Shown in pieces: positions 1-64,000 of a stretch of 64,000 nt of DNA; the stretch's first letter is position 1; each line of letters starts with the position of its first letter. The notes under the pieces were generated by a model. The model was not told where the DNA came from. It made no database searches and saw nothing but the letters and a program-made list of their open reading frames with translations. The stretch is from Bordetella trematum (GTDB lineage Bacteria; Pseudomonadota; Gammaproteobacteria; Burkholderiales; Burkholderiaceae_B). Location of the stretch: NCBI RefSeq assembly GCF_900078335.1, contig NZ_FKBR01000046.1:186001-250000 (forward strand). The letters run 5' to 3'. The translations under genes were made by a program, and so were the position numbers.

Positions 1-1
1 G

Positions 2-103
2 GTGCGCACGGTCGAGACGCACCGGCAGAACCTCAAGCGCAAACTCGGCATCGAGGGTCAGGCCGAATTGATCAAGTTCGCCATCGAGCACCGGGTGCTC
101 TGA
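2..103 (+). CDS. LuxR/NarL-type response regulator, C-terminal fragment
   Basis: Only the last 33 codons lie in the window and the gene begins upstream. The visible residues (VETHRQNLKRKLGI, then a short helix ending EHRVL) match the recognition helix and final helix of a LuxR/NarL helix-turn-helix, with the typical T-V-x-x-H-x-x-N-x-x-x-K-L pattern. This domain normally ends two-component response regulators that bind promoter DNA. Which signal it responds to cannot be told from this fragment. It reads towards dprA, about 90 bases away. Confidence 0.75.
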   Translation: MRTVETHRQNLKRKLGIEGQAELIKFAIEHRVL

Positions 104-196
104 GCACGCGCGCTCCAAACGCCGCGCTGCGGGCTGCTCGCGCGCCTGGCGCCTGCTACGCTTGGCCCCTGAACCGCCTTCCCTCTGGTTTTCACC

Positions 197-1309
197 ATGC
201 CTCTGCTTCATGACCCTGACGAACTCGCCGCCTGGCTGCGCCTGTCGCTCGAGCCTGGCGTCGGCCCGGTGACGGCCTGCGGCCTGCTGCGCGCTTTCGG
301 CCTGCCGCAGGCCCTGTATGCCCAGCGCAGCGCCGCCCTGATGCGCCAGCTGCCGCAGCCGCTGGCCCTGCAACTGGCCGCGCCCGCGCCGGCCGCAATG
401 GCCGAACAGATCGCGCAAGCCCTGCAATGGGTCGAGGGCGAAGACCACTATGTCCTGACCCTGGCCGATCCCGGCTACCCCCAGGCCCTGCTCAGCATCA
501 GCGATCCGCCGGTGCTGCTGTACGCCAAGGGCCGCCCCGCCTTGCTCAAGCAGCCCGCCCTGGCCGTGGTCGGCGCGCGTCACGCCACGCCCATGGGCGC
601 GCAGAATGCGCGCGCCTTCGCCCGCCACCTCGCCAGCCATGGCTGGTGCGTGGTCAGCGGCCTGGCGCAGGGCATCGACGCCGCCGCCCACGAGGGCGCC
701 CTGGCGGCCGGCGAAGCAGGCGCGGCCACCATCGCGGTGCTGGGCACCGGCGTGGACCGGGTCTATCCGGCCGCCAACCGCCAACTGGCCCATGCCATTG
801 CGGCGCAGGGCCTGCTGCTATCGGAATTTCCCTTGGGAACGGGCGCGCAGGCTCATCATTTCCCGCAGCGCAACCGGCTGGTGGCCGGCCTGACGCGCGG
901 CGTGCTGGTGGTCGAGGCGGCGCGCCAGAGCGGCTCGCTCATCACCGCCCGGCTGGCCGGCGAGAACGGGCGCGAGGTCTTCGCCATCCCGGGCTCCATC
1001 CATTCGCCGCTGTCGCGCGGCTGCCATGCCCTGATCCGCCAGGGCGCCAAGCTGGTCGAAACGGCACAGGACATCACCGATGAACTCGGCAGCCCGAACC
1101 CGTCGCCACGCCCTGCACAAGCTGCCCAGACGCCGCCAGCGCCGCATCCGGCCCTGCTGGCGTGCCTGGGTCATGACCCGCGCCACCCGGATGAACTGGC
1201 TGCGGAAATGGCGCTCGACATGGCAACGCTCAACGCCCAGCTCACCGAGCTGGAACTGGCGGGCTGGGTGGCCCGCCTGGAAGACGGCCGCCTGCAGCGC
1301 TTGCGCTGA
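197..1309 (+). CDS. dprA: DNA-processing protein DprA (Smf)
   Basis: DprA binds incoming single-stranded DNA during natural transformation and loads RecA on it; it is also conserved in bacteria not known to be competent. The 370-residue length is typical. The Rossmann-like core carries VVGARHATPMG at about residue 124 and SGLAQGIDAAAH at about 153, both family signatures, followed by the conserved FPQRNR and GSLITARLA segments. An N-terminal SAM-like helical region (about 1-70) and a C-terminal winged helix (from about 310) complete the usual order. The ATG is preceded only by a weak ribosome site. Confidence 0.95.
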   Translation: MPLLHDPDELAAWLRLSLEPGVGPVTACGLLRAFGLPQALYAQRSAALMRQLPQPLALQLAAPAPAAMAEQIAQALQWVEGEDHYVLTLADPGYPQALLSISDPPVLLYAKGRPALLKQPALAVVGARHATPMGAQNARAFARHLASHGWCVVSGLAQGIDAAAHEGALAAGEAGAATIAVLGTGVDRVYPAANRQLAHAIAAQGLLLSEFPLGTGAQAHHFPQRNRLVAGLTRGVLVVEAARQSGSLITARLAGENGREVFAIPGSIHSPLSRGCHALIRQGAKLVETAQDITDELGSPNPSPRPAQAAQTPPAPHPALLACLGHDPRHPDELAAEMALDMATLNAQLTELELAGWVARLEDGRLQRLR

Positions 1310-1324
1310 GGCGGCGCGCGGCGC

Positions 1325-1660
1325 TTAACGCACCCCGGCAGACTTCAGCTCATCGCACATCTGCTTTTTCTGTTCGGCGCTGGCCTGGCTGATGGCCTGC
1401 TTGCCCTGCGCCTCACCGGCCGCAAAGGCCGCTTCGAACGCCGCGCCCGACATGCCGTTCTCGGCCAGCGCCTTCTGTTGCTTCGCTTTCAGGTCACGCA
1501 GCTGGGCATCGGTATAGCCGCCGCAGGACAGGGCCGCTGCCTGCATGACACCGCCCATGCGGGCCTGGTTGTTGAGCGCATCGGCGCCCTGCGCCATGGC
1601 AGCACCTGCCGCCAGGGACAGCGCAGCCGCGAGGGAAACATTCCGAAGATAAGTCCGCAT
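1325..1660 (-). CDS. Small secreted protein of unknown function
   Basis: I do not recognise this 111-residue protein. It begins with a clear Sec signal peptide (charged MRTYLR, a hydrophobic run of about 15 residues, then AMA-Q), so it should be periplasmic. The mature part is mostly helical, rich in Ala, Gln and Lys, and holds two cysteines (the SCGG segment and the QMC segment near the end) that could form a disulfide. It is convergent with dprA, separated by 15 bases, and has no obvious operon partner. Confidence 0.7.
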   Translation of the reverse strand: MRTYLRNVSLAAALSLAAGAAMAQGADALNNQARMGGVMQAAALSCGGYTDAQLRDLKAKQQKALAENGMSGAAFEAAFAAGEAQGKQAISQASAEQKKQMCDELKSAGVR

Positions 1661-1944
1661 ATACCCAACCTTGATTCGAGATTGATCAACGCAGAAGGCT
1701 TGCCGCCTTCCGCCCGATTCGCGCTCCTGCCGACCGGGCGAACCCCGGGCAGCAGGCCGATCCGACCCAGGATAGCCCGCCCCTGGGGCCAGGAAAGCGA
1801 CATTTAATTAATTCTTACCAAACATCGCCCGTCAGCAAATAAATCGAACAATTGGCCGGCCTCCCTTTGCTGCGCCGCCGCCCTCGCGGCTGCTCTACAC
1901 TAGGCGGATTGCGCCGCCGGCGGCGCCCCGAATCAGGAACAGAC

Positions 1945-2853
1945 ATGTCTTTGCCCACCCGAGTCAAGATCGTCGAAGTTTCACCGCGCGACGGCCTGCA
2001 GAACGAAAAGGAATTCGTCCCCACCGACATCAAGGTCGAGCTGGTGGACCGCCTGACTGTCGCGGGCTTCCCCAATGTCGAGGCCGCCTCGTTCGTCTCG
2101 CCCAAGTGGGTGCCGCAGATGGCCGACGGCGCCGAAGTCATGGCCCGCATCACGCGCCGCCCCGGCACGCTGTATTCGGTGCTCACGCCCAACATGAAGG
2201 GCCTGGAAGGCGCCCTGGCCGCCGGCGCAGACGAAATCGTGATTTTCGGCGCCGCCAGCGAAGCCTTTTCACAGAAGAACATCAACTGTTCAATCGCCGA
2301 ATCCATCGCCCGCTTCGAGCCGGTGGCCGCCGCCGCGCGCGAAGCCGGCCTGCGGGTGCGCGGCAGCATCAGCTGCGCCCTGGGCTGCCCTTACCAGGGC
2401 GATGTGCCCATCGAGAGCGTGGTTGACGTGGCGCGCCGTTTCCAGGCGCTGGGCTGCGATGAGTTCGACGTGGCCGACACCATCGGCGTGGGCACGCCGC
2501 GCCGGGTGCGCGACGTGATGGCCGCCGTCAGCGCGATCATCGATCCGGCGCGCATCTCGGGCCATTTCCATGACACCTATGGCCAGGCCCTGGCCAATAT
2601 CCTGGCGGCCATGGAAGCCGGCATCGGCATCTTCCACACCTCCGTCTCCGGCCTGGGCGGCTGTCCCTACGCCAAGGGCGCCACCGGCAACGTCGCCACC
2701 GAAGACGTGCTCTACCTGTTGCGCGGACTGGATATCGACACCGGCGTGGACTTCGATGCAGTGGTCGACACCGGCCAGTGGATCGCCGCCCACCTGGGCC
2801 GCAAGGGCTCCAGCCGGGCCGGCAACGCCGTGGCGGCCAAGCGGGCTGCCTGA
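1945..2853 (+). CDS. mvaB: Hydroxymethylglutaryl-CoA lyase
   Basis: This cytosolic enzyme cleaves 3-hydroxy-3-methylglutaryl-CoA into acetoacetate and acetyl-CoA in leucine and ketone-body breakdown. The 302-residue protein opens with VKIVEVSPRDGLQNE, the metal/substrate loop of the DRE-TIM family. It ends with the catalytic-Cys loop GLGGCPYAKGATGN (Cys about residue 238) and contains HFHDTYGQALAN with the metal-binding His pair. I chose the ATG at 1945 rather than an upstream in-frame ATG at 1852 because family similarity starts there and an AGGAAC ribosome site lies just before it. It stands alone; no other leucine-catabolic gene is adjacent. Confidence 0.93.
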   Translation: MSLPTRVKIVEVSPRDGLQNEKEFVPTDIKVELVDRLTVAGFPNVEAASFVSPKWVPQMADGAEVMARITRRPGTLYSVLTPNMKGLEGALAAGADEIVIFGAASEAFSQKNINCSIAESIARFEPVAAAAREAGLRVRGSISCALGCPYQGDVPIESVVDVARRFQALGCDEFDVADTIGVGTPRRVRDVMAAVSAIIDPARISGHFHDTYGQALANILAAMEAGIGIFHTSVSGLGGCPYAKGATGNVATEDVLYLLRGLDIDTGVDFDAVVDTGQWIAAHLGRKGSSRAGNAVAAKRAA

Positions 2854-2926
2854 AGCCGCAGGCCGCTGCTGCCCGGGCCAGGCCGGCGGCCAGCGTAGAA
2901 TGCGCGTTTACCGCCGGAGCCCCGCC

Positions 2927-3403
2927 ATGACCACGCCTACTGCCGCGCCTTCGGCCCAAGACCACGCCGCGTTGCTGCGCGAGATCGGCCCCCTGCCCCT
3001 GTCGGGCCAGGCCTGGCCCGATTGGGTGCGTATCCTGGCCTGGATCCTGCTTGCCCTGCTCGGCATGCAGCTCATCAGCACCGGGATCCGGATGCCCGCC
3101 AGCCAGCTCAACACCATCCTGGCCGCAGGCGTGGGGCTGTGCTTCCTCGGCCTGGCCGTGGTGTCCTGGAACATGCAGGTTTCCATCACCACCATCGACG
3201 AGCGGGGCCTGCGCCAGCGCTGGTTCACCCGGCGCGAAGTCGCCTGGGAAGACATCCAGTCCGCCAGATTCGTGCCGCTGTTGTTTTCCAAGCGCCTGGT
3301 GATCTTCACCCGCCGGGGCCGCCCCATCGTGTTCCAGGGCGGCACGCGCGAATTGCAGTCCGCCTTCGCCAGGATTTCCCAGCTTTACCGCCGCCCCCTC
3401 TGA
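2927..3403 (+). CDS. Two-helix membrane protein with PH-like domain
   Basis: This 158-residue protein is uncharacterised. It has two hydrophobic segments (about residues 30-50 and 58-78) and then a soluble beta-rich tail with the pattern ITTIDERGLRQRW...VAWEDIQSARFV. This resembles the bacterial PH-like domain found in small membrane proteins. The frame is open far upstream into mvaB, but the ATG at 2927 follows a GGAG-type ribosome site. Function is unknown. Confidence 0.65.
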   Translation: MTTPTAAPSAQDHAALLREIGPLPLSGQAWPDWVRILAWILLALLGMQLISTGIRMPASQLNTILAAGVGLCFLGLAVVSWNMQVSITTIDERGLRQRWFTRREVAWEDIQSARFVPLLFSKRLVIFTRRGRPIVFQGGTRELQSAFARISQLYRRPL

Positions 3404-3499
3404 GCGCAGGCCGCCGCACTGACGGCGCTGGCGCTGCTGCGGAGCTGCCTGGCAGCCCGCCGGCAGGCCACCCGACCCTGTGCGGCCGGGCGATGAGCC

Positions 3500-3530
3500 G
3501 GCCGACCGCGCCTGACGACGCGGTCCGGCC
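3500..3530 (-). terminator. Hairpin just after the amino-acid-binding protein gene
   Basis: An 11-bp stem (3500-3510 with 3519-3530, one bulged C) encloses an 8-base loop immediately past the stop codon at 3533. There is no T-run, so it may act with Rho or as an mRNA 3'-end stabiliser. Confidence 0.4.
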
Positions 3531-3532
3531 TA

Positions 3533-4549
3533 TCAGCGGATGGGCAGGGCGTACATCAGGCCGCCATCGGCCCACTGCGCATTCAGGCCGCGCTTGATCT
3601 TCAGCGGACTGCCCTGGCCGACGTTACGCTCGAAGCTTTCGCCGTAATTGCCGACCTGCTTGATGATGTTATAGGCCCACTTCTCGTCCAGGCCCATGTT
3701 CTTGCCGGCGCCCGGCGTCACGCCCAGGATGCGGCGCACGTTGGGATTGTCGCTCTTGAGCTGCTCGTCGACGTTGGCCGTGGTCAGGCCGTACTCTTCG
3801 GCCTCGATCATGGCCGCCAGCGTCCAGCTCACGATGTTCAGCCAGGCATCATCGCCCTGGCGCACGAACGGCCCGAGAGGCTCCTTGGAGATGATTTCCG
3901 GCAGCACCACGTAATCATCCGGCTTCTCCATCTTGGAAATACGGATCGAGGCCAGGCCCGAGGCATCCGTGGTGAACACATCGCAGCGGCCGGCGGCAAA
4001 GGCGTTGACCACTTCGTTGAACGTTTCGATCACCACGGGCTTGTAGGTGATCTTGTGCGCGCGCGCCCAGTCGGCCAGGGTGTTCTCGTTGGAGGTGCCC
4101 GTCTGCATGCAGATCGTTGCGCCATCGAGGTCCTTGGCGCTGTTGACGCCCAGTTTCTTCGGCACCATGAAGCCCTGGCCATCGTAGAAGTTGATGCCGG
4201 CGTGGATGATGCCCAGCGCCGTGTCGCGCTGCTGGGTCACGCTGGTGTTGCGCGTAAGCACGTCCACTTCGCCGGATTGCAGTGCGGTGAAACGCTGCTG
4301 CGAATTCAGGGGTACGACCTTGATCTTGTTGGCGTCGCCCAGCACGGCAGCCGCCACCGCCCGGCACAGATCGACGTCCAGGCCGCGCCAGACGCCCTGC
4401 GCGTCAGGCGCCGAAAAACCTGCAAAGCCGGTGGTGGTGCCGCACACCACGGCATCGCGCTTCTTGACGACGTCCAGGGTGGCCGCTTGCGCGCCCTGCA
4501 GGCCGGCCAACGCCAGCGTGGCTGCGGCAGCCAAAGTCGTGATCTTCAT
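3533..4549 (-). CDS. aapJ: General L-amino-acid ABC transporter substrate-binding protein (AapJ/BztA type)
   Basis: This is a periplasmic binding protein of 338 residues with a clean signal peptide (MKITTLAAAATLALAGLQGAQA). The mature start (TLDVVKKRDAVVCGTT), RGLDVDLCRAVAAAVLGD and the LNSQQRFTALQSGEVDVL region are typical of the AapJ/BztA family, which delivers polar or acidic amino acids to AapQMP-type importers. The ATG is preceded by AGGAG. No permease or ATPase gene is adjacent, so it must work with a transporter encoded elsewhere or as an accessory receptor. Confidence 0.9.
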   Translation of the reverse strand: MKITTLAAAATLALAGLQGAQAATLDVVKKRDAVVCGTTTGFAGFSAPDAQGVWRGLDVDLCRAVAAAVLGDANKIKVVPLNSQQRFTALQSGEVDVLTRNTSVTQQRDTALGIIHAGINFYDGQGFMVPKKLGVNSAKDLDGATICMQTGTSNENTLADWARAHKITYKPVVIETFNEVVNAFAAGRCDVFTTDASGLASIRISKMEKPDDYVVLPEIISKEPLGPFVRQGDDAWLNIVSWTLAAMIEAEEYGLTTANVDEQLKSDNPNVRRILGVTPGAGKNMGLDEKWAYNIIKQVGNYGESFERNVGQGSPLKIKRGLNAQWADGGLMYALPIR

Positions 4550-4677
4550 ACCGTACTCCTCTTTTTTTCAGCAAGGCGCCCTGCGCCGGAACATTCGCAA
4601 GCGTAACGGCAGGCATGGCGCGCGCCAAATAAGCGATCGCCACGCCCTTATAACCACCGCCTCTGAAGCGTCGCGCC

Positions 4678-5919
4678 TCAGGCCGGCAGCGTGATCGAGA
4701 CCGGCGCACCCGCCTCGCAGGCCTTGAGCGCCTGGGCCAGGCGCCGGATCCCCAGCGCAATGCGTTCCTCGTTCATGGTGGCGAAGGACATGCGCATGGC
4801 GTAGGGGTCGGCCTGCGTGCCTTCGACATAGAACGACGAGCCGGGCACATAGACCACCTCGTGCTCGATGGCATAGGGCAACAGGCGCGTGGCGTCGATA
4901 TCGCCGGTCAGGCGGGCCCAGAAGAACATCCCGCCTTCGGGCTTGGAAAACGCCACTTCGCCCGGCAGTTCGCGCTCCAGCGCCTCGGCCAGCGCATTGC
5001 AACGCGAGCCGTAGGCTGCGCGGATGTGCGGCACATGCTTGGCGTAGCTGCCATTGTCCAGGTACTGCGCCACGATTTCCTGGATCCAGACCGGGCAGGC
5101 CATGTCGTCAGCCGATTTCGCCGTCACGCAGCGGCGGCGCACCGCCTGCGGCCCGACCAGCCAGCCGATCCGCAGGCCCGGGGCCATGGTCTTGGACATG
5201 CTGGAGATATAGACCGCCCAATTGCGCTGTTCGCCCTGGGCCAGGGCGGCGATCGGCGGCACGGTCTCACCCGAAAAACGCAGTTCGCCGTAGGGGTCGT
5301 CCTCGACGATCAGAAAACGGTGCTTGACCGCCAGATCCAGCAGGCGCAGGCGGGCCTGGCGGGTCAGCGTGGCGCCGCAGGGGTTGGAAAAGGACGCCAC
5401 CACGCAAACCATCTTGGGTTTGACCTCGGCAGCCAAGGCATCGAGCGCATCCAGATCGATCCCCTCGGGGCCGGACGCCACCGCATGCACGGTCGCGCCG
5501 GTGTAGCGCAGCGCCTGCAGGGAATTGGGGAAGCTCGGGTTCTCCAGCACGGCATGATCGCCCGGCTGCAGCATCACCCGCGCCAGCAGCGCCAACGCCT
5601 GCTGCGAGCCGCCCGTCACCAGCAGCTCCGTGTCGGGATCGCAGGCCAGGCCGCGCGCCTCGGTCAGACGGCCCAGCTGGTGACGCAGGCTGGCTTCGCC
5701 ATCGACGTTGGAATACTGCAGACAGGCGCCCAGACGCCCGAGCACCTGGATGCTGGCCTCACTCAGGCCGGGAATGTCGAACAGTTCCTGGGCGGGATAG
5801 CCGCCCGCCATCGAGATGGTGCCTTCGCGCAGGGCGTAGGGCATCAGCGAGCGGATCGGCGGGATATAAGGAGCCTGGAAAGCCGAGGCAAAGGCGTAGT
5901 CGGGTGCAGCAGTGGACAT
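4678..5919 (-). CDS. PLP-dependent aminotransferase, class I/II (LysN/2-aminoadipate-like)
   Basis: This 413-residue fold-type I aminotransferase belongs to the 2-aminoadipate/valine-pyruvate group related to MocR aminotransferase domains. Visible family features are GGSQQALALLARVM (cofactor phosphate region), FSNPCGATL (the Asn contacting PLP), the Asp in IVEDDPYGELRF and the Schiff-base lysine in SSMSKTMAPGLRIGWL at about residue 241. There is no N-terminal GntR DNA-binding domain, so it is an enzyme rather than a regulator. The start at 5919 is chosen because the upstream in-frame extension is arginine-rich shadow sequence. Substrate is unknown. Confidence 0.85.
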   Translation of the reverse strand: MSTAAPDYAFASAFQAPYIPPIRSLMPYALREGTISMAGGYPAQELFDIPGLSEASIQVLGRLGACLQYSNVDGEASLRHQLGRLTEARGLACDPDTELLVTGGSQQALALLARVMLQPGDHAVLENPSFPNSLQALRYTGATVHAVASGPEGIDLDALDALAAEVKPKMVCVVASFSNPCGATLTRQARLRLLDLAVKHRFLIVEDDPYGELRFSGETVPPIAALAQGEQRNWAVYISSMSKTMAPGLRIGWLVGPQAVRRRCVTAKSADDMACPVWIQEIVAQYLDNGSYAKHVPHIRAAYGSRCNALAEALERELPGEVAFSKPEGGMFFWARLTGDIDATRLLPYAIEHEVVYVPGSSFYVEGTQADPYAMRMSFATMNEERIALGIRRLAQALKACEAGAPVSITLPA

Positions 5920-6124
5920 GGCGGCGATTGAAGGCGCTGGCGCAATGAGAGAAGTCGGCCCTTCGCCACGCCAGGCCGGCCTGTGAAGGGAAGTGTCAGA
6001 ATCTTTCCTGATTCTATGCGGCCCATTGCCGGCGGGCAACGCACCTGCGTGGCGCGGCCCGCCCGCAGGCATACACTATGCGGGTTCGCCCCGCCCAGGG
6101 GCTGCCCCTTCCGCAGAGATTCGC

Positions 6125-6823
6125 ATGACCGACTCCATGGCCAGCCGCCTGGCCGCCATCGAACATCGCATTTCCCAGGCCTGCCAACGCGCCGGCCGCG
6201 CCCCAGGCAGCGTGGCGCTGCTGCCAGTTAGCAAAACCTTCGACGCCCGGGCCGTGCGCGAGGCCGCCGCCCTGGGCCTGCGCCGCTTCGGCGAGAACAA
6301 AACGCAGGAGATCCGCCAGAAGGCCGATCCTCTGGCCGACCTGGGGTTGTCCTGGGTCATGATCGGCCACCTTCAGACCAACAAGGCCAAGGATGTCGCG
6401 CGCGACGTGGCCGAGGTCCAGTCGCTCGACCGGGCGGATCTTGCCGATGCCCTGCAACGCCGCCTGCACGATGCCGGCCGCAGCCTGGATGTGCTGGTGC
6501 AGATCAAGACCTCGCCCGAGCCCAGCAAGTTCGGCCTGGACCCCGAAGCCCTGCCACAGATGCTCGCGCACCTGCAGCAGCACTGCCCGGCCCTGCGCGT
6601 GCAAGGCCTCATGACCATGGCCGTCAACAGCGACGATCCGGCCGCCGTGCGCGCCTGCTTCAGGCGACTGCGCGAACTGCGCGAACGCCACGCCACCGCG
6701 GCGCTGCCGCTGGCGCGGCTGTCCATGGGCATGAGCGGCGACTTCGAGATCGCCATCGAGGAAGGCTCGACCGAGGTCCGCATCGGCAGCGCCCTGTTCG
6801 GCGCGCGCAGCTATCCCGCCTGA
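6125..6823 (+). CDS. yggS: YggS/PROSC family PLP-homeostasis protein
   Basis: YggS proteins are single-domain, fold-type III, PLP-carrying proteins without known catalysis that buffer pyridoxal phosphate and influence amino-acid pools. The 232-residue product has the PLP lysine in LLPVSKTF (about residue 37), FGENKTQE, SWVMIGHLQTNKAKD and the C-terminal LSMGMSGDFEIAIEEGSTEVRIG, all diagnostic. It lies about 205 bases from, and divergent to, a PLP aminotransferase gene. In many proteobacteria yggS sits with pilT or proC, which are not seen here. Confidence 0.95.
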   Translation: MTDSMASRLAAIEHRISQACQRAGRAPGSVALLPVSKTFDARAVREAAALGLRRFGENKTQEIRQKADPLADLGLSWVMIGHLQTNKAKDVARDVAEVQSLDRADLADALQRRLHDAGRSLDVLVQIKTSPEPSKFGLDPEALPQMLAHLQQHCPALRVQGLMTMAVNSDDPAAVRACFRRLRELRERHATAALPLARLSMGMSGDFEIAIEEGSTEVRIGSALFGARSYPA

Positions 6824-6828
6824 AGCCC

Positions 6829-7728
6829 TCAGCGCTTGCGCACCAGGGCGCCGGCGGCCGCCAGCACCGAATCGGTCAGCGCCTGCATGGCCTGCGAGTT
6901 GAGCCGCCAGTGCTGCCAGAACAGCGGCACATCCTCCCAGGCGCGGGCGCGCAAAGGCTGCAGGCGGCCGCTGGCCAGCTCGTCCTGAATCATGGGCAGC
7001 GGATTCATGGTCCAGCCCAGACCATCGAGCGTGGCCATCACGAAGGCACGCGAGGACGGCACCCACCAGACCGGCGGCTGCCAGGGTTCGCTACCCATGA
7101 TGCGCCGCGCAAAGCGCGCCTGCAGGCCGTCCTTGCGGTTGAACACCAGCACCGGCGCATTGGCCAGCGTGCGGGCATTCACGCCGCCCGAAAAATAACG
7201 CTCGCGAAACGCCGGCGAGCAGGTCGCCACATAGCGCATGCTGCCCAGGGCATGGATGCGGCAGCCCTGCACCGGCTCGGCCAGCGTGGTGACGGCGCCC
7301 AGCACCGAGCCGTTGCGCAACAGCGCGGCCGTGTGATCCTGGTCTTCGGATTGCAGATCCAGGGTAATGCGCGAGCGCGCCGCGAAACGCACCGCCGCAT
7401 CCACGAACCAGGTTTCCAGACTGTCATGGTTGACCGCCACCGGAATGCTGGCCTGTGTACCCTCGTCCTCGGGCATGCCCAGACGCAACATCGCATCGTG
7501 TTCCAGCACGGCCATCTGCTCGGCCAGCTGCACCAGCACCTGGCCATCGGCCGTGGCCCGGGCCGGCACCGTGCGCTGCACCAGCAGACGGCCGCTGCGG
7601 TCCTCCAGCGCCTTGATGCGCTGCGAGATGGCCGAGGGCGTGACATGCAGCGCGCCGGCCGCGCGCTCGAAGCTGCCTTCGCGCACCACGGCGGCCAGCG
7701 CCCGCAGGTGATCGTGATCGAATTTCAT
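6829..7728 (-). CDS. argP: LysR-family regulator ArgP/LysG
   Basis: ArgP (IciA/LysG) activates a basic amino-acid exporter gene in response to arginine or lysine. The 299-residue protein has the LysR winged helix at residues 1-60, with FDHDHLRALAAVVREGSFERAA and a recognition helix in VTPSAISQRIKALE, and a co-inducer domain after about 90. The conserved EDRSGRLLVQRT sequence fits ArgP. Its start is 222 bases from the divergent LysE/ArgO exporter gene, the classic lysG-lysE layout. A 9-bp perfect inverted repeat lies between them. Confidence 0.92.
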   Translation of the reverse strand: MKFDHDHLRALAAVVREGSFERAAGALHVTPSAISQRIKALEDRSGRLLVQRTVPARATADGQVLVQLAEQMAVLEHDAMLRLGMPEDEGTQASIPVAVNHDSLETWFVDAAVRFAARSRITLDLQSEDQDHTAALLRNGSVLGAVTTLAEPVQGCRIHALGSMRYVATCSPAFRERYFSGGVNARTLANAPVLVFNRKDGLQARFARRIMGSEPWQPPVWWVPSSRAFVMATLDGLGWTMNPLPMIQDELASGRLQPLRARAWEDVPLFWQHWRLNSQAMQALTDSVLAAAGALVRKR

Positions 7729-7796
7729 GAAAGCGCACTCCCTGTGAGCCGCAAAACCATCGTGCCAATTCCGAGGATCGGAAAGCGAAAAAGGGA

Positions 7797-7819
7797 CATA
7801 TTAAGAATTGCTTAATATG
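7797..7819. promoter_or_regulatory. Probable ArgP operator between argP and the exporter gene
   Basis: Two perfect 9-base arms, CATATTAAG (7797-7805) and CTTAATATG (7811-7819), flank a 5-base spacer in an AT-rich patch of an otherwise GC-rich window. LysR regulators bind such T-N11-A dyads between divergent genes. Its position suits activation of the exporter and autoregulation of argP. Confidence 0.65.
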
Positions 7820-7950
7820 GTTTATGGAAATTAGCTGTATTTCATATCCAGGACAAGCCAGAATAGCCTCAACTTCATGGCGGCGCCCGGATACGGCCTA
7901 GCGGCATCCCGGCGCCTTGTCATTTCCCCCTTTTGTTTGCAGCGCCGACC

Positions 7951-8589
7951 ATGTTCACCCTCGCCTCTCCCGCTTTCCTGACCGCCTGGGCCAGTGGCAC
8001 CGCTACCGGCCTGGGCCTGTTCGCCGTCGTGGGCGCGCAAAGCGCCTTCGTGCTGCGCCAGGGCCTGATGCGCGCGCATCTGTTCACGGTGCTGCTGACC
8101 TGCGCCCTGATCGACGCCGTGTTCATTTTCGGCAGCGTCTGGGGCCTGCAGCGCCTGACCGAAATCATCCCCGGCCTGACTCAGGCCATCCTGTGGTTCG
8201 GCGTGACCTTCCTGGCCTGGTACGGGCTGCAGTCGGCGCGGCGCGCCTGGCGCGGCGGCCCGCTGGCCCATTGCCGCGAAGCCGTCCCGTCACGCCGTGC
8301 GGCGCTGCTGGGCGCGGTGGGTTTCTCTTTGCTCAACCCGCACTTCTGGCTCGACATGGTGGTGGTGGGTTCGCTGGCCCACGGGTTTGCGGACGCACGC
8401 ATCGCTTTCGCCGCCGGCGTACTGACCGCCTCGGTGATGTGGCTGGCCGTGCTGGGCGTGGGGTCGCGCCTGTTTGCGCCCTTTTTCACTGATGCGCGCG
8501 CCTGGCGCGTGCTGGACGGCCTGATCGCCGTGGTGATGCTGCTGCTGGCCTGGTCGCTGGCCACGGGCGACCTGGCCCAGGCCGGCTGA
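7951..8589 (+). CDS. LysE/ArgO-family basic amino-acid exporter
   Basis: This inner-membrane protein of 212 residues has about six hydrophobic segments and the family hallmark GLGLFAVVGAQSAFVLRQGL near the N-terminus, followed by LLNPHFWLDMV in the middle. LysE and ArgO export lysine and/or arginine and prevent toxicity from peptide-derived excess. The ATG at 7951 is preferred to a TTG at 7933 in the same frame. Being divergent from argP strongly supports the assignment; whether lysine, arginine or an analogue is exported cannot be read from the sequence. Confidence 0.92.
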   Translation: MFTLASPAFLTAWASGTATGLGLFAVVGAQSAFVLRQGLMRAHLFTVLLTCALIDAVFIFGSVWGLQRLTEIIPGLTQAILWFGVTFLAWYGLQSARRAWRGGPLAHCREAVPSRRAALLGAVGFSLLNPHFWLDMVVVGSLAHGFADARIAFAAGVLTASVMWLAVLGVGSRLFAPFFTDARAWRVLDGLIAVVMLLLAWSLATGDLAQAG

Positions 8590-8600
8590 TCTCCGCAGCG

Positions 8601-9299
8601 CTAGTCGTCTTCCAGGCCCGCCACGTCGGCGCCATACCCCTTCAGGCCATCGAGGTTGAGCACGCGCACCGCGCCGTACTCGACCTTGAGCAGGCCCGCA
8701 TCTTCCAGCTTGCGCAAGGCCTGGTTGGCGCGCTGGCGCGAGACCCGTGCGAGATAGCCGACCTCTTCCTGGGTGATCGTCAGGCGCATGCCCATGCCGG
8801 GATAAAGCATGGGATTGAAGAGCTCCGCCAGGCAGCGCGCCACCCGCGCATCCGGATCGAGCAGGCGGTCATACTCGGCCTTGCCGATGAACTGCGCCAC
8901 GCGCTCATTGAGCTGGTGCAGCAGATAACGATTGAAGGCGATGCTGGTGTCCAGCAGCCATTCGAAGGTGGGCGCCGGCAGCCGCGCCACCACCGAATCA
9001 CGCAGGGCCACGACGTCGTACTTGCGGATCTCGCGCTTGAGCAGCGAGCCCTCGCCGATCCAGCCCCCGGCCGGCACGCCGGTCAATGAGGCCACCTTGC
9101 CTTCGGCATTGCCGACCGACACTTTCACCAGCCCCGCCAGCACGCCGATCCAGGCCTGGGCGAGTTCACCCTTGCGCTCTATGATCGTTCCGGCCTGTGC
9201 GTGCTGCACGGAGATGTCGCGCTCGACCCGCGCCCGCTGTTCGCTGTCGAGCTCTCGGAACCAGGCTGCGGCAAGATGTAGCGAGTCGGTGAGCTGCAT
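8601..9299 (-). CDS. Crp/Fnr-family transcriptional regulator
   Basis: The 232-residue protein has an N-terminal cyclic-nucleotide-binding-like beta barrel (about 25-140), a dimerisation helix, and a C-terminal winged helix with LTITQEEVGYLARVSRQRANQALRKLE (about 170-200). The cysteine cluster of Fnr is absent, so it should not carry an iron-sulfur cluster; the ligand is unknown. The gene is divergent from the acyl-CoA ligase/ABC transporter operon, with 162 bases between starts, and is the obvious candidate regulator of that operon. Confidence 0.88.
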   Translation of the reverse strand: MQLTDSLHLAAAWFRELDSEQRARVERDISVQHAQAGTIIERKGELAQAWIGVLAGLVKVSVGNAEGKVASLTGVPAGGWIGEGSLLKREIRKYDVVALRDSVVARLPAPTFEWLLDTSIAFNRYLLHQLNERVAQFIGKAEYDRLLDPDARVARCLAELFNPMLYPGMGMRLTITQEEVGYLARVSRQRANQALRKLEDAGLLKVEYGAVRVLNLDGLKGYGADVAGLEDD

Positions 9300-9461
9300 C
9301 GGGAATACCCTAAAAGTTCCTCGAATGTCGTGGTGGTGACAGTTGGCGACAACCCAACCTTATACCTTAACTGCAGCCGTAAACCTAAAACGAACTGGTC
9401 ATGCGCCTGAACGGAAGCCTTTCGGCTGCCGTCGCCCGGCGCGCGAACCGGAGGAGACAAC

Positions 9462-11432
9462 GTGGCGCATTCCCAGCCCTCGGCAGGACCGGCCGTGGCG
9501 CAGACATTTCCTGCACTATTGCTCGAACATGCCAGCGCGCGAGCCTCGCAGCCTGCGATCCGCGAGAAAGATCTCGGCATCTGGCAAACCCTTACCTGGG
9601 CCGAAGTGGCCGAACACGTGCGTCTGGCCGCCCACGGCCTGGCCGTGCTGGGCATCGGCACCGGCATGCACGTGGCCATCGTCGGCGAGAACCGCCCGCG
9701 CCTGTACATCGCCATGATGGCCGCACAGGCGCTGGGTGCGATCCCCGTGCCGCTTTACCAGGACGCCGTGGCGCAGGAGATGGTCTATGTGCTGCAGGAT
9801 GCCGAGATCAGCGTCGCCGTGGTCGAGAACCAGGAGCAGGTCGACAAGATGCTGGAGGTGCGCGAAGACTGCCCCGCCCTCAAGCATGTCGTCTATGACG
9901 ACCCGCGCGGCATGCGCAACTATCACGACCCCATGCTGCTGTCGTTCGAGACGCTGGAGCAGACCGGCCGCCAGCATGCCGACAAGCACCCGGACTTCTA
10001 TCTGCAGACGGCGCGCAACGTCAAGCCGGACGACACTGCCGCCATGTTCTACACCTCGGGCACGACCGGCAAGCCGAAAGGCGTGGTGCTGACCCATCAT
10101 GCGCTGATCGATCGCGCTCGCGCCGTGGCCGAGATGGAGGGCCTGGGTGACCGCGAGGACGTGCTGGCCTATCTGCCGCCGGCCTGGATCGGCCAGAACA
10201 TGTTCTCGTACACGCAGCTGCTGGTGTCGGGATTCACGGTCAACCATCCCGAGTCGCCCGACACGGTCGCCATCGACATGCGCGACATCGGGCCGACCTA
10301 TTACTTTGCGCCGCCGCGCGTGCTGGAAGAACTGCTGACCCATGTGATGATCCGCATGGAAGATGCCGGCCGCCTCAAGCGCAAGCTGTTTCACCTCTGC
10401 ATGAATCTGGCGCGCCGAGTGGGCACCCGCATTCTTGACGGCGAGTCCGTCAGCGCCTGGGACCGCCTGCGCTACCGCCTGGGCGACATCCTGATCTACG
10501 GTCCCTTGCGCAACGCCCTGGGCATGAGCCGCGTACGCGTGGCCTACACGGCGGGCGAGGCCATCGGCCCGGATCTGTTCGTTTTCTACCGCTCGATCGG
10601 CATCAACCTCAAGCAGCTTTACGGCTCGACCGAGACCTCGGTATTCGTCTGCGTGCAGCCCGATGGCAAGGTGCGCGACGATACCGTGGGCCCGCCCGTC
10701 AAGGGCGTGGAAATCCGCGTGGCCGACAACGGCGAGATCATGGTCAAGAGCCCGGGGCTGTTCAAGGAGTACTACCGCAACCCCGCCGCCACGGCCGAGG
10801 CGCGCGACGAGAACGGCTGGTATCACACTGGCGACGCGGGCTATCTCGACGCCGACGGCCAGCTCAAGATCATCGACCGCGCCAAGGACGTCGGCAAGCT
10901 GGCCGACGGCAGCCTGTTCGCACCCAAGTACATCGAGAACAAGCTCAAGTTCTTCCCCCACATCAAGGAGGCGGTAGCTTTTGGCGCCGACCGCGACCAG
11001 GCCTGCGCTTTCATCAACATCGACCTGGAAGCCGTCGGCAACTGGGCCGAACGCCGCGGCATGCCCTATGCCGGGTACACCGATCTGGCCGGCAAGCAGG
11101 AAACCTATGACCTGATCCGCGACTGCGTCGAGAAGGTCAATGCCGACCTGGCTCAGGACCCGCGCCTGACGGCTTCGCAGATCCATCGTTTCCTGATCCT
11201 GCACAAGGAGCTGGACCCCGATGATGACGAGCTGACCCGCACCCGCAAGGTGCGCCGCGCCTTCATCGCGCAGAAGTACGGCGTGCTGATCGATGCGCTC
11301 TACAGCGGCAAGGATCGTCAGTTCATCGAAACCGAAGTCAAGTTCGAGGATGGGCGCACCGGCAAGATTTCGGCCGACCTGCGCATCAGCCCGGCCAAGA
11401 CCTATCCCGCCATTCCCGCCAAGGCCGCGTAA
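9462..11432 (+). CDS. AMP-dependent acyl-CoA synthetase (long-chain fatty acid-CoA ligase type)
   Basis: The 656-residue adenylate-forming ligase activates a carboxylic acid with ATP and CoA. The ATP-binding loop is intact (AMFYTSGTTGKPKGVV, residues about 192-207), as are YGSTETSVFVC and the hinge-region GWYHTGDAGYLD. Start is a GTG at 9462 with a strong GGAGGAG site five bases upstream. The ABC ATPase gene begins two bases after its stop. Insertion of such a ligase at the head of a Liv-type importer operon suggests uptake coupled to activation of an aromatic, fatty or dicarboxylic acid; the actual substrate is inference. Confidence 0.9.
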   Translation: MAHSQPSAGPAVAQTFPALLLEHASARASQPAIREKDLGIWQTLTWAEVAEHVRLAAHGLAVLGIGTGMHVAIVGENRPRLYIAMMAAQALGAIPVPLYQDAVAQEMVYVLQDAEISVAVVENQEQVDKMLEVREDCPALKHVVYDDPRGMRNYHDPMLLSFETLEQTGRQHADKHPDFYLQTARNVKPDDTAAMFYTSGTTGKPKGVVLTHHALIDRARAVAEMEGLGDREDVLAYLPPAWIGQNMFSYTQLLVSGFTVNHPESPDTVAIDMRDIGPTYYFAPPRVLEELLTHVMIRMEDAGRLKRKLFHLCMNLARRVGTRILDGESVSAWDRLRYRLGDILIYGPLRNALGMSRVRVAYTAGEAIGPDLFVFYRSIGINLKQLYGSTETSVFVCVQPDGKVRDDTVGPPVKGVEIRVADNGEIMVKSPGLFKEYYRNPAATAEARDENGWYHTGDAGYLDADGQLKIIDRAKDVGKLADGSLFAPKYIENKLKFFPHIKEAVAFGADRDQACAFINIDLEAVGNWAERRGMPYAGYTDLAGKQETYDLIRDCVEKVNADLAQDPRLTASQIHRFLILHKELDPDDDELTRTRKVRRAFIAQKYGVLIDALYSGKDRQFIETEVKFEDGRTGKISADLRISPAKTYPAIPAKAA

Positions 11433-11434
11433 TC

Positions 11435-12241
11435 ATGAGCACATCCACCCGCGACCAGCAGATCGGCGAGGTCATGCTGGACATGCAGAACATCTCGCTG
11501 TCGTTCGGCGGCGTGAAGGCGCTGACCAACATTTCCTTCAACGTGCGCGAGCACGAGATCCGCTCCATCATCGGCCCCAACGGCGCCGGCAAGAGCTCGA
11601 TGCTCAACGTCATCAACGGCGTGTACACCCCGCAGGAAGGCGGCATCATGCTGCGCGGCGAACGCTTCAGTAAGATGAACCCGCGCCGTGCCGCCGAAAT
11701 GGGCATCGCCCGCACCTTCCAGAACCTCGCGCTCTTCAAGGGCATGAGCGTGCTGGACAACATCATGACCGGGCGCAACCTGCGCATGAAGTGCGGTCTG
11801 CTGGCCCAGGCGCTGCGCCTGGGGCCGGCCGAACGCGAGGAAATCGCGCACCGCGAGTACGTCGAGAACATCATCGACTTCCTGGAGATCCAGGCCTATC
11901 GCAAAGTACCCGTCGGGCGCCTGCCCTACGGCCTGCAAAAACGTGTCGACCTGGGCCGCGCGCTGGCCATGGAACCTCGCCTGCTGTTGCTCGACGAGCC
12001 AATGGCGGGCATGAACATCGAAGAGAAGCAGGACATGAGCCGCTTCATCCTGGATGTGAACGACGAGTTCGGCACCACCATCGTGCTCATCGAGCATGAC
12101 ATGGGCGTGGTGATGGACATCTCCGACCGGGTCGTGGTGCTGGACTACGGCAAGAAGATCGGCGATGGCACCCCCGACGAAGTTCGGGGCAATCCGGACG
12201 TGATCCGCGCCTATCTGGGCGTGAGCGCGGACCAGGGCTGA
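11435..12241 (+). CDS. Liv-type ABC importer ATP-binding protein (LivG-like)
   Basis: One of the two cytoplasmic ATPases of a hydrophobic/branched-chain amino-acid type importer. The 268-residue protein shows Walker A GPNGAGKSS (about residue 46), a LivG-type signature helix (PVGRLPYGLQKRVDLGRAL), Walker B LLLLDEPMAGM, and the His switch IVLIEHDMGVVMD. It follows the ligase gene by two bases and precedes the permease gene by 16, so all are one transcript. LivG-like proteins pair with LivF-like ones; the latter is encoded at 15763. Confidence 0.93.
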   Translation: MSTSTRDQQIGEVMLDMQNISLSFGGVKALTNISFNVREHEIRSIIGPNGAGKSSMLNVINGVYTPQEGGIMLRGERFSKMNPRRAAEMGIARTFQNLALFKGMSVLDNIMTGRNLRMKCGLLAQALRLGPAEREEIAHREYVENIIDFLEIQAYRKVPVGRLPYGLQKRVDLGRALAMEPRLLLLDEPMAGMNIEEKQDMSRFILDVNDEFGTTIVLIEHDMGVVMDISDRVVVLDYGKKIGDGTPDEVRGNPDVIRAYLGVSADQG

Positions 12242-12257
12242 AGGGACGGGACAGACG

Positions 12258-13187
12258 ATGGGATTCTTTCTGGAAACCTTTTTGGGCGGTCTGATGAGCG
12301 GCATGCTGTATGCGCTGATCGGGCTGGGCTTCGTACTCATTTTCAAAGCCTCGGGCGTATTCAACTTCGCCCAGGGCGCCATGGTGCTGGTGGCCGCGCT
12401 GTCGATGGCCCGATTCTCCGAGTGGATACCGCAGTGGCTGGGCTTCCAGAACATGCTGGTGGCCAACGTGCTGGCCTTCATCATCAGCGCCGCGCTGATG
12501 TTCCTGCTGGCCGTGCTGATCGAGCGCCTGGTGCTGCGCCACCTGGTCAACCAGGACCTGACCACCCTGCTGATGGCCACGCTGGGCATCAGCTATTTCC
12601 TGGACGGTTCGGGCCAGATCATCTTCGGGAGCTCGGTCTACTCGATCAACGTGGGCATGCCCAAGGAGCCCTGGCTGGTGCTGGACTCGGTGTTCGAGGG
12701 CGGCCTGCTGATCAACCTCGAAGACCTGACCGCCGCGCTGATCGCCGCGCTGCTGGTGGCCGCGCTGGCGCTGTTTTTCCAGTTCACTTCCACCGGCCGG
12801 GCGCTGCGCGCAGTGGCCGATGACCACCAGGCCGCGCAATCCATCGGCATCCCGCTCAATCGCATCTGGGTCATCGTCTGGAGCGTGGCGGGCCTGGTGG
12901 CGTTGGTGGCCGGCATCATCTGGGGCTCGAAGTTCGGCGTGCAGTTCACCCTGTCCACGGCGGCGCTGCGCGCCTTGCCGGTGGTCATTCTGGGCGGGCT
13001 GACCTCGGTGCCGGGCGCCATCCTGGGCGGGCTGATCATCGGCGTGGGCGAGAAGCTCTCGGAGGTCTATCTCGGCTCGCTGGTCGGCGGCGGCATCGAG
13101 ATCTGGTTCGCCTACGTGCTGGCGCTGGTGTTCCTGCTGTTCAGGCCGCAGGGGCTGTTCGGCGAAAAAATCATCGATCGAGTCTAG
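12258..13187 (+). CDS. Liv-type ABC importer permease (LivH-like)
   Basis: An inner-membrane permease of 309 residues with eight or more hydrophobic segments. GLMSGMLYALIGLGFVLIFK at the N-terminus, GVFNFAQGAMVLVAA and the cytoplasmic coupling segment RAVADDHQAAQSIGIPLNRI are LivH hallmarks. It forms the transmembrane channel with the LivM-like protein encoded 16 bases downstream. Substrate choice depends on the binding protein encoded at 14376. Confidence 0.93.
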   Translation: MGFFLETFLGGLMSGMLYALIGLGFVLIFKASGVFNFAQGAMVLVAALSMARFSEWIPQWLGFQNMLVANVLAFIISAALMFLLAVLIERLVLRHLVNQDLTTLLMATLGISYFLDGSGQIIFGSSVYSINVGMPKEPWLVLDSVFEGGLLINLEDLTAALIAALLVAALALFFQFTSTGRALRAVADDHQAAQSIGIPLNRIWVIVWSVAGLVALVAGIIWGSKFGVQFTLSTAALRALPVVILGGLTSVPGAILGGLIIGVGEKLSEVYLGSLVGGGIEIWFAYVLALVFLLFRPQGLFGEKIIDRV

Positions 13188-13203
13188 GCCGGAGGCTATC
13201 AAC

Positions 13204-14268
13204 ATGTTTTATCGTGAAAACGGCCAGTTCAAAACCAACTACCGGGCCGACCAACAGATCTTCCCCATCCGCCAGGACCGCATCTTCTTCGCGCTCCTGA
13301 TGCTGGTGGCCTTCGTGGCCGTGCCGATGCTCTCGAGCGACTATCTGCTGCGCGCCATCCTGATTCCCTTTCTGATCCTGTCGCTGGCGGCGGTGGGCCT
13401 GAACATCCTGGTGGGCTATTGCGGCCAGATCTCGCTGGGCACCGGCGCCTTCATGGCGGTGGGCGCCTATGCGGCCTGGAACATCGGCGTGCGCTTTCCC
13501 GGCTCGCCGCTGCTGGTGCAGATCCTGATCGGCGGCGGCTTCGCCACGCTGGTGGGCGTGATCTTCGGCATTCCCAGCCTGCGCATCCGGGGCCTGTACC
13601 TGGCCGTGGCGACGCTGGCCGCGCAGTTCTTCGTCGACTGGGCGTTTCTGCGCATTCCCTTCTTCACCAACTACTCGTCCTCGGGCAACGTCTCGGTGCC
13701 GCCGCTGACCGCCTTCGGCCTGCCGGTGCAGACCGCCCTGCAGAAGTACCTGTTCGTGCTGATCCTGGTGGTGGTGTTCACGCTGCTGGCCAAGAACCTG
13801 GTGCGCGGCGCCGTCGGCCGCCAGTGGATGGCCATCCGCGACATGGACGTCGCTGCCGCCGTCATCGGCATCCGCCCCATGTACGCCAAGCTGTCGGCCT
13901 TCGCGGTCAGCTCCTTCATCGTCGGCGTGGCCGGCGCACTGTGGGGCTACATCCACCTGGGCTCATGGGAGCCGCTGGCCTTCGACCTGGGCCGTTCCTT
14001 CCAGCTGCTCTTCATGGTCATCATCGGCGGGCTGGGATCGATTCTGGGCAGCTTCTTCGGCGCCGCATTCATCGTGCTGGTGCCGGTGGTGCTGACCAAC
14101 CTGCCCCACCTGTTCGGGCTGTCGCTGTCGGTCGACACGGCGGCCCACGTCGAACACATGGTGTTCGGCGCGCTCATCGTGTTCTTCCTGATCGCCGAGC
14201 CGCATGGCCTGGCACGTCTGTGGAGCATAGGCAAGGAAAAGCTGCGCATCTGGCCGTTCCCGCATTGA
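13204..14268 (+). CDS. Liv-type ABC importer permease (LivM-like)
   Basis: The second permease subunit is 354 residues long with about nine hydrophobic segments. LivM features include GLNILVGYCGQISLGTGAFM (about residues 67-86), the SLRIRGLYLAVATLAAQF segment and the coupling helix MAIRDMDVAAAVIGI. A GGAGG site precedes the ATG. It has a roughly 40-residue hydrophilic N-terminal extension before the first membrane span, not unusual for the family. A 107-base gap follows before the binding-protein gene. Confidence 0.93.
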   Translation: MFYRENGQFKTNYRADQQIFPIRQDRIFFALLMLVAFVAVPMLSSDYLLRAILIPFLILSLAAVGLNILVGYCGQISLGTGAFMAVGAYAAWNIGVRFPGSPLLVQILIGGGFATLVGVIFGIPSLRIRGLYLAVATLAAQFFVDWAFLRIPFFTNYSSSGNVSVPPLTAFGLPVQTALQKYLFVLILVVVFTLLAKNLVRGAVGRQWMAIRDMDVAAAVIGIRPMYAKLSAFAVSSFIVGVAGALWGYIHLGSWEPLAFDLGRSFQLLFMVIIGGLGSILGSFFGAAFIVLVPVVLTNLPHLFGLSLSVDTAAHVEHMVFGALIVFFLIAEPHGLARLWSIGKEKLRIWPFPH

Positions 14269-14375
14269 CCTGACGCGGGCCGGGCAACCCTCCCGGTTCG
14301 CGCCACCCCTCACAACCCGGCTACAGACCGGGCCAACCCCGGTGTTAGACAAGCACCACGCAGGAGGTATTGGAG

Positions 14376-15707
14376 ATGAAGCGTCTTAACCTGAAACTGG
14401 CCGCCGCCGTACTGGCCGCATCCGGCGCAATGGGCGCCATCGCGACGCCCGCCATGGCAGCCGAAGAGCAGTTCGTGCCGCTGATGGTGTATCGCACCGG
14501 CTCATTCGCTCCCCTGGGCATTCCATGGGCCGACGGCAAGCTCGACTATCTGAAGCTGGTCAATGAGCGTGACGGCGGCGTCAACGGCGTGAAAATCGCC
14601 TACGAGGAATGCGAAACCGCCTATGCCACCGACCGGGGCGTGGAGTGCTACGAGCGCCTCAAGGGCAAGGGTACCGGCGCCTCCGGCTTCGACACCCAGT
14701 CCACCGGCATCACCTTTGCGGTGACCGACAAGGCCTTCGTGGACAAGGTGCCGGTCGAGACCATGGGCTACGGCCTGTCGCAGTCGGCCGACGGTTCGGT
14801 GTTCGAGTGGAATTTCCCGCTGCTGGGTACCTACTGGACCGCCGCGGACTCGATGATCCAGGACATCGCCAAGAAAGAAGGCGGCATGGACAAGCTCAAG
14901 GGCAAGAAGATCGCCCTGGTCTACCACGACTCGCCCTACGGCAAGGAGCCCATCCAGCTGCTGCAGAAACGTGCCGCCAAGGAAGGCTTCGAGCTGTTGC
15001 TCTATCCGGTGACCGCCCCGGGCGTGGAACAGAAGTCCACCTGGCTGCAGATCCGCCAGCAGCGTCCCAACTACGTGCTGCTCTGGAGCGCCGGCATCAT
15101 GACGCCCACGGCCATCCGCGAAGCGCAGGCCAGCGGCTATCCGCGCGACAAGATGTACGCCGTCTGGTGGGCGGGCTCGGAAGGCGACGTGCGTGACCTG
15201 GGCGACGTGGCCAAGGGCTACAACGCCATCACCATCCACAACAGCGGCGGCACCGGCAAGGTCTATGACGATCTGAAGAAGTACGTCTACGACAAGGGCC
15301 AGGGCTCCGACAAATCCGGCACCACCACGCTGGGCACCATTGCCCACACGCGTGGCATGATGATCTCCATGCTGCAGGTCGAGGCCATCCGCGCCGCGCA
15401 GGAAAAATTCGGCAAGGGCAAGGCGCTCACGCCCGAGCAGGTGCGCTGGGGCTTCGAGAATCTCAACCTGACCAAGGAGCGCCTGGACGAACTGGGCTTC
15501 GGCGAGATCATGCGTCCGGTCAAGACCAGCTGCAGCAACCACATGGGGGATGACTGGGCCCGCATCGTGCAATGGGACGGCAAGAAGTTCAACGTCGTCT
15601 CCGATTGGTACCAGGCCGACAAGAGCATCATCGACCCCATGGTCAAGGAGCTGGCGGCCAAGTACGCCAAGGAGAAGAACATCACTCCGCGCCAGTGCCA
15701 GGACTGA
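14376..15707 (+). CDS. Liv-type ABC importer substrate-binding protein
   Basis: A periplasmic binding protein of 443 residues with a signal peptide ending AMA-AEE. Two Rossmann-like lobes carry LMVYRTGSFAPLGIPWADG near the front and GKKIALVYHDSPYGKEPIQL in the middle. It belongs to the large-ligand branch of type I Liv-like receptors, which in betaproteobacteria often accompany aromatic or fatty-acid catabolic genes rather than true leucine uptake. Start is the ATG at 14376, seven bases after CAGGAGGT. A strong stem-loop follows the stop. Confidence 0.9.
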   Translation: MKRLNLKLAAAVLAASGAMGAIATPAMAAEEQFVPLMVYRTGSFAPLGIPWADGKLDYLKLVNERDGGVNGVKIAYEECETAYATDRGVECYERLKGKGTGASGFDTQSTGITFAVTDKAFVDKVPVETMGYGLSQSADGSVFEWNFPLLGTYWTAADSMIQDIAKKEGGMDKLKGKKIALVYHDSPYGKEPIQLLQKRAAKEGFELLLYPVTAPGVEQKSTWLQIRQQRPNYVLLWSAGIMTPTAIREAQASGYPRDKMYAVWWAGSEGDVRDLGDVAKGYNAITIHNSGGTGKVYDDLKKYVYDKGQGSDKSGTTTLGTIAHTRGMMISMLQVEAIRAAQEKFGKGKALTPEQVRWGFENLNLTKERLDELGFGEIMRPVKTSCSNHMGDDWARIVQWDGKKFNVVSDWYQADKSIIDPMVKELAAKYAKEKNITPRQCQD

Positions 15708-15717
15708 TGTGCAGCGC

Positions 15718-15739
15718 GCCGCCGGCCAAGGCCGGCGGC
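15718..15739 (+). other. Intercistronic stem-loop after the binding-protein gene
   Basis: Perfect 10-base arms (15718-15727 and 15730-15739) around AA, followed by CTTT. Such hairpins between a binding-protein gene and the next cistron of an ABC operon commonly protect upstream mRNA and reduce read-through, raising binding-protein levels. There is no full T-run, so it is not a strong terminator. Confidence 0.5.
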
Positions 15740-15762
15740 CTTTGTATCCCGCAGGAAACGCC

Positions 15763-16593
15763 ATGACCGACGCCACCCCTACCCCTTCCGCTCCGATCCT
15801 GCTCGATGTGAACGGCATCGAAGTGATCTACAACCACGTCATCCTGGTGCTCAAGGGTGTGTCCCTGCGTGTGCCCGAGGGCAGCATCGTGGCGCTGCTG
15901 GGCGCCAACGGCGCGGGCAAGACCACGACCCTGCGCGCCGTCTCCAACCTGCTCAAGGGCGAGCGCGGCGATGTGACCAAAGGCTATATCCAGTACCGCG
16001 ACGAGCGCATCGAACGGCTTTCGCCGGCCGAGCTGGTCAAGCGCGGCGTGGTGCAGGTCATGGAGGGCCGCCATTGCTTCGCCCACCTGACGATCGAAGA
16101 GAACCTGCTGACCGGCGCCTACACCCGCAACCTGTCGCGCGCAGAGGTCGACGCCGCGCTCGAGCGGGTTTATCAGTACTTCCCCCGCCTCAAGCAGCGC
16201 CGCGGCAGCCAGGCCGGCTACACCTCGGGCGGCGAACAGCAGATGACCGCCATCGGTCGCGCACTGATGGCCAGCCCCAACATGATCCTGCTGGACGAGC
16301 CCTCAATGGGCCTGGCCCCGCAGATCGTCGAAGAGATCTTCGAGATCGTGCGCGATCTCAACCAACGCGAGCGCGTCAGCTTCCTGCTGGCCGAGCAGAA
16401 CACCAACATCGCCCTGCGCTACGCCGACTATGGCTACATCCTGGAGAACGGCCGCGTCATGATGGACGGCGCGGCCGCCGACCTGGCCGAGAACGAAGAC
16501 GTCAAAGAGTTCTACCTCGGCATCTCCAGCGGCGAGCGCAAGAGTTTCCGCGACCAGAAGTTCTATCGCCGCCGCAAGCGCTGGCTCGCCTGA
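15763..16593 (+). CDS. Liv-type ABC importer ATP-binding protein (LivF-like)
   Basis: The second ATPase is 276 residues long. It has Walker A GANGAGKTT (about residue 45), a Q-loop region with VVQVMEGRHCF, an ABC signature region with TSGGEQQMTAIGRALM, Walker B MILLDEPSMGLAP and the switch segment FLLAEQNTNIAL. LivF proteins normally have His or Gln-Asn in that last position, and QN is seen here. A 19-residue N-terminal leader precedes the conserved fold. It is followed 51 bases later by a second ligase gene, completing the operon. Confidence 0.92.
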   Translation: MTDATPTPSAPILLDVNGIEVIYNHVILVLKGVSLRVPEGSIVALLGANGAGKTTTLRAVSNLLKGERGDVTKGYIQYRDERIERLSPAELVKRGVVQVMEGRHCFAHLTIEENLLTGAYTRNLSRAEVDAALERVYQYFPRLKQRRGSQAGYTSGGEQQMTAIGRALMASPNMILLDEPSMGLAPQIVEEIFEIVRDLNQRERVSFLLAEQNTNIALRYADYGYILENGRVMMDGAAADLAENEDVKEFYLGISSGERKSFRDQKFYRRRKRWLA

Positions 16594-16644
16594 CCCGGTT
16601 TCACCGTCAAACCCACCCACGCGCACACAAGAGGGTGCAGATCC

Positions 16645-17910
16645 ATGTCCGAGTTTTTCGATACCCTGGAAACCCGAGACCCCGCGGCACGCGAGCAGGC
16701 CCTGATGGCCGCGCTGCCCGGAGCCATCGCCCATGCCCAGGCCCACGCCCCGGCCATCGCCGCCCAATTGCGCGGCGTGGATCCCGCCAGCGTCACCAGC
16801 CGGCAGGCATTGGCCGGCCTGCCGGTGCTACGCAAGCACGAACTGCTTGCGCTGCAGCAGCAAAGCCGCGCCAGCCAGGCGCCGGCCGGCGCCGCCAAGG
16901 CCTTCGGCGGCTTCTCGACGGTCGGCTGGGGCCAGGCCGCGCGCGTGTTCGCCTCGCCCGGCCCCATCTATGAACCCGAAACGCCGCGCAGCGACTACTG
17001 GCGTTTCGCGCGTGCGCTCTATGCCGCCGGTTTTCGCGCCGGCGAGCTGGCCTATAACTGCTTTTCCTATCACTTCACCCCGGCCGGCTCCATGATGGAA
17101 ACCGCCGCGCACGCCGTGGGCTGCACCGTGTTCCCCGGCGGCACCGGCCAGACCGAACAGCAGGTGCGCGCCATCCAGGACCTGGCGCCGGCCGGCTATA
17201 CCGGCACGCCCAGCTTCCTGAAGATCATCCTGGAGAAAGCCGATGAGATCGGCGTGGCGCTGCCCTCGCTCAAGCGCGCGCTGGTCTCGGGCGAAGCCTT
17301 TCCGCCGTCGCTGCGCGACTGGCTGGCCGCGCGCGGCATCGAAGGCTACCAGGCCTATGGCAGCGCCGACCTGGGCATGATCGCCTTCGAAACCCCGGCG
17401 CGCGAAGGCCTGGTGCTGGGTGAAGACCTGATCCTGGAAATCGTGCGGCCCGGCACCGGCGAGCCGGTGCCTGACGGCGAGGTCGGCGAGGTCGTCATCA
17501 CCACCCTCAACCCCGACTATCCCCTGGTGCGTTTCGGCACCGGCGACCTGTCGGCCGTGCTGCCGGGCGCCTCGCCCTGCGGGCGCAGCAATACCCGCAT
17601 CCGTGGCTGGCTGGGCCGCGCCGACCAGACCACCAAGGTGCGCGGCCTGTTCGTGCATCCGTCACAGGTGGCCGACATCCTGCGCCGCCACCCGGAACTG
17701 GGGCGCGCGCGGCTGGTGATCACCGGCACCACCGGAGCCGAAACCATGACGCTGCACGTCGAGGCCGGGCAACTGGACGACGCCCACGCCCGGCGGCTGG
17801 CCGACTCGGTGCGCGACGTCACCAAGCTGCGGGCCGACATCGCCCCTGCCCGGCCGGGCTCCCTGCCCAACGATGGCAAGGTCATCGAAGACCTGCGCCG
17901 CTACGACTGA
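16645..17910 (+). CDS. Phenylacetate-CoA ligase-like adenylate-forming protein
   Basis: This 421-residue protein has the compact architecture of PaaK-type CoA ligases (PaaK is about 440). Recognisable parts are SYHFTPAGSMMETAAHAVGC, the LVSGEAFPPSLRDWL segment, the TGDLSAV hinge and a C-terminal GKVIEDLR lysine region. Two core motifs are altered. The Ser/Thr-Gly-rich phosphate loop, normally SSGTTGKP, reads FASPGPIYEPE, and the usual YG-x-TE motif reads YGSADLG. It may act on an unusual acid or transfer CoA differently. It is the last gene of the ligase/ABC operon. Confidence 0.82.
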   Translation: MSEFFDTLETRDPAAREQALMAALPGAIAHAQAHAPAIAAQLRGVDPASVTSRQALAGLPVLRKHELLALQQQSRASQAPAGAAKAFGGFSTVGWGQAARVFASPGPIYEPETPRSDYWRFARALYAAGFRAGELAYNCFSYHFTPAGSMMETAAHAVGCTVFPGGTGQTEQQVRAIQDLAPAGYTGTPSFLKIILEKADEIGVALPSLKRALVSGEAFPPSLRDWLAARGIEGYQAYGSADLGMIAFETPAREGLVLGEDLILEIVRPGTGEPVPDGEVGEVVITTLNPDYPLVRFGTGDLSAVLPGASPCGRSNTRIRGWLGRADQTTKVRGLFVHPSQVADILRRHPELGRARLVITGTTGAETMTLHVEAGQLDDAHARRLADSVRDVTKLRADIAPARPGSLPNDGKVIEDLRRYD

Positions 17911-17929
17911 GCCCCTGGCCGCGCCGCGC

Positions 17930-18349
17930 TCAGCGGCGCGGCCCGGACCAGAGCGAAAAGGCCCCCATGCCCACCAGCATGGCGATGGCGAAGGTCAGCG
18001 CCTCTTCATAGCCCTGCGCGGCCGTCACGATGGCCGGCCCCGGGCACAGGCCAACCAGCCCCCAGCCCAGGCCGAACACCACCGCCCCGGCCAACAGACG
18101 CCGATCGATGCGCCATGCCGTCGGCCACTGCAGGGGCGCGCCGGCGGTCAGCGTCACGCCTCGTTTCTTGAGACGCGCATAGGCGGGTGCGGTGACCGCG
18201 ATGGCGCCCAGCATCACCAGCGCCAGCGACGGATCCCACTGCCCGCCGATATCCAGGAACGCCAGCACTTTGGCCGGATCGGCCATGCCGGAAACCATGA
18301 GGCCCAGGCCGAACAGCAGGCCGCTCAACAAGGCAAATAGCAGGTGCAT
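17930..18349 (-). CDS. YeeE/YedE half-transporter, DUF6691 type
   Basis: This 139-residue membrane protein has four hydrophobic segments, the start MHLLFALLSGLLFGLGLMVS and the Cys-containing GLVGLCPGPAIV near the end. YeeE/YedE (TsuA-like) proteins import thiosulfate or related sulfur compounds through conserved cysteines. In this subgroup the fold is split in two proteins, and the partner half is encoded one base upstream at 18351-18782. The module is co-directional with a BigR-like repressor gene. Confidence 0.87.
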   Translation of the reverse strand: MHLLFALLSGLLFGLGLMVSGMADPAKVLAFLDIGGQWDPSLALVMLGAIAVTAPAYARLKKRGVTLTAGAPLQWPTAWRIDRRLLAGAVVFGLGWGLVGLCPGPAIVTAAQGYEEALTFAIAMLVGMGAFSLWSGPRR

Positions 18350-18350
18350 T

Positions 18351-18782
18351 TCAGGCTCCGATGACGTGACGCATGACGGCGACGACCGCCATGGCGGTCG
18401 CCATGAACACGGCCACCGCCGCAAACGAACGCGGCGCCCCGCGCGATAGCCCGCATACGCCGTGGCCGCTGGTGCAGCCCGAACCCAGCCGCGAACCGAA
18501 GCCCACCAGCAGGCCGGCCAGGATCAGCACCGGCGTCGATACCGTGATCTCGGGCGCATGCGGCGTGGCAAACACCCGGTACAACCAGGGCGCCAGCACC
18601 AGCCCGGCGACGAACGCCACCCGCCAGGCGCCGCCCGGCGCCGGCGGCACCAGCGCACCCAGGATGCCGCTGATCCCCGCGATACGACCCAGCGTCGCCA
18701 TCAGGAGCACGGCGGCCGCGCCGATCATCAGGCCCCCGATCAGGGATGAAAAAGGCGTGAAAGACGCCCAGGCTATCGTCAT
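18351..18782 (-). CDS. YeeE/YedE half-transporter (DUF395)
   Basis: The 143-residue membrane protein has four hydrophobic segments and carries GFGSRLGSGCTSGHGVCGLS near residue 105, the Cys motif of sulfur transporters of the YeeE/YedE (PmpA/PmpB-like) family. It overlaps the regulator gene upstream by four bases (ATGA), so the two are translationally coupled, and runs straight into its partner half. Likely role: movement of reduced sulfur species across the inner membrane under persulfide control. Confidence 0.9.
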   Translation of the reverse strand: MTIAWASFTPFSSLIGGLMIGAAAVLLMATLGRIAGISGILGALVPPAPGGAWRVAFVAGLVLAPWLYRVFATPHAPEITVSTPVLILAGLLVGFGSRLGSGCTSGHGVCGLSRGAPRSFAAVAVFMATAMAVVAVMRHVIGA

Positions 18783-19114
18783 GACAGAAGCTCCCGGGTC
18801 TGGCCGCAGAACAGCCCCGACAAGGTTTTCATGATTTGCGTGATTTCGCGGCGGGCCATGCGGTAGTAAATATATTTGCCTTCGCGCCGGGTGGCTACCA
18901 GGCCTTCATCGCGCAGCACGCCGAGCTGTTGCGACAGCGAAGGCTGGCGAATACCGCTGCCGGCCTCGAGCTCGCCGACATTGCGCTCGCCTTCGAGCAA
19001 CTGGCACAGCAGCAGCAGGCGATCCGGGTTGGCCAGGGCCTTGAGCAGCGCGCTGCATTCGTCGGCCGAGGCGCGCAAGGCCTGGATATCTGCCGCAGTC
19101 AGAGGAGCATCCAT
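18779..19114 (-). CDS. ArsR-family repressor, BigR/SqrR-like persulfide sensor
   Basis: The 111-residue winged-helix repressor has ELEAGSGIRQPSLSQQLGVLRDEGLV as its DNA-binding unit. Two cysteines, in LLLLCQLLEGE (about residue 37) and LFCGQTRELL (about 102), sit where BigR/SqrR proteins use a Cys pair that forms a tetrasulfide or disulfide and releases DNA. The ArsR/SmtB metal-binding motif ELCVCDL is missing (ERNVGEL instead). It is divergent from the persulfide dioxygenase-like gene across an 81-base AT-rich spacer with a perfect palindrome. Confidence 0.87.
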   Translation of the reverse strand: MDAPLTAADIQALRASADECSALLKALANPDRLLLLCQLLEGERNVGELEAGSGIRQPSLSQQLGVLRDEGLVATRREGKYIYYRMARREITQIMKTLSGLFCGQTRELLS

Positions 19115-19146
19115 GGGAGGGACTTGAATGAGGAAGAAAACATTAT

Positions 19147-19175
19147 ATTTATTGATATACTATAAATCAATAAAT
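19147..19175. promoter_or_regulatory. Probable BigR-type operator
   Basis: Perfect 10-base arms ATTTATTGAT (19147-19156) and ATCAATAAAT (19166-19175) flank a 9-base spacer. The site lies in an AT-rich island between the repressor gene and the divergent dioxygenase gene, 21 bases from the latter's ATG. BigR-like repressors bind AT-rich dyads that overlap the promoter, so binding here could shut off both directions. Confidence 0.7.
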
Positions 19176-19195
19176 TATTAACCCAGGAGCGCCCG

Positions 19196-20059
19196 ATGAC
19201 GACACCGCATATCCAGGCTTTTTTCGATGCCGTGACCGGCACGATCAGCTACGTGGTCTATGACGCCCCGGACGGCCATTGCGCGGTGATCGACGCAGTG
19301 CTGGACTACGACCCCAAGTCCGGGCGGACCTCGACGGCCAACGCCGACCGCCTGGCCGTTTTCGTGCGCGAACAGCGGCTGCGCTGCGACTGGATCCTGG
19401 AGACCCACGCCCACGCCGACCACCTCTCTGCCGCCCCCTATCTGCAGAACCTGCTTGGCGGCGTCATCGCCATCGGCCAGGGCATCCGCGACGTACAGGC
19501 TACCTTCAAGCCCATCTTCAACCTGGAGCCGGGTTTTACGCCCGACGGCTCCCAGTTCGGCCATCTGTTTGCGCCCGACGAAACCTTCGCCATCGGCGCG
19601 CTCACCGCGCGCGCCCTGCATGTGCCGGGCCACACGCCGGCCGACATGGCCTACCAGATCGGTGACAGCGTGTTCGTCGGCGACACCCTGTTCATGCCCG
19701 ATGTCGGCACGGCACGCTGCGACTTCCCCGGTGGCGACGCCACCCGGCTCTACCGCTCCATCCGCCACCTGCTGGCGCTGCCCCCGCAGACGCGGCTTTT
19801 CATGTGCCACGACTATCCCCCGCCCGGACGCGAACCGGCCTGGGAGTGCACCGTGGCCGAGCAGCGCGCCGGCAACATCCACGTGCGCGACGGCGTGGAC
19901 GAGGCCGCCTTCGTCGCCATGCGCCAGGCGCGAGACGCCACCCTGGCGATGCCGACGCTGATCCTGCCGTCGATCCAGGTCAACATCCGCGCCGGCCAGC
20001 TGCCGGCGGCCGAAGACAACGGCACGCGCTACCTGAAGATTCCGCTGGACCGGCTATAA
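19196..20059 (+). CDS. Metallo-beta-lactamase-fold persulfide dioxygenase-like protein (Blh type)
   Basis: This 287-residue protein has the metal-binding motif THAHADHLSA (about residues 66-75), a later GH in VPGHTPADM and the Asp in FVGDTLFMPDVGTARCDF. This mononuclear-iron MBL-fold pattern is that of ETHE1/Blh persulfide dioxygenases, which oxidise glutathione persulfide to sulfite. The linked BigR-like repressor and YeeE/YedE pair match known H2S detoxification modules. AGGAG precedes the ATG. There is no rhodanese domain fused to it. Confidence 0.9.
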   Translation: MTTPHIQAFFDAVTGTISYVVYDAPDGHCAVIDAVLDYDPKSGRTSTANADRLAVFVREQRLRCDWILETHAHADHLSAAPYLQNLLGGVIAIGQGIRDVQATFKPIFNLEPGFTPDGSQFGHLFAPDETFAIGALTARALHVPGHTPADMAYQIGDSVFVGDTLFMPDVGTARCDFPGGDATRLYRSIRHLLALPPQTRLFMCHDYPPPGREPAWECTVAEQRAGNIHVRDGVDEAAFVAMRQARDATLAMPTLILPSIQVNIRAGQLPAAEDNGTRYLKIPLDRL

Positions 20060-20133
20060 AGCTTCGGCGTGGCGCTTGCGCGGGCGGCGGTTATCACGCA
20101 ACATCGGGCGCTGAATCGCCTACCGGAGCCTCC

Positions 20134-21600
20134 ATGTTCAGCGAAGCCGAAACCGACCCCACCCTGTCGGCCGACGAATACAAACCCCGCGCGCTGCGAT
20201 TACGCACTGCGCTGCTCAAGGCCCAGTACGCACGCCTGGAACGGGCCGATCGCAGCCTGCTCATCGTGGTCGCCGGCATCGATGGCGCCGGCAAGGGCCA
20301 GACCATCAACCTGCTGAACAACTGGATGGACCCGCGCCACATCCACACGCTGGCCTTCGGCGAACCGGATGCGCGCGAAAACCAGTTCCCGCCGCTGTGG
20401 CGCTACTGGAACGCCATGCCTGCCAAGGGCGAGACCGGCGTGGTGTTCGGTTCCTGGTACTCGCGACTGCTGCGCGAGTGCTACCGCAAGAAGTTCAACC
20501 CCGAGCGCGCCGAGGCGCTGGCCGCGCAGATCCGCCGCTTCGAAACCATGCTGACCGCCGAAGGCGTGCAGATCGTGAAGCTCTGGTTCCATCTGTCGCC
20601 CCAGGCTCAGGCCGCGCGCATAGAGCGCCTGAACGCCAGCCCGGAAACCTCCTGGCAGGTCTCGCCCGACGACTACAAGGTGCAGAAGAAGTTCGACCGC
20701 ATCCGTGATGCGGCGCAACTCGCGCTGGCGCAGACCGATATCGACCACGCCCCTTGGGTGGTGATCCCCAGCGCCGACGACAATCTGCGCACCATCCGCT
20801 GCGCCGAGACCATTCTGGCCACCATGAAGCGCCGCGCTATCCCGGTGGTGGCGCGCGTCAGCCAGCAACTGCCGCGCCTGGGGCCCATCCCGGATCGGCT
20901 GGGCGAGCTGGATTACGACGCTCACGAAGCCAAGCACGACTACGACAGCGAACTGGGCCTGCTGCAGGGCCGCCTTGCGCGCGCCGTGCGCAGCCCTGCC
21001 TTTGCGCAACGCTCGCTGGTCCTGGCCTTCGAGGGCCAGGACGCCGCCGGCAAGGGCGGCGCCATCCAGCGCGTGGTCGAGTCCCTGGACGCCCGCCAGT
21101 ACGACATCACGCCCATCGCCGCGCCGGCCGCCTATGAACAGGCGCGCCCGTATCTGTGGCGCTTCTGGCGCCACGTGCCGGCCCACAACCGCGTCGCCCT
21201 TTTCGATCGCAGCTGGTACGGCCGGGTGCTGGTCGAACGGGTCGAAGGCCTCACCCCGCCCGGGTTGTGGCGACGCGCCTATGGCGAGATCAACGACTTC
21301 GAACACCAGCTCACAGAAAGCGGCGCCATCGTGCTCAAGTTCTGGATGGCGATCACCCAGGACGTCCAGCTCGAACGCTTCAAAGAGCGCGAGGCCACAC
21401 CCTTCAAGCGCTACAAGATCACGGCCGAGGATTGGCGCAATCGCGACAAATGGGATGAGTACGCCCTGGCGGCCAACGAAATGATGGCGCGCACCGATCT
21501 GCCGCACGCCCCCTGGCATCTCATCCCGGCCAACGACAAGCGCCATGCCCGCCTGCAGGTGCTGCGCGCCATCGTGAGCGCGCTCGAGTCCCGCCTCTAG
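20134..21600 (+). CDS. pap: Polyphosphate:AMP phosphotransferase, two-domain PPK2
   Basis: The enzyme phosphorylates nucleoside monophosphates at the expense of polyphosphate. The 488-residue protein consists of two tandem PPK2 kinase domains, each with a Walker A: AGIDGAGKG (about residue 50) and EGQDAAGKGG (about 303). Lid and Walker B-like segments FGSWYSR and FDRSWYGRVL follow in each. Full-length two-domain proteins are the class II Pap type acting on AMP. The ATG at 20134 follows a CGGAG site. The GNAT gene begins 29 bases later. Confidence 0.92.
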   Translation: MFSEAETDPTLSADEYKPRALRLRTALLKAQYARLERADRSLLIVVAGIDGAGKGQTINLLNNWMDPRHIHTLAFGEPDARENQFPPLWRYWNAMPAKGETGVVFGSWYSRLLRECYRKKFNPERAEALAAQIRRFETMLTAEGVQIVKLWFHLSPQAQAARIERLNASPETSWQVSPDDYKVQKKFDRIRDAAQLALAQTDIDHAPWVVIPSADDNLRTIRCAETILATMKRRAIPVVARVSQQLPRLGPIPDRLGELDYDAHEAKHDYDSELGLLQGRLARAVRSPAFAQRSLVLAFEGQDAAGKGGAIQRVVESLDARQYDITPIAAPAAYEQARPYLWRFWRHVPAHNRVALFDRSWYGRVLVERVEGLTPPGLWRRAYGEINDFEHQLTESGAIVLKFWMAITQDVQLERFKEREATPFKRYKITAEDWRNRDKWDEYALAANEMMARTDLPHAPWHLIPANDKRHARLQVLRAIVSALESRL

Positions 21601-21629
21601 TCTTGCCCGCCATCCACCAGGAGCCTCCC

Positions 21630-22082
21630 ATGAGCACGATTACCATCCGTCCCGCCACCGCCGCCGACTTCGACGCCTGGCTGCCGCTTTGGCAGGGCTA
21701 CCAGGATTTCTATCAGGTCGACATCGCCGATGACGTCACGCGCCAGACGTGGCAGCGCCTGCTCGACCCGGCCGAGCCCATGCACCTTGCGCTGGCCATC
21801 GACGCCAAAGGACGCGCCATCGGCATGGTGCACTGGATCTATCACCGCTCGACCTGGACCCAGGGGCCCTATGTCTATCTGCAGGATCTCTACGTGACGT
21901 CCGATGCGCGTGGCACCGGCGCCGGCCGCGCCCTGATCGAGCATGTCTACGCGGATGCCCGCGCCCATGACGCGGCGCGCGTGTACTGGCTCACCCACGA
22001 AAGCAACCAGACCGCCATCCAGCTCTATGACCGCATCGCCGACCGCTCCGGGTTCATCCAGTACCGCAAGGTGATGGCATGA
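21630..22082 (+). CDS. GNAT-family N-acetyltransferase
   Basis: A single-domain GNAT protein of 150 residues. It opens with TIRPATAADFDAWLPLWQGY, has the acetyl-CoA pyrophosphate loop DLYVTSDARGTGAGRALIEH (about residues 88-107) and ends with the usual THESNQTAIQLYDRIA helix. The acceptor substrate cannot be predicted. Its stop overlaps the start of the HIT gene by four bases (ATGA). Confidence 0.88.
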   Translation: MSTITIRPATAADFDAWLPLWQGYQDFYQVDIADDVTRQTWQRLLDPAEPMHLALAIDAKGRAIGMVHWIYHRSTWTQGPYVYLQDLYVTSDARGTGAGRALIEHVYADARAHDAARVYWLTHESNQTAIQLYDRIADRSGFIQYRKVMA

Positions 22083-22549
22083 CCACACGCGACCCGGACT
22101 GTCCGCTTTGCCAGAGCGAGGGCGGCACGCTGCTCTGGCAAGGGCCGCAGCTGCGGGTGATCGAAGTGGACGATCCGGATTACCCGGGCTTTACGCGCGT
22201 GGTCTGGAACGCCCATCTGCCCGAGATGACCAGCCTGTCGCACCATGGCCGCGATCTGCTGATGCGCGCGGTCTACGCCGTGGAGCAGGCTCAGCGCGAC
22301 ACGCTGCATCCGGACAAGGTCAACCTGGCCTCGCTGGGCAACATGGTGCCGCACCTGCACTGGCACATCATCCCGCGCTGGCGCGAGGATCGCCACTTTC
22401 CCAACGCGGTCTGGGCGGCGCCCAGCTTCGGCGCCGGGGCCGAGCCGCCGGCTTTCCTGGCGCGCCGCGAAGCGCTCGCGCAGCGCCTGCCGCGCTACCG
22501 CAACCGCCTGGTCGAAACCATGGACAACTGGCTGCTGGGCGCCGGCTGA
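22079..22549 (+). CDS. HIT-family nucleotide hydrolase/transferase
   Basis: This 156-residue protein has the histidine triad HLHWHIIPRW (about residues 94-103), with H-x-H-x-H arrangement and a preceding KVNLASLGNMV segment. HIT proteins hydrolyse or transfer nucleoside monophosphates from dinucleotides or phosphoramidates. An N-terminal CPLCQ Cys pair could bind zinc. It is translationally coupled to the preceding acetyltransferase gene. Confidence 0.9.
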   Translation: MTTRDPDCPLCQSEGGTLLWQGPQLRVIEVDDPDYPGFTRVVWNAHLPEMTSLSHHGRDLLMRAVYAVEQAQRDTLHPDKVNLASLGNMVPHLHWHIIPRWREDRHFPNAVWAAPSFGAGAEPPAFLARREALAQRLPRYRNRLVETMDNWLLGAG

Positions 22550-22558
22550 ACACCGGCC

Positions 22559-22972
22559 TCAGCGCGTGGTTCCCAGCGCCACGCCGCGCAACAGGCGCAA
22601 GGCGGCCTCGCGCGCGCCGGGCTCATCCGGGGCGACCACGAACGGCACCTCGAAGGCCCGGCTCATTTTCTCGGCCTGCTGGCTGACGCGAATCAAGGCC
22701 TGAGGATCCGGCTGCACCGCCACGAAACCGCGGCACTTCTGGCGCAGACGCGGCATGTTGTCGGTCTGCCACCGCACCATCTGCTTGCGATCCTCGTGAT
22801 CGATCTCGGCATCGAGATTCATCACCACCAGCACATAAGGCACCTCGCTGGCGGTCAGCATTTCCATCTCGCGGATCCATTGCTCGGCGCAACCCTGGGG
22901 CGCCTGGGCATGGCGCGCGAAAACCAGCGGGAACTGGCTCAGATCATGGTATTGAAAGTGCACGGGATTCAT
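22559..22972 (-). CDS. Conserved protein of unknown function coupled to a Fur paralogue
   Basis: I do not recognise this 137-residue protein. It looks soluble and alpha/beta, with an aromatic N-terminus (NPVHFQYHDLSQFP), the segment PYVLVVMNLDAEIDHEDRK and a later FVVAPDEPGAREAA. No signal peptide or membrane segment is seen. It overlaps the upstream Fur-like gene by four bases (ATGA), so it is made with that regulator and may be tied to metal or redox response, but this is only context. Confidence 0.65.
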   Translation of the reverse strand: MNPVHFQYHDLSQFPLVFARHAQAPQGCAEQWIREMEMLTASEVPYVLVVMNLDAEIDHEDRKQMVRWQTDNMPRLRQKCRGFVAVQPDPQALIRVSQQAEKMSRAFEVPFVVAPDEPGAREAALRLLRGVALGTTR

Positions 22973-23400
22973 TCAAAAACTCCTTTGATCGCGTTGCGGC
23001 ACTGCGCGCAACGCCCATACAGGGACAAGCTATAGCTGTCCAACACAAAACCATGGCGCGCGGCGCGGCGGCGCGCCTGTTCGGCGATGGCGGGGTCGCT
23101 GCTTTCGGCAACTGCCCCGCAGGCCGTGCAGACCAGATGGTCGTGCTGGCCTTTGGCGGCCAGTTCGAAAACGCTGGTCTGGGCATCGAACTGATGCCGT
23201 GCAAGCAATCCCGCGTGGGATAGCTGGCCCAATACCCGATACACCGTGGCCAGGCCGATATCCACCCTGCTCTGCATGAGCAGGCGGTAGACGTCGGCTG
23301 CGCTCAGATGACGCTCGGGGTAAAGCTCGAAGAGCTCTAAGATCTTCAAACGCGGGTAGGTCGCCTTCATGCCGGCTCCGCGCAAGGATGTCTGGTCCAT
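22969..23400 (-). CDS. Fur-family metalloregulator (Fur paralogue)
   Basis: This 143-residue Fur-family repressor has the winged helix with TYPRLKILELFELYPERHLSAADVY and GLATVYRVLGQLSHAGLL, then the dimerisation half with GQHDHLVCTACGAV and a second pair CAQC. The regulatory-site segment HHHDH of iron-sensing Fur is reduced to QHDH, so metal selectivity is uncertain. A second, clearly Zur-like family member is encoded at 54950. The start is taken at MDQTSLRG; an upstream in-frame ATG at 23427 is possible. A Fur-box-like dyad lies before it. Confidence 0.83.
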   Translation of the reverse strand: MDQTSLRGAGMKATYPRLKILELFELYPERHLSAADVYRLLMQSRVDIGLATVYRVLGQLSHAGLLARHQFDAQTSVFELAAKGQHDHLVCTACGAVAESSDPAIAEQARRRAARHGFVLDSYSLSLYGRCAQCRNAIKGVFE

Positions 23401-23428
23401 CGAGGCTCTCCTGAAATGCGAACTCAAT

Positions 23429-23451
23429 GAGAATGATGTACATTTTCATCA
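23429..23451. promoter_or_regulatory. Fur-box-like dyad between fur paralogue and araC-type gene
   Basis: An AT-rich imperfect palindrome centred on ATGTACAT (23436-23443) with outer matches TGA/TCA (23428-23430 with 23449-23451). It contains GAGAATGAT and ATTTTCATC half-sites that resemble Fur recognition units. It lies in the short divergent region, so the Fur paralogue may control itself and the AraC regulator. Confidence 0.45.
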
Positions 23452-23480
23452 CCGAGCGCTAACGAAAAGCCGTCATCAAT

Positions 23481-24308
23481 TTGCTCAAAGCTGCCAATCC
23501 TCCCCCCGCACCGGATCCGCACTGGTTGCTGGACCCCCACATCCTGGCGCGCGAGCGCGAGCCGCGCGGCATCGCCGTGCCCCCGCACTCGCATATCGAT
23601 GGCATGTTGTTGCTGGTCCAGGAAGGCCTGCTGTCGTTGCAGTGCGGCCAGGGTTTCGCGTCACTGACGCCGGGTCGACTGGCCTGGATTCCACCCGGCA
23701 TGCCGCTGCAGGCGCGCTGGTTCGGCCGCGCGCGCGGCACCTGCCTGTTCGTGCGGGCGCAGGCCTGCCAGGCGCTGCCCGCCACCACGCACGGCTGGCG
23801 CACGACTCCGCTCACCGAAGCACTGTTCCTGCGGCTGGCCAACGGCCTGCCGGCCAGCATGGATGATCTGCATGCGCGCCGCCTGTTCGAGCTGCTGGTG
23901 GCCGAACTGGCGCTGGACACGACCTGCGGCCTGTCACTGCCGCTGCCGCAGGACGAGCGCCTGCTGCAACTGGCCACCACTTTGCTGGAAACGCCCGATG
24001 ACGCACGCGGCATCGAAGCCTGGGCCCAGGCGCTGGCCATGTCGCCACGTACCCTGATGCGCCGCTTCCGGGCCGAGACCGGCGTCACCCTGGGGCAATG
24101 GCGCACCCAGGCGCGCATGCTGTGCGCGCTGGAGTTGCTTGCGCAGGGCGAGGCCGTCACGCAGGTGGCGCTGGCAGTGGGCTATGAAAGCACCAGCGCC
24201 TTCATCGGCAGTTTCCGTGAACAGTTCGGCGTGACGCCCAGCCGGTACATGGCCGGCCCCCCGCCGACGACGCTGCTGACGCCCTCAGGATCGATTGCAA
24301 GCCACTAG
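23481..24308 (+). CDS. AraC-family transcriptional regulator with cupin domain
   Basis: This 275-residue regulator has an N-terminal cupin-like sensor (PPHSHIDGMLLLVQEG with two His at about 36-38) and a C-terminal double helix-turn-helix (from about 170). The latter includes LAMSPRTLMRRFRAETGVTLGQWR and the second-helix motif VALAVGYESTSAFIGSFREQFG. The only in-frame start before the conserved fold is TTG at 23481, since a stop codon lies seven codons upstream. It is divergent from a Fur paralogue and convergent with an MFS exporter gene whose 3' end overlaps it by 24 bases. Confidence 0.85.
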   Translation: MLKAANPPPAPDPHWLLDPHILAREREPRGIAVPPHSHIDGMLLLVQEGLLSLQCGQGFASLTPGRLAWIPPGMPLQARWFGRARGTCLFVRAQACQALPATTHGWRTTPLTEALFLRLANGLPASMDDLHARRLFELLVAELALDTTCGLSLPLPQDERLLQLATTLLETPDDARGIEAWAQALAMSPRTLMRRFRAETGVTLGQWRTQARMLCALELLAQGEAVTQVALAVGYESTSAFIGSFREQFGVTPSRYMAGPPPTTLLTPSGSIASH

Positions 24309-25793
24309 CAGGGCGGCGCCCAGCAGCAGCGCGGTCACCCCGGCCATCACGGCGAAGAATCCGGCATCGAAAGCGCCCTTGGCCATTCCGGCCAGCTGTG
24401 CGCCCGCCTCCAGCGGCAGGGTCTGCGCCATCGCCAGCGCTTCATCCAGGCTGTCGCGCACCCGCGCGCTCATGTCCTGCGGCAGGCCACGGGCATAGAC
24501 GGCCGACAGCAACGACCCCATGAGGGTGACGCCCACCGCGCCGCCCAGTTCATAGGAAACCTCTTCGATCGAGGCGGCCATGCCGGCACGATCGGGCGGC
24601 GCGCTCTGCATGATGGTGCTGGAAGCCGCCGTCATGGCCGCGCCCAGGCCCAGCCCGAGCAATGCCAGCACCAGCATCTGCAATGTCTGGTCGCCGTCAT
24701 AACCCAGCCAGTAGCCGCCTGCGCCCAGCCCGGACAGCAAAAGCGATACCGCCAGCAACCGCCGCTCGCCCACGCGCGGCAGCAGCCAGCCGGCCAGCGG
24801 CCCGGCCACGAAGGCGGCAACCGGAATCGGCAGGATGAACAGCGCCGCCTCCAGCGGCGAGTAGTCCTGCACCAGCTGCAGACGTTGGGTGAGCACCAGT
24901 TCCATGCCCAGCAATGCCGCGGTGGTGAGCACGGCCGCAGCCACCGCCGAGCAGAACAGGCGGTTGCGAAACAGGCTGAAGTCGATCAGGGGGTAGGCCA
25001 TGCCGCGCTGGCGGCGCACGAAGATCCACAGGAAAACCACCCCCGCCAGCCCGGTTGCCAGCGCCACGTCCAGCGCCGGCGCGGGCCTGCCCAGCTCTTT
25101 CAGGGCATAGGCCGAGCACACCAGACCCACCATCACCTGCAGCGACCCGAGCACATCCCAGGGGTGGGCCGCCTGCGGGACGCTGCGCGCAATGCAGCGC
25201 CAGGCCAGCGGCAGGGCCAGCAGCACGATGGGCACATTTACCAGGAACACCGACCCCCACCAGAAATGCTCCAGCAGCATGCCGCCCACCACCGGCCCGA
25301 CGGCCGCCCCTCCCGAAGCCACGGAGGCCCACACCCCGATGGCCACGGCGCGCTCGCGCGCGTCGGTAAACGTCAGGCGGATGATCGACAGGGTGGCCGG
25401 CATCATCATGGCCGCGCCCACGGCCAGCAGCACGCGCGCGGCGATCAGCACCGCAGCGCTGGGCGCATAGGCAGCCGCCGCCGAAGCCAGGCCGAAGATC
25501 GCCAGCCCGCCCATGAACATGCGCTTGTGGCCCAGGCGGTCGCCCAGGGTGCCCATGCCGGGCAACAACCCGGCCACCACCAGGCCGTAGATATTGACGA
25601 TCCACAACTTGGCCGAGGCCGAGACCCCCAGCTCATGGGTCAGGCGCGGCAGGGCGGTGTACAGCACGGTCATGTCGACCACGATGAGCAACAGCGCGCT
25701 GGAAACGATGAACAGCACCAGCCAGCGCTGCGGCGTCACGGCGGCGGGCGAAGAAGAAGTCGGCACGGAAAGCATAGTGGCGCGATTCTCCAT
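24285..25793 (-). CDS. MFS drug exporter, DHA2 family (EmrB/QacA/SmvA-like)
   Basis: The 502-residue inner-membrane protein has about 14 hydrophobic segments, as expected for proton-coupled DHA2 exporters. Motif A appears as GTLGDRLGHKRMFMGG (about residues 83-98), motif D1 as VVDMTVLYTALPRL (about 38-51) and motif C as GAAVGPVVGGML (about 160). Such proteins expel cationic or lipophilic toxicants. It is divergent from a LysR gene with only about 50 bases between starts, a layout usual for an exporter and its own regulator. Confidence 0.9.
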   Translation of the reverse strand: MENRATMLSVPTSSSPAAVTPQRWLVLFIVSSALLLIVVDMTVLYTALPRLTHELGVSASAKLWIVNIYGLVVAGLLPGMGTLGDRLGHKRMFMGGLAIFGLASAAAAYAPSAAVLIAARVLLAVGAAMMMPATLSIIRLTFTDARERAVAIGVWASVASGGAAVGPVVGGMLLEHFWWGSVFLVNVPIVLLALPLAWRCIARSVPQAAHPWDVLGSLQVMVGLVCSAYALKELGRPAPALDVALATGLAGVVFLWIFVRRQRGMAYPLIDFSLFRNRLFCSAVAAAVLTTAALLGMELVLTQRLQLVQDYSPLEAALFILPIPVAAFVAGPLAGWLLPRVGERRLLAVSLLLSGLGAGGYWLGYDGDQTLQMLVLALLGLGLGAAMTAASSTIMQSAPPDRAGMAASIEEVSYELGGAVGVTLMGSLLSAVYARGLPQDMSARVRDSLDEALAMAQTLPLEAGAQLAGMAKGAFDAGFFAVMAGVTALLLGAALLVACNRS

Positions 25794-25819
25794 CTATTCA
25801 GGCGCCGGTACCAGTTAAA

Positions 25820-25842
25820 ATCCATCAATAAAATAGATGGAT
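25820..25842. promoter_or_regulatory. LysR-type binding site (ATC-N9-GAT) between exporter and lysR
   Basis: A perfect 7-base inverted repeat, ATCCATC (25820-25826) and GATGGAT (25836-25842), with a 9-base AT-only spacer. ATC-N9-GAT is the core motif of LysR-family recognition sites. It covers the upstream candidate ATG (25837) of the lysR gene, which favours the start at 25849. Confidence 0.55.
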
Positions 25843-25848
25843 AAAGCC

Positions 25849-26721
25849 ATGCAATGGACGCTGGAACAGATGCGCCACTTCGTGGCCGCGGCCGAGGCCG
25901 GTTCTTTCTCGGCCGCCGCCCGCCACCTGGGCCGCGCGCAATCGGCGATCAGCACCTCCATCGGCCTGCTCGAAGCCGACCTGGGCATAGAACTGTTCGA
26001 CCGCCGTCCCCGCAGTCCGGCGCTGACCGAAGCCGGGCAGGTCCTGCTGCTGGAGGCGCGCGAACTGCTGCGCCAGGCCGCCGGCCTGCATCAGCGCGCG
26101 CTGGCCCTGTCGGCCGGCGCCCAGGCCAGACTGGCCCTGGCCATCGACGAAGCCCTGCCCGACGCCGTGCTGGACACCCTGCTCAACGAGCTGTCGCAAC
26201 GCCACCCCAGCCTGGAATTGACGCTGCTCTCGGGCACGGCCAGCGAAGTGGCCGACTACGTGCTCCAGGGACGCGCCAGCCTGGCCATGCATTTCGACCG
26301 GGGCGAACCGGCGCCGACTTTTGCCTACCGCCACCTGGGCAGCGTGGAGCAGGCCATCTATGTCGGCCGACGCCATCCGCTGGCACACCAGCCCGGGCTG
26401 CGCGTGCAGGACCTGGCGCGCCACCGACAGCTGGTGATGCACATGGATGACCGCAGCGACATGATTTTGAGCCCCAACACCTGGCGCGCCGACAGCTTCT
26501 ACAACATCGCCGCCATGGTGGCGGATAACCTCGGCTGGGCCATCCTGCCCCTGAACATCGCCGAATACCGGGGTTACCGGGGCGATCTGCGCCAGATCCG
26601 CTGCGCCGAGCTGGTGCTGCCGCCGGTCGGCTTGCGCGCGCTCTGGCGCCAGGGCAGTATTGCCGGCCCTGCGGCCCTGTGGGTGCAGGAACGCATGCAG
26701 GAACTGCTGCACCGCCCTTGA
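25849..26721 (+). CDS. LysR-family transcriptional regulator
   Basis: The regulator is about 290 residues long with the LysR winged helix at residues 1-60 (MRHFVAAAEAGSFSAAARHL, AQSAISTSIGLLEADLGIELF) and the effector-binding domain after residue 90. It is probably the regulator of the divergent MFS exporter. The ATG at 25849 is preferred because the alternative at 25837 lies inside the likely operator and lacks a ribosome site. Its stop overlaps or abuts the start of the nucleosidase gene. Ligand unknown. Confidence 0.87.
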   Translation: MQWTLEQMRHFVAAAEAGSFSAAARHLGRAQSAISTSIGLLEADLGIELFDRRPRSPALTEAGQVLLLEARELLRQAAGLHQRALALSAGAQARLALAIDEALPDAVLDTLLNELSQRHPSLELTLLSGTASEVADYVLQGRASLAMHFDRGEPAPTFAYRHLGSVEQAIYVGRRHPLAHQPGLRVQDLARHRQLVMHMDDRSDMILSPNTWRADSFYNIAAMVADNLGWAILPLNIAEYRGYRGDLRQIRCAELVLPPVGLRALWRQGSIAGPAALWVQERMQELLHRP

Positions 26722-27476
26722 AGGAGAACACCATCGCCCCCCTTGGCATCCTGGCCGCGCTGGCCGACGAAATCCGGGACCTGATCGCCGCCCTCGAACC
26801 GGGCGCGCAAGTCCACCGCATCGGTCTGCGCGATTTTCATCAGGGCATCCTGCACGGCCAGCCTTGCGTGATCGCCCTGACGCGCGTGGGGAAAGCGGCC
26901 GCCGCTGCAACCACCGCCACGCTGCTGCAGCGTTTTGGCGTAGGCCGCGTGATCTTCACCGGCGTGGCCGGCGGACTGCATCGCGATGTCCGCGTGGGCG
27001 ACATCGTGATCGGCAGCCAGGCCCTGCAGCACGACATGGACGCGCGCCCCCTGTTCGCCCGCCACGAGCTGCCGCTGCTGGGGGTGGACCGGCTGCCGGC
27101 CGACCCTGCCCTGAGCGAACAGTTGCAGGCCAGCGCCCGGCGCTTCCTGGCCGGCCGCGCCAGCCGTGTGCATCGCGGCCTCATCCTGACCGGCGACCGT
27201 TTCGTGGGCGATGCCGGCACCGGCCATGAGTTGCGTGAACGGCTGCCGGATGCACTGTGCGTCGAGATGGAGGGCGCGGCCGTGGCCCAGGTGTGCCATG
27301 AATTCGGCGTCCCCTGGGCCGTGCTGCGCACCATTTCCGATCATGCCGATGCGCAGGCCGAACAGGACTTCCTGCGCTTTCTGCGCGAGGTGGCGAGCGT
27401 CTATTCGCATGGCATCCTGCAGGACTTTCTGCGTCGCCAGGTCGCGGCAGGCGACCCCTACCCTATGCAACAATGA
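26718..27476 (+). CDS. Nucleoside phosphorylase-family protein (MTA/SAH nucleosidase-like)
   Basis: The roughly 250-residue protein has the family fold with GILAALADE at the N-terminus, FTGVAGGLHRDVRVGDIVIG and the purine/ribose-site segment CVEMEGAAVAQVCHEFGVPW followed by RTISDHAD. These match 5'-methylthioadenosine/S-adenosylhomocysteine nucleosidases, which salvage purine from SAM by-products. The start is doubtful: TTG at 26718 overlaps the lysR stop, while a good AAGGAG site (26721-26726) points to an ATC codon at 26733, which matches the family start better. The ung gene begins five bases after its stop. Confidence 0.83.
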   Translation: MKENTIAPLGILAALADEIRDLIAALEPGAQVHRIGLRDFHQGILHGQPCVIALTRVGKAAAAATTATLLQRFGVGRVIFTGVAGGLHRDVRVGDIVIGSQALQHDMDARPLFARHELPLLGVDRLPADPALSEQLQASARRFLAGRASRVHRGLILTGDRFVGDAGTGHELRERLPDALCVEMEGAAVAQVCHEFGVPWAVLRTISDHADAQAEQDFLRFLREVASVYSHGILQDFLRRQVAAGDPYPMQQ

Positions 27477-27480
27477 CGCC

Positions 27481-28239
27481 ATGACGCCCGACAACCGCCT
27501 GCTCCCCGACACACTGGCCGCCCAGAGCGCCGCCCTGCCCCCGGCCTGGGCCCCTGCCCTGCGCGAGCCGGCCGTCAGCGAGGCGCTGCAACGCGTCATC
27601 GCCCATGTCGAGGCCCGCCTGGCCGCCGGCGCCGTGGTTTATCCGGCCACGCCCTTTCGTGCGCTCGACAGCCTGTCGCCGGCACAGGTCCGCGTGGTCA
27701 TCCTGGGCCAGGATCCCTACCACGGCCCAGGCCAGGCGCAGGGCCTGGCTTTCTCGGTGCCCGATGGCTGCAAGTGCCCGCCCAGCCTGCGCAACATGTT
27801 CAAGGAAATCGGCCGCGACCATCCCCTGACCGGGCAGCCCGGACACGACCTGAGCTCCTGGGTCGAGCAGGGCGTGCTGCTGCTCAATACCTCGCTCACG
27901 GTCGAAGACGGCCAGGCCGGCTCGCATGCCAAGCGCGGCTGGGAAACCGTCACCGATGCGCTCTTTCGCTGCGTGGCGGCAGATCCCGCACCCAAGGCCT
28001 TTCTTCTCTGGGGCGCCCACGCGCAGGCCAAGGCGGCCCTGCTGGCAGCCGATCATCCGCATCTGGTGCTCTGCGCCAACCATCCCTCGCCCCTGTCGGC
28101 CAGCCGCCCGCCCGTGCCTTTCCTGGGCTGCGGCCACTTCACGCAGGTCAACGCCTGGCTGCAATCCCGAGGTCAAACCCCTATTGACTGGACCAGCAGC
28201 TTTAAAAAAATCCCCCAACAGGGAGAATTTGCGTTATGA
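27481..28239 (+). CDS. ung: Uracil-DNA glycosylase, family 1
   Basis: Ung removes uracil from DNA at the start of base-excision repair. The 252-residue protein has the water-activating loop ILGQDPYHGPGQAQGLAFSV with the catalytic Asp (about residue 79), the uracil-specific Asn in LLLNTSLTVE and the leucine intercalation loop HPSPLSASR near the end. All signature residues of family 1 are intact. It follows the nucleosidase gene by five bases and is probably co-transcribed with it. Confidence 0.96.
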   Translation: MTPDNRLLPDTLAAQSAALPPAWAPALREPAVSEALQRVIAHVEARLAAGAVVYPATPFRALDSLSPAQVRVVILGQDPYHGPGQAQGLAFSVPDGCKCPPSLRNMFKEIGRDHPLTGQPGHDLSSWVEQGVLLLNTSLTVEDGQAGSHAKRGWETVTDALFRCVAADPAPKAFLLWGAHAQAKAALLAADHPHLVLCANHPSPLSASRPPVPFLGCGHFTQVNAWLQSRGQTPIDWTSSFKKIPQQGEFAL

Positions 28240-28366
28240 TCGCTGCGCTGCACAAAAAAGATTCGGCATTCATTCCTCGCCACTGAAGGCGATTTCGCAG
28301 TCTCAGCCCGCATACACAGGGCCCATGCCGAACCTCATCGCTTCCTGACCTCTTTCCTTTCGCCCC

Positions 28367-28433
28367 GCAGGCCATTCTGTTGCCTGCACCACGCGCACGG
28401 TTGATTCGGTCGGCACGATGCTTCCATCAACCG
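28367..28433 (+). other. Structured 5' leader of the rhlE gene
   Basis: The 264-base gap before rhlE holds two stem-loops: 28367-28372 with 28382-28387 (6 bp), and 28397-28405 with 28426-28434 (9 bp, 20-base loop). Long folded leaders are common on cold-inducible DEAD-box helicase mRNAs. No known riboswitch is recognised, and the transcription start is not identified. Confidence 0.4.
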
Positions 28434-28503
28434 TTGCCTGGAACCGGCCTTTTATCCGCCCGTCTCCTCGCACCTGCGCCGCCGTGAGCGGCAAGGAAAA
28501 GTC

Positions 28504-30279
28504 ATGTCTTTCGCAGACTTGGGCTTGGTGCCCAGTATTCTTTCGGCTGTTGAATCCGCGGGTTTCACCGAACCCACGCCCGTCCAGGCCGCCGCCATCC
28601 CGCGCGCACTGGCCGGCCAGGATCTGATGGTCTCCTCCCAGACCGGCAGCGGCAAGACCGCCGCCTTCATGCTGCCGGCCCTGAACCGCATCGCCGGCCA
28701 GTCGGCCAACCGCGGCGTCGGCGTGCAGGTGCTGGTGCTGACCCCCACGCGTGAACTTGCCATGCAGGTCAGCGATGCGACCACCGCCTACGGCGCCAAC
28801 CTGCCGGGCCTGCGTACCGCCGTGGTCGTGGGCGGCGTGCCTTATGGCGCCCAGCTCAAGGCCCTGTCGCGCCGCGTGGACGTGCTGGTCGCCACGCCCG
28901 GACGACTGATCGACCACCTGAAGGCTGGCCGCGTCAAGCTGAACACCGTGCATACCCTGGTGCTCGACGAAGCCGACCGCATGCTCGACATGGGCTTCAT
29001 CGAAGATATCGAAACCATCATCGAGCGCCTGCCCAACAGCCGCCAGACCCTGCTGTTCTCGGCCACCCTGGATGGCAGCGTCGCCCGTCTGGCCGAAAAG
29101 ATGATGCGTGAACCCGAGCGCATCGAGATCGCCGGCCACCGCGACAAGCACACCAACATCACACAAACCCTGCTGTATGCCGACGACGCCTCGCACAAGA
29201 TGCGTCTGCTGGACCACCTGCTGCGCGACACCCGCCTGGACCAGGCCATCGTTTTCACCGCCACCAAGCGCGGCGCCGACGATCTGGCCGACCGCCTGAG
29301 CGAGCAAGGCTTCTCCGCCGCTGCACTGCACGGCGACATGAACCAGCGCCAGCGCACCCGCACCCTGACCCAGCTGCAACGCGGCCAGGTCCGCGTGCTG
29401 GTGGCCACCGACGTGGCTGCGCGCGGCATTGACGTGCAAGGCATCAGCCACGCCGTGAACTTCGACCTGCCGCTGCAGGCCGAAGACTACGTGCACCGCA
29501 TCGGCCGCACCGGCCGTGCCGGACGCGACGGCCTGGCCTACACGCTGGCCGTGCACGGCGAGCGTCACAAGGTGCGCCGTATCGAGCACTACATCGGCCA
29601 GACCATCAACCCGGAAATCATCGCCGGCCTGGAGCCGCAACGCCTGCCGCGCAGCAGCGGCCCGCGCACCGGCGGCCCCCGTCCGGGCGCTGGCGGCAAG
29701 CGCTTTGGCGATCGCCCGCAACGCAACTATGGCGACCGCCCCCAGCGCGACTTCAGCGATCGTCCGCAACGCGACTTCGCCGACCGCCCCCAACGCGACG
29801 CCGGCGACCGTCCCCAGCGCAGCTTCAGCGACCGCCCCCAGCGCGACTTCGGTGACCGCCCCCAGCGCAGCTTCGGCGACCGTCCCCAGCGCGACTTCGG
29901 CGACCGCCCCCAGCGCAGCTTCGGCGACCGCCCCCAGCGCGACTTCGGCGACCGCCCCCAGCGCAGCTTCGGCGACCGTCCCCAGCGTGACTTCGGCGAC
30001 CGCCCCCAGCGCAGCTTCGGCGATCGTCCCCAGCGTGACTTCGGCGACCGCCCCCAGCGCAGCTTCGGCGACCGCCCCCAGCGCGACTTCGGCGACCGTC
30101 CCCAGCGCAGCTTCGGCGATCGTCCCCAGCGCGACGCCGGCGATCGTCCCCAGCGCAACTTCGGCGACCGCCCCCAGCGTGACTTCGGCGACCGTCCCCA
30201 GCGCAGCTTCGGCGATCGCCCGCAACGCAGCGGCGGCGGCAAGCCCTTTCACAAGCCGGCCGGCGCGCGGCGCGGCTAA
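28504..30279 (+). CDS. rhlE: DEAD-box RNA helicase RhlE with repetitive Arg-rich tail
   Basis: RhlE-type helicases unwind short RNA duplexes and assist ribosome assembly and cold growth. The helicase core (residues about 1-375) has the Q motif region FTEPTPVQAAAIP, motif I SQTGSGKTAA, motif II VLDEADRML, motif III SATL and motif VI HRIGRTGRAGR. The 591-residue length is well above the usual 430-480. The excess is a low-complexity tail of 22 octapeptides of the type GDRPQRDF/GDRPQRSF, ending KPFHKPAGARRG. The tail is basic and disordered and may bind RNA or drive condensation. Confidence 0.94.
   Translation: MSFADLGLVPSILSAVESAGFTEPTPVQAAAIPRALAGQDLMVSSQTGSGKTAAFMLPALNRIAGQSANRGVGVQVLVLTPTRELAMQVSDATTAYGANLPGLRTAVVVGGVPYGAQLKALSRRVDVLVATPGRLIDHLKAGRVKLNTVHTLVLDEADRMLDMGFIEDIETIIERLPNSRQTLLFSATLDGSVARLAEKMMREPERIEIAGHRDKHTNITQTLLYADDASHKMRLLDHLLRDTRLDQAIVFTATKRGADDLADRLSEQGFSAAALHGDMNQRQRTRTLTQLQRGQVRVLVATDVAARGIDVQGISHAVNFDLPLQAEDYVHRIGRTGRAGRDGLAYTLAVHGERHKVRRIEHYIGQTINPEIIAGLEPQRLPRSSGPRTGGPRPGAGGKRFGDRPQRNYGDRPQRDFSDRPQRDFADRPQRDAGDRPQRSFSDRPQRDFGDRPQRSFGDRPQRDFGDRPQRSFGDRPQRDFGDRPQRSFGDRPQRDFGDRPQRSFGDRPQRDFGDRPQRSFGDRPQRDFGDRPQRSFGDRPQRDAGDRPQRNFGDRPQRDFGDRPQRSFGDRPQRSGGGKPFHKPAGARRG
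29710..30237 (+). repeat. rhlE: 24-bp coding minisatellite, 22 copies, in rhlE
   Basis: Twenty-two head-to-tail 24-base units encode DRPQR-(D/S/N)-(F/A/Y/G)-(G/S/A). The central 12 copies alternate RDF and RSF strictly, so a 48-base higher-order unit has been amplified six times. Copies differ mainly at third positions. The unit length is a multiple of three, so copy-number change would keep the frame. Confidence 0.95.
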
Positions 30280-30291
30280 ACCGGCCAGTAC

Positions 30292-30313
30292 CACCGGCGC
30301 CCTGTCGCCGGTG
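30292..30313 (+). terminator. Hairpin downstream of rhlE
   Basis: CACCGGCG (30292-30299) pairs with CGCCGGTG (30306-30313) across a 6-base loop, 13 bases after the rhlE stop. No T-run follows, so termination would be weak or Rho-assisted. Confidence 0.4.
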
Positions 30314-30354
30314 TAGTACACCAGGGCGGGCTCGGGTCATGGGAAAATACGCCC

Positions 30355-31533
30355 ATGCAACCGACCCGCCCTTCTTCTTTGCCTGAACTGGATCCCGCGG
30401 CCCGCGCCCACAGCGCCGCCGTCACCGAGCACCTGCGTGCCCACATCGACGCCAGCAACGGCTGGCTGCCCTTCGAAGCATGGATGACCCAGGCGCTCTA
30501 TGCGCCCGGGCTGGGCTACTACACCGCAGGCGCCGTCAAGCTGGCCAGCGACGTCGCCTCGGCCGCCCTGCCTGCCGGCGACTTCGTCACCGCCCCCGAA
30601 CTCAGCCCCCTCTTCGCCCATACGCTCGCCCATCAGGTCGCCCAATGGCTGCGGGCCACCGGCACGACCGAGGTGCTTGAATTCGGCGCCGGCACCGGCG
30701 CGCTGGCCGAAGGCGTGCTCGCCGAGCTGGACCGCCTGGGCCTGCCCTGCTCCTACCGCATCGTCGAAATCTCGACCGATCTGCGCGCCCGCCAACAGGC
30801 GCGTCTGGCGCCCCTGGGCGATCGCGTCCAATGGCTCGACACCCTGCCCGAAGCGTTCGAGGGCGTGGTGCTGGCCAACGAGGTGCTCGACGCCATGCCG
30901 CTACGCTTGTTCCGCTATGACGAACAGGGACGGCTCCAGGAGCGCGGCGTAAGCTGGCAGAATGGCTTCATCTGGGTCGACCGCCCGGCTGAGCCGGCGC
31001 TGACCGAGGCGCTCGCCGCCCGCATGCCCGCGCTGCCGGGCTATGCCTCCGAAATCAATCTGCAAGCCGAAGCCTGGGTGCGCGAGATGGGCCGCTGGCT
31101 CAAGCGCGGTGCGGCCCTGCTGATCGACTACGGTTTCCCGCGGCACGAGTACTACCATCCGCAGCGCGCCGGCGGCACGCTCATGTGCCATCTTCGCCAC
31201 CATGCCCATGCCGATCCTTTCGTCGCGCCCGGCATGCAGGACATCACCGGCCACGTGGACTTCACCGCCATCGCCGATGCGGCACTCGATGGCGGCCTGG
31301 AAGTCCTGGGCTACACCTCGCAGGCGCGCTTTCTCATGAACGCCGGCCTGCTGGACATGCTGGCGCGCCTGGATCCGGCCGACACGCGCCGCTATGCCCA
31401 GACGGTCGCGCCGGTGCAGAAACTATTGTCCGAAGCCGAAATGGGCGAGCTGTTCAAGGTCATGGCCCTGGGACGCGACGTGCCTTGCGATTCGATGGGT
31501 TTTGCTCGGGGCGACCGCCGCGCCACCCTGTAG
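30355..31533 (+). CDS. MidA/NDUFAF7-family SAM-dependent methyltransferase
   Basis: This 392-residue protein of the COG1565 family relates to mitochondrial NDUFAF7, which methylates an arginine of complex I. The SAM-binding motif VLEFGAGTGALAEGVL lies at about residues 105-120, with VVLANEVLDAMPLRLF (about 170-185) and the family segment LLIDYGFPRHEYYHP. The bacterial substrate is unknown. It is 75 bases downstream of rhlE and convergent with cca. Confidence 0.88.
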   Translation: MQPTRPSSLPELDPAARAHSAAVTEHLRAHIDASNGWLPFEAWMTQALYAPGLGYYTAGAVKLASDVASAALPAGDFVTAPELSPLFAHTLAHQVAQWLRATGTTEVLEFGAGTGALAEGVLAELDRLGLPCSYRIVEISTDLRARQQARLAPLGDRVQWLDTLPEAFEGVVLANEVLDAMPLRLFRYDEQGRLQERGVSWQNGFIWVDRPAEPALTEALAARMPALPGYASEINLQAEAWVREMGRWLKRGAALLIDYGFPRHEYYHPQRAGGTLMCHLRHHAHADPFVAPGMQDITGHVDFTAIADAALDGGLEVLGYTSQARFLMNAGLLDMLARLDPADTRRYAQTVAPVQKLLSEAEMGELFKVMALGRDVPCDSMGFARGDRRATL

Positions 31534-31560
31534 CGTCACCCTTTGGCCGCACCCGGCGCG

Positions 31561-32649
31561 TCAGGCGCCCAACGCCGCCAGCCGCGCCTGGCGCAGGGCA
31601 ACCTTGATACGTGCCGGCTCGCCGGCGCAGGTTCTGGCAATGGCGCCGGCGTCCACCCCGCGCACCGCCGCCAGCGCAGCCTGCCAACGCGGCGCGTCCA
31701 CGCTGGTGACCACCCCCGCAGCCTGAGCCAGCGCCATGAAGCGCTCGGGCTTGCGCAGGCCATCGCAACGCTCGATCACGGCCAGCGCCGACTCGGCATC
31801 CTGCACCGGCTGGGCTTGCAGCCACAGCGGCAGCAGCCGGGCCTGATCGGCGCATTCGGCCGGCACGCGCAAGCGCGCCGCCAGGGCGTCGCGCCGCGGA
31901 CTCAGGCGGCATAGCAAGGCATACCGTCCCGCCAGAGGCAGCCCCAGCCGCGCGGCATGATCCAGGTCGGTGCCGGCCTGCCCGGCCTGCTCCAGCTCGG
32001 GCATCACGCGCGACAAGGCGCCGACCGCCTCCCAGAGCTGCAACATGCGCGCGGGCTGGGCCTCCATGAGACCGCGCGACAACTCCTTCCAGACCCGCTC
32101 GGGCACCAGCGCATCGACCTCGCCATCGTCCACCATGCGGCGGCACAGCGCCAGGGTCTCGGCGGCCACGGCGAAGTCGGTGAAGCGGGCCGCGAAACGG
32201 CCCAGCCTGAGGATGCGCACCGGATCCTCGGCAAAGGCCTCGCCCACATGACGGAAGCAACGCGCGCGCAGATCGCCCTGCCCGTCCAGGGGATCGACCA
32301 GTTCGCCCTGCGGGCTGCGCGCCATGGCGTTGATGGTGAAATCGCGCCGGCGCAGATCCTGCTCCAGCGTGACATCGGTGCCGGTATAGAACGTGAACCC
32401 CTTGTAGCCGCGCCCCGATTTGCGCTCGGTACGCGCCAGCGCGTACTCCTCCTTGGTCTGCGGATGCAGGAACACCGGGAAATCGCCGCCCACCGGGATG
32501 AAGCCACGCCGCGTCATTTCCTGCGGCGTCGCCCCCACCACGACCCAGTCACGGTCGCCGGCTGGGCGCCCCAGCAACTCATCGCGCACGGCGCCGCCCA
32601 CGATGTATACCTGCAGCCCTGCCACTGCGCGGTCAGCCGGCTCGCTCAT
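31561..32649 (-). CDS. cca: CCA-adding tRNA nucleotidyltransferase
   Basis: The enzyme adds or repairs the 3'-CCA end of tRNAs. The 362-residue class II nucleotidyltransferase shows [14 protein letters not shown] (about residues 14-27), the DRDWVVVGA catalytic Asp pair, [11 protein letters not shown] and an [11 protein letters not shown] motif. The C-terminal HD phosphohydrolase of E. coli Cca (412 residues) is not present: no HD or HD-G-K motif is visible after residue 230. It overlaps the slt gene stop by four bases. Confidence 0.93.
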
Positions 32650-34763
32650 GGCGCCGACGCCAGGGCGGCAGCCGTCGGCTGCACACTGCCCAGACGCTCC
32701 TTGAGCGATTGCGGCTGGCCGCTGAAGAGCGCCGCGTAATAAACCGCGTTGGACATCACGTTCTTGACGTAGAGGCGCGTTTCGGTGAACGGAATCGTTT
32801 CGGCAAACACCGCGCCTTCGACGGGATGCGCGAAAGCCGCGCGCCAGTTGCGCGGGCGGCCCGGGCCGGCGTTATAGCCCGCGCTGGCCAGCATCTGCGA
32901 GCCGTCCAGCCCCTGCAGCACGATGTTCAGGTACTGCGTGCCCAATTCGGTATTCACGTCGAAATCGTTCACGCTGCCCGGCTTGAAGTCGGTCATGCCG
33001 ATCTTGCCGGCCACCCATTTGGCGGTGCCAGGCATCAATTGCATCAGCCCGGAAGCCCCTGCATGCGAGCGCGCATCCATGATGAAGCGCGACTCCTGGC
33101 GGATCAGCCCATACACCCATGCCGGATCGATATCGATGGCGCGCGCCTTGGCCGACACGCGACCCTCGAAGGGCGCAATGAAGCGTTGCGAGAAATCGTA
33201 TTCCCGCTCGGTTCGCTCGGAGGTGTTGACCACCCGGTCGTAGATGCCTTCGGCGCGCGCCAGCTCAGCGGCGGCCAGCAACTGGCGGTCGGTCATGCCA
33301 TGGAGCGCAAAATTCCACTCCGGCACGGCCTCGGCGCGCCAGCCCAGGCGAAACAGGTGCACGGCGCGCTGCAGGCCGGGATGATTGCGCGCCTCGCGCC
33401 ACTCGGCCTCGGTGATGGGCGCCGCCTGCGGCGGCAGCACGATGCGCCGGCCCAGCTCCTCGGTGGCCAGCTGTCCGTAGAAATTGAACTGGTCGGCAAT
33501 GCTGGCATAGCCGCGCTGCGCGGCCTCGTGCTGCCCCAGCGCCGCCTGCCCGCGCGCCTTCCAGTACACCCAGACCGCTTCGGACTGCTGCGCCGGCCCC
33601 ATCGCGTCGATGGCGGCGATCACGCCCTTCCAGTCGATCCGTGGCTGGCGCAAGGCGGCCCGCACGCGCCAGGCATGGTTGTAGTCGGTCATGCGCTGGT
33701 CACCGGCGGCGCGATACCACTCATGCGCACGAGGATTCTGCGACAGCGCCGCTGTCAGCGCGTACTGTCCGCGCACCCAGGCCACGTGCGGCTTGGGCAG
33801 ATGGCTGGCCCATTCGCGCTGCAGATAGGAGTCGGCCACATTGACATCATTGCGGGCCAGTCTGGCCAGGGCCAGCGTCACCAGCTCTTTCTCGTTGCGC
33901 CCCACCGGCGACTTGTCCTGGCGCACCAGCCACTTCATGGGGTCGCGCATCATCAGGTCATAGTTCTTGACGTCGGCCGGCTCGAACAGATACTGCACCA
34001 GCTTGCGCGCATCGGTCGTGCGATTGGCCTCGATGGCGTCGCGCAAGAACGGCAGCAGTTCGTTCCAACCCAGCACGTGATCGGCCACCAGCTGGTCGAA
34101 CAGCGCCCAGCAGGCTGCCCCGGGCGCAAATACCGCCAGCGCCTCGCCAGCCTGGGCGCGCCGCCCGCTCATGTGACGCCCGTTGAGCTGGGCGCACTGC
34201 ACCTGGGCGCTGGGCGATTTCACGTTGCCAAGCCGGCGCACGGTGTCGAAATCGCCGCTGCGCGCCGCAGCCAGCATCCAATCGGTGCGCAAACGGTTTT
34301 CGAGATAGCTGCCGGCATTGGCCGACAGAAAGCGTTGCAAGGCCTTGTCGGGGCGCTGCGTCTTGGGTTGCGTCAGCTGATAGCGCAACAGCCAGTACTC
34401 GGGGTAGGCGCCCAGCACGTCGCCTTGCGCCTGGGGCGCAAGCAGGCCCAGCGCCGACCACTGCTTGCGGTTCATGGCCTCGCGGGCCTCGACCACCGCC
34501 ACCCGCGCCGCGCTGGGAGCCGCAGCCGGCAACGCCTCGCGCGCCACCGGGTCGGCGCGATGCACCGGCGAGAGCGAAGCCGTGGCGGCCGGCGCGGCCA
34601 CGGCGGCGCGCTGCTGCGCATCGACCGGCGCACAGGCCGCCACCAGCAAGGCCAGCAAAGGCGACAGGCCGCGCCACGGCACCCTGCTGCCCCCTGCCCC
34701 GGCCAAGCCGCCGGAATTCTGATACCGTTGGGATTGACGCCCCGCAAAAGTCGTCGGCTTCAT
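32646..34763 (-). CDS. slt: Soluble lytic murein transglycosylase, lipoprotein form
   Basis: Slt cleaves peptidoglycan to 1,6-anhydro-muropeptides. The roughly 705-residue protein has a lipobox LLVAAC at about residues 41-46, a long helical superhelix domain (about 60-510) and a C-terminal SLT domain. The SLT domain contains the catalytic Glu in [25 protein letters not shown] and [14 protein letters not shown]. The lipobox suggests outer-membrane anchoring. An alternative ATG five codons upstream (34778) is possible. Its end overlaps cca by four bases. Confidence 0.9.
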
Positions 34764-34805
34764 CGTCCGCCCCTTCATTCCTTACCGCTCTATCGGCCAG
34801 CCTGC

Positions 34806-35486
34806 ATGCAGACCAGAAATACTGAAGAGAATACCGCAGTCGCGCTGCGGGCGCGATTGCGCCAAGAACGCGGCGAATTGCCCTTGAGCCAACGCAGCCG
34901 GGGCGCATTGCTGATGCGCGGCCGTCTGTTCACCTGGCTGAATGTTGCGCGCGAGCGCGCCCAGGCGCAGGGCCGCCGCCTGCAGACCATCGCCGCCTAC
35001 TGGCCCATGAACGATGAGCCCGATCTGCGCCCGCTACTGGAACAGTGGGTCGAGGAAGCCGGCCTGACGGTCTGCCTGCCGGTCGTGCGCGAACGCGACG
35101 CGGCGCTGGTGTTCCGCCCCTGGACGCCTGACACGCCCATGGAACCCGGCGCCTACGGCATCGAGGCGCCCACCGGCGACACCGAAGTGGTGCCCGACGT
35201 GGTGCTCGTGCCCACCCTGGGCTACACCCCCGAGGCTGACCGCCTGGGTTACGGCGGGGGCTACTATGACCGCACGCTGGCTGCACTGAACCAGGCCGGC
35301 CACCCCTATATCGCCATCGGCATCGCCTGGGAAGAGGGCCTGCTGCCCGAAGACTACCAACCGGCGCCGCACGACGTGCAGCTGGCCGCCGTGCTCACGC
35401 CGGCCGGCTGGGTGCCTACCGCACCGCTGGAGACCGGCGGCGCCGCCGCCGGCAGCGCCAAGGTGTTCTCGCACACCCTGCGTTAA
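34806..35486 (+). CDS. 5-formyltetrahydrofolate cyclo-ligase (MTHFS)
   Basis: The enzyme converts 5-formyl-THF to 5,10-methenyl-THF with ATP, recovering stored folate. The 226-residue protein has the hallmark DRLGYGGGYYDRTLAAL (about residues 143-159) plus IAAYWPMNDEPDLRPLL and the LVPTLGY segment. An N-terminal ALRARLRQERGELP matches the family. It is divergent from slt with a gap of only 42 bases or less, leaving no room for the 6S RNA gene that often precedes this gene in other proteobacteria. Confidence 0.92.
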   Translation: MQTRNTEENTAVALRARLRQERGELPLSQRSRGALLMRGRLFTWLNVARERAQAQGRRLQTIAAYWPMNDEPDLRPLLEQWVEEAGLTVCLPVVRERDAALVFRPWTPDTPMEPGAYGIEAPTGDTEVVPDVVLVPTLGYTPEADRLGYGGGYYDRTLAALNQAGHPYIAIGIAWEEGLLPEDYQPAPHDVQLAAVLTPAGWVPTAPLETGGAAAGSAKVFSHTLR

Positions 35487-35692
35487 TCCGGGTCGGCTGG
35501 CGGCGAGGCATCCTCGCCGGTCAACCAGCCGCGGTAGCGGGCGGCCAGCGCCAGCAGGCGCGCGTCATTGGCGCTGAAACGCCGGCAGCGCACGCACATC
35601 GCACGATGCAGGCCGCTTGCCAGACGCGTCGGCCAGGCGGCGTCTTCCCATTGGCCCGATGTCAGGCCGAACACATAGTCGCGGCATTTCAT
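35483..35692 (-). CDS. Small zinc-finger-like anti-sigma candidate
   Basis: This 69-residue soluble protein carries H29-x3-C33-x2-C36 (GLHRAMCVRCRRF), the zinc-binding H-x3-C-x2-C of ZAS anti-sigma factors, with an additional Cys at position 3. It has no membrane span, so it would sense in the cytosol. It overlaps the ECF sigma gene by four bases (ATGA), the usual position of a cognate anti-sigma. Its 3' end overlaps the convergent 5-FCL gene by four bases. The function is inferred from motif and position only. Confidence 0.7.
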   Translation of the reverse strand: MKCRDYVFGLTSGQWEDAAWPTRLASGLHRAMCVRCRRFSANDARLLALAARYRGWLTGEDASPPADPD

Positions 35693-36252
35693 GAACGCCC
35701 CTCCCCTCTCAGCCCGTGCTCGCTCAGACAGGCCTGCAACTGCTTGCGCGCCCGGCTGAGGCACTGCCAGTAGGCACTGCGCGAAAGCCCCAGCACGCGG
35801 CAGATCTCGGGCGCCTCGCACTCCAGGAACATGCGCATGCTGAACACCTGTGCATGGTGCGGCGACAGGCGATGCACACAGGCATCCAGCAGGTCGAAGA
35901 ACTCGCGCGTGCGGGCGTCGTCTTCGGGCCCGCGCCACAACGCCGGGGCCATCCCCGGCGCCCACTGGCCGGCCGCGCTGAACAGCAAGATATCCAGCGC
36001 CTCGTCATCGGGCAGGGCCACCGGCGCCCGGTAACGCGCTCGCAAGCGATCGACGATCTTGTGCCGCAACACGCCGAACAGATAGCGGCGCGGATCGCCG
36101 ACGGCCGGGTGGCCGGCCAGCACGGCCAGCAGCGTGTCATGGACCGCGTCTTCGGCTTCCTCTTGCGAGGGCAGATGCAGACGGGCAAAACGCAGCATCG
36201 GCTCGCGCCAGCGTGCCAGCGCCTCGGCCTCCCAGAGGCCGGCACTATCCAT
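35689..36252 (-). CDS. ECF-family RNA polymerase sigma factor
   Basis: The 187-residue sigma factor has region 2 (FARLHLPSQEEAEDAVHDTLLAVL, then DPRRYLFGVLRHKIVDRLRAR) and region 4 (LSPHHAQVFSMRMFLECEAPEICRVLGLSRSAYWQCLSRARKQL). Between them lies an insert of about 45 residues with an F-x4-G-x-W-x3-M/P-x2-W pattern (LLFSAAGQWAPGMAPALW). Start is taken at MDSAGLWE; the ORF overlaps doxX by eight bases. As the regulator gene inside the metal-RiPP operon it probably drives that operon. Confidence 0.88.
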   Translation of the reverse strand: MDSAGLWEAEALARWREPMLRFARLHLPSQEEAEDAVHDTLLAVLAGHPAVGDPRRYLFGVLRHKIVDRLRARYRAPVALPDDEALDILLFSAAGQWAPGMAPALWRGPEDDARTREFFDLLDACVHRLSPHHAQVFSMRMFLECEAPEICRVLGLSRSAYWQCLSRARKQLQACLSEHGLRGEGRS

Positions 36253-36721
36253 CGCGCTTGCAGCGGGCGCAGCACAAGCGGCCAAGACCGTAGCGCCCGC
36301 CACCCTGCGTCAACAACACCAGCAGCATCAGGGCCAGCATGAGCGGCACCTTGAACCCCTGGCCATCCTCCGTTTCGATCTGGTTCCAGCCAGCCCAGCC
36401 AAGGTCGAAATGGACCGCCGCCACTGCCACGTACACCACGTAGAGCAACACGGCCGAGGCCCAGCGCACGCCCACGCCCAGGATCAGGGCCAGACCGAAT
36501 ACGATTTCCAGGCCTCCGGCCGCCACCCAGTTGAAATCGGCCGCCAGCCAGGATTGCGGCCAGGGAAAGGATAATTCGCGAAACCATTGCGGCGCCTGCC
36601 AGCCACCCCCAAGCTTGACCCAGCCCGCACGCAAAAACTCCATGCCGACCCACAGCCGCAACAACAGCAGGCCCAGGCCTGCCTCATCGACTTTCGCGCG
36701 CCACGAACTCAAGAAACGCAT
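36245..36721 (-). CDS. DoxX-family membrane protein
   Basis: The 158-residue inner-membrane protein has four hydrophobic segments, the DoxX start GLLLLRLWVGMEFLRAGWVK and a later LALILGVGVRWASAVLLYVVY. DoxX-like proteins accompany DUF692/DUF2063 gene pairs in many proteobacteria and are thought to move electrons or quinones. It overlaps the DUF2063 gene by 38 bases upstream and the sigma gene by 8 bases downstream, so all are one transcript. Confidence 0.88.
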   Translation of the reverse strand: MRFLSSWRAKVDEAGLGLLLLRLWVGMEFLRAGWVKLGGGWQAPQWFRELSFPWPQSWLAADFNWVAAGGLEIVFGLALILGVGVRWASAVLLYVVYVAVAAVHFDLGWAGWNQIETEDGQGFKVPLMLALMLLVLLTQGGGRYGLGRLCCARCKRDG

Positions 36722-36956
36722 CGCATAAATCTCCGTAGTAGGGCGAGCTCCAGGCGGACTGCCGGATGAACGCCTTGATCAAAAGCCGCCAGGCGACCTC
36801 GCCCAGCCCGCCGCGCAGGGCAGGAAAGGCGCCATCGAGCATCTGGCTGACGCCCACATAGACCAGGTGGCGGTAGACCCTCATGCCGGCCGGGTCATAG
36901 CCGGCCGGCATGATCTCGCTGCGCCCCCTCACGTAGTCGAAAAAGCCCGCAGACAT
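36684..36956 (-). CDS. Short DUF2063 (HvfC/BufC-type) partner protein
   Basis: This 90-residue protein corresponds only to the N-terminal DUF2063 domain: FFDYVRGRSEI, then RVYRHLVYVGVSQMLDGAFPALRGGLGEVAWRLLIKAFI and the conserved SPYYGDLCDAFLEFV. Typical HvfC/BufC proteins are about 250 residues and deliver the precursor peptide to the DUF692 enzyme. The C-terminal domain is absent with no remnant downstream, since doxX starts inside this gene. It could be a minimal partner or a different peptide-recognition subunit. It overlaps bufB by 28 bases. Confidence 0.8.
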   Translation of the reverse strand: MSAGFFDYVRGRSEIMPAGYDPAGMRVYRHLVYVGVSQMLDGAFPALRGGLGEVAWRLLIKAFIRQSAWSSPYYGDLCDAFLEFVARESR

Positions 36957-37735
36957 GCCAGCTCCCGGTTGAGGGCCTGCGGCCCGGGCAGATCGTGATC
37001 CCACTCCAGCAACACGGGCAGGCCGTGGTCCTGGTTCAGGCGACGCGCCTGCTGCAGCGTGGCCGGCGCCACCGGCCGGCTGTGGGTATCGATGAACAGG
37101 CCGAAGCGCGCGTCGAACTCATGGCCCGCCACATGCAGATAACTGACGCGCGCGAGATCGATGCGCGCCAGGAACGCCTCGATGTCGTGCACGCCATGGT
37201 TCTTGTGGTTGACATCGATGTTGTTGAGATCCAGCAGGATGCGGCAGTCGGCGCGCTCGGCGACTTCGGAAAGGAAGTCAGCCTCGCACATGTCGCCGAT
37301 GTTCGTGTACCAGGTGGTGTTTTCGATCGCCATGCGCCGCCCCAGGATGTCCTGAGCCTGCCTGATGCGCCCGGCTACACGCAGCGCCTGGGCCCGCGTG
37401 AAGGGAATCGGAAACAGGTCATAGAGTTGATGGGCGTCGCCGCTGGCGGCCAGGTGGTCGGAATAGTGCTCGGCCTGCAACTCGTCCATCAGGGCGCGCA
37501 CCGCCTTCAGAAAGGCGGCATCGACGGCACGCGCGCCCCCCAGGCTCAGCGACACCCCGTGCAAGGCGATCGGACACCCCCGCGCGCGCAGGCGATGCAA
37601 AGGCGCGCGGTCACGCCTCAACCAGTTCTCGGGCGCGACCTCGAAGAAATCCGCTTCGATGGCAGACAGATTCCAGTCTGCCATCTCGCGCCGGTAACCC
37701 AGGCCGATCACGAGGCATCCGGTTTCTTGCTGCAT
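36929..37735 (-). CDS. bufB: DUF692 multinuclear iron oxidase (MNIO), HvfB/BufB type
   Basis: The 268-residue TIM-barrel enzyme of the MbnB/HvfB family oxidises cysteines of a precursor peptide to oxazolone, thioamide or thiooxazole groups using an iron cluster. Visible family residues are GLGYRRE, FFEVAPENWL, LHGVSLSLGG, EHYSDHLA, the IENTTWY segment, LLDLNNIDVNHKNHG, YLHVAGHEFD and DTHSRPV, containing the His, Glu, Asn and Asp ligands. It overlaps the precursor gene by 28 bases and the DUF2063 gene by 28 bases. Start at MQQETGC is chosen for family fit. Confidence 0.92.
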   Translation of the reverse strand: MQQETGCLVIGLGYRREMADWNLSAIEADFFEVAPENWLRRDRAPLHRLRARGCPIALHGVSLSLGGARAVDAAFLKAVRALMDELQAEHYSDHLAASGDAHQLYDLFPIPFTRAQALRVAGRIRQAQDILGRRMAIENTTWYTNIGDMCEADFLSEVAERADCRILLDLNNIDVNHKNHGVHDIEAFLARIDLARVSYLHVAGHEFDARFGLFIDTHSRPVAPATLQQARRLNQDHGLPVLLEWDHDLPGPQALNRELACLRAFSTT

Positions 37736-38019
37736 GCGGCATCTTTCTTGCCGCAGCTGGCGTCCTTGGACCCGCAACTGGCATCGGGCATGCTGGCAGC
37801 CTCAGCGGCCGGGGCGGCCTGCTCGGCCTTTTTCTCGTCTTTTTTCTTCTTGCCTTGAGGGGCCGTCTTGGAGGCATCGCCCTGGACGGTTTTCTTGCCG
37901 CAGGTGCCAGCGCCGCAGCGCTGATCGGCGGCGTTGGCCGTGGCGTTCGCCGCAGCGAGCAGGCCGGCAGCCAGGGCCGCAACGGTCTGCAGGGACAGGA
38001 TGGGAGAGGAACGGGACAT
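37708..38019 (-). CDS. Cys-rich secreted precursor peptide (HvfA/bufferin-like)
   Basis: The 103-residue protein has a signal peptide (residues 1 to about 31) and a mature part with cysteines only at 35, 40, 82, 89 and 96. The first pair lies in RCGAGTCGKK. The last three are spaced exactly seven apart in tandem heptads DASCGSK, DASCGKK, DAACSKK (79-99). A Lys-rich then Ala/Glu-rich linker (about 57-76) joins the two. Being first in an operon with a DUF692 enzyme marks it as the likely modified, metal-binding product. The ribosome site GGAG is seven bases from the ATG. Confidence 0.85.
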   Translation of the reverse strand: MSRSSPILSLQTVAALAAGLLAAANATANAADQRCGAGTCGKKTVQGDASKTAPQGKKKKDEKKAEQAAPAAEAASMPDASCGSKDASCGKKDAACSKKPDAS

Positions 38020-38063
38020 GGAAAGACTCCGGAAAAGGACGCCGCCATCGGCGTTACCTCCAG

Positions 38064-38091
38064 AGTCGTCGGCGGCCACTCATTCCTGACA
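38064..38091 (-). promoter_or_regulatory. Candidate ECF promoter of the metal-RiPP operon
   Basis: On the minus strand, TGTCAGGAAT (38091-38082) resembles an ECF -35 element of the GGAA type. It is followed about 16 bases later by a CGACGACTCT region, about 45 bases upstream of the precursor ATG. This is a visual match only; the sigma factor encoded in the same operon is the presumed reader. Confidence 0.3.
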
Positions 38092-38162
38092 GCCGGCGAC
38101 GAAAAACCATCCGCATCCTGCCGCAATCAGACGGTCCGCCATCCGGCGCTCGTCCAACGAGA

Positions 38163-38186
38163 ACGGCCACCCGCAAGGGTGGCCGT
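38163..38186 (-). terminator. metF terminator
   Basis: Perfect 10-base arms (38163-38172 and 38177-38186) with a GCAA/TTGC tetraloop lie 33 bases past the metF stop. A modest T-containing tail (GTTCTCGTT) follows on the minus strand. Confidence 0.6.
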
Positions 38187-38218
38187 CAGGAATGCGCCGG
38201 CTTCAGGCCAGCGGACCG

Positions 38219-39061
38219 TCAGCGCTGCAGATTCTTCCAGATGCCCATGGTCGCTTCCGACTGGTTGAGCGTATAGAAGTGCAGCCCGGGCGCGCCGTTG
38301 TCCAGCAGGTTCTGGCACAGGTCGGTCACCACATCCTGGCCGAAAGCACGGATAGAGGCCTTGTCATCGCCAAACTCGGCCAGACGCAGGCGGATCCAGC
38401 GCGGCAGCTCGGCTCCGCACATCTCCGAAAAGCGTGACAGCTGGCTGTAGTTGGTGATGGGCATGATGCCCGGCACGATGGGGATGGTCACGCCGCGCGC
38501 CCGGGCCCGTTCGACGAAATCGAAATAGGCATCGGGATTGAAGAAGTACTGCGTGATGGCCGCATCGGCGCCGGCCTGGACCTTGGCCACGAAGTGGTTC
38601 AGATCAGCCGTCGGGCTGATGGCCTGCGGGTGCATTTCGGGATAGGCGGCCACTTCGATGTGGAACCAGTCGCCGGTTTCCTCGCGGATGAAACGCACCA
38701 GTTCGACCGCATGGCGCAATTCGCCGGCATCGCCGCCCATGCCCGAAGGCAGATCGCCGCGCAGCGCCACGACGCGGCGCACGCCCGCCTCGCGGTATTG
38801 CGCCAGGATGTCGCGCAGCTGATCGCGCGAAGCGCCGATGCACGACAGGTGGGGCGCAGCATCGCAGCCCATATTGGCCAGCGTACGCACCGTTTCGGCC
38901 GTGCCGGCGCGGGTGGATCCGCCCGCGCCGAACGTTACGCTGACATAGCGCGGCTGAATGGCCAGCATCTGCTTGGCCGCGCGCACCAGCCGCTCCTGCG
39001 CCGCGATGTCACGCGGCGGGAAGAACTCCAGGCTGAACGCAGGGGAAGAGGATTGGGTCAT
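38219..39061 (-). CDS. metF: 5,10-methylenetetrahydrofolate reductase
   Basis: MetF reduces 5,10-methylene-THF to 5-methyl-THF, the methyl donor for methionine synthase. The 280-residue flavoprotein begins with SLEFFPPRD (catalytic Glu), then VSVTFGAGGST, ALRGDLPSG and AAYPEMHPQA, and AAITQYFFNPDAYFDFVE in the C-terminal half. All are family hallmarks. Its ATG overlaps the stop of the holin-like gene by one base (TGATG), so the two are translationally coupled downstream of ahcY. Confidence 0.95.
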   Translation of the reverse strand: MTQSSSPAFSLEFFPPRDIAAQERLVRAAKQMLAIQPRYVSVTFGAGGSTRAGTAETVRTLANMGCDAAPHLSCIGASRDQLRDILAQYREAGVRRVVALRGDLPSGMGGDAGELRHAVELVRFIREETGDWFHIEVAAYPEMHPQAISPTADLNHFVAKVQAGADAAITQYFFNPDAYFDFVERARARGVTIPIVPGIMPITNYSQLSRFSEMCGAELPRWIRLRLAEFGDDKASIRAFGQDVVTDLCQNLLDNGAPGLHFYTLNQSEATMGIWKNLQR

Positions 39062-39396
39062 CAAGGTATGAGTTTGGAAAGCAGGCCGGCGATGATGCTG
39101 TACAGAATCGCGCCCGCCACGGCCCACCAGAAGCCATTGACCTGGAAGCCGCGCAGGATGGAGCCCGCCAGCCAGAACAACAGCGCATTCAGGACGATCA
39201 GGAAGAGACCGAGCGTGACGACGGTAATGGGCAGGGTCAGCACCACCAGCACGGGCTTGACCAGCATGTTCAGCAAGCCCAGCACCAGCGCGGCGATCAG
39301 CGCCGAACCAAAACTTGCCACCACGATGCCGGGCAAGAGGTAGGCCACGGCAAGCAGCGCCACAGCATTCAGGATCCAGACCAGAAGCAATGCCAT
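39061..39396 (-). CDS. Phage-holin-family (DUF360/holin IV-type) membrane protein
   Basis: This small 111-residue protein has four hydrophobic segments separated by very short loops and little charge, matching the widespread 'phage holin family' chromosomal proteins of unknown role. It is not near any phage gene. Its conserved placement between ahcY and metF in related bacteria is from memory. A terminator-like hairpin separates it from ahcY, and its stop overlaps metF. Confidence 0.82.
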   Translation of the reverse strand: MALLLVWILNAVALLAVAYLLPGIVVASFGSALIAALVLGLLNMLVKPVLVVLTLPITVVTLGLFLIVLNALLFWLAGSILRGFQVNGFWWAVAGAILYSIIAGLLSKLIP

Positions 39397-39410
39397 ATCG
39401 ATCTCCTGTG

Positions 39411-39437
39411 AAAAAGGGGCGGCCCTCAGACCACCCC
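39411..39437 (-). terminator. Terminator-like hairpin between ahcY and the holin-like gene
   Basis: On the minus strand a 7-bp GC stem (39431-39437 with 39416-39422, one G-T pair) is followed by five T residues (39415-39411). It starts 14 bases after the ahcY stop. It may attenuate read-through into the holin-like gene and metF. Confidence 0.6.
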
Positions 39438-39450
39438 TATGCTACATCCA

Positions 39451-40872
<1,422 letters not shown>

Positions 40873-40982
40873 GGTGTTGCTCTCCACGTGTAAACGGACG
40901 GCGCGCACGCGGCCGGAGAGAGAACCATGAAGCAGGCGCTCGCCCTCGCCGGCCTGGCGGCAAAGGTGAGCGCCGTTGCAAA

Positions 40983-41003
40983 GGCCGCGCGCAAGGCGCG
41001 GCC
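40983..41003 (-). promoter_or_regulatory. Possible expression-platform hairpin of the SAH riboswitch
   Basis: An 8-bp GC stem (GGCCGCGC, 40983-40990, with GCGCGGCC, 40996-41003) lies just downstream of the aptamer on the minus strand and is followed by TTT. It could act as the controlled terminator or anti-terminator partner; the T-run is short. Confidence 0.4.
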
Positions 41004-41010
41004 TGGACAA

Positions 41011-41067
41011 GGATTCCTGAGCCTGGCGAACCGGCTTGGCCGGCTATCGTCGCAGCGCTCCTCAGGG
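41011..41067 (-). ncRNA. SAH riboswitch (ahcY leader)
   Basis: Read on the minus strand, the segment has the conserved GAGGAGCGCTGCGAC core (41063-41049) and a downstream AGGCTCAGG (41024-41016). P1 forms between CCTGAG (41066-41061) and CTCAGG (41021-41016), enclosing a GCCGG-rich stem. This is the consensus layout of the SAH riboswitch found before ahcY in beta- and gammaproteobacteria, which turns expression on when SAH accumulates. It is about 140 bases upstream of the ahcY ATG. Confidence 0.92.
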
Positions 41068-41119
41068 ACAGCGGCATTGTAGCGGTTCAGGCCCCGGCCC
41101 GAAAAGCCCCGCAGCCACT

Positions 41120-42163
41120 TCAGGCCTGCATCACGCGTGACGGCGCGCTGTCCTGCGCCATGCCGCCGATGGGCGCCAGCGCGGCCAGCAGGTCCTGGGC
41201 GATGGCCTCCCAGCCACGCGTCTGCGCCCAGGCACGCACCGCACGACGATCCAGGCGACGCGCAGCCACGCAGGCGCGCCCCAGGTCATCGTCCAGCATA
41301 CCGGTCTCGCCCGCGCGCACCACGGCCAGCGGGGCCTCACTGCGGAATGCCGCCACCGGCGTGCCGCAGGCCATCGCCTCCAGCATCACCAGACCGAAGG
41401 TGTCGGTCAGGCTGGGGAAGACGAAAACATCGGCTGCGCTATAGAGGGCCGGCAATTGCGCATCGCCCTGCGCGCCCAGGAAGTGGGCCTCCGGGAAACT
41501 GCGGCGCAGGCGCGCCAGATCTGGCCCGGCGCCTGCCACCACCTTGCTGCCGGGCAGATCGAGACTCAGGAAGGCGTCCAGATTCTTCTCGCGCGCCACC
41601 CGGCCAACCGATAGCCAGATCGGGCGCGGCAAATGCGACAGCACCTCGGAGGCCACCGGCTGAAAGCGCTCGGTATCCACCCCGCGCGACCAGATCTGCA
41701 AGTTGCCCAGCCCGCGGCCGGTCAGCACCGAGGCCACGGTGGGCGTAGGCACCAGCACCCGTTGCGACGGGCGGTGGAACCAGCGCAGATAACGCCAGGG
41801 CAGGCCGGCCGGAATGCCCATGCGAGCCTGCAGATAATCCGGGAACATCGTATGGAAGGAGGTCGTGAAAGGCCAGCCGCGGCGCAGCGCCAGCCGCCGC
41901 GCCGCCAGCCCCAGCGGCCCTTCGGTGGCAATGTGCAGGGCATCGGGCACCCAGTCGCCCAGCACCCGTTTGACCTGCCGTCCCGGCCTGAGGCTGAGCC
42001 GCAGCTCGGGCTCGGAAGGCGCAGGCACGGTAGGCCCGCCCTCGGGGCTGACCACGCGCAGCTCATGCCCCCAGCTGGTCAGCAGGCGCTGCATGGTGGT
42101 CCAGGTACGGACCACGCCATTGACTTGCGGATGCCATGCATCCGTGACGAGAGCAATACGCAT
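41120..42163 (-). CDS. Family 4 glycosyltransferase
   Basis: This 347-residue GT-B retaining glycosyltransferase is similar to the MgtA/PimB-like group that transfers a sugar to a lipid acceptor. The N-terminal half begins IALVTDAWHPQVNGVVRT, a family signature, with FTTSFHTMFPDYL. The C-terminal half has LSVGRVAREKNLDAFL and the donor-binding VFPSLTDTFGLVMLEAMACG with its E-x7-E motif. The acceptor is unknown; a glycolipid is a reasonable guess. It lies upstream of ahcY in the same direction, but the riboswitch lies between. Confidence 0.88.
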   Translation of the reverse strand: MRIALVTDAWHPQVNGVVRTWTTMQRLLTSWGHELRVVSPEGGPTVPAPSEPELRLSLRPGRQVKRVLGDWVPDALHIATEGPLGLAARRLALRRGWPFTTSFHTMFPDYLQARMGIPAGLPWRYLRWFHRPSQRVLVPTPTVASVLTGRGLGNLQIWSRGVDTERFQPVASEVLSHLPRPIWLSVGRVAREKNLDAFLSLDLPGSKVVAGAGPDLARLRRSFPEAHFLGAQGDAQLPALYSAADVFVFPSLTDTFGLVMLEAMACGTPVAAFRSEAPLAVVRAGETGMLDDDLGRACVAARRLDRRAVRAWAQTRGWEAIAQDLLAALAPIGGMAQDSAPSRVMQA

Positions 42164-42230
42164 GTCTGGGCCCCGGCGAGACGATAAGCTCGATTAGGCC
42201 CGCCCCGTGTGACAGGGCCAAGACAGGGCG

Positions 42231-42455
42231 TCAGGGGTTGTTGCGGCGCGGATAGCCCTGGGCGCGGATCCGGATCCAGACGGCGCGCTTTTCTTCCTCG
42301 TCCATGAACACCCAGTTAGCCACTTCCATGGCCGTGCGGCCGCAGCCACGGCAGATATCGTCGAACAGGGTGGAGCACACGGCCACGCAGGGCGAGTCCG
42401 TGGCGGCGAAAGCGCCGGCGGCAAGCGCAGGGGAGGATTCTTCAGAACGGCTCAT
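42231..42455 (-). CDS. DUF1289 protein
   Basis: This 74-residue protein has the DUF1289 cysteine pattern in SPCVAVCSTLFDDICRGCGRT (C-x3-C-x8-C-x2-C), likely binding zinc or an iron-sulfur centre. WVFMDEEEKRAVWIRI follows, as is typical for the family. The function is unknown. The ATG at 42455 is preferred over one six codons earlier. It stands between the glycosyltransferase gene and the metK terminator. Confidence 0.85.
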   Translation of the reverse strand: MSRSEESSPALAAGAFAATDSPCVAVCSTLFDDICRGCGRTAMEVANWVFMDEEEKRAVWIRIRAQGYPRRNNP

Positions 42456-42552
42456 GGGGCGCAAGCTTAGCACCCGCCCTGCGACCCTTATTTTTTAGCC
42501 CTATTGCCGACTGGCGATTACTTGACAGCCCGGCAGGACTGGCCTGCCTTTC

Positions 42553-42587
42553 AAAAAAAACAGCGCCCCCCCGGGAGGGCGGCGCTG
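42553..42587 (-). terminator. Intrinsic terminator of metK
   Basis: On the minus strand CAGCGCC (42587-42581) pairs with GGCGCTG (42567-42561). An inner CCC/GGG stem and eight T residues (42560-42553) follow. It begins 41 bases after the metK stop. Confidence 0.9.
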
Positions 42588-42627
42588 CAGGGTCGTGCGA
42601 GGCGGGCGCGGGCCCGCAAACCGGCAA

Positions 42628-43791
42628 TCAGACGGCTTGCTTGAGCGCCTGGACCTTGTCGGTGGCTTCCCAGGTGAACTCGGGCTCGGAGCGGCCGAAG
42701 TGACCATAGGCGGCCGTCTTGGTGTAGATCGGGCGCAACAGGTCCAGCATGTTCACGATGCCCTTGGGACGCAGGTCGAAATACTCGCGCACCAGCTTGG
42801 CGATCTGCTCGTCGGGAACGACGCCCGTGCCTTCGGTGTAGACCGTGATGTTGATGGGTTCGGCCACGCCGATGGCGTAGCTGACCTGCACCTGGCACTG
42901 GCGCGCCAGGCCGGCGGCCACGATATTCTTGGCCACGTAGCGGGCGGCGTAGGCAGCCGAGCGGTCCACCTTGGACGGATCCTTGCCCGAGAAGGCGCCG
43001 CCGCCGTGCGGGCATGCGCCACCATAGGTGTCGACGATGATCTTGCGGCCGGTCAGGCCGCAATCGCCCTGCGGGCCGCCAATCACGAAGCGACCGGTCG
43101 GGTTGACCAGAAAGCGCGTCTTGGCGGTGATCAGGCCATCGGGAAAGCAAGGCTTGATGATGTCTTCGATGACGGCTTCGTGGATGGTGGACTGCGAGAC
43201 CTCGGCCGCGTGCTGGGTCGACAGCACCACAGTGTCGACCTCGACCGGACGACCGTCGACGTAGCGGAAGGTCACCTGCGACTTGGCGTCCGGACGCAGC
43301 CACGGCAGGCGGCCGTCCTTGCGCAGCTCGCTCTGGCGCTGCACCAGGCGGTGGGCGTACCAGATCGGCGCGGGCATCAGATCGGGGGTTTCGTCGCAGG
43401 CGTAGCCGAACATCAGACCCTGGTCGCCGGCGCCCTGGTTGAGGTAGTCCTCGGATTTGCGATCCACACCCTGGGCGATGTCGGGCGACTGCTTGTCGTA
43501 GCCGACCAGCACGGCGCAGCCCTTGTAGTCGATGCCGTAATCGGTGTTGTCGTAACCGATGCGACGGATGGTGTCGCGCGCAACCTGGATGTAATCGACG
43601 TTGGCGGTGGTGGTGATCTCACCGGCCAGCACCACCAGCCCGGTGTTGCACAGCGTCTCGGCGGCCACGCGGGCGTTGGGATCCTGCGTGAAGATAGCGT
43701 CGAGAATGGCGTCGGAAATCTGGTCGGCGACCTTGTCGGGGTGGCCTTCGGAAACCGATTCGGAGGTGAAGAGAAAATCGTTGTTTGCCAC
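42628..43791 (-). CDS. metK: S-adenosylmethionine synthetase
   Basis: MetK makes SAM from methionine and ATP. The 387-residue protein shows [20 protein letters not shown] (residues 7-26), [32 protein letters not shown] and GGGAFSGKD, all family signatures. The start is a GTG at 43791: upstream in-frame codons lack family similarity, and a GGA-containing site precedes it. It lies near ahcY and metF, forming a SAM-cycle neighbourhood, but has its own leader and terminator. Confidence 0.97.
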
Positions 43792-43813
43792 GGATGCGTC
43801 CTTACATGCATAC

Positions 43814-43828
43814 CCGGCACCATGCCGG
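43814..43828 (-). other. Short hairpin in the metK leader
   Basis: CCGGCA (43814-43819) pairs with TGCCGG (43823-43828) across three bases, 23 bases before the metK GTG. No known SAM riboswitch class could be matched in the 279-base metK/lpxL spacer. Confidence 0.3.
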
Positions 43829-44070
43829 ATTCGGGTTGAACGAGGCGCGCTGCGCCCCGGATCGTCCTTCAAGCACTTCAGGAAATCTGGGCGCGACGCT
43901 TTAGCGGATTTGGCGCGCCCGAAAGCGCACCGTCGCCCCGCAAGTTGTCGGTTAACTCGGCGACTGATGTCATTTTAGGCCAAAATAGGCGGCCTGGCGG
44001 GGAACCGTTGTGAGGCGCCATCCTGCCGTTTTTTACCAACCCCGGCCCGCTTGCCCTAATTTTCAGACAC

Positions 44071-44919
44071 ATGCTGCTCGCCTTTTTCCGCTTTCTTGCC
44101 GCACTGCCGCTGCCCCTGCTGCAGTGTCTGGGCCGGGGCCTGGGCAGGCTGGCCTACGCCTGGCCGGGCAAGTATCGCCAGCGCCTGCGCGCCAACGCCA
44201 CCCAGGCCGGCTATCCCGAAGCCGCCTTCGCGCGGCGCGCGGCCGGCCAGGTCGGCGCCATGATCCTGGAGATGCCCAAGATCTGGTTCCGCGAGGCCGA
44301 CAGCCTGGCGCGTGCCCAGGTCGGCGAAGACTTCAAGATCGTCGAGCAAGCCATCGCCGAGCGGCGCGGCATTCTGTTTCTCACGCCGCACCTGGGCTGT
44401 TTCGAAATCACCGCCCGTCACATGGCGCACAAGGTGCCGCTGACGGTGATGTTCCGCCCACCGCGCAAGGCCGTGCTGGCGCCCTTGCTCGAAAGTGCAC
44501 GCAACAACTCGGCGGTGCGCGCCGTGCCGGCCAATATGCAAGGCGTGCGCGAGTTCGTGCGGGCGCTGCGGCGCGGCGAAGCGGTGGGCCTGCTGCCCGA
44601 TCAGGCGCCGGGCGTGGGTGAAGGCGTGTGGGCGCCGTTCTTCGGCCGCATGGCCTACACCGTGACGCTGACCGGCAAGCTGGCCGCCCAGACCGGCGTG
44701 CCGGTCATCCTGTGCGCGGCCGAACGGCTGCCACGCGGCCGGGGCTGGCGCCTGCACTACGTACGTGTGCCCGAACCGCTGCCCGAGGATCCCCAGGCTC
44801 AGGCCGCACTGTTCAACCAGTGCATGGAAACGCTGATACGACGTTTCCCCGACCAGTATCTCTGGGGCTACAACCGCTACAAGACGCCGCGTGGCGCGCC
44901 CGCCATGCCTGACACATGA
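44071..44919 (+). CDS. lpxL: Lipid A secondary acyltransferase (LpxL/HtrB family), copy 1
   Basis: The 282-residue membrane-anchored acyltransferase adds a secondary acyl chain to Kdo-lipid IVA or a related lipid A precursor. An N-terminal hydrophobic helix is followed by the catalytic HX4E-type motif in LTPHLGCFEITARHM (about residues 106-120) and GLLPDQAPGVGEGVWAPFFG, both typical. The downstream gene encodes a second family member and overlaps by four bases (ATGA). Acyl-chain specificity cannot be read here. Confidence 0.9.
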   Translation: MLLAFFRFLAALPLPLLQCLGRGLGRLAYAWPGKYRQRLRANATQAGYPEAAFARRAAGQVGAMILEMPKIWFREADSLARAQVGEDFKIVEQAIAERRGILFLTPHLGCFEITARHMAHKVPLTVMFRPPRKAVLAPLLESARNNSAVRAVPANMQGVREFVRALRRGEAVGLLPDQAPGVGEGVWAPFFGRMAYTVTLTGKLAAQTGVPVILCAAERLPRGRGWRLHYVRVPEPLPEDPQAQAALFNQCMETLIRRFPDQYLWGYNRYKTPRGAPAMPDT

Positions 44920-45809
44920 GCACCCGTTTCAAGATCCGCCTTCTGGACGGTTTGTTTGGCTGGTTCGGCCGCATGAGTCCGCGCGCGCGCCAGCGCGCCG
45001 GCGCTTTCGTGTCCTGGCTGGCCATGCGGCTGGCCAAGTCACGCGTGCGCATCGTGCGGCGCAACCTGGAAATCTGTTTCCCCGCCGAAAGCGCCGAGAC
45101 GCGCGAGCGCTGGGTACAGGAACACTTCCGCGCGCTGGGCCAGTCCATCGTGGACCGGGGCGTGCTCTGGTACGGCACGCCGCAGGCCATCGAGGCCATG
45201 GCCTCGGTCAGCGGCGCCGAACAGATCCACGCACTCACCCAGGCCGGTCGCCCGGTGATCCTGCTGGCGCCGCACTTCATCGCCCTGGATGTCGCGGCCA
45301 CCCTGCTGAGCCGGCGGCTGCCCACCGCGGCCACCATGTATACGCCGCAAAGCGATCCGGCCGTCGACGAGGTCGTGCGCCGGGGCCGCGCGCGCTTCAA
45401 CGAGGTGTTCCTGGTCAGCCGCAAGGACGGTGTACGCGACCTGATCCGCCATTTCCGCGAGGCGCGCCCGGTCTACTACCTGCCCGACATGGACTTCGGC
45501 CCCAAAGGCTCGGTGTTCGTGCCCTTCTTCGATGTGCCGGCAGCCACGCTGGTGGCGACCGCGCAGCTGGCGCGCAAATGGAACGCCGCCGTGCTGCCCA
45601 TCCTCGATTTCTGGGATCCGCACACCGGCCGCTACCAGATCGAGGTGCTGCCGCCCCTGGCCGACTTCCCCGGCGATGACTCCCTGGAAGACGCCACCGC
45701 GCGCCTGAATCGCGAACTGGAGGGCTGGGTGCGCCGCTGCCCCAGCCAGTACTACTGGGTGCACCGCCGCTTCAAGACCCGCCCGCCCGGCACGCCCAAG
45801 CTCTACTGA
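44916..45809 (+). CDS. lpxL: Lipid A secondary acyltransferase (LpxL/HtrB family), copy 2
   Basis: The second acyltransferase is 297 residues, with VRIVRRNLEICFP near the N-terminus and the catalytic HX4D motif in LLAPHFIALDVAATLL (about residues 113-128). YYLPDMDFGPKGSVFVPFFD follows. It differs from its neighbour at the catalytic acidic residue (Asp against Glu), so the two probably place different acyl chains, as reported for the LpxL1/LpxL2 pair of Bordetella pertussis. It is translationally coupled to copy 1 and precedes dapF. Confidence 0.92.
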   Translation: MSTRFKIRLLDGLFGWFGRMSPRARQRAGAFVSWLAMRLAKSRVRIVRRNLEICFPAESAETRERWVQEHFRALGQSIVDRGVLWYGTPQAIEAMASVSGAEQIHALTQAGRPVILLAPHFIALDVAATLLSRRLPTAATMYTPQSDPAVDEVVRRGRARFNEVFLVSRKDGVRDLIRHFREARPVYYLPDMDFGPKGSVFVPFFDVPAATLVATAQLARKWNAAVLPILDFWDPHTGRYQIEVLPPLADFPGDDSLEDATARLNRELEGWVRRCPSQYYWVHRRFKTRPPGTPKLY

Positions 45810-45860
45810 GCCCGTCGCCCGCGCCTGCCCGAACCCGGACGAATGGGCGATAATCCCGCC

Positions 45861-46739
45861 ATGACCTGGAACTTCACCAAAATGCAGGGTGCGGGCAACG
45901 ACTTCGTCGTGCTCGACGGCGTGCGCCAAACCATCGAAATGACGCCCGAACGCGCCCGCGCGCTGGGCGACCGTCATTTCGGCATCGGCGCCGACCAGAT
46001 CCTGCTGGTCGAGCCCGCCACCCGGCCCGATGCCGATTTCCGCTATCGCATCTTCAATGCCGACGGCAGCGAAGTCGAGCACTGCGGCAACGGCGCGCGC
46101 TGCTTCGTGCGCTTCGTCCACGAACAGGGCCTGTCGGACAAGAACCCGCTGCGCGCCGAGATCGCCACCGGCATCATCGTGCTGGACGAGACCCCTGCAG
46201 GCGAAGTGACGGTGGACATGGGCGTGACGCGTTTCGAGCCGGCCGCCCTGCCCTTTGACGCCAGCGGTCTGGACACCCTGCCGCAAGGCGAAGACACCCT
46301 TTACCGCCTGCCTCTGCGCGAGGCCGCTGTCGATCTGTCGATCGTAGCGATCTCCAACCCGCACGCCGTGCAGGTGGTCGAGGACATCGCGCTGGCCGAC
46401 GTCGCCGGCCAGGGCCCGCAGATCGAGTCGCACCCGCGTTTTGCACGCCGCGTGAACGCCGGCTTCATGCAGATCGTCGACCGCCGCCACATCCGCCTGC
46501 GCGTGTACGAACGCGGCGCCGGCGAAACGCTGGCCTGCGGCACCGGCGCCTGCGCGGCCGTGGCCGCCGGCATCCGCCGCGGCCTGCTGGACAGCCCGGT
46601 GCAGGTACAGACCCGCGGCGGCATGCTCACCGTGGCCTGGAACGGCCAGCAGTTGCGCATGACCGGCCCGGCCGAATCCGTTTTCCATGGCCAGGTCGAT
46701 ATCGACAGGCTGGTTCTATCCCTGGCGACGCGCCGCTGA
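45861..46739 (+). CDS. dapF: Diaminopimelate epimerase
   Basis: DapF interconverts LL- and meso-diaminopimelate for lysine and peptidoglycan synthesis. The 292-residue protein has [15 protein letters not shown] at the N-terminus and two active-site cysteines. These lie in [15 protein letters not shown] (about residue 76) and [16 protein letters not shown] (about residue 225). The start at MTWNF is chosen over an in-frame ATG six codons earlier. It leads a dapF-DUF484-xerC run seen widely in proteobacteria. Confidence 0.96.
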
Positions 46740-46782
46740 GCGCGCCCCCGAGAACGCCCCTTTCCCGAATAAGCCCGCCCCC

Positions 46783-47448
46783 ATGACCACGATGACCCCG
46801 AACGCGCACGAGATTGCGCGCTTTCTCCAGGAACAGCCTTCGTTCTTCGAGGAACATGCCGAAATTTTCGCCAGTCTGCACGTGCCCAACCCGCACGGCG
46901 GACGCGCCATCTCGCTGGCCGAGCGCCAGATCCAGACCCTGCGCGAGCGTGTGCGCGGCCTGGAGTGGAAGCTGAACGAGCTGGCCCACAACGCCGCCAC
47001 CAACGAAAAGATCAGCCAGCAGATCGCGCGCTGGACCCAGACTCTGCTGGGCACCGTCCAGGCCGCCGACCTGCCCACTGCCATCAGCGGCGGACTGGCC
47101 GCCGAGTTCGGGCTGGAGCATGCGGCCTTGCGTCTGTGGAACCTGCCCGGCCTGCCCGACGACAGCGATGCGCTGTCCGAGAGCGCCGATGCGCGCGCGT
47201 TCGCCGACAGCCTGCAGACCCCTTATTGCGGCCACGAGACCGGCTTCGAGGCGGTGCGCTGGCTGGGCGGCACGCCCAAGTCGCTGGCGCTGGTGGCACT
47301 GCGGCTGCAGCCGCAGGCGCCCAGCATCGGGCTGCTGATCCTGGGCTCAGAGGATGCCGCGCGCTTCAGTCCCGATAAAGGCACGGCCTTTCTGGATGCC
47401 ATCGGCCGCCTGGCCTCAGCCGCGCTGCAACGGCTGGCCGCCGCCTGA
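46783..47448 (+). CDS. DUF484 (YigA-like) protein
   Basis: This 221-residue protein has an N-terminal helical segment HEIARFLQEQPSFFEEHAEIF followed by VPNPHGGRAISLAERQI, the start of DUF484. A coiled coil follows (about 45-85), then a GAF-like domain. Its function is not known. Placement between dapF and xerC is conserved from E. coli onward and suggests a link to cell division or recombination control. Confidence 0.93.
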   Translation: MTTMTPNAHEIARFLQEQPSFFEEHAEIFASLHVPNPHGGRAISLAERQIQTLRERVRGLEWKLNELAHNAATNEKISQQIARWTQTLLGTVQAADLPTAISGGLAAEFGLEHAALRLWNLPGLPDDSDALSESADARAFADSLQTPYCGHETGFEAVRWLGGTPKSLALVALRLQPQAPSIGLLILGSEDAARFSPDKGTAFLDAIGRLASAALQRLAAA

Positions 47449-47455
47449 GCCAGCC

Positions 47456-48430
47456 ATGGACGACGCCGCCCTGACCGGCCCGCTGGCGGACTGGCTGCGG
47501 CATCTGCAGACCCAGCGGCGTTACTCGCCACATACCCTGTCGGCCTACCGGCGCGACCTGCTGTCGCTGGCCGATCTGGCGCAACGCACCGGCCTGCCGC
47601 TGCAGGATCTGTCGGCCGGCCACATCCGCCAGGCAGTGGCGCAGCTGCATGCGCAGGGCCTGGGGCCGCGCAGCCTGGCGCGCCGCCTGGCGGCCTGGCG
47701 CGGCTTCTATCACTGGTGGGCCCCGCAACAAGGGCTCGCGGCCAATCCGGTCGCCGGCCTGCGCGCGCCCAAGGCGCCACGCTCGCTGCCCAAGGCGCTG
47801 GCGGTCGACCAGGCTCAGGCCCTGCTGGATCATGCGCCCGCGCGCCTGAATCAGGAGCCGCCCGGCCTGCGCGACCTGGCGATGTTCGAACTGTTCTATT
47901 CCAGCGGTCTGCGGCTGTCGGAGCTGGTGGGCCTGGACACGCACTATCACCGCGAGGCAGGCGCCGAACCGCGCGGCTGGCTCAATCGCGGCGAGGCCGA
48001 AGTGGTCGTGCTCGGCAAGGGCGGCAAACAGCGCAGCGTGCCGATCGGACGCGCCGCCCTGCAGGCCCTGGATGCCTGGCTGGCCGTGCGTGGCGCATTG
48101 CTCAAGCCCGCCACGCCAGCGGCCGACCGGCATGCCCTGTTCCTGGGCGCGCGCGGCGCGCGCGTGGCCCCGCGCGTGGTGCAGCTGCAGCTCGCGCGGC
48201 TGGCGCAGGCCGCCGGCGTGCCGGCCCATGTGCATCCTCACGTGCTGCGCCACAGCTTCGCCAGCCACCTTCTGCAATCGGCGCAGGACCTGCGCGCAGT
48301 GCAGGAACTGCTGGGCCACGCCAACATCACCACCACCCAGATCTACACCCGGCTGGACTTCCAGCATCTGGCCAAGGTCTATGACCAGGCGCATCCCCGC
48401 GCCACCCGCAAGGGCGGCGCCAAGGACTGA
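47456..48430 (+). CDS. xerC: Tyrosine recombinase XerC
   Basis: XerC resolves chromosome dimers at dif together with XerD and FtsK. The 324-residue protein has an N-terminal SAM-like core-binding domain (about 8-95) and a catalytic domain. The latter holds the Arg in FYSSGLRLSELVGL, the Lys in VLGKGGKQRSVPIG, the HxxR box HVLRHSFASHLL, LLGHANITTTQIYT and the nucleophile Tyr in that last segment. It starts seven bases after the DUF484 stop. Confidence 0.94.
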   Translation: MDDAALTGPLADWLRHLQTQRRYSPHTLSAYRRDLLSLADLAQRTGLPLQDLSAGHIRQAVAQLHAQGLGPRSLARRLAAWRGFYHWWAPQQGLAANPVAGLRAPKAPRSLPKALAVDQAQALLDHAPARLNQEPPGLRDLAMFELFYSSGLRLSELVGLDTHYHREAGAEPRGWLNRGEAEVVVLGKGGKQRSVPIGRAALQALDAWLAVRGALLKPATPAADRHALFLGARGARVAPRVVQLQLARLAQAAGVPAHVHPHVLRHSFASHLLQSAQDLRAVQELLGHANITTTQIYTRLDFQHLAKVYDQAHPRATRKGGAKD

Positions 48431-48438
48431 GGCCGGCC

Positions 48439-50505
48439 TCAGTAGGTCATGCGCACCCCAAGCATCACCGAGCGGCCCGGCAGGGGCGCAACCCGCGCCA
48501 GGAAGGAGGCGTGGTTGTAGGCCAGCTTGTCCAGCAGGTTGTGGCCGCGCAGGTAGACCTCGTATTGGCCGCCGGCCGCCGCGAAGCGGTAGCTCAGATT
48601 GGCATTGACCATGCCATAGCCCGGGGTTTCGCTCTCATAGGCAGCAATGTCCTTCTGGCGGAATACATAGGCATATTCCAGGCCGCCGGCCCACTGCTGC
48701 CATTGCGCATTGGCGCGCACCCCGATCCGGCCGGCCGGAATGCGCGGCAGATTGCCCTGGCCTGCGGTCAGTTTGCCGCGCACATAATCGCCGAACACCG
48801 CGCCCGACCAGACCGGCGTGAACTGCTGCCGGATCTCGCCTTCCACCCCGGTGAATTCCGCATCCTGCTGGGTATAGGCGATCAGACGGAAATCTTCATG
48901 GCGATCAAGCGTCTTGCCGTAGATGTAGTTGTTGACCCGATTATGGAAGGCGCTCACGGTGAAGGTCGTCGCGCCCTCGTGCTTGCGTAGCGTCAGATCG
49001 ATATTGCGCGACGTTTCCCGGCCCAGCCTGGCATCGCCGATCTCATAGGTATTGGTGGCTAGGTGCACGCCGTCGGCATACAGTTCCTGGGCGCTGGGCA
49101 TGCGCTGCGAACGCGACACCGACAGCGCCAGTGAATATTGCGGCGCGAAGTCCCAGGTGGCCGAGGCAGACAGCGACGTGCCCGACAGCCGCGAAGCCTG
49201 CAGGCCATCGGCCGGCGAGACACGCTGCCAGTCCTGGCGCGCGCCGGCCTCGAAGCGCCAGTCGTTCAGGCGGTACTCCTCGATCAGGAACAGCCCGTGG
49301 GCGCGCGTCTTGCTGCGCGGCAGGAAGGCCTCCTCGCCATCGGCGCGAAAGTCGCTGTAGGCGGTCTGCAGGCCGATCACCCCGCGCAGGCCGCCCCAGG
49401 GCTTGTGCTCCAGTTCCAGACGCGCGTCATAGCCTCGGTTCTTGAAGCGCGTGGCGACTTCGTCGCCCTCGATCTCGTCGTGGCGATAGTCGGTGACGCC
49501 GCCGCGCAAGCGCAGCCTGGCAAAGCCGGGCAAGGGGTCGAGATACTCGGCGCGCAAGTCGCCCCGGTTGCTGCGCAAGCGCACATAAGGCAGCCCGCCG
49601 TGTTCGTGGTCATGGTCATGATCGTGCGCATGGCCGTGCCCGTGGTCATGCCCATGGCCGCCGCAATGCAGGTGATCGCCGTGCGGATGGCAATCCGCAT
49701 ACTCGTGGCTGTGTCCGGGCAGGCCGTACTTGCTTTCGATATGGGTGAAGGCCACGCCAAGATAGCCGCGCGGACCGATCCAGGACATCCCCACCGACCC
49801 TTGCGATGACTCGCTGTACGAACCGGCCAGCTTGCCGTGCTCCCAGTCGGGCACCCGGTAGTCGCTGCTGCGCCGCTTCAGGCCTTCGACGCGCACCACG
49901 AAGCTGTCGCTGCCCGCCGTGATGCCGATGGCGCCGGCGCGCTCCCTGGTGCCCGTTGCCGCGCGCAACTCCGCTTCGGCTTCCAGCCCGCCAGCCGGCG
50001 CCTCCGTGGGAATACGCTTGTCCAGCACGTTGACCACCCCGCCGATCGCGCCGCCGCCATAACGCAACGTGGCCGGCCCGCGCAGTACCTCGATGCGATC
50101 GGCCAGAAGCGGTTCAACGGTAATGGCATGGTCAGGCGAAATCGCCGAGGCATCCATCAGCTGCGAGCCATCGGATAGCACCGTCACGCGCGGCGCCGTC
50201 TGCCCGCGAATGACCGGGCGGCTGGCCCCGCCCCCGAACGTATCCGAGTGAATGCCCGGCAGACCTTGCAAGGTATCGCCCAGGGTGCCCTGACGGCGCA
50301 GCACCAGCTCCTCACCCTGCAGCACGGTCGTCGGCAGAGCGCTGCGATCGGCCTCCTGGCCAAGCGGATCGGCCGACACCCGGATGGGGGCCAGCTCCAC
50401 CGCCTGTGGCGAGGGCGACGATTGGGCCCAACTCAAGGGGGTGGCGAAAACCAGGGCGAGCGCGGCGTAATGCGGCTTCAGAGGCGAAGGCAGGACAAGC
50501 GGCAT
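48439..50505 (-). CDS. znuD: TonB-dependent outer-membrane receptor, His-rich (ZnuD-like)
   Basis: This 688-residue receptor has a signal peptide, a plug domain (ELVLRRQGTLGDTLQGLPGI, GQTAPRVTVLSDG, LRYGGGAIGGVVNVLD) and a 22-strand barrel ending in an aromatic residue (GVRMTY). An extracellular loop at about residues 280-305 is extremely His- and Asp-rich (HCGGHGHDHGHGHAHDHD). Such receptors capture zinc (ZnuD). Two Zur-like sites lie in the 107-base leader, and the adjacent operon encodes ZnuABC, supporting zinc over nickel or haem as the substrate. Confidence 0.88.
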   Translation of the reverse strand: MPLVLPSPLKPHYAALALVFATPLSWAQSSPSPQAVELAPIRVSADPLGQEADRSALPTTVLQGEELVLRRQGTLGDTLQGLPGIHSDTFGGGASRPVIRGQTAPRVTVLSDGSQLMDASAISPDHAITVEPLLADRIEVLRGPATLRYGGGAIGGVVNVLDKRIPTEAPAGGLEAEAELRAATGTRERAGAIGITAGSDSFVVRVEGLKRRSSDYRVPDWEHGKLAGSYSESSQGSVGMSWIGPRGYLGVAFTHIESKYGLPGHSHEYADCHPHGDHLHCGGHGHDHGHGHAHDHDHDHEHGGLPYVRLRSNRGDLRAEYLDPLPGFARLRLRGGVTDYRHDEIEGDEVATRFKNRGYDARLELEHKPWGGLRGVIGLQTAYSDFRADGEEAFLPRSKTRAHGLFLIEEYRLNDWRFEAGARQDWQRVSPADGLQASRLSGTSLSASATWDFAPQYSLALSVSRSQRMPSAQELYADGVHLATNTYEIGDARLGRETSRNIDLTLRKHEGATTFTVSAFHNRVNNYIYGKTLDRHEDFRLIAYTQQDAEFTGVEGEIRQQFTPVWSGAVFGDYVRGKLTAGQGNLPRIPAGRIGVRANAQWQQWAGGLEYAYVFRQKDIAAYESETPGYGMVNANLSYRFAAAGGQYEVYLRGHNLLDKLAYNHASFLARVAPLPGRSVMLGVRMTY

Positions 50506-50518
50506 GATTTATCCAAAA

Positions 50519-50528
50519 CGTTATAACA
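50519..50528. promoter_or_regulatory. Zur-like half-site near the receptor gene start
   Basis: CGTTATAACA, which reads TGTTATAACG on the minus strand, matches the left half of the znu operon site. It lies 14 bases before the receptor ATG. Confidence 0.4.
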
Positions 50529-50546
50529 TTACAAATACGGAATAGA

Positions 50547-50559
50547 ATGATATAACATA
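50547..50559. promoter_or_regulatory. Zur-like site upstream of the receptor gene
   Basis: On the minus strand this reads TATGTTATATCAT, identical over 13 bases to the site at 54858-54870 before the znu operon. The overlapping GATAT-AAC-ATATC dyad spans 50549-50561. Distance to the receptor ATG is about 42 bases, suited to repression by Zur. Confidence 0.65.
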
Positions 50560-50612
50560 TCTTTTCTATCAACCATGCCCGCTTGCATCCGGGCGGGCAA
50601 CTCGGACGACGC

Positions 50613-51533
50613 TTAGCCGTCGGCGAGATGGCCCGCCAGCAGCAGCAGGCCCAGCAGCAACACCGCCAGCGACGCCACGGCCTCGATGGCATAACGCAGG
50701 CGGGCGGCGGCGCGCTCTGAAATACGGGCGCTGCGCCGAGCCAGCGTATCCTTGGACCACACCGCCGCCATGGCCAGCGCGGCCACCGTCAGTCCGGTCC
50801 CCAGCCCCATGGCCAGCGCAGCGGCCACGCCGGCGCCGAACAGCTTCTGCGACAAGGCGAACACCAGCACGATGAGGGCCCCGCTGCAGGGCCGCAGGCC
50901 GACGGCGGCAATGGCGGTCCAGGCGCGCCGCCAGTCCAGCCGGCCACTCATGAGCGCCAGCGGGGGCACATGACCGCAGCCACAGCCCTCATGATGACGA
51001 TGTCCGGATGGCACGGCGCGCAGCCAGGGCCGCAGCGTCTTGGTCCACACCAACCATCCCCCCAGCGCCACCACCAGCGCCGCAGACGCGGACTCCAGCC
51101 AGCGCGTGCCGGTGTTCATCACCTGCGCGGTGACATTGAAAACGCCCGCCAGCACCGCCACCAGCGCGATGGCCACGAACGCCTGCAACAGGGCCGACAG
51201 CAGGGCCAGCACGGCACCATTGCGCGCGCTCTGGTGATTGGCCAGCACAAAGGCCGATATCACCGCCTTGCCGTGGCCCGGCCCAAGCGCATGCAACACG
51301 CCATAGACAAAGGACAGACCGATCAGCAACCCGGCGCCCTCCTCGCGCCAGGCTCGCACCGCGCCCGTCAACTGACGATAGAAGTGAGATTGCCAGGCCG
51401 TGATCTGACTCAACCAGGATGGCCCCGCCGCCCCCGCCTCGGGCACGGCAAAGGGATGAGCCTGGGCCAGGGCCTGCCCGGCCAGCACCAGCAACAGCAG
51501 GCCTGCGGCCGCTGGCATCCACCGCCGCCTCAT
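50613..51533 (-). CDS. NicO/RcnA-family metal transporter
   Basis: The 306-residue inner-membrane protein has about six hydrophobic segments and a signal-like first one. Family motifs are SFVYGVLHALGPGHGKAVIS (about residues 75-94) and the cytoplasmic His/Cys loop GHRHHEGCGCGHVPP (about 177-191), followed by LRPCSGALIVLVFALS. NicO proteins move nickel or cobalt. Here the gene lies at the end of the znu operon with a DUF1007 partner, so zinc handling is likely. It overlaps the DUF1007 gene by four bases. Confidence 0.85.
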   Translation of the reverse strand: MRRRWMPAAAGLLLLVLAGQALAQAHPFAVPEAGAAGPSWLSQITAWQSHFYRQLTGAVRAWREEGAGLLIGLSFVYGVLHALGPGHGKAVISAFVLANHQSARNGAVLALLSALLQAFVAIALVAVLAGVFNVTAQVMNTGTRWLESASAALVVALGGWLVWTKTLRPWLRAVPSGHRHHEGCGCGHVPPLALMSGRLDWRRAWTAIAAVGLRPCSGALIVLVFALSQKLFGAGVAAALAMGLGTGLTVAALAMAAVWSKDTLARRSARISERAAARLRYAIEAVASLAVLLLGLLLLAGHLADG

Positions 51534-52155
51534 GGACAGCGCAACAGATTGTGGTGGGTCAAGCCCTTGGTGATGGCGAACAGCTCATCGGGCAGGGTAT
51601 CGATATCGGCCGGGATGGCCGCCAGTTGCTGCATGGTTTTCCAGTCCAGCGCCTGCGGGGCGCGATAGTGCTGCCGGCACGCGGCGGGCGCGTCTTTCAG
51701 GGTCCAGGCTTGCGGCGCATCGAAAGCATAGGCCACGAAATAGGTCGGGTCGAAGATGTCGACGGCGATGCCCTCGGCGCCCGGCGCGACCGGCTCGGCA
51801 AGCGGCAGCGTGAACGACAGGCGCAGGCGCTCGCCATCCCATTGCACGTCGGCATCCTGCGGCGTGCCGAAGGCCAGCGTGCGTCCGCCGTGGGTCAGCC
51901 GCGTGAAGTAGTGCGACACCGGTTCACCCAGTGCCGTCATCCAGTCACGCGCCATGCGCTCGCGGGTTTCGGCAGCCAGCCCGCCATCGGCCTCGCGCGC
52001 CAGTCCCTGCATGGCGTAGGCGCCGAACATCTCATCGAACTGCCATTGCTGGCGCACCGCCGTCACCCTGCCTTCGGCATCGAAAGCCACCTCGGCCCGG
52101 GCGTCGATCCACATATGCGGATGCGCTGGCGCCAGGGCCGGCGCGGCGGCCAGCG

Positions 52156-53156
<1,001 letters not shown>

Positions 53157-53160
<4 letters not shown>

Positions 53161-54038
53161 ACCTCGCGAGGGAAAACCGGCCGGGGCCGGCGCAACAGCG
53201 TGCGCAGGCCATCCTGCGGCCCCGCCACCATGGAGAAGAGATACAGCGCGCCGGCGGCCAGGATGATGGACGGCGAGGCCGGCAGATCGGCATGAAACGA
53301 GGCCAGCAAGCCCGCCCAGCACGCCAGGCTGGCCAGCGCGATGGCCAGCAGCATCTGGCTGGCGATGCTGCTGGCCCAGAAGCGCGCGGCCAGGGCCGGC
53401 AACATCATCATGCCCACCACCATCAGCGTGCCCAGCACCTGAAAACCCGCCACCAGATTGATCACCACCAGCGCCAGAAAAACAAAATGGGCCAGCCAGC
53501 CTCGCGCCCCGACGGCACGCAAGAAGCCCGGATCAAAGCACTCCATCACCAGCAGGCGGTAGATGAGCGCCAGGCACACGAGGGTCAGGGAGCTCACCAC
53601 GCCGGCCAGCCAGAGCGCGCCATCGTCCAGGCCCAGCACCGTGCCGAACAGCACATGCAGCAGATCGACGTTGGAGCCGCGCAGCGACACCAGCAGCACG
53701 CCCAGCGCCAGCGAGATCAGGTAAAACGCCGCAAAGCTGGCGTCTTCGCGCAGGGGGGTCAGCCGCGTGACCAGCCCCGACAGCAAGGCCACGGTCAGCC
53801 CGGTGAGGATGCCGCCGACCAGCATCGCACCCAGCGACAGGCCAGCCAGCAGGTAGCCGGCGGCCACCCCGGGCAGGATGGCGTGCGACATGGCGTCGCC
53901 CATCAGGCTCATGCGGCGCAACACCAGAAAGACGCCCAGGGGCGCGGCGCCGAAGGCCAGCGCGACCGCGCCGGCCAGGGCGCGCCGCATGAAACCGAAG
54001 TCCGCAAACGGCGCCAGCAAGGCCTGCCATACGCTCAT
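53157..54038 (-). CDS. znuB: Zinc ABC transporter permease ZnuB
   Basis: The 293-residue ABC-3 family permease has about eight hydrophobic segments. Typical parts are FMRRALAGAVALAFGAAPLG, FLVLRRMSLMGDAMSHAILPGVAAGYLL (about residues 38-65) and VVINLVAGFQVLGTLMVVGMMMLPA. It forms the inner-membrane channel for zinc from ZnuA, driven by ZnuC. ATGA overlaps couple it to znuC upstream and znuA downstream. Confidence 0.95.
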
Positions 54039-54712
54039 GCCGCCTGCTCCCGTCGGGCCAGCACCTGCGCCGTCGGCCCCCAGGCCAGCACACGGCCTGC
54101 CAACAGCAGGGTGTGCGGAAAGTGGGCCCGCACCAGCGCCTCATCGTGCAGCACGGCGATCACCGTGCGGCCCTCGGCATGGCAGGCGCACAACAGCCGC
54201 ATCAGGGCGGCAGTGGTCGACGCATCGACCGCTGCGAAAGGTTCGTCGAGCACCAGCACCGGCGCCTCCTGCATCAACAGACGGGCAAACAGCACGCGCT
54301 GCAGCTGGCCGCCGGACAGGGCCTGCAACCGGCGGTCGGCGCAATCCTGCAGGCCAACCCGGGCCAGCGCCTGCCAGGCCTGCTGCGTCTGCCCGGCGGA
54401 CACGGCGCGCCAGGCGCCGACCCGCCGCCAGCCGCCCATCACCACGGCGTCGAGCACCGTGATCGGGAAATCGCGCTCGAGCTCGGCGGCCTGCGGCAGC
54501 CAGGCCACCTGGGCCCCGCCCCCTCGCAGGCGCCCCGCCAAGGGCGCGAGCACGCCGGCCAGCCCCTTGACCAGGGTCGACTTGCCGGCGCCATTGGCGC
54601 CGACGATGGCCGTCATGCTGCCGGGAGCGAAGCAGCCGCTCACCGCCTGCAGCACCGGCTGCCCGCGCCAGCCGAAGCTGGCCTGTTCCAGAACGAGGGG
54701 GGCCGGGGTCAT
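54035..54712 (-). CDS. znuC: Zinc ABC transporter ATPase ZnuC
   Basis: The 225-residue ATPase has Walker A VGANGAGKSTLVKGLAG (about residues 36-52), the signature region LQALSGGQLQRVLFARLL, Walker B PVLVLDEPFAAVD and the His switch VIAVLHDEALV. It energises ZnuB. The start is ATG 54712, which overlaps by four bases the stop codon of a 36-codon reading frame immediately upstream. The frame continues upstream to 54850, but the family fold begins at MTPAPLVLEQ. Confidence 0.94.
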   Translation of the reverse strand: MTPAPLVLEQASFGWRGQPVLQAVSGCFAPGSMTAIVGANGAGKSTLVKGLAGVLAPLAGRLRGGGAQVAWLPQAAELERDFPITVLDAVVMGGWRRVGAWRAVSAGQTQQAWQALARVGLQDCADRRLQALSGGQLQRVLFARLLMQEAPVLVLDEPFAAVDASTTAALMRLLCACHAEGRTVIAVLHDEALVRAHFPHTLLLAGRVLAWGPTAQVLARREQAA

Positions 54713-54819
54713 GCCAGGGCCCAGCCAAGCAAACCCCAGACGCACAGGCAGGCCGCAAGCGCCCAACCCAGTCGCCAGCCCAGCCCCTGCCGCAGCACGG
54801 AAGAAGAAAACGAAACCAT
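54709..54819 (-). CDS. 36-residue putative membrane protein coupled to znuC
   Basis: A previously unremarked small frame starts at ATG 54819 and ends TGA in an ATGA overlap with the znuC start. The product begins MVSFSSSVLRQGLG and continues as a single hydrophobic helix with four Trp and two Cys (LGWALAACLCVWGLLGWALA). One membrane span with a short, positively charged N-terminal side is predicted. It lies directly downstream of the Zur site, so it would be the first cistron of the znu operon. A weak GGA ribosome site precedes it. Alternatively it is only a leader for translational coupling. Confidence 0.55.
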   Translation of the reverse strand: MVSFSSSVLRQGLGWRLGWALAACLCVWGLLGWALA

Positions 54820-54857
54820 CACAATCCGGGCCATTACGGCCGATTTCCAAGTTTTAT

Positions 54858-54874
54858 TATGTTATATCATAACA
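54858..54874. promoter_or_regulatory. Zur box between znu operon and zur
   Basis: The perfect 15-mer dyad TGTTAT-ATC-ATAACA (54860-54874) lies in an AT-rich patch between the divergent znu operon and zur genes. The 13-base segment 54858-54870 recurs exactly before the TonB receptor gene. This matches the known style of Zur boxes (TGTTATA-ATAACA). Confidence 0.85.
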
Positions 54875-54949
54875 ATCGTGGGGCGGATCCCCGGAGCCAG
54901 GTGTTTTCTGATACCTTCGCCTCATTCCTGAACCGTCTGTTCCCGCGCC

Positions 54950-55444
54950 ATGTCTGCCCCTGACCGCTCCAGCCGCGCCGACACCATCGGCGAACAACTC
55001 CATCTCGCCGAATCCCTCTGCGCCGAGCGCGGGCGCCGGCTCACGCCGATCCGCCGCAAGGTTCTGGAGCTGCTGCTCACCCATGGACGCAGCCTCAAGG
55101 CCTATGAGCTGCTGGAGGCGATGCGCGAAGTGCATCCGGGCGCGGCTCCCCCCACCGTCTACCGCGCCCTGGATTTTCTGATGGACGAAGGACTGATTCA
55201 CCGTCTGGACGCCGTCAATGCCTGGACAGCCTGTCATGACGCGGCCGGCGCGCCGCATGACCTGCTGGTGGTATGCACCGGTTGTGGCGCCGTGGCCGAG
55301 ATCAGCGATCCGGCCATGAGCCAGCAACTGGCCGAGCGTGTGGCCCTGACGGGTTTCGCCCTGGCGACACACGAAACCGAAATCCGCGCGCTCTGTCCGC
55401 AATGCCAGAAAAAAGCCCCCCCGGCGCATACCCATCCCCACTGA
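54950..55444 (+). CDS. zur: Zinc uptake regulator Zur
   Basis: The 164-residue Fur-family protein has a Zur-type start (LHLAESLCAERGRRLTPIRRKVLELL), the KAYELLEAM segment and PPTVYRALDFLMDEGLIHRLD. Two CxxC pairs (CTGC and CPQC) form the structural zinc site, and a His tail follows (HTHPH). With zinc bound it represses uptake genes. Divergent placement from znuC, with a perfect dyad between, supports the call over Fur or PerR. Confidence 0.93.
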   Translation: MSAPDRSSRADTIGEQLHLAESLCAERGRRLTPIRRKVLELLLTHGRSLKAYELLEAMREVHPGAAPPTVYRALDFLMDEGLIHRLDAVNAWTACHDAAGAPHDLLVVCTGCGAVAEISDPAMSQQLAERVALTGFALATHETEIRALCPQCQKKAPPAHTHPH

Positions 55445-55823
55445 CGCCCGGCGAGGTTTGGCGGGTTTTGCCCCCATTTGCAGGGATTACCCCGATATTG
55501 GCCGCCTAAGGGCGGCGATCTGCATCAAAATGCAGCGCGCGCAGAAAGCGGGGTTTGCCCCTGACAGCCGACTGTGCTGTAATCCTGCGTCCGGTCGCGA
55601 TTGGCAACCCCCGAGGGCGCATCGACCGCCCCAGGGAACCCCCAGTCTCGACAGCCCCAACTCGAGCCGCGAGTTGTCGCATTCACGTCGCCGGCACAGG
55701 CTGGCGTGCGTCGGGGCGCTTTCCCCAGGCACGTCAGCCGCTGGCGATGGCTTAACGACAGGCACCCCCTGTCGGTTCAGCGTTTGCTCACACCCGTAGC
55801 CGATTTACGCACCCAGCATCGTC
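55445..55823. other. 379-base non-coding gap before the COG0523 gene
   Basis: No convincing gene is seen. The stretch has several short hairpins: 55521-55534 (TGCAT/ATGCA), 55658-55676 (CAACTCG/CGAGTTG) and 55756-55774 (CGACAG/CTGTCG). A possible promoter is TTGCCC (55555-55560), a 17-base spacer and TGTAAT (55578-55583), which would give a leader of about 230 bases. I could not match a cobalamin or other known riboswitch, and no Zur-like site is visible. Confidence 0.4.
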
Positions 55824-56933
55824 ATGACTACCCCGCGCAATTTGGACAAAATGGTTCCCGTCACCATCCTCACCGGCTTTCTCGGTGCCGGCAAGACGAC
55901 CCTGCTCAAGCGCATCCTGACCGAGTTCCACGGCCGCCGCGTGGCCGTGATCGAAAACGAGTTCGGGCCGGAAAGCATCGACAACGACCTGCTGGTCCAG
56001 GATAGCGACGAGGAGATCATCGAGCTGTCCAACGGCTGCGTGTGCTGCACCGTGCGCGGCGACCTGATGCGCACGCTCAATGAGCTGCGTACCAAGCGCC
56101 AGGCCGGCGAGCTGACATTCGAGCGGGTCATCATCGAAACCACCGGCATGGCCAACCCCGGCCCGGTGTGCCAGACCTTCTTCATGGACGACGACATCGC
56201 CGAGTACTACCGCCTGGATGCGGTCGTGACGGTGGTCGACGCCAAGCACGGCATGGCCACGCTGGACGCCCAGCCGGAAGCCCAGAAGCAGGTCGGCTTC
56301 GCCGACCGCATCCTGGTTTCCAAGCGCGACCTGGTCAACGATGCCGATTACGAGGCGCTGCGTGCGCGTCTGGTGCGCATCAACCCGCGCGCCCCGATCA
56401 CGCCGGTGCATTTCGGCGAAGTCGAGCTGAAGTCGATCATCGACATCAGCGGCTTCAACCTGAATTCCATCCTGGACATCGACCCGGAATTCCTGGCCGA
56501 TGAACATCCGGACGCCAAGCACGACCATGACCACGGGCATGGCCACGGCCACGATCATGACCATGACCATGACCATGACCATGAGTGCGGCGCGCATTGC
56601 AATCACGACCATCATCACCATCCCGCGCACGATGACGAGATCGGCGCCTTCGTGTTCCGTTCCGACAAGCCCTTCGATCCGGCCCGCCTGGAGGAATTCC
56701 TCGGGGGCGTGGTGCAGGTGTATGGCCCGGACCTGATGCGCTACAAGGGCATCCTCTACATGAAGGGCATCAACCGTCGCATGCTGTTCCAGGGCGTGCA
56801 CATGATGATGGGCGCCGAACCCGGCAAAGCCTGGACCTCGGCCGAGAAACCGTCCACCAAGATGGTGTTCATCGGCCGCAAACTGCCGCAGGAGATTCTC
56901 ACCCGCGGCCTTGAACAGTGCCTGGTGGGTTGA
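55824..56933 (+). CDS. COG0523/CobW-family GTPase, His-rich metallochaperone
   Basis: The 369-residue G3E GTPase has Walker A GFLGAGKTT (about residue 18), the metal-binding CxCC motif NGCVCCTVRGDL (about 71-82), Walker B-like ERVIIETTGMANP and the SKRDLV base-recognition motif. A His/Asp run (about 234-255) and HCNHDHHHHPAHDDE follow, then the CobW C-terminal domain. Such proteins deliver zinc to client enzymes under zinc limitation. Proximity to zur, znu and a cysteine-poor DksA supports a zinc role rather than cobalamin synthesis. Confidence 0.9.
   Translation: MTTPRNLDKMVPVTILTGFLGAGKTTLLKRILTEFHGRRVAVIENEFGPESIDNDLLVQDSDEEIIELSNGCVCCTVRGDLMRTLNELRTKRQAGELTFERVIIETTGMANPGPVCQTFFMDDDIAEYYRLDAVVTVVDAKHGMATLDAQPEAQKQVGFADRILVSKRDLVNDADYEALRARLVRINPRAPITPVHFGEVELKSIIDISGFNLNSILDIDPEFLADEHPDAKHDHDHGHGHGHDHDHDHDHDHECGAHCNHDHHHHPAHDDEIGAFVFRSDKPFDPARLEEFLGGVVQVYGPDLMRYKGILYMKGINRRMLFQGVHMMMGAEPGKAWTSAEKPSTKMVFIGRKLPQEILTRGLEQCLVG
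56556..56579 (+). repeat. CATGAC hexamer repeat in the COG0523 gene
   Basis: Four perfect CATGAC units encode (His-Asp)4 inside the metal-binding loop. The base pattern differs from the CATGAT/CGTGGT arrays in znuA, so the two loops probably expanded independently. Confidence 0.8.
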
Positions 56934-57060
56934 ACCCACCCCGGCAGACCCGAGTAGAACCGTACTGCAAGGACTCTTTAGCGCCAGTCAGATAGGTTAT
57001 ACGGCCACCCAGGCGGCGTCTTCGGATGCCCTCTGGATTGATTCATAGTGGAGTGTTTTC

Positions 57061-57525
57061 ATGGCTACGAAGGCAGCAACCAAAAAATCAAGCAAGTCGG
57101 CGAACGATACGGCGATTGATCTGCCCAGCGAAGAGGAATTGCTGGCCATGCCCGAGGCCGACTACATGAACGACCGCCAGCTGGCGTTCTTCAAGGAACG
57201 GCTCAGACAGCTCGAGCAGGACATTCTGGCCAACGCCGGCGAAACCACCGAGCACCTGCGCGAGACCCAGTTCGTGCCCGATCCGGCCGACCGCGCCACG
57301 ATCGAGGAAGAACACGCCCTGGAACTGCGCACCCGTGACCGCGAACGCAAGCTGCTGAAAAAAGTGCAACAGGCCATTGCCAGCATCGACAGCGGCGAAT
57401 ACGGCTGGTGCGAGGAAACCGGCGAACCCATCGGCATCCCGCGCCTGCTGGCCCGGCCCACCGCCACGCTCTCCCTGGAAGCCCAGGAGCGCCGCGAAAT
57501 GCGCCAGAAGCTGTACGGCGACTGA
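57061..57525 (+). CDS. dksA: DksA-family RNA polymerase regulator with a depleted zinc finger
   Basis: DksA binds the RNA polymerase secondary channel and with ppGpp reshapes transcription. The 154-residue protein has the coiled coil with DPADRATIEEEHALELRTRDRERKLLKK (acidic tip at about 74-84) and the C-terminal globular part SGEYGWCEETGEPIGIPRL-LARPTA. Of the four zinc-binding cysteines in E. coli DksA only the first remains: CxxC reads CEET and the second pair reads SLEA. It should therefore fold without zinc, like Zur-controlled DksA2 proteins. A good terminator follows. Confidence 0.92.
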   Translation: MATKAATKKSSKSANDTAIDLPSEEELLAMPEADYMNDRQLAFFKERLRQLEQDILANAGETTEHLRETQFVPDPADRATIEEEHALELRTRDRERKLLKKVQQAIASIDSGEYGWCEETGEPIGIPRLLARPTATLSLEAQERREMRQKLYGD

Positions 57526-57553
57526 GTTGCCCGCCTGACGGGCCGCCAGCCGG

Positions 57554-57590
57554 AAAGGGCTATGCTGAGCAATCGGCATAGCCCTTTTTT
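57554..57590 (+). terminator. Terminator of dksA
   Basis: AAAGGGCTATGC (57554-57565) pairs with GCATAGCCCTTT (57576-57587) over a 10-base loop, inside a run of six T residues (57585-57590). It starts 29 bases after the dksA stop. Confidence 0.92.
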
Positions 57591-57645
57591 ATGCCTTGAA
57601 ATGCGCGACGACGCCCCCACATCAATCCTTCATAGGAAGGAAAGC

Positions 57646-58185
57646 ATGGAACAATTTCACGCCACCACCATCGTGTGTGTCCGCCGCGGCAACCGCGTCG
57701 CCCTGGGCGGCGACGGCCAGGTCACCCTGGGCAATATCGTCATCAAGGGCACGGCGCGCAAGATCCGCCGCCTCTACCATGACAAGGTGCTCGCCGGCTT
57801 CGCGGGCGCCACCGCCGACGCTTTCACGCTCCAGGAGCGCTTCGAAGCCAAGCTCGAAAAACACCAGGGCCACCTGATGCGCGCCGCCGTCGAGCTCACG
57901 CGCGACTGGCGCACCGACCGCGTGCTGCGCCGCCTGGAGGCCATGCTGATCGTGGCCGATGCCGAGCACACCCTGGTGCTGACCGGCAACGGCGATGTGC
58001 TCGAACCCGAGCACGGCCTGGCCGCCATCGGCTCCGGCGGGGCCTACGCGCAAGCCGCCGCCCTGGCACTGCTGCACAACACCGAACTGCCGCCCGAAGA
58101 CGTGGTCAAGCAAGCCCTGACCATCGCCGGCGACCTGTGCATCTACACCAACCAGAACCACGTGATCGAAACGCTGGGCGGCTAA
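57646..58185 (+). CDS. hslV: ATP-dependent protease peptidase subunit HslV
   Basis: HslV is the proteolytic core of the HslUV (ClpQY) complex that degrades misfolded and heat-shock-regulated proteins. The 179-residue protein begins [15 protein letters not shown], so Met removal would expose only non-catalytic residues; processing to the Thr in ATTI gives the nucleophile. [31 protein letters not shown] and [13 protein letters not shown] are family hallmarks. AGGAAGGA precedes the ATG at 57646. hslU follows 31 bases later. Confidence 0.96.
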
Positions 58186-58216
58186 GGCCGCACAGAGCCG
58201 CAAGGATTCAGCCATC

Positions 58217-59551
58217 ATGTCCGCCTCGACCATGACGCCCGGAGAGATCGTCTCCGAACTCGACAAGTTCATCATCGGCCAGAACCGCGCCAAGCGCGCG
58301 GTCGCCGTGGCCCTGCGCAACCGCTGGCGTCGCCAGCAGGTCGCCGAGCCGCTGCGCAACGAGATCCACCCCAAGAACATCCTCATGATCGGCCCGACCG
58401 GCGTGGGCAAGACCGAGATCGCGCGCCGCCTGGCGAAGCTGGCCAACGCGCCTTTCATCAAGATCGAGGCCACCAAGTTCACCGAAGTGGGTTACGTGGG
58501 CCGTGATGTCGACACCATCATCCGCGACCTGACGGAATACTCCATCAAGCAGACCCGCGAACAGGAAATGCGCCGCGTGCGCAGCCACGCCCAGGACGCC
58601 GCAGAAGACCGCATCCTCGATGTGCTGGTGCCGCCGGCCCGCAATGCGATGGGCGAGCCGCAGCGCGACGAAGCCAACACCACGCGCCAGACCTTCCGCA
58701 AGCGCCTGCGCGAAGGCCAGCTCGACGACCTCGAAATCGAGATCGACGTGGCCCAGCCCATGCCGCAGATGGACGTCATGACGCCCCCCGGCATGGAAGA
58801 AATGGCCGAACAGCTGCGCGGCATGTTCGCCGGCCTGTCGCGCGACAAGACCAAGCCCAAGAAGATCAAGGTCAAGGAAGCCTTCAAGCTCATCATCGAC
58901 GAAGAAGCGGCCAAGCGCGTCAACGAAGATGATCTGCGCGCCGCGGCCATCGCCAACGTGGAGCAGAACGGCATCGTGTTCCTCGATGAGATCGACAAGA
59001 TCGCGGCACGCCAGGAAAGCGGCGGCGCCGACGTCTCGCGCCAGGGCGTGCAGCGCGACCTGCTGCCGCTGGTCGAGGGCACCACGGTCAACACCCGCTA
59101 TGGCATGGTGCGCACGGATCACATCCTGTTCATCGCCTCGGGCGCTTTCCACCTGTCGCGCCCCTCGGACCTGATCCCCGAGCTGCAGGGCCGCTTTCCC
59201 ATCCGCGTCGAACTGGATTCGCTGACGGCCGAAGACTTCGTGCGCATTCTCTCGCAGACCGATGCCTCGCTGGTCAAGCAATACTCGGCCCTGCTGGGCA
59301 CCGAAGACGTCACGCTCGAGTTCACCGACGAAGGCATCCAGCGCCTGGCCGAACTGGCTTTCTCGGTCAACGAGCGCACCGAGAACATCGGCGCGCGCCG
59401 TCTCTACACGGTGATGGAAAAACTGCTCGAAGAGCTGTCTTTCGACGCCAATGCCCAGGGTGGCCAGGCCGTGCGCATCGATGCAGCCTATGTGGACGCC
59501 CAGTTGTCCGAAGCCGCTGCCAGCCAGGATCTGGCCCGCTACGTGCTGTAA
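58217..59551 (+). CDS. hslU: ATP-dependent protease ATPase subunit HslU
   Basis: HslU is the AAA+ unfoldase that feeds substrates to HslV. The 444-residue protein has [20 protein letters not shown], Walker [18 protein letters not shown] (about residues 58-74), the pore motif GYVGRDV, the I-domain (about 110-240) and Walker [14 protein letters not shown]. It ends DLARYVL, the C-terminal tail that docks into HslV. It is co-transcribed with hslV and closed by a terminator. Confidence 0.97.
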
Positions 59552-59570
59552 GGCCCGGATCGGGATAACG

Positions 59571-59598
59571 AAAGGCCCGCGCGTCAGCGCGGGCCTTT
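59571..59598. terminator. Bidirectional terminator between hslU and the CusF-like gene
   Basis: AAAGGCCCGCGC (59571-59582) pairs perfectly with GCGCGGGCCTTT (59587-59598) around GTCA, with T-rich ends on both strands. It serves the convergent hslU and CusF-like genes. Confidence 0.9.
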
Positions 59599-59618
59599 TG
59601 CATGGATGAAGCCCGGAC

Positions 59619-59924
59619 TTACTTGGAGATCTCGGTCACGACGTACTTGCCGTCCTTGCGCGTGGCCGTGAAACGGACCTTGTCGCCCGGTTTGAGCGAG
59701 GTCAGCAGCGCGGGTGCGGCCTGATAGACCAGCGTCATGGCCGGCAGATCCAGCGCCGAAATGGCGCCGTGCTTGAGCGTGACCGTACCAGCCGAGGCAT
59801 CGACCCGGCGCACTTCGCCGCTGGCCTGAGCGGACTGCGCCAGCGCCTGCGGGCTGGCCAGAGAAACCACCGCCACGGCGGCCCCCAGGGCCAGCGAAGC
59901 GGTGTACTTGCGGGAAAAGCCCAT
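59619..59924 (-). CDS. CusF-like periplasmic protein with altered copper site
   Basis: This 101-residue exported protein has a signal peptide ending ALA-Q. The mature OB-fold shows SGEVRRVDASAGTVTLKHGAISALDLPAMTLVYQ and LLTSLKPGDKVRFTA, the CusF/copper-binding pattern. In E. coli CusF copper is held by a His, a Trp and two Met. Here the His and first Met are kept, but the Trp position is Leu and the second Met is Leu, so copper affinity may be weak or different. No cus genes are nearby. Confidence 0.8.
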   Translation of the reverse strand: MGFSRKYTASLALGAAVAVVSLASPQALAQSAQASGEVRRVDASAGTVTLKHGAISALDLPAMTLVYQAAPALLTSLKPGDKVRFTATRKDGKYVVTEISK

Positions 59925-60125
59925 GATTCATTCCTCCTGCGTGGCCATGCGGCCACCATGCATCAAGAATACCGCGATCCCGCCCTGCCCCGCAGCCCGT
60001 ATTGGCAGCCAAGCGCTGCCAGATGCTGCGATTGGCTACAGACCCCCCTGTCCGTGCGGCCAGCGGTGTATCCCCTAGAATAGCGACCCAGGGGCGTTTC
60101 GCCCGCTTCAACACAAGGATTCGAC

Positions 60126-60689
60126 ATGGGTAACCGCCTCTCGGTCATCGTCACCCGCACGGGCGACGACGGCTCCACCGGCCTGGGCGACGGCAGCCGC
60201 GTGGCCAAGGACGATGCACGCGTGATGGCCATGGGCGATGTCGACGAATTCAACAGCCTGCTCGGGGTGTTGCGCTGCGAGCCCCTGCCTGAGGAAGTGT
60301 CGGCCGACCTGCTCACCATGCAGCATGATCTCTTCGACATGGGCGCCGAACTCTGCATCCCCGGCCACGTCGCCCTGAGCCGCGAACAGGTGGCCCACCT
60401 GGATGCCCGCCTGGCGTTCTACAACGGCGTGCTCCCGCCCCTGCGCGAGTTCATCCTGCCCGGCGGCTCGCGCGCGGCAGCGCTGGCCCACGTGGCCCGC
60501 ACAGTGGCGCGCCGCGCCGAGCGCGCGGTGATCACGCTGGCCACGCAGGCGCCGGTCAATGCGCCGCTGCGCCAGTACCTGAACCGCAGCTCCGACCTCA
60601 TGTTCGTGCTGGCACGCTACCTGAACCAGGCGGCCGGACACCCCGATGTGCACTGGAGCAGCCGCCACTCGCGCATCACATCGGGCTGA
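60126..60689 (+). CDS. ATP:cob(I)alamin adenosyltransferase, PduO type
   Basis: The enzyme makes adenosylcobalamin from cob(I)alamin and ATP. The 187-residue protein has the PduO signatures TRTGDDGSTGLGDG (residues 10-23), GDVDEFNSLLGVL (about 38-50), FILPGGSRAAALAHVARTVARRAERAV and a C-terminal YLNRSSDLMFVLARYLN. No other cobalamin gene is adjacent, so it probably serves corrinoid salvage. It is convergent with lipA across a strong bidirectional terminator. Confidence 0.94.
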   Translation: MGNRLSVIVTRTGDDGSTGLGDGSRVAKDDARVMAMGDVDEFNSLLGVLRCEPLPEEVSADLLTMQHDLFDMGAELCIPGHVALSREQVAHLDARLAFYNGVLPPLREFILPGGSRAAALAHVARTVARRAERAVITLATQAPVNAPLRQYLNRSSDLMFVLARYLNQAAGHPDVHWSSRHSRITSG

Positions 60690-60710
60690 GCGGCCCGCGC
60701 CAGAAAGACA

Positions 60711-60738
60711 AAACCCACCCGCAAGCGGGTGGGTTTTT
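60711..60738. terminator. Bidirectional terminator between the adenosyltransferase gene and lipA
   Basis: AAACCCACCCGC (60711-60722) pairs with GCGGGTGGGTTT (60725-60736), giving T-runs on both strands (TTTTT on plus). It lies between two convergent genes. Confidence 0.9.
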
Positions 60739-60753
60739 CTTGGCCGTGGCGCC

Positions 60754-61752
60754 TCAGTTGACGCCAGCGGCGTGGGCCTGCTCGTCGGCGTGGTACGAGG
60801 ACCGCACCATCGCCCCCACCGCCGCATGGGAGAAACCCATGGCGTAGGCTTCGCGCTCGAACATCGCGAAGGTGTCGGGATGGACGTAGCGCAGCACCGG
60901 CAGGTGGTGCTCGGAAGGCTGCAGGTACTGGCCGATGGTCAGCATGTCGACATTGTGCTCGCGCATGTCGCGCATGACCTGCAGGATTTCTTCGTCGGTC
61001 TCGCCCAGGCCCAGCATCAGGCCGGACTTGGTCGGGACTTCGGGATGCAGCGCCTTGAACTCGGCCAGCAGCTTGAGCGAATGATGGTAGTCCGAACCCG
61101 GGCGGGCCTGCTTGTAGAGGCGCGGCACGGTTTCCAGGTTGTGGTTCATGACGTCGGGCGGGCCGGCGTTCAGGATGCCCAAGGCGCGATCCAGGCGGCC
61201 ACGGAAGTCGGGCACCAGGACTTCGATGCGGGTCGTGGGCGACAGCTCGCGGATGCGCGTGATGCACTCCACGAAGTGGGCCGCACCGCCGTCGCGCAGG
61301 TCGTCGCGGTCGACCGACGTGATGACCACATAGGACAGCTTCAGAGCGGCGATGGTGCGCGCGAGGTTCTCCGGCTCGTTGACGTCGAGCGGATCCGGGC
61401 GACCGTGGCCGACATCACAGAAGGGGCAGCGGCGCGTGCATTTGTCGCCCATGATCATGAAGGTGGCCGTGCCCTTGCCGAAGCATTCGCCGATGTTCGG
61501 GCAGGAGGCCTCTTCACAGACCGTGTGCAGATTGTGCTCGCGCAGGATGCGCTTGATGTCGTAGAAGCGCGAGCCGGGCGCGGCGGCACGCACGCGGATC
61601 CATTCGGGCTTCTTCAGGCGCTCTGCCGGAATGATCTTGATCGGGATCCGGGCGGTCTTGGCCTGCGACTTCTGTTTCTGGGTAGGATCGTAGGCCGCGG
61701 TGGCGGCCGGGACGCCGTTCGCGGGCGGATTAGCATCGGGCTGCGTGGACAT
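60754..61752 (-). CDS. lipA: Lipoyl synthase
   Basis: LipA is a radical-SAM enzyme that inserts two sulfurs into octanoyl groups on lipoyl domains. The 332-residue protein has the auxiliary cluster motif [12 protein letters not shown] (about residues 80-91), the radical-SAM CxxxCxxC motif in [19 protein letters not shown], and [16 protein letters not shown]. It ends in the usual SSYHADEQ region containing the conserved RSSY motif. It follows lipB by 57 bases and completes the lipoate pathway. Confidence 0.97.
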
Positions 61753-61809
61753 GAGACACCTTCTGGACCGCCCCGGACGCGTCAGGCAGTCGGAACCAAA
61801 AATGGCATT

Positions 61810-62472
61810 CTACTCCCCCGCCACCGCCGCGCCCGCGGCCGATGGAATGCGGGACAGCCGGCGAACCATCTGGGCCGCCAGCGCCTGACCCGCATCGTGC
61901 AGGCTGCAGGAGACTCCGCAAGCGGCCATATCGGTCGTGCGCAGGCCCTCATAGCCGCAGGGGTTGATGCCGGAAAACGGCGCCAGGTCCATGGCCACGT
62001 TCAGGGCCAGGCCATGGTAGGCGCATCCGTTGCGAATCTTGATGCCGAGCGCGGCGATCTTGGCCAGCGCGCCGTCGGCCTGGCGCACATAGACGCCGGG
62101 GGCGCCGGGCTGGCGCTCGGCGGCCAGGCCGAAGCCCGCCAGCATGGCCAGCGCCGCGTCTTCGAGCAGCGCCACGTAATCGCGCACATACAAGCCGGCG
62201 CGGCGCAGGTCGAACAGGCTGTAGGCGACCACCTGACCCGGGCCGTGATAGGTCACCTGCCCGCCCCGGTCGCAGCGCACCACCTCGATTCCGCCAGGAT
62301 TCAGGATATGGCTTTCACGCCCCGCCTGGCCAAGGGTATAGACCGGCGCATGCTCGCACAGCCAGATCTCGTCAGGCGTGGCCGGCCCACGGCTGGCGGT
62401 GAACGCCTGCATGGCCTGCCAGACTTCGGTATAGCCGGCCTGGCGCGCAAGCCAGGCCACATTCACATCCAT
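61810..62472 (-). CDS. lipB: Octanoyl-[acyl-carrier-protein]-protein transferase
   Basis: LipB moves octanoate from acyl-carrier protein to lipoyl domains. The 220-residue protein has [38 protein letters not shown] with the catalytic-site His-Gly (about residues 74-80) and the catalytic Lys in [32 protein letters not shown] supplies the active-site Cys. It lies nine bases after the DUF493 gene in the usual dat-DUF493-lipB-lipA order. Confidence 0.96.
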
Positions 62473-62481
62473 GAAGACACG

Positions 62482-62757
62482 CTACAGGACGATGGACACC
62501 ATGGGGTGCCCGTGCAGGGCACGGTACAGGGCATCGAGCTGTTCGCGCGAGGTGGCGCGCACGGTGAAGGTCAGGCCCAGATAGTTGCCGCCCTTGCTGG
62601 GCCGCATCTCGACCGTGGCCGCATCGAACTCGGGGTCGAATTGCAGCACGACATCGGTCAGGGTCTGTGCGAGCTCCGGGTGGTGCTTGCCCATCACTTT
62701 GATGGGAAAGTCCGAGGGATACTCGATGAGGGATTCTTCGGGGGGGATAGTGGTCAT
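62482..62757 (-). CDS. DUF493 (YbeD-like) protein
   Basis: A 91-residue ACT-like small protein with EESLIEYPSDFPIKVMGK at the start and SKGGNYLGLTFTVRATSREQLDALYRAL in the second half, the DUF493 pattern. Its exact role is unknown, although it is almost always next to lipB and may modulate lipoate attachment. It is nine bases before lipB. Confidence 0.93.
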   Translation of the reverse strand: MTTIPPEESLIEYPSDFPIKVMGKHHPELAQTLTDVVLQFDPEFDAATVEMRPSKGGNYLGLTFTVRATSREQLDALYRALHGHPMVSIVL

Positions 62758-62808
62758 GTCGATCTCGCTGCCGGATGGCGCAACGCGCCATCCGGCGTCA
62801 GGCCGCGA

Positions 62809-63696
62809 TCAGAGCGCGGCAATGCGGGCATCATAACCCGCGCGCAGCTTGCGATACACCGGCCCCGGGCGGCCATCGCCCACCGGCTTGCCATCCAGAC
62901 GGGTCACCGGCAGCACCTCCTTGGTGGCCGAGGTGATCATGATCTCGTCGGCGCTTTCGACCTCGGCGCGCGCAATCGGACGCGACTCAAAGGCCACGCC
63001 GGCAGCCTGGGCCAGTTCGGCCATCAGGCCATAGCGGATGCCTTCGAGGATAAGGTGGTTCTTGGGCGGCGCCAGCAGTTTGCCGTCGCGCACCACCCAG
63101 ACGTTGCTCGAAGAGCCTTCGGTCAGGAAGCCATCGCGGAACTGGGCCACTTCGTCGACGCCGGCATCGACAGCCTGCTGACGCGCCAGCACATTGCCCA
63201 GCAGCGACACCGATTTGATTTCGCAATGCAGCCAGCGCTCATCGGGAATGGACACCAGGCCCAGGCCTTCTTCGCGCTGTTTTTCCGTGGGCGGCACCAT
63301 GGGCGTGACCATGGCGAACACGGTCGGCGCGATGGCTTCGGCGGGGAAGGCGTGGTCGCGCTTGTAGACACCGCGCGTGATCTGCAGATAGACCATGCAG
63401 GTGGGCGAGGACGAAGCCGCCACCAGCCGCTCGATGATCGCGATCAGTTCGGCGCGCGGCATCGGCGCCGCGATGCGGATGGCGGCCAGACTGCGCTCCA
63501 GGCGGTCCAGGTGCTCGGCCATGCGAAAGGCCTTGCCCCGGTACACGGGAACGACTTCATAGATGCCGTCGCCAAAGATAAAACCGCGGTCCAGAACCGA
63601 AATCTTGGCCTGGTCGGCGCGGGTGAACTCACCATTGAGATACACCAGGCTATCGCCCGGCATGCCCGGAATCATGCACAGCTCCTCGAGTCGCAT
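62809..63696 (-). CDS. dat: D-amino-acid aminotransferase, fold-type IV
   Basis: This PLP enzyme of the branched-chain/D-alanine transaminase fold transfers amino groups between D-amino acids and keto acids, supplying D-Ala and D-Glu. The 295-residue protein has DRGFIFGDGIYEVVPVYRGK (about residues 36-55), the PLP-binding Lys in WLHCEIKSVSLLGNVLA and GSSSNVWVV, plus ITSATKEVLPV. An alternative ATG seven codons downstream (63675) fits family length slightly better. It lies between dacA and the lipoate genes. Confidence 0.9.
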   Translation of the reverse strand: MRLEELCMIPGMPGDSLVYLNGEFTRADQAKISVLDRGFIFGDGIYEVVPVYRGKAFRMAEHLDRLERSLAAIRIAAPMPRAELIAIIERLVAASSSPTCMVYLQITRGVYKRDHAFPAEAIAPTVFAMVTPMVPPTEKQREEGLGLVSIPDERWLHCEIKSVSLLGNVLARQQAVDAGVDEVAQFRDGFLTEGSSSNVWVVRDGKLLAPPKNHLILEGIRYGLMAELAQAAGVAFESRPIARAEVESADEIMITSATKEVLPVTRLDGKPVGDGRPGPVYRKLRAGYDARIAAL

Positions 63697-63781
63697 GCGG
63701 CCCCTGCCGCATGGGCTGATGGCGCGGACGACGCCCGCGCCGCATCATGCCGGACAATAGCTTACACCCGCGGCCCGCGCC

Positions 63782-64000
63782 TTAGTCGAACCAGCGCTTG
63801 ACCGTATCGGCCATGCGACCGAAGAAACCGGCGCGCTCGACGTCTTCCAGCACCACCAGCGGCTCGGTGCGCAGCACCTTGCCGTCCAGCGTCAGCGACA
63901 AGGTGCCGACCTGCTGGCCCTTGACCAGCGGCGCGACCAGCGGATCGGTACGTTGGGCCACCGGCTTGATCTCGGCCGCCTTGCCGCGCGGCACGGTCAG
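63782..64000 (-). CDS. dacA: D-alanyl-D-alanine carboxypeptidase DacA, C-terminal part
   Basis: The last 72 codons only; the gene continues past the window end. The visible LVAPLVKGQQVGTLSLTLDGKVLRTEPLVVLEDVERAGFFGR is the beta-rich C-terminal domain of PBP5/6-type carboxypeptidases. FFGRMADTVKRWF at the end is the amphipathic helix that anchors the protein to the inner membrane. DacA trims the terminal D-Ala of peptidoglycan stems. The following dat-DUF493-lipB-lipA order matches the usual betaproteobacterial arrangement. Confidence 0.88.
   Translation of the reverse strand: MTVPRGKAAEIKPVAQRTDPLVAPLVKGQQVGTLSLTLDGKVLRTEPLVVLEDVERAGFFGRMADTVKRWFD

Follow-up and report, generated by a model that had tools for sequence, protein, structure and literature searches.

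A distinct branch of the MNIO/DUF2063 metallophore kind in Bordetella trematum, with its own cysteine repeat, a helper without the half for substrate recognition, and a built-in stress switch

What does an operon that combines a Cys-rich precursor, an MNIO enzyme, and its own ECF sigma factor make, and what turns it on? We analyzed a 64-kb stretch of Bordetella trematum DNA (the window), in which a frame check found six overlapping open frames on the minus strand in the order A-B-C-D-S-Z, with overlaps from A to Z of 28, 28, 38, 8, and 4 nt. A sequence-only reading had described a six-gene operon with overlaps of 4-38 nt, and all six frames were indeed open there on that strand. The five precursor Cys that it counted, three of them in heptads, were likewise found in frame, at positions 35, 40, 82, 89, and 96. 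The features, in the direction of transcription, are as follows.

38065..38091, minus strand: predicted ECF promoter TGTCAGGAAT-N13-CGAC, 72 nt upstream of the precursor ATG (exact match)
37708..38019, minus strand: precursor gene A, 103 aa (open frame; homologues before the MNIO gene)
37930..38019, minus strand: signal peptide, residues 1-30, expected cleavage after ANA (placed by eye)
37891..37917, minus strand: conserved motif CGAGTCGKK directly after the signal peptide (precursor alignment)
37723..37785, minus strand: three heptads, DASCGSK DASCGKK DAACSKK, with Cys 82, 89, and 96 (sequence, repeat count)
36929..37735, minus strand: MNIO (DUF692) enzyme B, 268 aa (PF05114, E 1.7e-74)
36684..36956, minus strand: mini-partner C, 90 aa, DUF2063 helical domain only (PF09836, E 3.2e-15)
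36245..36721, minus strand: DoxX-family membrane protein D (HvfX-like), 158 aa (PF07681, E 2.1e-14)
35689..36252, minus strand: ECF sigma factor S, 187 aa (TIGR02943; Pfam sigma-70 regions 2 and 4)
35483..35692, minus strand: predicted zinc-type anti-sigma factor Z, 69 aa, with Cys3/His29/Cys33/Cys36 (NF052368 antisigmaE)

The operon represents a separate branch within the MNIO/DUF2063 metallophores (bufferins/captophorins), a known family that, this operon included, probably makes metal-binding peptides via cysteine oxidation. The branch apparently has no published name, and single precursors may stand unnamed in the supplements of PMC12452194 and PMC13097082. It has a Cys repeat of its own, a helper that lacks the half recognizing the substrate, and a stress switch built into the operon. 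The gene set was seen again in distant relatives, which argues against a chance arrangement. The dN/dS ratio was below 1 for every gene with changes (0.03-0.65; nine pairs of relatives), and the order A-B-C was constant in loci holding all three genes. The genome itself carries one MNIO gene and one DUF2063 gene, and a close MNIO was present in two of 150 sampled genomes of the order, its own included. A plasmid origin was rejected, as none of 354 plasmid records with an MNIO reached at least 60% identity. Most counts below leave out L039 and L043 (contigs shared with L028 and L030), L044, L079, and L087 (precursor off the contig), L082 (broken genes), and L038 (MNIO split over two frames).

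We consider it quite probable that, taken as a whole, this is a self-regulated operon for a secreted, MNIO-oxidized, Cys-repeat peptide that buffers metal. Metal or thiol stress, the presumed inducing signal, would cause Z to release S, which would transcribe its own operon, itself included, and little else, from TGTCAGG-N15/16-CGAC. With the small DUF2063 bundle C as its activator, B would modify precursor A in the cytoplasm at the Cys that precedes a small residue in the [ED]-A-[SA]-C-[SAG]-K-K heptads, and possibly also at CGAGTC. Because C has no RRE domain, B and C may directly recognize the signal peptide or the adjoining CGAGTC motif. Sec would export the product to the periplasm, where it would bind copper or a comparable soft metal; copper buffering by 5-thiooxazole-type heterocycles appears the likeliest outcome. 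The gene set, clade, repeat, mini-partner, anti-sigma family, and pairing of promoter with regulator on which this scheme builds are established by sequence comparison. The earlier proposal, a Cys-rich metal peptide modified by an MNIO and controlled by an ECF sigma factor, agrees with this comparative evidence and is supported in part.

The precursor has the form typical of metallophores, being Cys-rich, with a Sec signal peptide, and encoded right before an MNIO gene. A homologous precursor occupied this position in 49 of 52 clade rows, and the remaining three (L044, L079, and L087) begin at a contig edge. Its hydrophobic leader aligned across 44 precursors, the signal peptide call resting on this alignment and inspection by eye, and CGAG[TS]C[GS]KK or a near variant was found in 46/47. 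Neighboring repeat Cys were spaced by seven residues in 117 of 160 pairs (47 precursors; shuffle mean 9.3, maximum 19), giving the clade consensus [ED]-A-[SA]-C-[SAG]-K-K. In 198 of 207 cases the repeat Cys was followed by S, A, or G; FonBC is known to prefer a small residue after Cys, and the charged-residue substrates tested with it were not processed (PMC13097082).

The precursors matched none of the three published groups tested, namely Buf1, Buf_EGKCG/Lys-Cys, and Cys-Lys (Buf2). The window precursor, the one scanned, matched nothing in Pfam up to an E of 10, the DUF2282 domain that defines Buf1 included. Buf_EGKCG/oxazolin and the Lys-Cys captophorins (HvfABC, FonABC) share with the clade a signal-peptide Cys-repeat precursor, an MNIO, DUF2063, and often DoxX, but differ in their 5-mer KCG repeats, RRE partner, and Phe at the pocket position. 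In the clade, Lys preceded only 7/207 repeat Cys, so that the heptad array is unlike EGKCG, as had been suspected at the outset, and the Phe was absent (Asn/His in 48/48). Cys-Lys captophorins were equally poor matches, with Lys after 4/207 repeat Cys and the pocket Asp in 0/48. The leader NPFxxxxLxxGY occurred in 23 of 28 outgroup precursors vs none of 44 in the clade. The Buf1 (DUF2282) operon of Caulobacter and the gig operon of Cupriavidus have the same order precursor-MNIO-partner-DoxX, but their partners are full-length (254 aa in Caulobacter, 258 aa in C. metallidurans), unlike C. Assignment to the C. metallidurans gig type was rejected, as a full partner stands there alongside an ECF and an NrsF-like gene (NrsF and DUF2282 identified by eye).

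The sigma factor S matched TIGR02943 (E 5.8e-40) at 137 bits, under the cut-off of 162, and was 37% identical to the gonococcal ECF (E 4e-31). Z matched NCBIfam NF052368 (E 9.4e-6) at 25.4 bits, under the cut-off of 50, and aligned with the gonococcal MseR-type protein at 26% over 39 aa (E 2e-5) with identical Cys/His spacing. It is small and soluble, carries H-x3-C-x2-C and an N-terminal Cys, and is encoded directly downstream of an ECF sigma factor; C3, H29, C33, and C36 were invariant in 28 aligned rows, window included. By these sequence features, the H-x3-C-x2-C mini-protein is an MseR-type anti-sigma factor. The neisserial sigmaE operon (NMB2140-2145 / NGO1948-1943, with an EGKCG gonophorin precursor) contains the same six gene kinds, including a sigma factor 37% identical to S and an anti-sigma factor whose Cys4/His30/Cys34/Cys37 are spaced as in Z. 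Its consensus, GTMAGBWTT-N12-13-CGTCTAAH, resembles the clade promoter in the -35 and has the same spacer length. The two differ in gene order and in repeat (EGKCG vs clade [ED]-A-S-C-S-K-K).

The promoter motif had a single exact match in the 64-kb window, and TGTCAGG-N15/16-CGAC stood upstream of 27 of the 28 clade operons in which S and Z are neighbors; in the exception, L082, a motif lies 285 nt upstream, beyond the 220 nt counted. The promoter and S/Z occurred together, unlinked S-Z genes included. In seven relatives, sigmaF/NrsF replaces S/Z, together with the published sigmaF promoter GTAACC-N16-CG[AT]A; this promoter and regulator pair is also that of Caulobacter Buf1, whereas the window has the MseR-type S/Z. 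In these seven, the cassette is the same but the predicted switch is another. Both motifs were spotted by eye, and the upstream sequences that yielded them also supplied the counts; the unlinked S-Z genes and the NrsF genes served as later tests. Three of the 49 upstream stretches (L056, L068, and L072) had been taken from a wrong start codon, and a wider stretch gave the same outcome. The description of the operon as stress-induced gains support from this conserved predicted ECF promoter tied to a sigma/anti-sigma pair.

The kind of stress is less clear-cut. Z resembles the RsrA/ChrR-like zinc anti-sigma factors, and neisserial sigmaE also controls msrAB as a second target; both would suit an operon that answers oxidative or thiol stress, with metal binding secondary. 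We regard this as possible but on the unlikely side. The strict pattern gave 16 sites in 17 clade genomes, of which 15 were exactly the operon's own and one was extra (control 0); two genomes gave no site, their own operon promoters deviating from it. In 16 of the 17 there was no strict site besides the operon's, and therefore no repair gene was seen joining the regulon. A wider S regulon such as msrAB was rejected on the same grounds: the strict sites were nearly all the operon's, and the extra sites in the own genome lie inside frames. There, the loose pattern gave four sites vs two in the reversed control, the other three all within long open frames. One of these three (L124) has a fair -35 (AAG for AAT). 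The alternative switch also speaks for metal, as in Caulobacter sigmaF/NrsF governs a DUF2282 MNIO operon and responds to Cr and Cd (PMC3511200).

Returning to a metal-buffering peptide, we asked what B might do to it. B is a PF05114 MNIO with active-site residues kept, as in the broad MNIO-PME1 metallophore group: H59, H94, D106, E138, D169, H201, H205, D216, H218, E244, and D246 are retained in clade and outgroup alike, and we take these to be metal or catalytic residues. B is 41.6% identical to the neisserial MNIO. The clade's MNIOs form a separate group (48 rows, support 100/99) on a stem of 2.82 changes per column, in a tree whose program warns of long branches meeting and whose outgroup rows are mostly gammaproteobacterial EGKCG systems. 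Around the catalytic Asp, all 48 have W245 (R in 36/38 outgroup rows), N/H247 (F in 33/38), and D248 (N in 33/38); the Asn/His falls at the FonB-250 position, matched via the E-[WR]-D motif. Moreover, B scored under the NCBIfam cut-offs for both HvfB (243.7 bits, cut-off 360) and BufB (211.6, cut-off 310). The separate clade, its specific residues, and these low scores would all fit a Cys modification unlike the 5-thiooxazole of the Lys-Cys group. Such other chemistry is nevertheless unlikely, since 5-thiooxazole was still the product of FonB pocket variants, among them F250D, and the pocket site is little conserved in DUF2282 MNIOs, yet Caulobacter Buf1 carries thiooxazole.

In the published view, the partner of an MNIO uses its RRE to present the substrate; one 2026 preprint has it also tune the iron cofactor, and for HvfC the iron site is reported to be activated in a partner-dependent way (PMC13419390). 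A PME-type 1 partner combines DUF2063 and RRE in 250-260 aa, whereas C corresponds to just the N-terminal third of a usual partner, matching columns 12-100 of 262 in the full-partner profile, and has no RRE half. Partners were about 90 aa throughout the clade vs 226-262 aa with an RRE region in the 33 outgroup partners found; the neisserial partner has 248 aa and a C-terminal domain (PMC2954202). Thus both genes of the previously proposed DUF692/DUF2063 pair are present, but they are not the usual pair. The AlphaFold2 model of C was all helix (pLDDT 92.7). Its top-ranked Foldseek match in the PDB was 3dee (probability 0.89, rmsd 1.8 A over 61 columns), followed by MbnC, with weak E-values (best 2.2), so that the fold support lies in the top ranks. 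A frameshifted or decayed full partner was rejected in view of the clade-wide length, the purifying selection, and a stop inside the DoxX gene start, as was a second DUF2063 partner in trans, since a search by DUF2063 signature found C as the sole such gene in the genome.

Because the RRE half is gone, B and C could be vestigial or act on something else, leaving an unmodified Cys peptide as a metallothionein-like periplasmic chelator; in a same-genus relative, the MNIO gene is split over two frames, next to a precursor frame that looks intact. This is very unlikely given the purifying selection on B and C (dN/dS 0.09-0.33 where changes exist), the 20 columns of C that are invariant across 36 aligned rows (of 42 usable), and the preserved A-B-C order. 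Equally improbable is that the operon belongs with the 'CxxxxC' precursors of PMC12452194. CGAGTC does have the CxxxxC form and follows the signal peptide, but that family has 76 members, Lactamase_B_2 in 54% of clusters, and PME-type 1 partners, whereas among the matches listed no Lactamase_B_2 lay within 5 kb of operons of known position, and partners here have about 90 aa.

The chances seem about even that this is a separate 'heptad' metallophore class with RRE-free recognition, in which the 90-aa bundle alone activates the iron enzyme and the leader plus CGAG[TS]C docks directly on the enzyme pair. If so, the RRE half would be an addition found in larger partners, and the cassette sufficiently modular to move between two unrelated stress sigma switches. 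A natural RRE-less partner separates substrate presentation from iron tuning, offering a minimal system to find which is essential. Copper or another soft metal would be a natural candidate signal for MseR-type anti-sigma factors, and the paired promoter and sigma/anti-sigma data provide a clean route to that signal. PME-type 2 partners resemble C in that many are too short for a full RRE, but they have no DUF2063 signature and their precursors no signal peptide, both of which are present here. As for D, a role for its C-terminal Cys was rejected because this Cys is not conserved in the clade; against the NCBIfam HvfX family, D scored 77 bits (cut-off 80).

The operon comprises six genes in the order A-B-C-D-S-Z (35483-38019), with successive overlaps of 28, 28, 38, 8, and 4 nt.

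A, minus strand: precursor, 103 aa; no family matched in Pfam
B, minus strand: MNIO (DUF692) enzyme, 268 aa; PF05114
C, minus strand: DUF2063 protein, 90 aa; PF09836
D, minus strand: DoxX protein, 158 aa; PF07681
S, minus strand: ECF sigma factor, 187 aa; sigma-70 regions 2 and 4
Z, minus strand: anti-sigma protein, 69 aa; NCBIfam antisigmaE NF052368, E 9.4e-6

Against NCBIfam, B scored 243.7 bits with HvfB and 211.6 bits with BufB, both under the cut-offs (360 and 310), C matched residues 4-89 of the 237-aa HvfC model, and D scored near HvfX. The genome carries a single MNIO gene and a single DUF2063 gene. The operon's neighbours are putatively ahcY-metF on one side and, on the other, a gene for 5-formyltetrahydrofolate cyclo-ligase that converges on it and ends at 35486. 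The cassette also occurs in Bordetella hinzii and Bordetella genomosp. 12, and metF and ahcY adjoin it in all four same-genus relatives fetched. A clade MNIO was found in 4 of 14 other genomes sampled from the genus, with the gene divided between two frames in one of the four. At locus L038 (genome G014, same genus; 3183-4102, minus strand), the MNIO gene lies in two different reading frames and is therefore probably broken; the frames of the precursor and the partner there appear undamaged.

Among the best 80 of 345 loci in the contig scan, 49 were 55-72% identical to B, followed by 31 at 40-46%. We built a maximum-likelihood tree from 88 rows: 48 clade loci, 38 other loci, and the gonococcal and C. 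metallidurans MNIOs. A branch supported at 100/99, with a stem of 2.82, separates the clade from all other rows; the program warned of long branches. Its members belong to several betaproteobacterial families and a few gammaproteobacteria (Moraxellaceae, Oceanospirillaceae). The His, Asp, and Glu of MNIO, which we take to be metal ligands, are common to clade and outgroup. At the equivalent of FonB-Phe250, beside the catalytic Asp and placed in the clade by our own reading of an E-[WR]-D motif, the clade has Asn (46/48) or His (2/48, including the window), and the outgroup has Phe in 33 of 38 rows. This position is described as Phe in Lys-Cys enzymes and Asp in Cys-Lys enzymes (PMC13097082).

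We counted 47 precursors, including locus L056 (Methylobacillus glycogenes, 3920-4183), where the tail is out of frame with the leader and was read alone; that precursor reflects either gene breakage or an assembly error. After the signal peptide, 46 of the 47 carry CGAG[TS]C[GS]KK, exactly or with slight variation, and the other has CGKGTCGKK. Downstream lie 207 further Cys in repeats of [ED]-A-[SA]-C-[SAG]-K-K, and 117 of 160 neighbouring Cys pairs are exactly 7 residues apart; shuffling the residues of the tails 500 times gave 9.3 such pairs on average and 19 at most. Having three heptads, the window precursor stands towards the low end of the repeat count. A repeat Cys is followed by S, A, or G in 198 of 207 cases and by K in 4, and is preceded by K in 7. 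The heptad family is therefore neither Lys-Cys (EGKCG) nor Cys-Lys, which together with DUF2282 are the three precursor groups of PMC13097082. No DUF2282 match was obtained for the window precursor, and three other clade precursors produced no substantial NCBIfam hit. The heptad precursors may be included in the "hundreds of small ORFs" listed in Table S2 of PMC12452194. The leader motif NPFxxxxLxxGY was present in 23 of 28 outgroup precursors versus 0 of 44 clade precursors, a count leaving out 10 of 38 outgroup loci that yielded no such precursor. As the gonococcal precursor likewise lacks it, this leader may be a gammaproteobacterial trait.

Clade C proteins have a median length of 90.5 aa (52 rows, range 52-113), the shortest frames reflecting start choice or a broken gene; outgroup partners measure 226-262 aa in the 33 of 38 loci where one was found. 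In profile comparison, C aligned to columns 12-100 of 262 of the full partners (probability 98.5). One clade C protein matched residues 22-92 of NGO1945 (PDB 3dee, E 0.0066), whose DUF2063 domain is reported to span residues 10-92, with a C-terminal domain after a loop at 117-137 (PMC2954202). AlphaFold2 predicted C to be an all-helix bundle (pLDDT 92.7), for which Foldseek ranked 3dee first and MbnC second, with E-values >2. DUF2063 was present in 145 of 398 genomes of the phylum, and every frame among the roughly 150 best-scoring matches listed was at least 224 aa, weaker matches, including the window's C, lying outside that list. C is maintained by selection: dN/dS was 0.09-0.33 in eight of nine pairs (those with changes), and 20 columns were invariant in 36 aligned rows.

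Where S and Z share the locus, TGTCAGG-N15/16-CGAC lies within 220 nt upstream of A in 27 of 28 cases. For loci that have another sigma close by the count is 0 of 3, and for loci with neither arrangement it is 7 of 18. After dinucleotide shuffling, an average of 0.135 of 49 loci matched (maximum 2). The sole exception among the 28 is a Pelistega indica copy (L082) in which the motif lies further upstream. This cassette is decaying: its partner and DoxX are each split into two frames (5759-6514) and the precursor repeat is almost lost, with sigma and anti-sigma frames persisting. Of the seven promoter loci without linked S and Z, L049 and L081 end near a contig edge, four are from genomes holding an S-Z pair elsewhere (S at E 1.3e-55 to 6.1e-59), with no TGTCAGG-type promoter found near those pairs, and L083 combines a more distant sigma (E 3.4e-29) with a site that departs by one mismatch. 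A search at 1e-15 found no S in five promoter-less genomes (L042, L060, L065, L039, L043). The promoter-less L068 genome (Azonexus) has a distant S-like sigma (E 2.9e-28); at L149 in this genome, a distant S-type ECF adjoins frames weakly matching C (E 2.9e-10) and D (E 5.2e-15), apparently a second, different MNIO-type operon.

Hardly any strict-form promoter site lies outside the operon: of 16 sites in 17 genomes, 15 belong to it, and the reversed control had none; the only extra exact site is L141 (G067:C6:124140-124166). The window's own genome had 4 loose-form sites versus 2 in the control. The clade promoter, GTCAGGAAT-N12/13-CGAC, is similar to the consensus for neisserial sigmaE, GTMAGBWTT-N12-13-CGTCTAAH, and S shares 37% identity with the gonococcal ECF. 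In Z, Cys3, His29, Cys33, and Cys36 are invariant in 28 rows, with the spacing of Cys4, His30, Cys34, and Cys37 in meningococcal MseR, an inhibitor of sigmaE (PMC2893595).

The operon probably works as a stress response: stress would set S free from Z, free S would switch on its own operon, B together with C would oxidise the repeat Cys of A, and the peptide would be exported and then bind metal. Published work reports 5-thiooxazole as the chemistry of the nearest enzymes (PMC13097082; PMC13419390) and, tentatively, in bulbicupramide (PMC12538549). Our best guess for the metal is copper, because characterised relatives bind copper and the gig operons of Legionella and Cupriavidus answer gold and copper (PMC5413113). 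In the openly readable literature searched, so far as its text was covered, we met no account of precursors with this heptad array, of a DUF2063 partner that lacks the RRE (the substrate-recognition half) alongside a signal-peptide precursor, or of an exchange of sigma switches.

Such an exchange is seen in seven loci without S and Z (one Thauera, three Methylobacillus, two Methylophilus, and one Oxalicibacterium), in which GTAACC-N16-CG[AT]A lies upstream of A; it was present in 0 of 42 other loci. The sequence is that of the Caulobacter sigmaF site, reported as GTAACC-N16-CGAA (PMC3511200). Each of these seven genomes has NrsF, against none of 18 further clade genomes searched for it. In every one of the seven fetched loci, NrsF adjoins a sigmaF-type ECF, both genes lying on the opposite strand from A. 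The Bordetella hinzii-type copies, L062, L068, and L072 have neither promoter. Macromonas nakdongensis holds two cassette copies (L046 and L062), one with sigma/anti-sigma and promoter, the other with neither. Upstream of A in loci L042, L056, L060, L063, L065, L067, and L070, an inverted repeat, (G)GTTACA-N32-44-[TC]GTAACC, has the -35 element as its right arm and a left arm facing the opposite-strand sigmaF/NrsF genes. The left arm may be the promoter of those genes, in which case the repeat would form a two-way sigmaF promoter.
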